A stretch of DNA of 25,454 bases from a virus. Shown here one piece after another: positions 1-25,454 of this stretch. The stretch is from positions 1-25,454 of IMG/VR virus record IMGVR_UViG_3300025828_000169, one strand, 5' to 3'. How positions within the stretch are numbered: the first letter of the stretch is position 1; every line of letters begins with the position of its first letter. The notes below the pieces were generated by a model. That model saw only the letters and a program-made list of their open reading frames with translations. It searched no databases and was not told the origin of the DNA. Both the position numbers and the translations under genes were made by a program.

Positions 1-2
1 AC

Positions 3-176
3 AGCGGTAAAATCATTAAAGGCGCTGAATTTGAAACAGAGTTTGACGCTATATCTACAGCTATCGCTACCAAGGCAGACCTTGCTTCACCAACCTTTAC
101 AGGCACAGTGACGATTCCTGCCTTGACTTTTACAGGTACGCTGTCGACAGGAACTATTGACGGAGGTACGTACTAA
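3..176 (+). CDS. Fibre/appendage-type protein, C-terminal part (5' partial)
   Basis: Open from the window edge in frame 3, ending at TAA 174-176; 57 residues are visible. The first 26 codons (3-80) encode a segment matching residues 21-46 of the fibre-type protein that starts at 24867, with one K/R difference. It is followed by a PTFTGT motif and a short tail ending TIDGGTY. These threonine/glycine-rich TFTGT and TIDGGT motifs are typical of tail-fibre or appendage proteins of marine phages. Because the shared module sits near the N-terminus of its paralogue, this protein is probably short (about 80 residues): an adaptor module with little behind it. The stop overlaps the next start (TAATG), implying translational coupling. 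The function is inferred. Confidence 0.6.
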   Translation, partial: SGKIIKGAEFETEFDAISTAIATKADLASPTFTGTVTIPALTFTGTLSTGTIDGGTY

Positions 177-1399
177 TGGTAGCGGTAGTAGCACAACCTA
201 ACCAAGGCGGTTTTTTTAGCGATCTGTTTGGCGGTATTGGGGATGTTTATGGCGGTATTAAAGAGATAGGTTCAGCCATCTCTCCTGCACTGCCGGGCAT
301 TGCTGGTACGTTGTTGACTAAAGAAGCTTACGACAGACTAAGTGATATTGGTGAGCAGTCTATACTAGGTACAACTGTAGGTGGTGTACGTATTCCCGGA
401 GCTATGGAGCTTGCTGAACGTGGACAAGCAGAGTCACAGTTTAGACCGTTTACGGTAACTACTCCTACCGGTGCTATGTTTACTGCGCGTATGGGTGGCG
501 AACAGCCTGTAACAACAATGCCAGTAACAAGTCCCGGTGGTTTTGCTCCCAGCCCAACGGCTCCTCCATCAATGGCGTTACCTCCGGGCATGGGCATGGG
601 CATGGATCAATTAATGATGCAAAGAACAGGCGAAATGCTTGGTCGCCCGGTGGCTATGGGTCAGGTTGCTCAGCCAGCTGTAATGCCAAGAACCGAAGAA
701 GAGGGTCTTCAGGTAGGAATGCAGTTGTCACCTCAAGAGCAAGCATTACAACAACAGTTGTTTGGTGGTGCAGGTGGCTTCTTTGGTCAGGCAATGCAAC
801 CTACAGTAAGTCGTGAGCAAGCTATCTTTGAGCGTATGCGAGCAGCACAGCGCCCTGAAGAAGAGCGTCAACGTCTTGCGTTAGAAGAACGTCTAGCTGC
901 TCAGGGTCGGTTAGGTACGTCCTCAGCAGCATACGGCGGTGCTACTCCTGAGCAACTAGCAATGGCAACTGCTCAAGAAGAAGCACGTACACGATCAATG
1001 CTAGGCGCTATGCAACAGGCTCAGGCAGAACAAATGCAACAAGCAGGTCTAGGACAACAGTTCCTTGGTGCGAGTTACTTACCTCAAGCACAGTTGTTAG
1101 CGGCGTTACAGCCAGCACAGCGCATGGCAGAGCTACAGCAACAGGCTCAGTTGTACGGTACAGGTTTGTTTGGCGAGACTGCTATGTCTGGTCTGGAGTC
1201 TAGACTGTTGGCAGAACAAGCACGCGCTAACCTGCTAGGCGGTATTGGGTCTAACGTACTTGCTGGTTTGTTTACACCGCAGGTTACTGAGTCCGGTACT
1301 GTTATTAATCCGGGTGGCTTTGGTGATTTAGGCGGTTTGTTTGACGGTATCAGCAGCGGTCTTGGTTCAATCGGTCGTGCTATTGGAATAATTGACTAA
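176..1399 (+). CDS. Putative internal virion / DNA ejection protein (407 aa)
   Basis: I do not recognise a named family. The N-terminal ~50 residues are Gly/Ala-rich and moderately hydrophobic. Residues ~100-175 are Pro/Met/Gly-rich and low in complexity, including a PGMGMGMD repeat. A long helical, charged and Gln-rich part follows, containing RAAQRPEEERQRLALEERL near residues 224-243 and a long run of AQAEQMQQA-type heptads. The C-terminus is Gly-rich. From memory, similar PEEERQRLALEERL proteins occur in uncultured marine podoviruses beside other virion proteins. It is first of four large rightward genes and its ATG overlaps the preceding stop (TAATG). Position and composition suggest a protein packaged in the head and ejected with DNA; a tail-assembly role is possible. 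Confidence 0.5.
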   Translation: MVAVVAQPNQGGFFSDLFGGIGDVYGGIKEIGSAISPALPGIAGTLLTKEAYDRLSDIGEQSILGTTVGGVRIPGAMELAERGQAESQFRPFTVTTPTGAMFTARMGGEQPVTTMPVTSPGGFAPSPTAPPSMALPPGMGMGMDQLMMQRTGEMLGRPVAMGQVAQPAVMPRTEEEGLQVGMQLSPQEQALQQQLFGGAGGFFGQAMQPTVSREQAIFERMRAAQRPEEERQRLALEERLAAQGRLGTSSAAYGGATPEQLAMATAQEEARTRSMLGAMQQAQAEQMQQAGLGQQFLGASYLPQAQLLAALQPAQRMAELQQQAQLYGTGLFGETAMSGLESRLLAEQARANLLGGIGSNVLAGLFTPQVTESGTVINPGGFGDLGGLFDGISSGLGSIGRAIGIID

Positions 1400-1410
1400 C
1401 GAGGTTAATC

Positions 1411-2670
1411 ATGGCTAAGTTTTCACAAACATTTTTACAAGGTTTGTTACAGCCTTCTTATCAAGAGGGTTTGTTTACTGCTGCGCGTGGTATAGGTCAA
1501 GCCCCTCAAATGAGGGCTTTGCAACAACAACAGCAACAACAGCGTCAACAGTTAGCAGGAATTGACACTAATTCACCTGAGGGTCTGCTTCAATTAGCTC
1601 GGTTTTACCGACAGCAAGGTGATGTAGCTAATACTGTAAAGTACGAAGAAGCAGCGCGCAATCTACAAGCACAGGTTACAGCACAGGCTCAACTAAATGC
1701 TTTCCAAGAACAAGTAGCTAGAGCAGCAGAAGCAGCAGGTCTTAAGGACCAAGCAGCGACTGCACGAGCTACTACGGACATGGAGGAGCTACGGGGTATT
1801 AGCAAGGATGTACGAGAGTTTCAGATTGAGCAACTGCCTCTAGACAATCCACAGGTTATTAAAGCACGTCTAAAGATGGCTGGATTTACTCCTGCTCAAA
1901 TTACTGCTATGGGTACGTTGTCAGCCGAAGAAGCGGATGACCTATTAAAAGGACGCACAGGTAAGCTAGAGGCTTGGCAAGATAATGAAGGTAAAATTCA
2001 AGCTGTCAATGTTAACGACTTTGGTTTAGTCTATAACGACCAGACCAACTCTTATGTTAAAGCTAGTGAGTTAGGGTTGGTACGCAAGGCTCCACAGGTT
2101 CAAGAAGTTATTGACAAAGGACAAGAAGTCGGAGCCACAGCAATGGCGGAAGCCAACGTTAAAAACTTTATTGAGCTAAACACCAAAGCCCAAGACGCTC
2201 GTGATATGATTGAGTTGATCGACAGACAAACTGGACGTTTAGAGGGCGGCATGCCTACGGGTCTTGCGGCTAACGTAGAGTTAAACCTAAGACGCTTTGG
2301 TGAACTTATTGGTCTACCTTATGACCCTGCGGTCACTAATGCTGAAACCTTTATTTCAGAGGCAGGTAAGATTGTTGCTGACCAGATCAAAGACTTTGGT
2401 TCAGGCACTGGTTTGTCAGATGCGGATAGAGAGTACGCTAAGTTAATCGCTGCTGCTGACATTACCACACAGCAAGAAGCTTTGCTTTCTCTTTTGAAAA
2501 TCCGCAGACGTGCTATGGTAGAGACTGTAAATAGCTTTAACAAAGTCAGAACTGCTACTTCAAAGCGCGTAGGTGAGCAAAACATGACCAGCTTCCCAAG
2601 CATAACTATGCCAGAGGAGCCAGAAACACCAGAAGCAGAACTTCCCGAAGGTTTTGAATTGGACTACTAA
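1411..2670 (+). CDS. Putative internal virion protein, Gln-rich coiled coil (419 aa)
   Basis: This is an unrecognised protein with the composition of phage internal-core proteins. An almost pure glutamine tract lies near residues 37-48. Residues 60-135 are Ala/Gln/Glu-rich and predicted helical, like TPR or coiled-coil repeats (LLQLARFYRQQGDVANTVKY). A charged mixed region follows, and a helical C-terminal third ends in an acidic, Pro-rich tail (PEEPETPEAELPEGFELDY). GAGG seven bases before the ATG is a good ribosome binding site. It stands 11 bases after the previous gene and 3 bases before the next, so it is part of one late operon. I infer a role as a capsid-internal or ejection protein; no enzymatic motif was seen. 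Confidence 0.5.
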   Translation: MAKFSQTFLQGLLQPSYQEGLFTAARGIGQAPQMRALQQQQQQQRQQLAGIDTNSPEGLLQLARFYRQQGDVANTVKYEEAARNLQAQVTAQAQLNAFQEQVARAAEAAGLKDQAATARATTDMEELRGISKDVREFQIEQLPLDNPQVIKARLKMAGFTPAQITAMGTLSAEEADDLLKGRTGKLEAWQDNEGKIQAVNVNDFGLVYNDQTNSYVKASELGLVRKAPQVQEVIDKGQEVGATAMAEANVKNFIELNTKAQDARDMIELIDRQTGRLEGGMPTGLAANVELNLRRFGELIGLPYDPAVTNAETFISEAGKIVADQIKDFGSGTGLSDADREYAKLIAAADITTQQEALLSLLKIRRRAMVETVNSFNKVRTATSKRVGEQNMTSFPSITMPEEPETPEAELPEGFELDY

Positions 2671-2673
2671 AAC

Positions 2674-4278
2674 ATGAAGACAGCGACTCATCCACAGACA
2701 GGACAGAAAATATACTGGGACGGCGAACAATGGTTGCCTCTTAAAACCGCCACTAACAAAGAGACAGGAGAAGTCATTGGTATAGTTAATGGAGAAACAT
2801 TTACTGTTACTCCTCCACGTCCTCGTGAACCTGAGAGTATGCGAGAGATGATTGCGGAAACACCTGAGCGTTTTCAGGAGACCCGTGAGCGTTACAGAGG
2901 TCTTGCTGAAGGTCTTGAAAGAATGCCTAGTGGGTTTAAGGCGGCCACTACACTTGCAGCCGGTGTCAGCGCTGCTGGAGAGACGTTAGGAGAAGTAGCA
3001 GGAGAAGCCTATCGTAGGTATGCTCCTGAGGCTGTCCAACGCGGTGTTTCTGAGTTGTACGAAGGTTCTATGCTTCAGCGTGGAATGGAAAAGGTAGGTG
3101 AGTTAGCACAAGCTTACCCAGAGGAGGCTACTACTGCTGAAGCCCTTCTTAATGTTGCTGGTATCAGTCCCAAGATAGGTTTCCCGTCCATCCCTAGACC
3201 CAGTGCTTCAGTACGTATGGCCTCAGGAAAAGCAACACAGGCTATCCTAGAGGAGGAACGTAAGGCAGTAGCAGATAGTTTACTACCTGAAGACTACGTT
3301 AAAGCTCCGGGAACCATTGAGCCTGTAGGGGCCATGAACCGTAACGTATACGTACCGTCGCCTTCAGAAGACAACGTGATTGACTACTTGGCAAAACTCC
3401 CTGAGTACAAAGGTGACCGAAACCCCGCTGTAAACGCTAAGGTTGTAGACGGTCAACTGGCTAAACACGAGGCAGATCTGCAGTCCTACATCAATCGGTC
3501 TAAGAACCCCAAGACAAACGTAGCTGACCTGTCTAGTAATCTGGAAGAACTCAAGGCTGGCTTCCATGACCTTGATGACTACGTTGAGTTGATGCCTGAC
3601 GCACAGAAAAAGGTAGACCTGTTGATTGACACAGCTATCAAAAGGCTCAACGACAAGGCTTCCAAAGGCGGCAAGATCACTGCTAGGGACATTCTAGAGG
3701 TGCGCCGTCAGTTGGACAAACAGATCTTCCGTAAGAAACCTACAGCAGGTCTTGAGAACCCTGACCTAGCTAGTGCAAAAGAAGTAGCAGGTAAGTACGT
3801 AAGGGACGAGCTGAACCAAGCGTTTCTTAAGTTGATGCCCGATGACGAAGCCTATCGTCTTATCAACGGTATGGCTATGTTGTTTAGGGCTAAGAACCTA
3901 CTGGACGTTAAGGCAGGTAAAGCCATAAACCAGACCATGTTGGGACGTACAGTCAAAGGCATCGAAGACTTTTCTGGTCTACGTTTCCCGACCACACCGT
4001 TGGCCCTTGGTGCTACTGCTGCTTATGGCTTTGGCGTTGCTACTGGTATGCCCGTAGTTGCTTCCATTGCTGCAGGCACAGGATTCGGAATAGGTCTGGC
4101 TCGTTTGTCACGTAAGCGTAGACGTGCGGAGATTCTCAGGGAGTTAATTAAGACTACTGACCGCATGATCCAAGGGGCTAACGTGAGCGTGGACACTATG
4201 ACTACCTTACGTGCTGACAAGGTAATGCTGGCGCAAATGCTGAATGAAGTAAATCAGGAGCCTGAGAATGAGCAATGA
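2674..4278 (+). CDS. Putative internal virion / membrane-interacting ejection protein (534 aa)
   Basis: This is an unrecognised virion-type protein. Residues 1-50 hold a repeated small motif (TGQKIYWDGEQW, TNKETGEVIGIVNGETF) that looks like a beta-rich N-terminal domain. Residues ~85-165 are Ala/Gly/Glu-rich amphipathic helices, and the middle is a long charged helical region (~230-400). Residues ~442-476 are strongly hydrophobic (LALGATAAYGFGVATGMPVV and onward) and are followed directly by the basic cluster RLSRKRRR, the layout of a membrane-spanning or pore-forming segment with a cytoplasmic anchor. No transglycosylase signature was found. It starts 3 bases after the previous stop without a clear binding site, suggesting coupled translation. 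I infer an ejected protein that helps DNA cross the envelope. Confidence 0.45.
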   Translation: MKTATHPQTGQKIYWDGEQWLPLKTATNKETGEVIGIVNGETFTVTPPRPREPESMREMIAETPERFQETRERYRGLAEGLERMPSGFKAATTLAAGVSAAGETLGEVAGEAYRRYAPEAVQRGVSELYEGSMLQRGMEKVGELAQAYPEEATTAEALLNVAGISPKIGFPSIPRPSASVRMASGKATQAILEEERKAVADSLLPEDYVKAPGTIEPVGAMNRNVYVPSPSEDNVIDYLAKLPEYKGDRNPAVNAKVVDGQLAKHEADLQSYINRSKNPKTNVADLSSNLEELKAGFHDLDDYVELMPDAQKKVDLLIDTAIKRLNDKASKGGKITARDILEVRRQLDKQIFRKKPTAGLENPDLASAKEVAGKYVRDELNQAFLKLMPDDEAYRLINGMAMLFRAKNLLDVKAGKAINQTMLGRTVKGIEDFSGLRFPTTPLALGATAAYGFGVATGMPVVASIAAGTGFGIGLARLSRKRRRAEILRELIKTTDRMIQGANVSVDTMTTLRADKVMLAQMLNEVNQEPENEQ

Positions 4279-5914
4279 TTACTTAGAGTTACGCAAAGCA
4301 GCCTCAAGAACTACTCCGTTTGCGCGAGAGCAAGCCAGAGGTCAGGCCTCTGCTGTTGCTGATGCGTTATTTAGTCCTGTCGTAGAGAACCCCTTTGGTT
4401 CTTTACCAATGACGGCTTATGCAGGTTCAGAGGGCATTCGTATGACTGCTCCTAGAAAAACCCAAGTAGACGTTATGGCTCCTTTGAACTTTGCTGCTGA
4501 AGAACTAACTACTCCTGCTAACGCTCCTTTTGTCGCCGCCCCTCGTATGTTGGCAAGGGCTGGTAGCGCTTTTGTTGAAAACATACCGACAGAGTTGAAA
4601 GATTTTTATTCTGGGGACCCCATAAAAAAAGCAAAGGGTGTGGCAGGAGGAATGCTACAGAGTGCTAAAGGAACTGCCAGAGAACTTGTAGATCCTACTG
4701 AAATGGCGACTAGACGTGAGTTTGGTACAGGTTCTGTTAGACGAGCAGAAATGCAAGAAACAGCAGACAGAGGAATAGTAGAAGGCAATCCAAAAGCATC
4801 AGCTTTCCTCCGTGCTCAAGCTACAGGTAGAGCGGTAGGCGAAGGCGACACAATTATCGAAGCTTATCCTGTATTGAAAAGAGACGCAGTACAGGTAGGC
4901 CGTTTGGAAAATACTCAGGACGTTCAACAGGCGTTGACCAGAGATAACCCAGACATAGATCAAGACATTGTAGACAGAGCCACAAACCACCTGTATGCCC
5001 AACAGGGTAAACAAGGGCAGTTGGTCACAAGAAATAGAGCAACACCTAGTACAAACTTAGGTCCTGAAGCTATAGGTCAAGCCACGACTTCTCCTGTAGC
5101 TCTTAGAACATTGTACTCTCCGAAGAGTATGGAAAGTTGGTACGACGTAGTAGGAGACAATCCAAGTACAGAACAGTGGAAGGAGATGTTAGGCCTGTTT
5201 AGCGCTCTTGATAGAGACTTTTTGTTACAAAACAAGAAGGTATTTGGTGAAAACCCGTCTGCTGCTGCCGTGTGGGGCGCTTACTGGAAAGGAAAAAAGA
5301 GAGTAAAAGAAGGTAAAAAGCTAGGCTCTGACCAAAAAAAGTACATAGAAGCTATTGACAATCAGATGAAGACTCAAACGGGACTTAAGAAGTACCTGTC
5401 TAAGTTTGTGCCTAACGCTCTTGTCAAACCCAAAGGCCCAACCAGAGTTAACGAAATGAACGGTAAACTTGTGTTGCAACAGTCGTTTAACTCTTCAGCT
5501 AAAGACTTAGGCGGTATGAATGCGTTTATCGTCGTAGACCCTAAGAAGGGTGAGTTTTACTCTATGCTGTCTGACGGTCACGACTTGCTTGGACAAACGC
5601 CTCCCGGATTTGAAGACCTTGTAAATGTAGTTCCTATACAGAAGTACAAGATAGGAGGAGGAAAAGAAGCAGGAGGGGCGCGTCCTAAGAAAGAACTAGA
5701 GACTGCTTCTGAAGTTTACGAGGACACTTCGGAACTAGAGAGACGCTCTGGTATTCCTAAACTCAAAAACGAAAGTGTTTCTGCGTACCAGAAGAGGGTA
5801 GCTAGAGACTTCAGAGGAACTGCTACTACTGGAGAGCGTCTTGAGGCGGCTGCTACTGCTACTATGCCTTTGTCTGCTGCAGGAATGATGGCTAGGGACA
5901 AAGAAGAGCGCTAG
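4268..5914 (+). CDS. Putative large virion-associated protein (548 aa), function unknown
   Basis: This is the last gene of the rightward structural run; its start overlaps the previous gene by 11 bases. The N-terminal ~130 residues are Ala/Pro-rich and flexible, and the middle is charged. Residues ~285-360 form a compact Trp/Tyr/Lys-rich segment (SWYDVVGDNPSTEQW, AYWKGKKRVKEGKK), followed by a beta-rich stretch (~395-450, including NAFIVVDPKKGEFYSML). The C-terminus carries an Ala/Thr-rich helix. The SWYD and WGAYWKGKK part resembles, in my recollection, large polyvalent proteins of marine phages, but I cannot name a family. It ends 4 bases inside the oppositely oriented 44-aa gene and is followed by a terminator. 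Likely a virion protein; an enzymatic domain cannot be excluded. Confidence 0.45.
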   Translation: MSNDYLELRKAASRTTPFAREQARGQASAVADALFSPVVENPFGSLPMTAYAGSEGIRMTAPRKTQVDVMAPLNFAAEELTTPANAPFVAAPRMLARAGSAFVENIPTELKDFYSGDPIKKAKGVAGGMLQSAKGTARELVDPTEMATRREFGTGSVRRAEMQETADRGIVEGNPKASAFLRAQATGRAVGEGDTIIEAYPVLKRDAVQVGRLENTQDVQQALTRDNPDIDQDIVDRATNHLYAQQGKQGQLVTRNRATPSTNLGPEAIGQATTSPVALRTLYSPKSMESWYDVVGDNPSTEQWKEMLGLFSALDRDFLLQNKKVFGENPSAAAVWGAYWKGKKRVKEGKKLGSDQKKYIEAIDNQMKTQTGLKKYLSKFVPNALVKPKGPTRVNEMNGKLVLQQSFNSSAKDLGGMNAFIVVDPKKGEFYSMLSDGHDLLGQTPPGFEDLVNVVPIQKYKIGGGKEAGGARPKKELETASEVYEDTSELERRSGIPKLKNESVSAYQKRVARDFRGTATTGERLEAAATATMPLSAAGMMARDKEER

Positions 5915-6045
5915 ATACGCTCTAAAACCCACTTCAGACCCATGATCTCACCTCTGATCTCGTTGTTGCGAGCAGCAGGTATGGACTTGGTTAGTTTGTT
6001 CTCAAGTACTCTAATGCGTATCTCAATGTCACGTTTGATGTTCAT
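5911..6045 (-). CDS. Small basic hypothetical protein (44 aa)
   Basis: ATG at 6045-6043, TAG at 5913-5911. The protein begins MNIKRDIEIRIRVLENKL and ends LKWVLERI: one amphipathic helix pair with heptad spacing, probably a small coiled coil. AAGGTG lies a few bases before the ATG and is a credible ribosome binding site. It is the most distal leftward gene, beyond the hairpin terminator at 6065-6089, and converges with the 548-aa gene with a 4-base tail-to-tail overlap. Expression would need read-through of the terminator or a promoter I did not find. Function unknown; the helical pattern and binding site argue that it is real. Confidence 0.5.
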   Translation of the reverse strand: MNIKRDIEIRIRVLENKLTKSIPAARNNEIRGEIMGLKWVLERI

Positions 6046-6064
6046 AATCACACCTTGAAAAGAC

Positions 6065-6089
6065 AGGGGCGCTAAGGCCCCTTTTGTTT
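6065..6089. terminator. Rho-independent terminator, possibly bidirectional
   Basis: AGGGGC (6065-6070), loop GCTAAG, GCCCCT (6077-6082), then TTTGTTT: a perfect 6-bp GC-rich stem followed by a T-rich tail on the + strand. It ends the rightward virion-gene transcript that stops at 5914. On the minus strand the stem is followed by GTCTTTTC, a weaker tail, so it may also slow leftward transcription past the reductase gene, whose stop codon (6090-6088) overlaps the tail. Confidence 0.75.
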
Positions 6090-7959
6090 ACAACTCGCAG
6101 TTATTACCTGTGCAAGCCAATTGTTGTGACCCTTCGGTCATGTCTGAGTTCTCAGAGATGTTCCAGTCAATGGTCTCTGGGAACGCCTCCTTCAACTGCT
6201 CAAACGTCTCCAGATCAATAGGTTCATAAGGAGCCTGTTGGTACGTATGTTCGGAATAAGGCAGGAAGCTTACGCCACTGATCTTGTCGAACTTGTTGTA
6301 CAACCACTGACCTACTTCAAGGAACTCGTTGTCACGGTAGTAACACGTCATGGAAGGCTTGTGTTCACACCAGAAGTCCTGATATATCTCCCATAGCTCA
6401 AGTTGCTCCATAGCACCCATCTCAGAGGCCACCACAGCCCCTTCAGGGGACTTTATGGGGAAGGAGAATACCTTGGTAGTGGGTGACATTACGTCGTCCT
6501 CTACGGGCACTCCTGCGGCTTCTAGAACTTGACAGAGTGGGTCTCTTGAGTCCGCTCTAACTCGTCTAATGTACTGATCTGCATATCTAGGGTGGATGCC
6601 AGATGCAGAATCAACCAACTGACTAACAGTACCGGAAGGTTTAACAGCAGTAATGGCAGCGCTAATATTAATACCAAGCTTGTTAGCCCATTCCGCATTA
6701 GTACTAATTGCTTCCTCTTTGAGAGCCACCAGCCAGTCCTTAAGTTTTTCACGGTCTTCCCTCCCTGACATCACTGGATGGTCCATGATGCCTGTTAGTG
6801 ATACACCTAAAAGTGCTTCCTCTTCGGTGTTCTTCTGCCATACCTTGCGAAGGTAGCGGAAGTCAGTTAGCGTAGCCTGAAGAGACCCAAGGATAGTTGC
6901 AACACGAACTTTTCGTTTGAGGTCTGACAACGTATCTCCTGCCCTGACAACAACTTCCGAAAGATTGCAGAACTGGTAGGGCCGGAGGATGATTTCTGAG
7001 CATGGATTAGTTCCAAAATCATAGGTAGCATCTCGTCGCTCGTTCTTTGCAGCTTGCTTTTGACTTGCAACTCTAGAGAACATACCTCGTTCTCCGGAGC
7101 GGGACTCGTATAAACTTTTCCACTCATTTAAAAATGCCTCAAAGTCTGGCTTCTCTGTATAACACGCTGAGTTGTTCGCTAGTCCTCGTTGAGGGTTGTC
7201 TTGCCACCATTGTCCTGACTTGCAGCGTCTAAGTCTATCGTCGGTAAGATTACTGAGACTGATGAGAGCGGACCGGCGTACACCCCCGACAACGACGATC
7301 TGTGCAATCTTACAGCAGAGATCGTGACACTCGATGGAGCTAAGTTTACGTCCAGCAGCTTCCCGAAAGACGCTGACTGTGAAGTTGAACAAATCGACAA
7401 GAGGCTCTGGACCAGACGCTCTACCCCCGAAAGTCTTAAGGGTTGCCCCTGCAGGTCGTACTCCAGAGATGTCCCATTTTGGAACTTGGCCTGAATACAA
7501 CAGGCTGATAAGTTCTCTGTAAGCTTTAGCCCATCCAATTTTGCTGTCAGCGACGTGTATAACGGTATCTGTGGCATGAAAGTCCTCCGCAACTTCTGGT
7601 AATTTACTAACGTACTGTCGTTCCACACTAAAGCCTACACCAGTGCCACACATAAGGACGTACATCATCTCGTCAAATGCTTTAGGATGGTCGATAGGCA
7701 GGTAGGAGCAGTTAAACCCAGCTACATTGTCACGGTCCAAGGCCTCACCAGCAGTCATGAGTGCTCTCATGCTGGGCATTACGTCCAACTCATGAATACT
7801 CTGGAAGATCTCACTTTGGTCAAACTCATTGAGCTGTACACGGTCTACCCAGTAGTCTAGGTAACGATTTACTGTTTCTTCCCAAGTCTCCCTACGCTGT
7901 TCCTCTGGTAGGTAACGAGCGTACCGTGACTTGTGAATGTACTGTTGATATGCGTCCAA
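6088..7959 (-). CDS. nrdJ: Adenosylcobalamin-dependent (class II) ribonucleoside-triphosphate reductase
   Basis: Converts ribonucleotides to deoxyribonucleotides for phage DNA synthesis, using a B12-generated thiyl radical. In this 623-aa protein the family landmarks are in order: C84 (FNCSYLPI), one half of the reducible active-site pair; the NPCSE motif at 318-322, giving N318, radical cysteine C320 and E322; C331 (FCNLSE), the partner of C84; the phosphate-binding loop PSGTVSQLV near 447-455; and a C-terminal CTGNNC pair (C616, C621) that would take electrons from thioredoxin. It is somewhat shorter than the monomeric Lactobacillus enzyme (739 aa). No NrdB-type subunit is present, as expected for class II. 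The start is TTG, chosen because AGGAG lies 8 bases upstream; it lies 68 bases inside the DUF1289 gene. Host or environmental B12 would be required. Confidence 0.92.
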   Translation of the reverse strand: MDAYQQYIHKSRYARYLPEEQRRETWEETVNRYLDYWVDRVQLNEFDQSEIFQSIHELDVMPSMRALMTAGEALDRDNVAGFNCSYLPIDHPKAFDEMMYVLMCGTGVGFSVERQYVSKLPEVAEDFHATDTVIHVADSKIGWAKAYRELISLLYSGQVPKWDISGVRPAGATLKTFGGRASGPEPLVDLFNFTVSVFREAAGRKLSSIECHDLCCKIAQIVVVGGVRRSALISLSNLTDDRLRRCKSGQWWQDNPQRGLANNSACYTEKPDFEAFLNEWKSLYESRSGERGMFSRVASQKQAAKNERRDATYDFGTNPCSEIILRPYQFCNLSEVVVRAGDTLSDLKRKVRVATILGSLQATLTDFRYLRKVWQKNTEEEALLGVSLTGIMDHPVMSGREDREKLKDWLVALKEEAISTNAEWANKLGINISAAITAVKPSGTVSQLVDSASGIHPRYADQYIRRVRADSRDPLCQVLEAAGVPVEDDVMSPTTKVFSFPIKSPEGAVVASEMGAMEQLELWEIYQDFWCEHKPSMTCYYRDNEFLEVGQWLYNKFDKISGVSFLPYSEHTYQQAPYEPIDLETFEQLKEAFPETIDWNISENSDMTEGSQQLACTGNNCEL

Positions 7960-8080
7960 TTATCTTACTCCTTTGTTCGTCTGTATATCTAGTCCAGTTA
8001 GTTATCTCTTCCTTGGTACGATTACATCCTGTGCAAACATCTTTAACTAACTTGCACTGCTTAACGCAGGGACTATCCAT
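7892..8080 (-). CDS. DUF1289 family small cysteine protein (62 aa)
   Basis: The first ~44 residues match the DUF1289 pattern: SPCVKQCKL...CTGCNRTKEEITNW followed by a Y/M-x-D-E-x-R helix. The four cysteines C5, C9, C16 and C19 could bind zinc or an iron-sulfur cluster. DUF1289 proteins are common in Proteobacteria and their role is not established. The last ~20 residues lie outside the family core and are encoded in the 68-base stretch shared with the start of the reductase gene. The ATG overlaps the DUF3310 stop (ATGGATAG), so the two are probably coupled. Family assignment is from memory of the motif. Confidence 0.8.
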   Translation of the reverse strand: MDSPCVKQCKLVKDVCTGCNRTKEEITNWTRYTDEQRSKIIGRISTVHSQVTVRSLPTRGTA

Positions 8081-8369
8081 TTACTTCTTTGATTAATCTG
8101 TCAATGTACCAGCGACACTTACGTAAGTCCTCCACTGGTTTCCCTTTGTAGTCGTAGCGCCAGAGGTACTTCAGTGCGTTACCCTTGAGATAACCTTTGA
8201 ACTCGTGTTCAGGCATGGACGCTTTGATTGCTTCGATGGCTTCGATTGCTCCTTTGTTGTAGTGGTCAGGTTTTTCCACAGGGTCTACCTTCTTTGGTTT
8301 CCTAATGGACAAGTTATTTAGTGCAGTAACCGTGTCCCAGTCTTCAGGAGTCGCTTCATCAATACTCAT
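8073..8369 (-). CDS. DUF3310 family phage protein (98 aa), possible nucleotide-metabolism role
   Basis: Residues ~30-95 carry the DUF3310 signature: KPDHYNKGAIEAIEAIKASM, FKGYLKGNALKYLWRYDYKG and LRKCRWYIDRLI. Members are widespread in phages and have been discussed as distant relatives of T7 gp1.7 nucleotide kinase; that link is not shown by this sequence. The N-terminal ~25 residues are a variable linker. Placement directly before the ribonucleotide reductase supports involvement in nucleotide supply, by inference. The ATG lies inside the end of the preceding gene (11-base overlap), and the stop overlaps the DUF1289 start by 8 bases. Confidence 0.8.
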   Translation of the reverse strand: MSIDEATPEDWDTVTALNNLSIRKPKKVDPVEKPDHYNKGAIEAIEAIKASMPEHEFKGYLKGNALKYLWRYDYKGKPVEDLRKCRWYIDRLIKEVNG

Positions 8370-8535
8370 TATTTTCTTCCTCTAGCTCTTGTTCAAACAC
8401 ATCTAGTCTGTTGATTAGTTTGTCCTCAAACCTGTCCAGAAGCTCTTCTGAGGTTATCTGCAAGGCCTCCAGCAGGTCGTCTGGGTCAAAGGTTTTCAAG
8501 AGGCGTTCCTTAACTTCCTCTAGTGTTAGTGACAT
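8359..8535 (-). CDS. Small acidic hypothetical protein (58 aa)
   Basis: An acidic helical protein beginning MSLTLEEVKERLL, with DPDDLLEALQITSEELLDRF in the middle and ending EEENNEY. I recall similar LTLEE...DPDDLLE proteins in marine podoviruses next to DUF3310, but no function. ATG at 8535-8533 is taken as the start; AGGAG is 10 bases away, so an alternative TTG at 8541, with tighter spacing, would add two residues. It overlaps the end of the endonuclease gene by 26 bases and the DUF3310 start by 11. It is the first gene after the internal promoter at 8564-8592. Confidence 0.65.
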   Translation of the reverse strand: MSLTLEEVKERLLKTFDPDDLLEALQITSEELLDRFEDKLINRLDVFEQELEEENNEY

Positions 8536-8899
8536 GGTCAATCAACTCCTGTAGTGTCTCTATAGTATACCATAAAATACCTTCTTTGTCACACCATTCT
8601 GACATAGTCATTTTGGCACCTTTACGTATTTTCTTGTTGGGTTGCATTAGGACAAACACTAGCTCTTGTCCTTCTGGAAGACTGTCTCTGATACTGGTGT
8701 ACTTCTTCGTGTCTCCGTCCCGAAAATATCCTTTGCATTCAACAAGAGTACCGGAAGCACTATGTACGAAATCAGGACGGTAAGACCGACTAATAACGTA
8801 AGGGATCGTGAATGGTTCATAGTCAAAACCTGCTAGTATCTTGCTGACATCGTCTTCAAACGTGCTTCTAAATTTCGATTTCTGGGACCTTCGGCTCAT
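8510..8899 (-). CDS. Endonuclease I (Holliday junction resolvase), T7 gp3-like
   Basis: Cleaves branched DNA; in T7 the family member resolves junctions before packaging and degrades host DNA. The catalytic set of the family is visible in this 129-aa protein: E15 (STFEDDV), D43 (YRPDFV), then E54 and K56 (LVECKGYF), corresponding to T7 E20, D55, E65 and K67. The segment RDGDTKKY and the hydrophobic ELVFVLMQP strand also fit. T7 endonuclease I is 149 aa, so length is close. GAGG lies 6 bases upstream of the ATG. It overlaps the end of the Cas4-like nuclease gene by 32 bases, placing it in the replication operon. The catalytic residues look intact. Confidence 0.88.
   Translation of the reverse strand: MSRRSQKSKFRSTFEDDVSKILAGFDYEPFTIPYVISRSYRPDFVHSASGTLVECKGYFRDGDTKKYTSIRDSLPEGQELVFVLMQPNKKIRKGAKMTMSEWCDKEGILWYTIETLQELIDHVTNTRGS
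8564..8592 (-). promoter_or_regulatory. Internal sigma70-type promoter for the nucleotide-metabolism genes
   Basis: On the minus strand GTGACA (8592-8587) and TATACT (8569-8564) are separated by exactly 17 bases; only the first base of the -35 departs from TTGACA. The sequence TTATGGTATACTAT around the -10 is also present in the late promoter at 16835-16863. It lies within the endonuclease reading frame, about 30 bases before the start of the 58-aa gene, and could give the DUF3310-DUF1289-reductase genes separate expression. Confidence 0.5.
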
Positions 8900-9731
8900 T
8901 GATAACCTCTGTTAAATATCTTGGACCTGATGAATAGGCGAAGGCGCGAACGGAAGGCCAGCATACCTTTTTGTAGGAGCAGTAGGAGCATCCGACGGCG
9001 AGTTTCTGGTTCCCACTCTTTCCATCGTCGATAGTACCGTAACAAACGTCCGGTGGTGTCGGCTGCTCCACTAACTTTTTTACGTGGTCAATACGCTCCG
9101 ATATGTCGTAGCTAATCAAGTCGTACACGGGGGCCTGAGTGTCCTCTTGGTCGTACATGAGGTACGCCAAGTGTCCATTCTGCTTGTCCATTGCTAACCA
9201 TCCAAACTTAGTAGCACCCTCTGAATACGCGTATCCTTTAATTTGAGCCACGTAGCCAAATGGGTCGTCATAAGCCAGTGTGCCGTCTTTGAATTTCCTA
9301 AACCCATAAGTTGACACGCTTTTAACGTCAGTAACAATACCGTTGATTTTACAGTCCATCGAACCTGTAATGCCATTAACTTCGCACTTCTTCTGTTCAT
9401 CCGTTACCTCATGACCTGCAGCTCTCGTTAGGAACAGTAACATCTCCTCAATGAGGTGTCCGTAGAGGAACTTGACATAGGTGTGACCCTGTATGTCGTC
9501 TGTTTTCTCTACGTCATTATAGATGTTCCAGAGATACCTGTCCTCGCGCCCAATGTTGGACATACGTAGCTTACGTCCGTCACTTCGCTTTTCACCAAAC
9601 TCTTTACGCATGAGGTCCTTGACGTTCTCACCGAAGAGATCAATAGCAGCTTCCAGATCCACGCCTTCTGCTACTTCTTTCGTCTCCATCAGTTTGTAGA
9701 TGTCGTCTACCAATGTGTACACGCTTTTCAT
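8868..9731 (-). CDS. Cas4/RecB-like PD-(D/E)XK exonuclease with probable Fe-S cluster
   Basis: A 287-aa nuclease of the PD-(D/E)XK class. Active-site elements are G123-S-M-D126 (GSMDCKIN), D135-V-K137 (IVTDVKSVS) and the QxxxY motif Q163-IKG-Y167. Four cysteines, C230, C248, C251 and C257 (GCSYCSYKKVCWP), are spaced as in Cas4 and AddB proteins that bind an iron-sulfur cluster. No cas1 or cas2 or CRISPR array is nearby, so this is a phage recombination/replication exonuclease, probably doing the job of T7 gp6, rather than an adaptation protein (inference). It follows DNA polymerase by 9 bases with GAGG as binding site. Confidence 0.85.
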   Translation of the reverse strand: MKSVYTLVDDIYKLMETKEVAEGVDLEAAIDLFGENVKDLMRKEFGEKRSDGRKLRMSNIGREDRYLWNIYNDVEKTDDIQGHTYVKFLYGHLIEEMLLFLTRAAGHEVTDEQKKCEVNGITGSMDCKINGIVTDVKSVSTYGFRKFKDGTLAYDDPFGYVAQIKGYAYSEGATKFGWLAMDKQNGHLAYLMYDQEDTQAPVYDLISYDISERIDHVKKLVEQPTPPDVCYGTIDDGKSGNQKLAVGCSYCSYKKVCWPSVRAFAYSSGPRYLTEVINEPKVPEIEI

Positions 9732-9740
9732 ACGTTTCCC

Positions 9741-11372
9741 TCAGTGGGTTTCTGCCCACGTTGTTCCAACTTTGTACTCTCCGTCAAGGGGGCATCTAAG
9801 GTCGTACTCCACCCCTGCCGCCTTGAGGCACTCAACTGCAAGCCAACCGTACTTCTCTGCTTGGTCTGCAGCCACCTCCGACTGTACTTCATCATGTATG
9901 TTTCCTATAAATTTGTAGTCTAGTTTCCACTGCGTTGCGTAGTCGTCCAGTATGACTAGGGCTTTCTTCATAACGATAGCCCCTGCCGCCTGTAACAACG
10001 TATTCAGTGCAGCATGTTCAGATCTAACTCTAAGTCTTCGACCATCAAGTCCTGTGAGATAGCCTCTCCCAGAAGCTCTAGTAACGCGTTCTCGTAGACT
10101 TTCAAGAGCAGGTGTATTTGATAGAAATCGTCGCTTAAGTTCTGCGCCGTCCTTTGCGCTTCCACCAACGATAGTTCCGATCTTTGCGTCTCCTGCTCCG
10201 TAGAGGAAAGCGTAGATGAAAGTCTTAGCTTGAGGTCTTGTTTCAAGCCCTGCAGCCATTTGATTTCTGGTATGGATGTCTTCGGTGAGGAGGACATTGG
10301 TAAACTCCTTATCGTCCATGTAATGTGCCAACATTCGTAGCTCAAGGCCACTAGCGTCGAAACCTACTAACTTCTTCCCAACAGGTACGGTCCAGCAGGA
10401 GCGACACTCGTGCCCGTAGAGGCTGTGGCTTGCTGGTACTTGAGCCATGTTGGGACTCTGGTGGGTCATGCGTCCAGTGACTGCGCCGTTGCTAATGACA
10501 CGACCATGAACTCTACCGTCTTCCTGCACATGTTCTAGCCATGAGTGGACCTGTGCGTATCGCTTTTGTAGCATCAAGTACTCACTAATGGACTTAGCCT
10601 CTGGCAGGTCAATGGTGTCTAGTACAGCCTCATCAACGATGGGATTCCCTTTCTCCGTAACTTTATCGAAGACCACACCAAGCGTCGATAGGCGTCTCGC
10701 AATTTGCTGTCTAGACCCAACATTAAATATTTCAACTCTGTCCTTAAGACGCTTACCGGTTTTCTCAGAATAGCGTTCGTGTACAATCGGAGGAAACTTC
10801 TCCTGCAATTCCTCTTCAATTTCATTCATTCTCTCCTTGAATGTTGCTAAAAGTTCATGGGCCAGTTGTTGGTCTAGGACCCACCCGTTACGTTCCTGCT
10901 GCTGGACAGCGTACTGCACCTGATGTTCCAGCTTGATGGACTTAGGATCAAACCCTTTCATGTCCCTTGTCAGGCTTTTGTGTACTGCTTCGGTTACCTC
11001 CACGTCTCGTATGCAGTAGTCGATCATCTCCTGTGACAACCTAGACCAGTCATCATGGTCACCCTTTGGGAAGCCTAAGGTTTCACCCCATGACCTCAAA
11101 GAATGTCCACCCTGTCTGCTTGGGTCGTACAACCTTGACAGTACCAATGTGTCCACTACCCTCTCAGAGGCCACAGAAAGCCCCCAGAGACGTTCTAGCA
11201 CTGGGATATCGTAACCTATTAGGTTGTGTCCACAAACGCTCACAGAGCCTTCTAGAGCCTTACAGAGGGTGTCGGGGGTAGTGTGTACGGTATTTACCCC
11301 GTTTTCCCTTGTCACAACACACCAGACGGTGTCAGGAGTCAGGCCGTTGGCTTCCAAGTCAAGGTAGATCAA
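9741..11372 (-). CDS. Family A DNA polymerase with 3'-5' exonuclease, T7-like
   Basis: Replicative polymerase (543 aa). Exonuclease motifs are intact: Exo I D5/E7 (YLDLEANGL), Exo II D55 (HNLIGYD) and Exo III Y119xxxD123. Polymerase motif A is DASGLELRMLAHY (D339), motif B RPQAKTFIYAFLYGAG (R379, K383, Y387, Y391) and motif C IHDEVQ (H493, D494). Motif B Tyr387 aligns with T7 Y526 and E. coli F762. T7 polymerase is about 704 aa; the missing part is largely the thioredoxin-binding loop of the thumb, shrunk here to ~20 residues between EKFPPIV and FNVGSRQQIARRL. The ATG overlaps the primase-helicase stop (ATGA), so the two are made together. Confidence 0.95.
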   Translation of the reverse strand: MIYLDLEANGLTPDTVWCVVTRENGVNTVHTTPDTLCKALEGSVSVCGHNLIGYDIPVLERLWGLSVASERVVDTLVLSRLYDPSRQGGHSLRSWGETLGFPKGDHDDWSRLSQEMIDYCIRDVEVTEAVHKSLTRDMKGFDPKSIKLEHQVQYAVQQQERNGWVLDQQLAHELLATFKERMNEIEEELQEKFPPIVHERYSEKTGKRLKDRVEIFNVGSRQQIARRLSTLGVVFDKVTEKGNPIVDEAVLDTIDLPEAKSISEYLMLQKRYAQVHSWLEHVQEDGRVHGRVISNGAVTGRMTHQSPNMAQVPASHSLYGHECRSCWTVPVGKKLVGFDASGLELRMLAHYMDDKEFTNVLLTEDIHTRNQMAAGLETRPQAKTFIYAFLYGAGDAKIGTIVGGSAKDGAELKRRFLSNTPALESLRERVTRASGRGYLTGLDGRRLRVRSEHAALNTLLQAAGAIVMKKALVILDDYATQWKLDYKFIGNIHDEVQSEVAADQAEKYGWLAVECLKAAGVEYDLRCPLDGEYKVGTTWAETH

Positions 11373-12979
11373 AAGTCACTCCCAATGTGTGGATTAGCTA
11401 CTTCCGTTAGACGACCCGTGGTACGGTCATAGGCTAACCAACAGGCCGGTCCAGTTTCTCCGGTGTACCGGTTCTTCAACACTCGAACAGTGGTGGTGTT
11501 TCGTACTTCCTCGTTCTCGTGTTGCTGGTCCCGTTCCATGCCTATGACTATGTCGGAGAGTTGAGCAATTGCCTGAGACCCCCGAAGCTCACCCAAGGAT
11601 ATCTGAGCACCGTCCTCGTGTGCCTTACCTTGGGATCGTCGTAGGTGTGACACGAGGAACAGACATATCCCCGTCTCTGCTACCAGAGTCCGTAGCTTGG
11701 TCATGATCTCGTCTATGGCCTTTCGCTCGTCTCCTGACTCTTGGGAAGAGACGACGATTGACAGGTGGTCCAGTATGACGTACCGGCAGTCAAGCGCTTT
11801 TGCCATATAGCGAACACGGGAGAGCAGGTTGTCTGCTGAAGTTGACCCCCAATGGTCGAATAGGTAGTAACGTCCTGTTCCCAGTGTGCTCTCCCAAAAC
11901 GGTCGTAGTTGGTCCACAGGCGTGTCCTCTTCCAAGTGAAGGGGCCTGTTTGCCGCCACCGACATGATACCAAGCGTTGTTCGGGCCAGATCTTCCTCAA
12001 GCGCCAAGACTCCAATATTGCCTTCGCATCGGCGTAAAAGATCGTACTCAATTTCTCTGATAAATTGGGACTTTCCCATACCACTGCCGCTAGTGATCGT
12101 GACGAGTTCATACGGTCTGTGTCCTCTTGTGATATGATTGAGGCCCTCCCAAGGGTACGGGATGGACTTGACGTTCCTCTTTTCTACCAGCTTTTCCCAT
12201 GTGTCAGTACCAGCGACGATACCGTCAGGCCTGTAGGTCTTAGCACTCCACCAGTGTTGCGTAAAGTCCTTGACCTTGTTCGCCATGAGCATGTCACTGG
12301 CGTCCTTCAGGGGTAGCTTGCAGATCTTCAGCTTGTCAGGACTGAAGAGGTCCTTGACTTGTTCTACTGCTTCTTCTCCTGCCTTGTCGTTGTCAAAGCA
12401 GAGGACTACCGTGTCGTAGGACTCAAGCCACTCTAGTTGGGCCTTGATCTCCTTAGCGGCGTTATTAGCGCCCGACCGTAACGAAACGACATCCCAAGAC
12501 TTCCCTGACATCTCATAGATTGCCAAGGCGTCCAGTTCGCCCTCAGTAATCGTTATGAAGGTGTCACGGATGCACTGTTGTTGTCCGAAGAAGCCAACGT
12601 TGCTTACGTCCCCCATTGACATGAACCCTTTGGTTTTAACCTCGCGTACCTTTGCCGCGCACAGGTCACCAGTGGACAAGTCGTAGTAGGGGTAGTAGTG
12701 TTTGTCTATTTCACCTGTGGAAGTGTACTCAACGGTGACCCCGTAGCGCCCACAGGTGTCCTGAGATATGCGCCGTTGGGGTATGCTTGAGACCACTCCC
12801 TTGAAATTCAAGGGCTTGGCTTTTGGTAATTCTGTAGCCATGTTGTCTCCACCGTGAACGTGATAGTCGCAACCAGCGCCAAAACAATGTTGGCCCCCGT
12901 CGCTGTAGATAGCGAGAGCGTCCGAAGAACCACACTCCGGACAACTCTCGTGTCGTAGGAACTTAGAAGTCTGCGGCAT
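11369..12979 (-). CDS. Primase-helicase, T7 gp4-like
   Basis: A bifunctional replication protein (536 aa). The N-terminal zinc ribbon has C13, C16, C32 and C37 (CPECG, HCFGAGC). The TOPRIM primase core has E146 (TEGELDALA) and D196/D198 (CFDNDKAG). The C-terminal DnaB/RecA-like helicase has Walker A GSGMGKS (298-304), LALEED near 325-330, Walker B D403 (YVILDHLSIV), H444 (LFLVSHLRR), and a terminal segment VRVLKNRYTGETGP carrying the likely arginine finger. T7 gp4 is 566 aa, so this is full length. It primes lagging-strand synthesis and unwinds the fork with the polymerase encoded next. It overlaps the ssDNA-binding protein gene by 17 bases. Confidence 0.95.
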   Translation of the reverse strand: MPQTSKFLRHESCPECGSSDALAIYSDGGQHCFGAGCDYHVHGGDNMATELPKAKPLNFKGVVSSIPQRRISQDTCGRYGVTVEYTSTGEIDKHYYPYYDLSTGDLCAAKVREVKTKGFMSMGDVSNVGFFGQQQCIRDTFITITEGELDALAIYEMSGKSWDVVSLRSGANNAAKEIKAQLEWLESYDTVVLCFDNDKAGEEAVEQVKDLFSPDKLKICKLPLKDASDMLMANKVKDFTQHWWSAKTYRPDGIVAGTDTWEKLVEKRNVKSIPYPWEGLNHITRGHRPYELVTITSGSGMGKSQFIREIEYDLLRRCEGNIGVLALEEDLARTTLGIMSVAANRPLHLEEDTPVDQLRPFWESTLGTGRYYLFDHWGSTSADNLLSRVRYMAKALDCRYVILDHLSIVVSSQESGDERKAIDEIMTKLRTLVAETGICLFLVSHLRRSQGKAHEDGAQISLGELRGSQAIAQLSDIVIGMERDQQHENEEVRNTTTVRVLKNRYTGETGPACWLAYDRTTGRLTEVANPHIGSDF

Positions 12980-13340
12980 CGCCTACGGCAATCTCTGCTT
13001 CCTCTAGTACTTTGACCGCCTCAAGGTAGGTCGCTACGCCATGCACTGGGTGAGGCTGACCCAGCTTGTACTTTAGGCGGACTTTGGAGTTGTATGGGAC
13101 TTCTCCGGAGTACGGTGTGCCTTCCTCGTCGAAGACTTTGATCTCGTACTTTGATTTGAACTTGCGTTGCTTATTGCCTTGGTAGTCCTTGATCTTGACA
13201 CCGTTGGCTGCAAGCTCTGCTGCGTCCTCTTCTGACATTGTGATTGTCATGGAGTAGGCTCCAGTTGATTGACCGTTGAACACGTCGTGTTGGGTCACGT
13301 TGCTGAAGTTAACTACACCTTCGATTGTTGTTGCTGTCAT
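12963..13340 (-). CDS. Single-stranded DNA-binding protein candidate (125 aa)
   Basis: First gene of the replication operon. The pattern TTIEGVVNFSNVTQ..YSMTITMSEEDAAEL...VKIKD...FKSKYEIKVFDEEG...VRLKYKLGQ...GVATYLEAVKVLE is that of small OB-fold phage ssDNA-binding proteins. It ends with an acidic tail closed by phenylalanine (EEAEIAVGDAADF), as T7 gp2.5 ends in an acidic tail with a terminal aromatic residue that contacts polymerase and helicase. It is about half the length of gp2.5 (232 aa). The promoter at 13402-13430 leaves a ~55-base leader. Assignment rests on composition, tail and position; no catalytic residue can confirm it. Confidence 0.75.
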   Translation of the reverse strand: MTATTIEGVVNFSNVTQHDVFNGQSTGAYSMTITMSEEDAAELAANGVKIKDYQGNKQRKFKSKYEIKVFDEEGTPYSGEVPYNSKVRLKYKLGQPHPVHGVATYLEAVKVLEEAEIAVGDAADF

Positions 13341-13401
13341 GGAATAATCTCCGTAAGGTTGCTTTGGTTTTGCTCTGAGGAATTTCCCAGAACATACTAA
13401 T

Positions 13402-13430
13402 AGTATACACTACTTTTGCTACTGAATCAA
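13402..13430 (-). promoter_or_regulatory. Sigma70-type promoter of the replication operon
   Basis: Minus strand TTGATT (13430-13425), a 17-base spacer, TATACT (13407-13402). The -35 TGA doubles as the stop codon of the 94-aa gene (13429-13427), so the promoter begins exactly where that gene ends. The -10 context GTATACTATTAG closely resembles GTATACTATTGG at the late promoter 16835-16863. It drives ssDNA-binding protein, primase-helicase, polymerase, Cas4-like nuclease and endonuclease I. Confidence 0.75.
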
Positions 13431-13711
13431 ACCATATTCACGTACTCCTGATTAATAATGGTTTGAATGTGTACGTATCCTTCGGGCCAGTACGTGTAGG
13501 ACTCTGCTAATGCCTTGGCTGTCCTACGTACTGAGGCCTCAAAGTTCTCGTACAACCCTAGTTCGTCCTTACAGTACCAAAAGGGTATGCGTAGGACTGG
13601 CTCTGCTGGCCCGTGTTGCTCGTAGTACACAATGATCTCAGCGTCGTTATGAATAGAACCGTCGTTACCAAACATCTTTGTGTGGTCGTTCTCTGGCTGT
13701 TTCATGTTCAT
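13427..13711 (-). CDS. Hypothetical protein (94 aa)
   Basis: An unrecognised early-region protein. It has a polar N-terminus (MNMKQPENDHTKMFGNDGS) and a central segment with a beta-rich look (AEIIVYYEQHG, PVLRIPFWYCKDELG). A helical ASVRRTAKALAES stretch leads to a C-terminus rich in Tyr/Ile (WPEGYVHIQTIINQEYVNMV). An alternative ATG two codons downstream (13705) is possible. Its start overlaps the previous gene's stop (ATGA), indicating coupling with the 85-aa gene, and its stop lies in the -35 box of the replication promoter. Function unknown. Confidence 0.6.
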   Translation of the reverse strand: MNMKQPENDHTKMFGNDGSIHNDAEIIVYYEQHGPAEPVLRIPFWYCKDELGLYENFEASVRRTAKALAESYTYWPEGYVHIQTIINQEYVNMV

Positions 13712-13965
13712 AACTCACTTTCCGACTGTGGTAGGTCGTCACTGGCTAGGAACAGGATCTTGTCCAGTGTCTGCCTAGACATAACCACGTTCCCCTTGTC
13801 GTCAAAGGACAGCTCCAGATCCTGCCTGAGGACAAACGGGATGCCACCCCAAGGGTCCTGCTTCATGATGTCATTTGTCACTGCTCTGGCTTGCGTGTAG
13901 CCTAGGCAGTAGATGGAGTAGTCACCCCCATCGACCACGTAGATGCTTCTTTCGTTTATAAACAT
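13708..13965 (-). CDS. Hypothetical protein (85 aa)
   Basis: A small protein beginning MFINERSIYVVDGGDYSIY, with ARAVTNDIMKQDPWGGIPFV in the middle and an acidic C-terminus (LASDDLPQSESEL). The pattern is a short beta start followed by a helix. No family is recognised. AGGAG lies seven bases before the ATG (TATAGGAGTAAACTT) and is a good binding site. It is the first gene after the AT-rich, palindrome-containing gap 13966-14037 and ends coupled (ATGA) to the 94-aa gene, so the pair may form a small unit of its own. Confidence 0.6.
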   Translation of the reverse strand: MFINERSIYVVDGGDYSIYCLGYTQARAVTNDIMKQDPWGGIPFVLRQDLELSFDDKGNVVMSRQTLDKILFLASDDLPQSESEL

Positions 13966-13988
13966 AAGTTTACTCCTATAGTACTACT

Positions 13989-14041
13989 GTAGTTAACTAC
14001 TACTGCTACTTCTTTAGTATATATACCTAAGTATACCTTAG
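13989..14041. promoter_or_regulatory. AT-rich gap with palindromes and TATACT-like boxes
   Basis: Between two leftward genes lie a perfect 12-base palindrome GTAGTTAACTAC (13989-14000) and an inverted repeat CTAAG-TATAC-CTTAG (14027-14041). The minus strand also has two TATACT boxes (in GGTATACTTAGG and TATATATACT). A -35 is not convincing: TTGTGA stands 15 bases before the first box. The gap could hold a promoter with an operator for the 13427-13965 pair; this is inference. Confidence 0.35.
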
Positions 14042-14229
14042 TAGAGGGTATCACAATTTTCATCGTCTGTAAATATCTCATACTGGTAATATTCCATAGT
14101 ATCTGTATCTACTCCCGCAGTAGCAGTAGCAGAAAGGCAAATACCGCAGAGATCAAGAAAATCACCATGTGTGTCCTTCCGTGTTAGTTCTGATTCCTCT
14201 AGTATTCTGTCACAGGCCTTACAGCGCAT
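14038..14229 (-). CDS. Small CxxC...CxxC zinc-finger-like protein (63 aa)
   Basis: Starts MRCKACDRILEESELTR and continues ...FLDLCGICLSA: two CxxC pairs (C3, C6, C28, C31) that can bind one zinc, with a KDTHGDF turn between. The rest is acidic (DTMEYYQYEIFTDDENCD). I recall similar RCKAC...DLC..C proteins in marine podoviruses, without known function. I choose the ATG at 14229 because it overlaps the upstream gene's end in the 11-base style used by neighbours and has GGAGG upstream; a start at 14256 would add nine residues and a longer overlap. It could bind nucleic acid or a host protein. Confidence 0.65.
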   Translation of the reverse strand: MRCKACDRILEESELTRKDTHGDFLDLCGICLSATATAGVDTDTMEYYQYEIFTDDENCDTLY

Positions 14230-14446
14230 CTCTCCAGTCCTCCCCATGTATCTCAATCATCATCTTCTGTAAGTACCTAGCGTTCAGACTAGAGTACTTA
14301 CGCTGGCAGTCCAGACGGAACATTTCAGTTTCAAACTCTACTATGTGGTCTATCATGGCTTGCGTCTCTGGGTCCTCTGGAGGCCCTGAAAGCTCCCCAG
14401 AGTCCTCCCCAAAGTAACCCAACTCGTATTCGTCCTCGTACATCAT
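14219..14446 (-). CDS. Acidic hypothetical protein (75 aa)
   Basis: Starts MMYEDEYELGYFGEDSGEL and continues with PPEDPETQAMIDHIVEFETEMF and a C-terminal basic/aromatic helix (CQRKYSSLNARYLQKMMIEI). The N-terminal half is strongly acidic, like DNA-mimic or protein-binding phage products, but no motif proves this. The chosen ATG at 14446 overlaps the previous gene's stop (ATGA); longer alternatives upstream would read through the preceding gene. It overlaps the zinc-finger-like gene by 11 bases. Function unknown. Confidence 0.6.
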   Translation of the reverse strand: MMYEDEYELGYFGEDSGELSGPPEDPETQAMIDHIVEFETEMFRLDCQRKYSSLNARYLQKMMIEIHGEDWRDAL

Positions 14447-14598
14447 TTGTAAGCCCCCTGCATCCGTTGTATAAGCTCGTCTATCACCTTCTGCTCCTCC
14501 TCCTTCCACTCCTCTAGATCGTCTAGGCCTTCGTAATCCTCAGCTTCCAACTGGTCGTAGTAGTAGTCGTGTGCTTCTTCCCATGATTCTCTAGGCAT
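14443..14598 (-). CDS. Very acidic small hypothetical protein (51 aa)
   Basis: Starts MPRESWEEAHDYYYDQLEAE and continues DYEGLDDLEEWKEEEQKVIDELIQRM. It is almost entirely charged helix with a striking excess of Asp/Glu and several Tyr/Trp. The ATG (14598-14596) sits 8 bases inside the end of the membrane mini-protein gene (ATGCCTAG) and the stop overlaps the next ATG (ATGA), so it is a link in the coupled chain. Upstream Met codons in frame would force a large overlap and are rejected. The composition would suit a charge-mimic inhibitor; that is speculation. Confidence 0.55.
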   Translation of the reverse strand: MPRESWEEAHDYYYDQLEAEDYEGLDDLEEWKEEEQKVIDELIQRMQGAYK

Positions 14599-14737
14599 CG
14601 TCTGTATTCTCCTCTGTGAAGTCTTCGTGGTCCGGATCATATTCGTACACTGTGGGTCCAGTGCCGAACATAAAATCATACAGTATCTTCAATGTAACCC
14701 ATAGTGGCGCTGTAATCGCCCATAGAAAAAGTCTCAC
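14591..14737 (-). CDS. Membrane mini-protein with acidic tail (48 aa)
   Basis: GTG start at 14737-14735 with GGGGAGGA a few bases upstream. Residues 2-24 form one hydrophobic span (RLFLWAITAPLWVTLKILYDF), and residues 30-48 are an acidic tail (YEYDPDHEDFTEENTDDA). The start overlaps the preceding stop as GTGA. An in-frame ATG at 14782 would add 15 charged residues but lies inside the preceding gene and lacks a binding site. A single span plus acidic tail is the general shape of small phage inner-membrane proteins, such as holin-like or host-inhibitor peptides; no specific family is recognised. Confidence 0.6.
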   Translation of the reverse strand: MRLFLWAITAPLWVTLKILYDFMFGTGPTVYEYDPDHEDFTEENTDDA

Positions 14738-14817
14738 CTGTCCTCCCCTTTTATCACAATCCAGACGGATCCTAGTATACAAAACATCCAGAGTAAACCC
14801 AAGACCTCAGTCTCCAT
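14734..14817 (-). CDS. Membrane mini-protein (27 aa)
   Basis: ATG at 14817-14815, TGA at 14736-14734. The protein is METEVLGLLW followed by MFCILGSVWIVIKGEDR: essentially a single transmembrane helix with an acidic N-terminus and a short charged C-terminus. AGGAGG lies about five bases upstream, an excellent binding site that argues strongly for translation despite the tiny size. It overlaps the previous gene by 11 bases and the next by the GTGA junction. Function unknown. Confidence 0.55.
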   Translation of the reverse strand: METEVLGLLWMFCILGSVWIVIKGEDR

Positions 14818-14917
14818 CTCTCTCCCTCCTGTCAATGTAGACACACAGAGGCGCGAGTATAGCACAGGTGCTCAGTAGTAACAAGATGTCAAACCACGGT
14901 TGCCAGTTCTCTAGCAT
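14807..14917 (-). CDS. Membrane mini-protein (36 aa)
   Basis: ATG at 14917-14915, TGA at 14809-14807. It has an N-terminal MLENWQPWFD, a hydrophobic span ILLLLSTCAILAPLCVYI (residues 11-28) and a basic/acidic end DRRERDGD. The start is 4 bases after the previous stop. It is one of four consecutive genes each encoding one predicted membrane span. The C-terminal basic residues would place the tail in the cytoplasm by the positive-inside rule. Function unknown. Confidence 0.5.
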   Translation of the reverse strand: MLENWQPWFDILLLLSTCAILAPLCVYIDRRERDGD

Positions 14918-14921
14918 GTCT

Positions 14922-15059
14922 CTAGTCCTCCTCTTCTTCGGCCTTTTTCATCCGCTCTAAGTTCCTGTTGAACTCCTCTTGGTCTATGGTGAGCCACGAT
15001 ACAGCTATAATACCAGCCACCATAGCGACTAGGAGCCAGTCTACGTAGTCCCCTAGCAT
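14922..15059 (-). CDS. Membrane mini-protein with charged coiled tail (45 aa)
   Basis: ATG at 15059-15057, TAG at 14924-14922. Residues 6-23 are hydrophobic (VDWLLVAMVAGIIAVSWL), followed by a charged helical tail (DQEEFNRNLERMKKAEEEED). This small bitopic layout, with a charged C-terminal helix, recalls spanin or holin-type components, but there is no lipobox or other proof. It starts 3 bases after the 81-aa gene. A competing minus-strand reading frame over 14911-15117 lacks a gene-like composition and is rejected. Confidence 0.55.
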   Translation of the reverse strand: MLGDYVDWLLVAMVAGIIAVSWLTIDQEEFNRNLERMKKAEEEED

Positions 15060-15062
15060 GTC

Positions 15063-15308
15063 CTAGCGCCTCCCGCGGCCGTAAGCCGTGCTTCCGTGTC
15101 GTAGTCTGTCCCACCATCGCATAACACGCCAGAAGCGTCCACGGTTCCTCTCAGTGTCTAGGAAACTTAAGCGGTCCCGTAGGCCACAGAGTAGCCGTGA
15201 GTAATTGTTAATGGTGTACTCTGGGTACCTGAAGCCCTTTCGTGAGTCGTAGATGTCCCAGACGTGGCCCTCGTGGTTGTACCAGATTGTGTAGCGTCCG
15301 AAGTTCAT
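15063..15308 (-). CDS. Basic Trp/Arg-rich hypothetical protein (81 aa)
   Basis: Starts MNFGRYTIWYNHEGHVWDIY, continues with RYPEYTINNYSRLLCGLRDR and ends in a strongly basic, aromatic tail (FWRVMRWWDRLRHGS and TAYGRGRR). The first part looks like a short beta hairpin and the tail is likely to bind nucleic acid or membrane. The ATG overlaps the preceding stop (ATGA). No family is recognised; the positive charge contrasts with the acidic proteins encoded downstream in the same chain. Confidence 0.55.
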   Translation of the reverse strand: MNFGRYTIWYNHEGHVWDIYDSRKGFRYPEYTINNYSRLLCGLRDRLSFLDTERNRGRFWRVMRWWDRLRHGSTAYGRGRR

Positions 15309-15436
15309 TCTGTCTTCTCCTTCTCCTTCTCTTTACCACTATCAGCTACGACCTTGCTTAACTCCTTAAGAACATCACTGGGGTCGGTAATATTGTCGAG
15401 ACGTTTAGACGCTTCTATAATTTCTTCTAATGTCAT
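15305..15436 (-). CDS. Small charged helical protein (43 aa)
   Basis: ATG at 15436-15434, TGA at 15307-15305. It begins MTLEEIIEASKRLDNI, followed by TDPSDVLKELSKVVADS and a lysine/glutamate repeat tail KEKEKEKTE. This is a regular amphipathic helix pattern with a low-complexity end. Both ends use four-base overlaps (ATGA) with neighbours, which supports translation. Function unknown. Confidence 0.5.
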   Translation of the reverse strand: MTLEEIIEASKRLDNITDPSDVLKELSKVVADSGKEKEKEKTE

Positions 15437-15612
15437 GAGATCACCTCGTTGTTCTGTATGTCGTATGCTAGAGGCCCTGCCTGTTGATAGACTAAGTCTG
15501 CCAACTCTGGGTAGTCCTCCTCCAACTGCTCTAGCGCATCAAATGCGTCTAGGTCGCTATGGTAGACCGTGCGCTCTACTAGTGCTAGGTACTCTTGAAT
15601 TACGTTGTTCAT
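15433..15612 (-). CDS. Small acidic hypothetical protein (59 aa)
   Basis: Starts MNNVIQEYLALVERTVYHSD, continues LDAFDALEQLEEDYPELADLVYQQAG and ends YDIQNNEVIS. It is acidic and helical. The ATG at 15612-15610 is chosen over an upstream in-frame one because it overlaps the previous stop as ATGA, as throughout this chain; the upstream extension would read across the neighbouring gene. No family is recognised. Confidence 0.55.
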   Translation of the reverse strand: MNNVIQEYLALVERTVYHSDLDAFDALEQLEEDYPELADLVYQQAGPLAYDIQNNEVIS

Positions 15613-15848
15613 ACTGTAGCCCTCGCGTTGATGCTGTCCTGTGTCAGTGTGTCGCAGTAGTCCGCACCTCTGGACTTCAGCCACTGGTTGATATGTTTTG
15701 ACGTGGTGACACTCCAGAAGTCCTCCGTCTTGAAGTAGTTCCCGTCTGCGTCCTGTAGTGCAACGGGTGTCTCGTAGCTGAAGAACACAGTGGTTCCGTC
15801 TGTGAATTCAACCTCTGTTTTGTTACTGCCTAGCTGTCGTAGTTTCAT
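15609..15848 (-). CDS. Conserved-looking phage hypothetical protein (79 aa)
   Basis: Begins MKLRQLGSNKTEVEFTDGTT, then VFFSYETPVALQDADGNYFKT and WSVTTSKHINQWLKSRGA. The FSY-TPVA...Y-x-T...WSVTTSKHINxWL pattern is one I recall in many unrelated phages, with no known function. The first half is beta-rich; the second ends in a helix. A strong GGGAGGG binding site lies about eight bases before the ATG, so this gene probably recruits ribosomes for the overlapping genes that follow. It is the head of the relay of eleven small genes ending at 14038. Confidence 0.7.
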   Translation of the reverse strand: MKLRQLGSNKTEVEFTDGTTVFFSYETPVALQDADGNYFKTEDFWSVTTSKHINQWLKSRGADYCDTLTQDSINARATV

Positions 15849-15917
15849 GTCTTAAGCCCTCCCGTGGCTTGTGTGTTGACTCACTGCTGGACACTCTAGG
15901 GAATGCCCAGCGATTAG

Positions 15918-16019
15918 TCAACCCCTGTCTAAACTGTTTTTTCCCGCCTCGTAGCCTATCAGTGCGCCCATGCCCACCGATGTGGCTACGATGAAGAAGA
16001 ATACGAATAATGGTCCCAT
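15918..16019 (-). CDS. Membrane mini-protein (33 aa)
   Basis: ATG at 16019-16017, TGA at 15920-15918. MGPLFVFFFIVATSVGMGAL followed by IGYEAGKNSLDRG: one hydrophobic span with a glycine-zipper-like GxGALIG end and a short charged tail. AGGAGG five to six bases upstream is near-ideal. It begins 9 bases after the 81-aa gene that precedes it. It is separate from, but similar in build to, the membrane mini-proteins at 14591-15059. Function unknown. Confidence 0.6.
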   Translation of the reverse strand: MGPLFVFFFIVATSVGMGALIGYEAGKNSLDRG

Positions 16020-16028
16020 GTCTGCCTC

Positions 16029-16274
16029 CTATGCCGCGTATTGGCGGTAGTCGTCCCGCAAGTATCGCCTAGCGAGTGTGATTGTGGGTAGCTCGATTCC
16101 GTAGACGTCCGCAAGTTCTACAGCCGCCTCGTATGACCATGCACGATACCGGCGATAGTCGTCGCTAGTCTTCTCCGGATCGTCTACCGCATCACTTGCG
16201 ATGCTGTCCCATACCAAATACGTTGTCATAATCTCCGCGATGTTCTTCGCTGTGTCTCTGTCTAGTGTAGTCAT
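16029..16274 (-). CDS. Hypothetical protein (81 aa), first leftward early gene
   Basis: Start taken at ATG 16274 (MTTLDRDTAKNIAEIM); ATG 16289 would add five residues (MRIII) and longer forms reach 16373, but none has a clear binding site. The body is helical and Tyr/Arg/Asp-rich: SDDYRRYRAWSYEAAVELAD near the middle and RRYLRDDYRQYAA at the end. No family is recognised. It is the first gene left of the origin-like region, so it is likely the earliest leftward product. A Fur-box-like sequence (16275-16293) lies immediately before the start. Confidence 0.5.
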   Translation of the reverse strand: MTTLDRDTAKNIAEIMTTYLVWDSIASDAVDDPEKTSDDYRRYRAWSYEAAVELADVYGIELPTITLARRYLRDDYRQYAA

Positions 16275-16441
16275 GATAATGATTCTCATTTGGGGTGGCA
16301 TTGGGTCCCCGTCTCGCCATGTGTGTATGAAACTACAGATCAACCCAGATGTATATAGTAAATATTCACACATTTAGACTATTGACCGCTCGTGTTGTTC
16401 CGTGCTAGTCGCGTGTGTGCGCGTAATAAATAGATCGCGTA

Positions 16442-16631
16442 GCAACAATCGTGCCAACTTTATCAGCTCGTGGTGTAGCTCAAGGGGTCCAACATAAGTT
16501 CACACACTTGTCAACCCATGCAAACTCCATGCCAGTTTTACCCATGCAAATATCGTGCCAACTCTGGTTGCTACTACAGTTGGCCTCGTGTGTCAACCTA
16601 TGTTGACCCCATGCAAGAACCATGCCAACTC
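16442..16631 (+). repeat. Four iteron-like direct repeats (19 bp)
   Basis: Copies at 16442-16460, 16520-16538, 16546-16564 and 16613-16631 fit GCAAnnnYCRTGCCARYTY. GCAA and TGCCA are invariant; the three variable bases sit at fixed positions. Start-to-start spacing is 78, 26 and 67 bases. All lie in the same orientation. Such spaced direct repeats usually bind an initiator or packaging protein. Confidence 0.7.
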
Positions 16632-16669
16632 TTGGGGCTAACATAGGCTGAAACCCGTGTCAACCCGTG
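16509..16669 (+). repeat. Three copies of TGTCAACCYRTG plus an inverted copy
   Basis: TGTCAACCCATG (16509-16520), TGTCAACCTATG (16591-16602) and TGTCAACCCGTG (16658-16669). An inverted 8-base copy GGTTGACA lies at 16693-16700. The first and third are parts of a longer imperfect direct repeat beginning AACATA at 16491 and 16640. These interleave with the 19-base repeats, giving two binding-site families in one region. Confidence 0.6.
16592..16607. repeat. Perfect inverted repeat GTCAAC-ctat-GTTGAC
   Basis: Six-base arms around a four-base loop, formed where one 12-base repeat meets a reversed half copy. It may be a dimeric protein-binding site or a small cruciform/hairpin within the origin-like region. 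Confidence 0.6.
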
Positions 16670-16834
16670 GAAAAACTTGGGGCGGGGGGAGGGGTTGACA
16701 TGTGTTGTACTTTTGTAGTAGCACCTCAGACACAAAATAGGTCAAAATTAAGAAAATTACCCTTAAATTTAACTCGTGTAACCCGTTGTTTTTACTCATG
16801 TTTGTCCTACTACTGCTTTTCCCTCTAAAATAAC

Positions 16835-16863
16835 TTGACTTTTGTGTAAACTTATGGTATACT
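16835..16863 (+). promoter_or_regulatory. Sigma70-type promoter for the rightward packaging genes
   Basis: TTGACT (16835-16840), 17-base spacer, TATACT (16858-16863). The expected transcript start, about 7 bases downstream, leaves a leader of roughly 20 bases before the ATG at 16892, which has only a weak AGGGA binding site. It is placed between the origin-like repeats and the small terminase gene. Confidence 0.8.
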
Positions 16864-16891
16864 ATTGGCATAAACAGGGATAATTTTAGTT

Positions 16892-17281
16892 ATGACCACT
16901 GAAGTTAAAAAAAGAGGTCGTGGCAGACCCCGGAAGTCCGAAGTAGCCGCTGTAAAACCCGGTAACAAGGGTGTTGTAGGCCGACCAAAGGGTGACGCAG
17001 CGATAATTAATGAGTACAAGGCTAGGATGTTGGCTAGTCCTAAGTCTCGTAAGGTCCTAGAGACTATTTTTGATGCTGCTTTGGACGACGACCATAAGAA
17101 TCAGGCTGCTGCTTGGAAATTAGTTATGGACCGTATACTACCAGTGGGTGCTTTTGAGAAGGACGTAGTAAAAGACAACGGTAGGAACGCTATACAAATT
17201 AATATTACAGGTGTTGGTACTGCTGAAGTAACTACTCCTGACGATATTATAGAAGGAGAAGTAGTAGAAGATGACTCTTAA
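16892..17281 (+). CDS. Terminase small subunit candidate with AT-hook-like motifs (129 aa)
   Basis: The N-terminus is highly basic with two AT-hook-like motifs, KKRGRGRPRK (residues 6-15) and GVVGRPKGD (27-35), able to grip the DNA minor groove. A helical middle follows (NEYKARMLASPKSRKVLETI, NQAAAWKLVMDRILP) and then an acidic tail (DDIIEGEVVEDDS). This basic-helical-acidic layout, its size, and its place at the head of the packaging operon fit a small terminase subunit that recognises the packaging site, perhaps the repeats just upstream. The sequence alone does not prove it; a DNA-binding regulator is the alternative. It overlaps the endolysin gene by 11 bases. Confidence 0.6.
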   Translation: MTTEVKKRGRGRPRKSEVAAVKPGNKGVVGRPKGDAAIINEYKARMLASPKSRKVLETIFDAALDDDHKNQAAAWKLVMDRILPVGAFEKDVVKDNGRNAIQINITGVGTAEVTTPDDIIEGEVVEDDS

Positions 17282-17621
17282 GTACTTTACAAGAGAAGAA
17301 TTCGACTGTCAGGTTACTGGTACTAACAACATGGAACGAGAGTTCCTAGAGAAGTTAGACGAGTTGCGGGGCGTATGTGGCTTTCCCTTTGAGGTAACAA
17401 GTGGTTACCGTCATCCAACGTTGCACCCAATAGAAAAAAAGAAAGCAGTGCCGGGAACACATGCGCAGGGAATAGCGGCGGACATAAGAATAACAAACGC
17501 CGCTGACCGCTACACTATCGTGTCTAACGCAGTAAAGCTAGGTTTCACAGGCATAGGTATTGACGATGATTTTGTACATGTGGACACTAGGGGTACGACT
17601 CCAGTGATTTGGTTGTACTAA
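17271..17621 (+). CDS. Endolysin: M15-type D-Ala-D-Ala / L-Ala-D-Glu peptidase
   Basis: Cleaves peptide cross-links of peptidoglycan to lyse the host. Family features in this 116-aa protein: YFTREEFDCQ opening, SGYRHP (R47, substrate binding), zinc ligands H64 and D71 in GTHAQGIAADIR, and FVHVDTR with D100 and the third zinc ligand H103. The set H-x6-D...D-x2-H is that of the M15 (VanY/peptidase M15_3) fold. There is no signal peptide, so export would need a holin or a membrane mini-protein. It sits unusually between the small and large terminase genes; its stop overlaps the next start (TAATG). Confidence 0.85.
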   Translation: MTLKYFTREEFDCQVTGTNNMEREFLEKLDELRGVCGFPFEVTSGYRHPTLHPIEKKKAVPGTHAQGIAADIRITNAADRYTIVSNAVKLGFTGIGIDDDFVHVDTRGTTPVIWLY

Positions 17622-17962
17622 TGAAGTTTTCACACGGTGACGCACTAACCGCAGGGTCTGCTAATACTATCCTAGACGTACCTGCTGGCTACGATGCAAT
17701 AGTTACTTACTTATTTATCTCGAATACAACAGGTAGTAGTAAAAACCTTAGTGCTAAGTGGGTACACAATGGTGTAGACATAGACTTTCTAGCGGGTAAG
17801 AACGTAGGCAGTGGTGAGTTTCTAGAGTTTGGTGGACAGTACGGTGAGTTTCTTGTAGCAAAAGAAGGAGACACCCTGAGTCTAACACCAGAAGCTACCT
17901 CTACGTTTGTGAGTATTATTTCTTTTGAGTTAGTCACAGCAACACCAAGGTTGAACTTTTGA
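17621..17962 (+). CDS. Small beta-rich structural protein candidate (113 aa)
   Basis: Starts MKFSHGDALTAGSANTILDV; the ATG overlaps the endolysin stop (TAATG), so I prefer it to an upstream alternative start at 17609. The rest is a run of short beta strands with Gly/Ser/Thr turns (VTYLFISNTTGSS, LSAKWVHNGVDIDF, FLEFGGQYGEF, VAKEGDTLSLTPE, SFVSIISFELV pattern), typical of jelly-roll or Ig-like head-decoration or fibre proteins. No named family is recognised. It overlaps the large terminase start (TTGA). Likely a minor virion protein by composition and context. Confidence 0.55.
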   Translation: MKFSHGDALTAGSANTILDVPAGYDAIVTYLFISNTTGSSKNLSAKWVHNGVDIDFLAGKNVGSGEFLEFGGQYGEFLVAKEGDTLSLTPEATSTFVSIISFELVTATPRLNF

Positions 17963-19212
17963 CGGACCTTAATATAGAACTACTGCCTTGGCAACAAGAC
18001 GTTTGGGCAGACGACACTAGATTTAAAATAGTAGCTGCTGGGCGACGTACAGGTAAGTCTAGATTAGCAGCGTGGATGTTAATTGTTAACGCACTGCAGG
18101 CGGACAAAGGCCATGTATTTTACGTCGCACCTACTCAGGGACAAGCCAGAGACATTATGTGGTCCACCCTCTTGGAACTGGGGCATCCTGTTATTAGTGG
18201 TAGCCACATTAATAATTTGCAAATTAAGCTTGTCAACGGAGCCACGATCAGCCTCAAAGGTGCAGACAGACCCGAGACAATGCGAGGTGTCAGCCTTAAG
18301 TTTCTAGTCATGGACGAGTACGCTGACATGAAGCCAGAGGTGTTTGAGCAGATCCTTAGACCCGCTTTGGCTGACCAAAAAGGATGTGCAATGTTCATAG
18401 GCACACCAATGGGAAGAAACCACTTTTATGAACTTTACAAATATGCAGAACTGGATGATGACCCTACGTACAAAGCTTGGCACTTTACGTCTTACGATAA
18501 CCCCTTACTGGACCCCAGTGAAATCGACATTGCTAAAAGGTCTATGTCTTCTTATGCGTTTCGTCAGGAATTTATGGCGTCGTTTGAAGCCCGTGGTTCA
18601 GAGATGTTTAAGGAAGACTGGGTTAAAGTTAGTGAGTCTGAGCCGGAAGTAGGAGATTACTACATTGCAGTTGACTTGGCAGGATTTGAAGAAGTCAACA
18701 AGAAAAAGACTAAAAGCTCCAAACTTGACGAAACAGCGATTGCCGTGGTTAAGGTCAATGAGCATGGTTGGTATGTTGACAATATCATATACGGTAGATG
18801 GACACTTGACGAAACAGCAGCTAAGATATTTCAGGCCGTTAGAGATTACCGTCCCGTGTCGGTGGGAATCGAAAGAGGTATTGCTAAACAGGCCGTCATG
18901 TCACCATTGATGGACATGCAGAAACGCTATGGTATGTTCTTTAGGGTTGAAGAATTAACCCACGGTAACAAAAAGAAAACAGACCGTGTTATGTGGGCGT
19001 TACAAGGACGGTTTGAAAATGGGTACGTAACGCTAAACAAGGGTGAATGGAATTCTAGGTTTCTTGACCAGTTATTCCAATTCCCTGATCCTTTAACACA
19101 CGACGACTTGGTTGATGCACTAGCGTACATTGACCAGTTAGCTAATGTGGCTTACGACTACGAATACGAAATCGAAGACCACGAAATCCTAGACGTAGTA
19201 GCAGGGTATTAA
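17959..19212 (+). CDS. terL: Terminase large subunit (ATPase-nuclease)
   Basis: The motor that packages DNA into the procapsid. This 417-aa protein shows an adenine-binding region LLPWQQDVW (8-16), Walker A AAGRRTGKSR (G28, K33, S34), Walker B LKFLVMDE (D119, E120), the coupling motif FIGTPMG (147-152), and a C-terminal RNase H-type nuclease with D239 (IAVDLAG), E305 (VGIERG) and D386 (HDDLVDALAY). All catalytic residues appear intact. Length is on the short side for large terminases but complete. The start is TTG, sharing bases with the preceding stop (TTGA). It is followed 1 base later by the portal gene. Confidence 0.95.
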   Translation: MTDLNIELLPWQQDVWADDTRFKIVAAGRRTGKSRLAAWMLIVNALQADKGHVFYVAPTQGQARDIMWSTLLELGHPVISGSHINNLQIKLVNGATISLKGADRPETMRGVSLKFLVMDEYADMKPEVFEQILRPALADQKGCAMFIGTPMGRNHFYELYKYAELDDDPTYKAWHFTSYDNPLLDPSEIDIAKRSMSSYAFRQEFMASFEARGSEMFKEDWVKVSESEPEVGDYYIAVDLAGFEEVNKKKTKSSKLDETAIAVVKVNEHGWYVDNIIYGRWTLDETAAKIFQAVRDYRPVSVGIERGIAKQAVMSPLMDMQKRYGMFFRVEELTHGNKKKTDRVMWALQGRFENGYVTLNKGEWNSRFLDQLFQFPDPLTHDDLVDALAYIDQLANVAYDYEYEIEDHEILDVVAGY

Positions 19213-19213
19213 T

Positions 19214-21268
19214 ATGGCTGAATTTTACGAACAAGACCCACTTATGGTTGAACAGACAATTGAAGAATGGGTCATAACCAAATGCGAAGACTGGCGTGAC
19301 TATTACGAGTCAAACTATGAAGGAAGATTTGAAGAGTACTATAGATTATGGCGTGGCCAATGGGATCCTGCAGACAGTGAGCGTAGGTCTGAGCGTTCCC
19401 GTATTATTTCTCCTGCACTTCAGCAGGCTGTTGAGTCCAATGTAGCAGAGCTAGAAGAAGCCACGTTTGGACGTGGTAAGTGGTTTGACGTTAGTGACAA
19501 CATGGGCGACACAGATCGTCAAGACGTACAGTTCCTGCGTAACAAACTAACTGAAGACTTTGAAAACTGCATGGTGCGTAAAGCCGTAGCAGAGTGCTTG
19601 ATTAACTCAGCAGTGTTTGGTACAGGCATTGGTGAGATTGTAATTGAAGAAATGAAGGAAATGGCTCCTGCTACTCAACCTATTATGGGTGGTGATCTTC
19701 AAGCAGTCGGTGTTAACATCACTGACCGTGTGGTTGTAAAGCTTAAACCTGTACTGCCTCAGAACTTCCTAATTGACCCTGTAGCTACGTCTGTTGACGA
19801 CGCTATGGGTGTTGCTATTGACGAGTTTGTTAGTCGTCACCAAGTAGAACTACTGCAGGAACAAGGTGTTTACCGTGACGTGTACGTAGGTAACGCTGCT
19901 CCTGACACTGACTTGGAACCTGACCAAGACCTAACTATTTACAACGACGACAAAGTACGTCTTACTAAGTACTACGGTTTAGTGCCACGAGAGCTTCTAG
20001 ATAACGCTACAAGCGACGATGACGAAGAAGCAGTACCTGAGGAAGGGTCTGAATCAAAGTACGTAGAAGCCGTTGTAGTAGTTGCTAACGGCGGTATCTT
20101 GTTGAAAGCAGAAGCTAACCCTTACATGATGATGGATCGTCCAGTAGTAGCGTTTCCTTGGGACGTAGTACCCGGTAGATTCTGGGGTCGTGGTGTATGT
20201 GAAAAAGGTTACAACTCTCAGAAAGCCCTTGACACGGAACTAAGAGCTAGAATCGACGCTCTAAGTCTCACTATTCACCCAATGATGGCTATTGACGCCA
20301 CTAGACTACCCCGTGGTGCTAAACCAGAAGTACGTCCGGGCAAGATGATCCTAACCAACGGAGATCCTCGTGAAGTACTTCAACCGTTTAACTTTGGTCA
20401 AGTTAGTCAAATCACTTTTGCTCAGGCCGGAGCATTGCAGCAAATGGTACAGCAAGCAACAGGAGCCGTTGACTCAGCAGGAATTGCAGGTCAGGTTAAC
20501 GGCGAGGCTACTGCCGCTGGCATTAGTATGTCTCTTGGCGCTATTATTAAGCGTCACAAGCGGACACTGATTAACTTCCAACAGTCATTCCTGATTCCGT
20601 TTGTCAAGAAAGCTGCTTATAGGTACATGCAGTTTGATCCAGAGAACTACCCTGTTGCTGACTACAAGTTTAACGCAAGCAGTACTTTGGGTATTATTGC
20701 GCGTGAGTACGAAGTAACTCAGCTTGTACAACTACTACAGACTATGCAAAAAGACTCTCCGTTGTACAACACGTTAATCCAAAGCATTATTGACAATATG
20801 AACTTGTCTAATCGTGAAGAGCTTCTTGCAGCTATGGCACAAGCTATGCAGCCTAACCCACAGCAACAACAGATGGCTCAGGCAGCACAACAGGCACAAC
20901 TACAGTTCCAGCAGTCCCAAACAGCAGCACTGTCTGCTCAAGCTCAGGAGTCGCAAGCTAGGGCTACTAAGCTGGCTGCAGAGGCTCAGGCTGTACCTAT
21001 GGAACTTGAGATTGATCGTATTAACGCTATTACTCGTAACCTACGTGAAGGTGACGCTGAAGATAAAGAGTTTGAACGTCGCATGAAAGTGGCTGATACT
21101 CTCCTCAAAGAAAAGCAAATACAAGGTAAAACTAATGCTAATAACACAGAAAGAAATGCAAATGTTGCTGGACCAAGTCAACAACCACTTCCAAGGAACG
21201 TTCCAGCGCCTACAGTCCCTAGAGGACCAAGTGGTCCAACTGGAAACCAAGGTGGAGGAATTATGTAA
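19214..21268 (+). CDS. Portal (head-tail connector) protein
   Basis: A 684-aa protein directly after the large terminase, where portal genes stand. The N-terminus (IEEWVITKCEDWRDYYESNY; RLWRGQWDP; RSRIISPALQQAVESNVAEL) resembles portal proteins of marine podoviruses, and the core contains VAFPWDVVPGRFWGRGVCEK and a TGAVDSAGIAGQVNGEATAA region near ~415-440. The C-terminal ~150 residues are a long Gln/Ala-rich coiled coil (~545-600), like the barrel extension of P22-type portals, ending in a Pro/Gly-rich tail (APTVPRGPSGPTGNQGGG). Twelve copies would form the DNA channel. Its stop overlaps the next ATG (TAATG). Confidence 0.9.
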   Translation: MAEFYEQDPLMVEQTIEEWVITKCEDWRDYYESNYEGRFEEYYRLWRGQWDPADSERRSERSRIISPALQQAVESNVAELEEATFGRGKWFDVSDNMGDTDRQDVQFLRNKLTEDFENCMVRKAVAECLINSAVFGTGIGEIVIEEMKEMAPATQPIMGGDLQAVGVNITDRVVVKLKPVLPQNFLIDPVATSVDDAMGVAIDEFVSRHQVELLQEQGVYRDVYVGNAAPDTDLEPDQDLTIYNDDKVRLTKYYGLVPRELLDNATSDDDEEAVPEEGSESKYVEAVVVVANGGILLKAEANPYMMMDRPVVAFPWDVVPGRFWGRGVCEKGYNSQKALDTELRARIDALSLTIHPMMAIDATRLPRGAKPEVRPGKMILTNGDPREVLQPFNFGQVSQITFAQAGALQQMVQQATGAVDSAGIAGQVNGEATAAGISMSLGAIIKRHKRTLINFQQSFLIPFVKKAAYRYMQFDPENYPVADYKFNASSTLGIIAREYEVTQLVQLLQTMQKDSPLYNTLIQSIIDNMNLSNREELLAAMAQAMQPNPQQQQMAQAAQQAQLQFQQSQTAALSAQAQESQARATKLAAEAQAVPMELEIDRINAITRNLREGDAEDKEFERRMKVADTLLKEKQIQGKTNANNTERNANVAGPSQQPLPRNVPAPTVPRGPSGPTGNQGGGIM

Positions 21269-21534
21269 TGCCAAAGTCCAAGGATCCAAAACTAGCACGA
21301 GCAGGAGTAAGCGGGTACAACAAACCAAAGCGGACGCCTAGTCACCCTACTAAAAAGTTTGTAGTAGTTGCCAAGGAAGGCGACAAAACAAAGACTATTC
21401 GTTTTGGCGATGCCAAGATGACTATTAAGAAAGACCAACCTGCACGACGGAAGTCGTTTAGAGCACGTCACAAGTGTGACACAAATCCACCCAGCAAACT
21501 CACGGCGAGGTACTGGTCTTGTAAAAAGTGGTAA
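21268..21534 (+). CDS. Small basic phage protein (88 aa), DUF6321-like
   Basis: Starts MPKSKDPKLARAGVSGYNKP, then KRTPSHPTKKFVVVAKEGDK and IRFGDAKM, then ARRKSFRARHKCDTNPPSK and AYW-type end (ARYWSCKKW). The layout GYNKPKRTPxHPTKxxVVVAKEG...IRFG...ARRxSFxARH is one I recall from many marine phages between portal and capsid genes, probably the DUF6321 family; the number is from memory. It is highly basic. A virion or assembly role is likely from position. Its ATG shares a base with the portal stop. Confidence 0.7.
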   Translation: MPKSKDPKLARAGVSGYNKPKRTPSHPTKKFVVVAKEGDKTKTIRFGDAKMTIKKDQPARRKSFRARHKCDTNPPSKLTARYWSCKKW

Positions 21535-21540
21535 AACTTA

Positions 21541-21572
21541 AGCCGTGAGGCTATTGCACGTCGAGACGACGT
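21541..21572 (+). promoter_or_regulatory. Tandem small hairpins before a ribosome binding site
   Basis: AGCC-gtga-GGCT (21541-21552) has a GNRA-type tetraloop; ACGTCG-aga-CGACGT (21558-21572) is a perfect 6-bp stem. AGGAGA and the ATG of the exported protein gene follow at once. There is no T-tract, so this is not a terminator. It may be an RNA processing or stability element. Confidence 0.35.
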
Positions 21573-21584
21573 TAGGAGAACACA

Positions 21585-21818
21585 ATGCGAAAACTATTAG
21601 TAGCGGTAATGCTGTTGTCGTTACAGGCATCAGCTAATACCAAGATTCTCGTTGAGAAAGCAGATCAGCAGTACGTAGTAGTACCGGACTGTGTAGTATC
21701 TGAAGACGTAACTCAAGTATCACTACGGTGGCTTAGAGTAGGCGCACCAATATACATTAACCACCAAGGACGACAAGTCCGGTGTACAATTGAAGACTAC
21801 TACCAAGTAAGGAGTTAA
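21585..21818 (+). CDS. Putative exported small protein with signal peptide (77 aa)
   Basis: Residues 1-18 (MRKLLVAVMLLSLQASAN) form a classical Sec signal peptide: basic start, hydrophobic core and an ASA cleavage site before N18. The mature part (~60 aa) is beta-rich with two cysteines (VVVPDCVVSED and QVRCTIEDYYQ) that could form a disulfide in the periplasm. AGGAGA upstream is a good binding site. No family is recognised. An exported small protein in a virion-gene block could act in lysis timing, superinfection exclusion or envelope alteration; this is inference only. Confidence 0.6.
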   Translation: MRKLLVAVMLLSLQASANTKILVEKADQQYVVVPDCVVSEDVTQVSLRWLRVGAPIYINHQGRQVRCTIEDYYQVRS

Positions 21819-21820
21819 CT

Positions 21821-21967
21821 GTGAAAGTTAATGCACCCAAAGGTTATCACTGGATGAAAAGTGGTAAAAGCTACAAGCTTATGAAGGACCCTTCAGACGG
21901 CTACAAGCCACACAAGGGTGCGTCTAAAGCTGCTAACTTTGAAGTTCAAAAAGTCCACAAAAAATAA
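21821..21967 (+). CDS. Small lysine-rich protein (48 aa)
   Basis: GTG start at 21821 with AAGGAG six bases upstream; TAA at 21965-21967. The protein opens MKVNAPKGYHWMKSGKSYKL and continues with KLMKDPSDGYKPHKGASKAA; it is strongly basic with glycine/tyrosine turns. The APKGYHWMKSGKSYKLMKDP segment resembles short motifs in capsid-associated phage proteins I have seen, without a name. It starts 2 bases after the exported protein's stop and is followed by a strong AAGGAGG for the next gene. Confidence 0.65.
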   Translation: MKVNAPKGYHWMKSGKSYKLMKDPSDGYKPHKGASKAANFEVQKVHKK

Positions 21968-21977
21968 GGAGGCTATT

Positions 21978-22043
21978 ATGCCAAATTGTACAGGTAAGCG
22001 TAAAAAGAAAAAAGGTAAAAGTAAGCCAAAAGGGTCTTACTAA
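21978..22043 (+). CDS. Very short poly-basic peptide (21 aa)
   Basis: ATG at 21978 with AAGGAGG six bases upstream; the peptide starts MPNCTGKRKKKKGK and ends PKGSY. More than a third of its residues are Lys or Arg. The strong binding site and the TAATG overlap with the next gene argue that it is translated. It could be a capsid-internal DNA-binding peptide, or its translation may mainly deliver ribosomes to the following gene. Too short for comparison. Confidence 0.5.
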   Translation: MPNCTGKRKKKKGKSKPKGSY

Positions 22044-22201
22044 TGCCCGCTAAAAAAAAGAAAGCTAACGACGCTTGTGCAAAGAAGGTCAAAGCTAGAT
22101 ACAAAGTCTGGCCTTCTGCATACGCTTCTGGTGCTGTAGCTAAGTGTCGCAAAGTCGGCGCTAAGAACTGGGGTAACAAAAGTGGCCGTAAGAAAAAGTA
22201 A
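22043..22201 (+). CDS. Small basic protein with KVKARYKVWPSAYASG motif (52 aa)
   Basis: ATG 22043 overlaps the preceding stop; TAA at 22199-22201. After a lysine run it has CAKKVKARYKVWPSAYASGA and then VAKCRKVGAKNWGNKSG. This CxxKVKxRYKVWPSAYASG...CRKVGAxNWG pattern recurs in structural proteins of marine myoviruses and in giant viruses, in my recollection, where it appears as a small module. Two cysteines (C12, C35) frame it. The near-exact motif in so short a gene means the module is here a stand-alone protein. Probably virion-associated. Confidence 0.7.
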   Translation: MPAKKKKANDACAKKVKARYKVWPSAYASGAVAKCRKVGAKNWGNKSGRKKK

Positions 22202-22454
22202 GAAAGGTGCTGCCCTTAAGAAATGGTTTAAGGAGGAATGGATAGACGTTAAGACAGGTAAACCCTGTGGTCGTAAATCCGCAAAAAAGGGTGAGTCTAA
22301 ACGTCCCTATCCCTCCTGTAGACCTAAAGCGGTTGCAGCTAAGATGACTAAAGCTGAAAAAGCTTCTTCTGCACGTCGTAAAACAGGGCCAGCTAAAATT
22401 AAACACGCAGTCACAGCTTCGGGTAGACGCAGAAAGACTACAAGAAAAGCTTGA
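22182..22454 (+). CDS. Basic small phage protein (90 aa), DUF5872-like
   Basis: GTG start at 22182, 20 bases inside the previous gene. Residues ~8-28 LKKWFKEEWIDVKTGKPCGR, then RPYPSCRPKAVAAKMTKAEK, and a basic Ala/Arg/Lys tail (SARRKTGPAKIK, ASGRRRKTTRKA). The KWFxExWVDVxTGKPCGR...YPxCRP pattern is one I remember from giant viruses and marine phages (DUF5872, number from memory). Two cysteines are conserved in that pattern. Its stop TGA lies inside the -35 of the next promoter. Likely virion-associated. Confidence 0.7.
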   Translation: MAVRKSKKGAALKKWFKEEWIDVKTGKPCGRKSAKKGESKRPYPSCRPKAVAAKMTKAEKASSARRKTGPAKIKHAVTASGRRRKTTRKA

Positions 22455-22479
22455 CATTTACTTAAAAGTATGCTATAAT
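22451..22479 (+). promoter_or_regulatory. Perfect-consensus sigma70 promoter before the capsid genes
   Basis: TTGACA (22451-22456), 17-base spacer, TATAAT (22474-22479), with TG one base before the -10 (extended -10). The -35 overlaps the stop codon of the 90-aa gene. The leader to the ATG at 22511 is about 25 bases. It would give strong transcription of the 84-aa gene, zinc ribbon, scaffold and major capsid protein. Confidence 0.85.
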
Positions 22480-22510
22480 AAAACTATAGTTAACAACATT
22501 AGAGGAAACT

Positions 22511-22765
22511 ATGACTCCTGAGCTTGAAACCTACTTCGACAACTACAACGAACTCTTCAATCACGAAGGTTTCAAACAACTCTTACAAGAGTTATCTAAT
22601 AATGCACAACAGTTGGCTGACATTCAGACAGTCAAGGACGTAGAAGATCTTTACTTCCGTAAAGGCCAAGTTGCTGCTTTTGCTACTGTAATTAACCTAC
22701 AGGGTACTATAGAAGCAGCTAGAGAGCAAGCAGAAGTAGAAGTAGAAGGTCCAATTAGTGTTTAA
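22511..22765 (+). CDS. Small helical protein before the scaffold gene (84 aa)
   Basis: Starts MTPELETYFDNYNELFNHEG, then FKQLLQELSNNAQQLADIQT and LYFRKGQVAAFATVINLQGT, with an acidic end. It is all-helical with heptad-like Leu spacing. I recall similar TPELExYFDxYNxLF...GWKQL proteins in cyanophages and other marine podoviruses close to capsid genes; the function is not known. AGAGGA upstream is a good binding site. It overlaps the FmdB-like gene by 8 bases. Possibly a minor head or head-completion factor. Confidence 0.7.
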   Translation: MTPELETYFDNYNELFNHEGFKQLLQELSNNAQQLADIQTVKDVEDLYFRKGQVAAFATVINLQGTIEAAREQAEVEVEGPISV

Positions 22766-22967
22766 AGTATTTGACTTCCGTTGTACAAACGGGCATGTCT
22801 TTGAAGAATTTGTAGAAGGTACCGTTACAACCAGTAGGTGCGGTTGTGGTGCCAACGCTACAAAAATGGTATCTGCCCCGTCTTTTCACCTTGATGGTGC
22901 TTCCGGAGACTTTCCGGGTCAGCATATGAAATGGGTTAGGGAACACGAAAAAGCAGGTAAACAATAA
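22758..22967 (+). CDS. FmdB-like zinc-ribbon protein (69 aa)
   Basis: GTG start at 22758, reading MFKVFDFRCTNGHVFEEFVE, then SRCGCGANATKMVSAPSFHL and DGASGDFPG. The F-x-C...GHxFEEFV...CGCGAxATKxVSAPSFHLDG pattern is that of FmdB/zinc-ribbon small proteins found in many phages. The usual CxxC pairs are altered: C9 with H13, and C28-x-C30, so zinc could be bound by three Cys and one His. Its role in phages is unknown. It is coupled to the preceding gene by an 8-base overlap. Confidence 0.75.
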   Translation: MFKVFDFRCTNGHVFEEFVEGTVTTSRCGCGANATKMVSAPSFHLDGASGDFPGQHMKWVREHEKAGKQ

Positions 22968-23002
22968 CATCTCCATAATGATAACGATCACGGAGTTTAA
23001 TT

Positions 23003-23797
23003 ATGTCTAGAGCAACGATTATAGATCAAGCCCCTGAAGAAGGAAACGCAGATCAAATCGAGCAAAACGAAGTTAACGAGATTCAACACGACGTTGAGCA
23101 ACCTCAAGCCGAAGAACCAAGTTTACCAGAGAAGTACCAAGGTAAGTCTTTAGAAGAAGTAGTACAGATGCACCAAGAAGCTGAAAAGTTACTTGGTCGT
23201 CAGTCTTCTGAAGTAGGCGAACTTCGTAAAGTTGTGGATGACTACATTAGTACTCAAACACAGCAAGCACCTCAACAACAATACGTTGAGCCTGAAGACG
23301 ATATAGATTATTTTACGGATCCTCAAGCAGCCGTTAATCGTGCTATTGAGAATCACCCTAAAATTAGAGAAGCACAGCAGTACACTGAGCAGTACAAAAA
23401 GCAGTCGTCACTTGCAACGCTTCAAGCTAAACATCCAGACATGCAAACAATTCTTGGCGACCCCAAGTTTGCTGAATGGATTAAGGCATCTAAGATTAGG
23501 ACTCAGTTGTTTGTAGCCGCTGACCAACAGTACGACGCTGACGCTGCTGACGAACTGTTTACACTCTGGAAAGAACGTAAAACAGTTGCACAGCAAACTG
23601 CTAATGTTGAAAAACAGGCACGTAAGCAGACACTTAAGGCAGCTAATACAGGCAATGCACGAGGCACTGGTGAGGGTTCACGTAAGAAAGTATATCGCAG
23701 GTCCGACATTATTAAACTAATGAAAACAGACCCTGAGCGTTATCAAGCTTTGTCAAACGAAATATTACAAGCTTATGCAGAGGGTCGTGTCAAATAA
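23003..23797 (+). CDS. Capsid assembly scaffolding protein
   Basis: A 264-aa protein directly upstream of the major capsid gene. The N-terminus is acidic and Gln-rich and then shows LPEKYQGKSLEEVVQMHQEA, a motif common in podoviral scaffolds. The middle is charged coiled coil with a Gln tract (~90-100) and DDIDYFTDPQAAVNRAIENH. The C-terminus is basic (GEGSRKKVYRRSDIIKLMKT), as scaffold C-termini that bind coat protein are. It would form the internal frame of the procapsid and leave before DNA packaging. The binding site CGGAG is present. Confidence 0.85.
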   Translation: MSRATIIDQAPEEGNADQIEQNEVNEIQHDVEQPQAEEPSLPEKYQGKSLEEVVQMHQEAEKLLGRQSSEVGELRKVVDDYISTQTQQAPQQQYVEPEDDIDYFTDPQAAVNRAIENHPKIREAQQYTEQYKKQSSLATLQAKHPDMQTILGDPKFAEWIKASKIRTQLFVAADQQYDADAADELFTLWKERKTVAQQTANVEKQARKQTLKAANTGNARGTGEGSRKKVYRRSDIIKLMKTDPERYQALSNEILQAYAEGRVK

Positions 23798-23814
23798 TCT
23801 AAAGGAGATTAGAC

Positions 23815-24795
23815 ATGGCTGGTGAAACTTCCGGTGCATATTTTACAGCTAATGCTGTAGTAGACAAAACAGCAGCAGGTACTTTCATTCCAGAAATTTG
23901 GAGTGATGAGGTAATTGCAGCATATCAAAAGAACCTTAAGATGGCTCCTCTTGTCAAGCGCATTCAAATGGCTGGCAAAAAAGGCGATGTAATCCACATC
24001 CCTAAGCCTACTCGTGGTGCAGCTTCTGCTAAGGGTGAAGCCGCAGCAGTAACAATCCAAGCAAACCTTGAGTCAGAGTTGACTGTCACTGTTGACCGTC
24101 ACTTCGAGTACTCACGTCTTATCGAAGACATCGTAGAAGTACAAGCTCTTAACAGCCTCCGTCAGTTCTACACTGAAGACGCTGGTTACCAGCTTGCACT
24201 TAAGGTTGATACTGACCTTATCAATGCTACTACTGGCTTCGGTGACGGTACTCGTACTCAAGCTCCTACTGACGGCGCTAACTGGGAAAATAGCAACAGC
24301 TACTACTTTAACGCTGCTCTAGGTCTTGCTACTTACACTGACGACACTGTAGCTACTGGTGACAACTTCACTGACCTTGGTTTCCGTGAAGCTATCAAGC
24401 TTATGGACGACGCTGACGTTCCTATGGAAAACCGTGTACTTGTAGTTCCACCTGCAGTACGTAAGTCTTTGATGGGTATTGACCGTTACGTGTCTTCTGA
24501 CTTTGTCGGTGGACGTGGCGTTGAGTCAGGTCTTATTGGTAACCTTTACGGCGTAGACATTTACGTTTCAAGCAACGCTCCTGTACTGGAGACTGCTGCT
24601 CAAAACTCTATCGCTGTACGTGGTTGCTTGTTCTTCCACCAAGACGCTCTCGTTATGGCAGAGCAGATGGCAGTACGTTCGCAGACTCAGTACAAGCAAG
24701 AGTACCTCTCTACTCTGTACACTGCAGACACACTCTACGGTGTTGAAGTATATCGTCCAGAAGCAGGATTTATCCTCGCAGTCGCTGACGAGTAA
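23815..24795 (+). CDS. Major capsid protein
   Basis: A 326-aa protein with an excellent AAAGGAG site. Family-like segments: FIPEIWSDEVIAAYQKNLKM (N-arm/E-loop region), GDVIHIPKPTRG, LTVTVDRHFEYSRLIEDIVE, YQLALKVDTDLI, NRVLVVPPAVRKSLMGIDRY (P-domain-like), VGGRGVESGLIGNLYGVDIY and VAEQ-like MAEQMAVRSQTQYKQEYLST. These match HK97-fold coat proteins of marine podoviruses and related phages (recognised from memory). Position after the scaffold and before a strong terminator supports this. Codons are unusually uniform and C-ending in places, consistent with very high expression. Confidence 0.92.
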   Translation: MAGETSGAYFTANAVVDKTAAGTFIPEIWSDEVIAAYQKNLKMAPLVKRIQMAGKKGDVIHIPKPTRGAASAKGEAAAVTIQANLESELTVTVDRHFEYSRLIEDIVEVQALNSLRQFYTEDAGYQLALKVDTDLINATTGFGDGTRTQAPTDGANWENSNSYYFNAALGLATYTDDTVATGDNFTDLGFREAIKLMDDADVPMENRVLVVPPAVRKSLMGIDRYVSSDFVGGRGVESGLIGNLYGVDIYVSSNAPVLETAAQNSIAVRGCLFFHQDALVMAEQMAVRSQTQYKQEYLSTLYTADTLYGVEVYRPEAGFILAVADE

Positions 24796-24804
24796 GACCA
24801 ATGG

Positions 24805-24827
24805 GGGGTCAGCAATGGCCCCTTTTT
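24805..24827 (+). terminator. Rho-independent terminator after the capsid gene
   Basis: GGGGTC (24805-24810), loop AGCAAT, GGCCCC (24817-24822), then TTTTT: a 6-bp stem with one G-T wobble and a clean T-tract, 10 bases after the capsid stop. A pyrimidine-only stretch continues to 24850. Confidence 0.85.
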
Positions 24828-24866
24828 CCTTCCCCTTCTTCTTCTTCTCTGCAATAGGACTTACTA

Positions 24867-25454
24867 ATGTCTAACTATACCAAGACTACAGACTTTGAAG
24901 CAAAGGACTCGTTACCTACAGGCGACTCAGGAAAGATCATCCGTGGCGCTGAATTTGAAACAGAGTTCGATGCAATCTCCACTGCTATTGCAACCAAAGC
25001 AGATACCGCAGGGCCTACGTTTACCGGAACCCTGACCTTTGAAACTATTTCTGACGGAATTATTGGTGTCACTGCATTCGTTGACGAAGACGATATGTCG
25101 TCCGACAGTGCAACTCTGGTTCCTACACAGCAGTCCGTAAAAGCGTACGTTGACTCACAAGTCACTGCACAAGACCTAGACTTCCAAGCCGACTCAGGCG
25201 GTGCGCTAAGTATTGACCTAGACTCTGAATCACTGACCTTTACAGGCGGCACTGGTATTGATACGTCTGGCTCAGGTAATGCTGTTACCTTTGCTATTGA
25301 CTCTACCGTTGCCACACTGACTGGCACTCAGACGCTGACTAATAAGACTCTTACGTCTCCCGACGTAAACACTCCTGACATTGACGGTGGTACTATTGAC
25401 GGTGCCACTATTGCTACGTCAGACATTACAGTAGGCACTGGTAAAACCTTGGAT
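24867..25454 (+). CDS. Tail fibre/appendage-type protein, N-terminal 196 aa (3' partial)
   Basis: ATG 24867 with AGGA eight bases upstream; open to the window edge. It starts MSNYTKTTDFEAKDSLPTGD, followed by the module (residues 21-46) shared with the left-edge gene, then PTFTGT, VPTQQSVKAYVDSQV and repeats of LTNKTLTSPDVNTPDIDGG and TIDGATIATSD. TLTNKTLTSP and IDGGTIDG repeats are typical of phage fibres and appendages, where they form beta-helical or triple-stranded shafts. The N-terminal module is the likely attachment to the virion. It follows the capsid terminator, so a promoter or read-through is needed. The receptor-binding end is outside the window. Confidence 0.7.
   Translation, partial: MSNYTKTTDFEAKDSLPTGDSGKIIRGAEFETEFDAISTAIATKADTAGPTFTGTLTFETISDGIIGVTAFVDEDDMSSDSATLVPTQQSVKAYVDSQVTAQDLDFQADSGGALSIDLDSESLTFTGGTGIDTSGSGNAVTFAIDSTVATLTGTQTLTNKTLTSPDVNTPDIDGGTIDGATIATSDITVGTGKTLD

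Follow-up and report, generated by a model that had tools for sequence, protein, structure and literature searches.

Within a 25,454-base stretch of DNA from a single virus record (here called the window), we identified a modular, ordered cassette of mini-genes, each encoding a protein with a single hydrophobic helix, the parts of which are exchanged among related phages. One of its members, the 36-amino-acid (aa) protein C, is the near-fixed core of the cassette and is retained through replacement of the replication module. The window represents an uncultured marine phage from a lineage without a cultured isolate; DNA-level comparison of the window with isolate phages gave no match, and the capsid and portal proteins exhibited less than 35% identity to those of isolate phages. 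A capsid search in genomes, performed for host assignment, matched nothing but short, taxonomically mixed MAG contigs.

Genome organization of the window

The leftward operon contains NrdJ, an exonuclease-like gene, PolA, a primase-helicase, SSB, and numerous small genes, while the rightward operon contains a probable small terminase, an M15 endolysin, TerL, the portal, and the capsid. Where a gene had no family match, its name is one that we presume on the basis of sequence appearance and general knowledge. The two operons diverge from an intergenic region (16374..16891) with degenerate 27-nt repeats, which is probably a promoter/control region; promoter-like matches within it were not above the chance level. 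Positions 16485-16720 within it have five degenerate copies of the 27-nt unit TGTCAACCCATGCAAACTCCATGCCAG together with inverted repeats and are a possible origin or operator region.

Two other small genes of the window were characterized by family searches. A conserved 79-aa gene in the same operon as the mini-genes (15609..15848, minus strand) belongs to phrog_5643 (function unknown; E = 9e-28), homologs of which occur in cyanophages and enterobacterial myoviruses that are distant from the lineage of the window. In the late operon, a 77-aa protein (21585-21818) that probably carries a signal peptide had no match in family searches.

Identification of the mini-genes

The original prediction, made from the window alone, described four successive single-span membrane mini-proteins of 45, 36, 27, and 48 aa and a fifth of 33 aa, all of which we confirmed on the minus strand. 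The 33-aa gene (A33; ATG start; 16019-15918) lies upstream of the other four and encodes one helix followed by GYEAGKN. An 81-aa gene for a soluble protein (15063..15308, minus strand) directly precedes the four-gene run, which starts with the 45-aa gene B (ATG; 15059-14922), encoding one helix and a charged C-terminal tail. Next are C (ATG; 14917-14807), with the head MLENWQPWFD, one hydrophobic helix, and a charged tail of the YIDRRE type, and the 27-aa gene D1 (ATG; 14817-14734; METEVLGLLWMFCILGSVWIVIKGEDR). The run ends with the 48-aa gene D2 (GTG; 14737-14591), which occupies an exchange slot described below and encodes a short helix with an APLWV motif and an acidic tail. Directly downstream of the cassette, a 51-aa gene for a soluble acidic protein (14443..14598, minus strand) serves as a positional anchor. 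Genes overlap by 11 nt (C/D1), 4 nt (D1/D2), and 8 nt (D2 and the next gene). The AGGAGG ribosome-binding sites noted for the 27- and 33-aa genes are present, and the 36-aa gene has one too; the 45- and 48-aa genes have GGAGG. Each of the five proteins has one hydrophobic span, the weakest being the D2 span, which has a Kyte-Doolittle score of 1.4 (19 residues), contains a Lys, and is followed by a long acidic tail.

Since T-rich strands can yield very short open reading frames (ORFs) of such a type by chance, the five could in principle be hydrophobic ORFs of a biased sequence rather than genes. We applied a filter (a Shine-Dalgarno sequence, a length of 24 to 60 aa, and a hydrophobic span) to positions 14443-16400 and obtained five ORFs on the sense strand and none on the antisense strand; in 1,000 dinucleotide shuffles, the same filter gave a mean of 0.01 ORFs and a maximum of 1. 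For C, D1, D2, and a 35-aa relative, pN/pS was 0.24 to 0.32 in frame (C, 0.24; D1, 0.28; D2, 0.32) versus 0.88 to 3.6 in the other frames, and substitutions between relatives fell mostly at third codon positions. The dN/dS values of B (0.46) and A33 (0.24) are weak indications, with three sequences each. The chance explanation is refuted by the frame-specific selection, and we regard it as negligible. Because of this selection, the excess over the 0.01 ORFs expected, and conservation at the locus in dozens of contigs, the five mini-ORFs are real genes under purifying selection.

Distribution of the cassette in related phages

We sampled IMG/VR with 80 primase-anchored loci and three scans using the 36-, 27-, and 48-aa families, found the 51-aa anchor gene in 154 loci, and compared 79 distinct slots upstream of it. 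Dozens of IMG/VR contigs have the hydrophobic helices conserved at the same position, as the original prediction required, and the mini-genes, whose lengths are close to or under the cutoff of gene callers, are absent from annotated collections, as it had anticipated. The order of the members is fixed: A (33 to 36 aa; GYExG[KR]N), B (the 45-aa type), C (WQP), D1 (the 27-aa type), a variable D2, and the anchor. As a correction to the original prediction, four genes in a row are a trait of the small group to which the window belongs (e.g., L204, L095, and L172), and most relatives carry two or three members.

D1 was found at 37 IMG/VR loci and D2 at 11. Homologs of B occur in L024, L107, L048, L050, L095, and L172 and have the common motif AWLTID/SWLTID. 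Homologs of A33 occur in L001, L065, L136, L139, L144, and L164, and A33 is related by motif to a family of 35 to 36 aa (GYExGRN), which is a frequent first member of the cassette. Among the relatives, B, D2, and A33 are present or absent independently of one another.

The D2 position is an exchange slot. Three pairs of phages (L169/L205, L021/L166, and L204/L095) carry different D2 families even though their C genes are 96% identical, their anchors 92 to 94%, and their downstream DNA 93 to 95%. In format, the D2 proteins resemble one another weakly (prolines in the helix and an acidic end), and a D2 structure model gave a helix at low confidence. The content of the slot varies further, being sometimes a soluble protein and sometimes nothing. 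An obligate pairing of C with D2, which we also considered, is weakened by this variation, and C accordingly does not need D2. At four loci (L164, L144, L151, and L050), the occupant is a short soluble relative of the 81-aa gene (motif FTIWYNH); the 81-aa gene is therefore also mobile within the operon.

Conservation of C and its relationship with D1

We collected 64 distinct relatives of C from IMG/VR, with the head consensus M-x-E-x-W-Q-P-[WF]-[WF]-D-[VI]. E3 is conserved in 63 of the 64, and D10 and L14 are invariant (64/64); the search pattern comprised positions 3 to 9, so that invariance there is partly built in, while D10 and L14 lie outside it. A structure model of C consists of a single helix (residues 5 to 34; pLDDT, 85.5). 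There are no positive charges before the helix, while Arg and Lys follow it, and from these charge counts alone the topology is predicted to be N-out/C-in. C is kept in loci with a very divergent primase (L141 and L148 to L157; branches of >2 changes per site), in which it stands alone and ends in a different tail (TNDEE). One of them, L148, combines a TerL nearly identical to that of the window with a very divergent replication module, and the WQP gene is the only cassette member kept; the other loci of this set likewise have the divergent primase along with the WQP gene.

The C proteins of the cassette differ in their tails, and D1 follows the type. D1 accompanied C of the YID type in 28 of 28 slots, versus none of 31 slots with C of the IKG type. 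On the primase tree, the C type requires three changes, and D1 switches along in all three (sign test, p = 0.25, with only three independent switches). The window sits among IKG-type phages on this tree; hence, it most likely acquired the YID-type C together with D1. In sequence comparisons, the IKG-type tail scored 30.2 against D1 (40.6 for the IGADN variant) versus 21.6 against the YID-type tail, although the YID tail also had a high z value against D1 (7.0) in a composition-preserving shuffle. Since the tails are short hydrophobic helices, the likeness is suggestive and not proof. The simplest readings are that the IKG-type C may be a fusion of a C head with a D1 tail or that D1 may be a headless copy of C, and either would suggest that C and D1 work together.

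These patterns bear on the proposal that the mini-proteins form a hetero-oligomeric membrane complex. It is partly supported: C and D1 behave as a unit, given their co-occurrence and the fused-looking form, but a single four-part complex is unlikely because B, D2, and A33 are each gained and lost on their own. The variant in which such a complex is obligate was rejected, as there is independent variation of A, B, D1, and D2.

Lysis genes of the relatives

The endolysin of the window (17271..17621, plus strand) is of the M15 family (PF08291, E = 5.5e-8; phrog_894 endolysin, E = 1.5e-24), lies in the rightward operon, and lacks a signal sequence. The mini-proteins had been suggested as a holin for it, and a role as holin, pinholin, or antiholin would be consistent with their small hydrophobic helices and with the lack of any visible holin in the 25-kb contig. 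The near-complete relatives (34 to 37 kb), however, contain about 10 kb that are absent from the window contig. Their late membrane cluster comprises a 65-aa protein with a coiled coil and a C-terminal helix, a protein of 115 to 120 aa, and a protein in the holin position, the last in one of two forms: a 132-aa holin (GTA_holin_3TM; PF11351, E = 6e-21; phrog_3427, E = 3e-36) or a 114- to 124-aa phrog_2524 protein (e.g., L082 1665-2009, L088 12236-12580, and L090 2144-2515). All nine near-complete relatives have one of these late-operon proteins (GTA_holin_3TM in three and phrog_2524 in six) and never both; the window ends before that region. L094 (34 kb), which has the closest core genes among the near-complete relatives, is of the phrog_2524 type. 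On the basis of position, mutual exclusion, and a weak match to phrog_3427 (E = 0.0014), phrog_2524, labeled unknown, is probably a holin family.

The GTA_holin_3TM proteins resemble the mini-proteins in being small phage membrane proteins of the same genomes, but they are of about 130 aa and encoded in the late operon, and none of the mini-proteins matches them. Pfam and PHROG searches with the five mini-proteins gave no holin match; furthermore, the mini-genes lie in the opposite, replication-side operon, and the conservation of the C head is unlike that of a holin. The holin suggestion is disfavored, and we consider it highly improbable that the mini-proteins burst the cell. Failure to see a holin in a contig should not be taken to mean that there is none.

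Predicted functions of the cassette

The cassette shares the leftward operon with the genes for SSB, primase, PolA, and NrdJ and is separate from the late genes; the gene order suggests that it is expressed early. We tentatively favor, at somewhat less than even chances, the view that C/D1 is a specific modulator of a membrane protein. The cassette mini-proteins would be single-pass inner membrane proteins made together with the replication genes. C would place its acidic, Trp-rich head (ExWQP[WF][WF]D) on the outer side of the inner membrane, and head and helix may bind a specific membrane protein; D1 would contribute a second helix, and the IKG-type C would hold both functions in one chain. 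A short conserved head beside one helix, a combination that survives module replacement, points to a fixed partner of C and not to general membrane damage. The target would be a conserved membrane protein of the host (a transporter, translocon, protease, or respiratory subunit) with an activity that is altered during infection, and the swapped members (A, B, and D2) may tune the action of C/D1 or act against other phages or defenses. Cellular mini-proteins such as AcrZ and KdpF are single helices of 29 to 49 residues that bind a larger membrane protein, and C/D1 may act in a similar manner. Several D2 members share with AcrZ prolines in the helix, but the mini-proteins have no sequence match in PDB, and the likeness is one of resemblance only.

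Two other roles would be a better fit for the swapped members than for the core. In superinfection exclusion, early inner membrane mini-proteins would block DNA entry by related phages, with the swapped members setting specificity. Proteins of the T4 Imm type are small phage membrane proteins produced before the late genes. Imm itself blocks DNA entry (PMC11436027), which provides a precedent, and both the position in the replication operon and the fast turnover of D2 slot contents among phages with 92 to 96% identical flanks would be compatible with this role. We nevertheless consider exclusion rather unlikely: the most widespread member, C, is conserved and not variable, and neither Imm nor any other known exclusion protein showed sequence likeness to the mini-proteins. 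Imm is a larger protein than these. The gain, loss, and swapping of accessory genes in the replication operon would also be expected if the mini-proteins inhibited membrane-acting effectors of host defense and the accessory genes followed the defenses of the host. Such counter-defense is improbable in our estimate, since the core is strongly conserved and no link to a named defense was found.

Pfam, PHROGs, and PDB contained no match for the mini-protein families, and PDB profiles of C and D2 returned nothing significant. When C (in two forms), the 35-aa family, and a conserved 94-aa gene were used as queries against isolate phages, nothing relevant was returned; weak Salmonella matches (E of about 1) covered the hydrophobic stretch only. 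The nearest thing in kind is a sequence-unrelated pair in Rhizobium phage Pasto, gp24 and gp25 (39 and 37 aa), which are likewise adjacent single-helix proteins, annotated as N-out/C-in and encoded directly upstream of a primase/helicase. However, neither the ExWQP[WF][WF]D head nor the D1 pattern is present in them, and the phage itself encodes an RNA polymerase as well as a late holin of its own. No description of such a cassette was found in the literature, in which small phage proteins are a recognized but under-described class (PMC11323111).

Implications

Genes of 27 to 48 codons without library families are missed or ignored by standard annotation, and yet selection keeps one of them despite replacement of the replication module. 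It is possible, albeit doubtful as a whole, that the cassette constitutes an undescribed module, i.e., a one-chain IKG-type C or a YID-type C with D1, accompanied by a slot for the exchange of unrelated single-helix mini-proteins, that would target a conserved membrane protein of the host during replication. If the split/fused relationship is true, C and D1 would be a rare instance, open to direct testing, of two mini membrane proteins that function as a single one, with natural variants ready for the search for their target.
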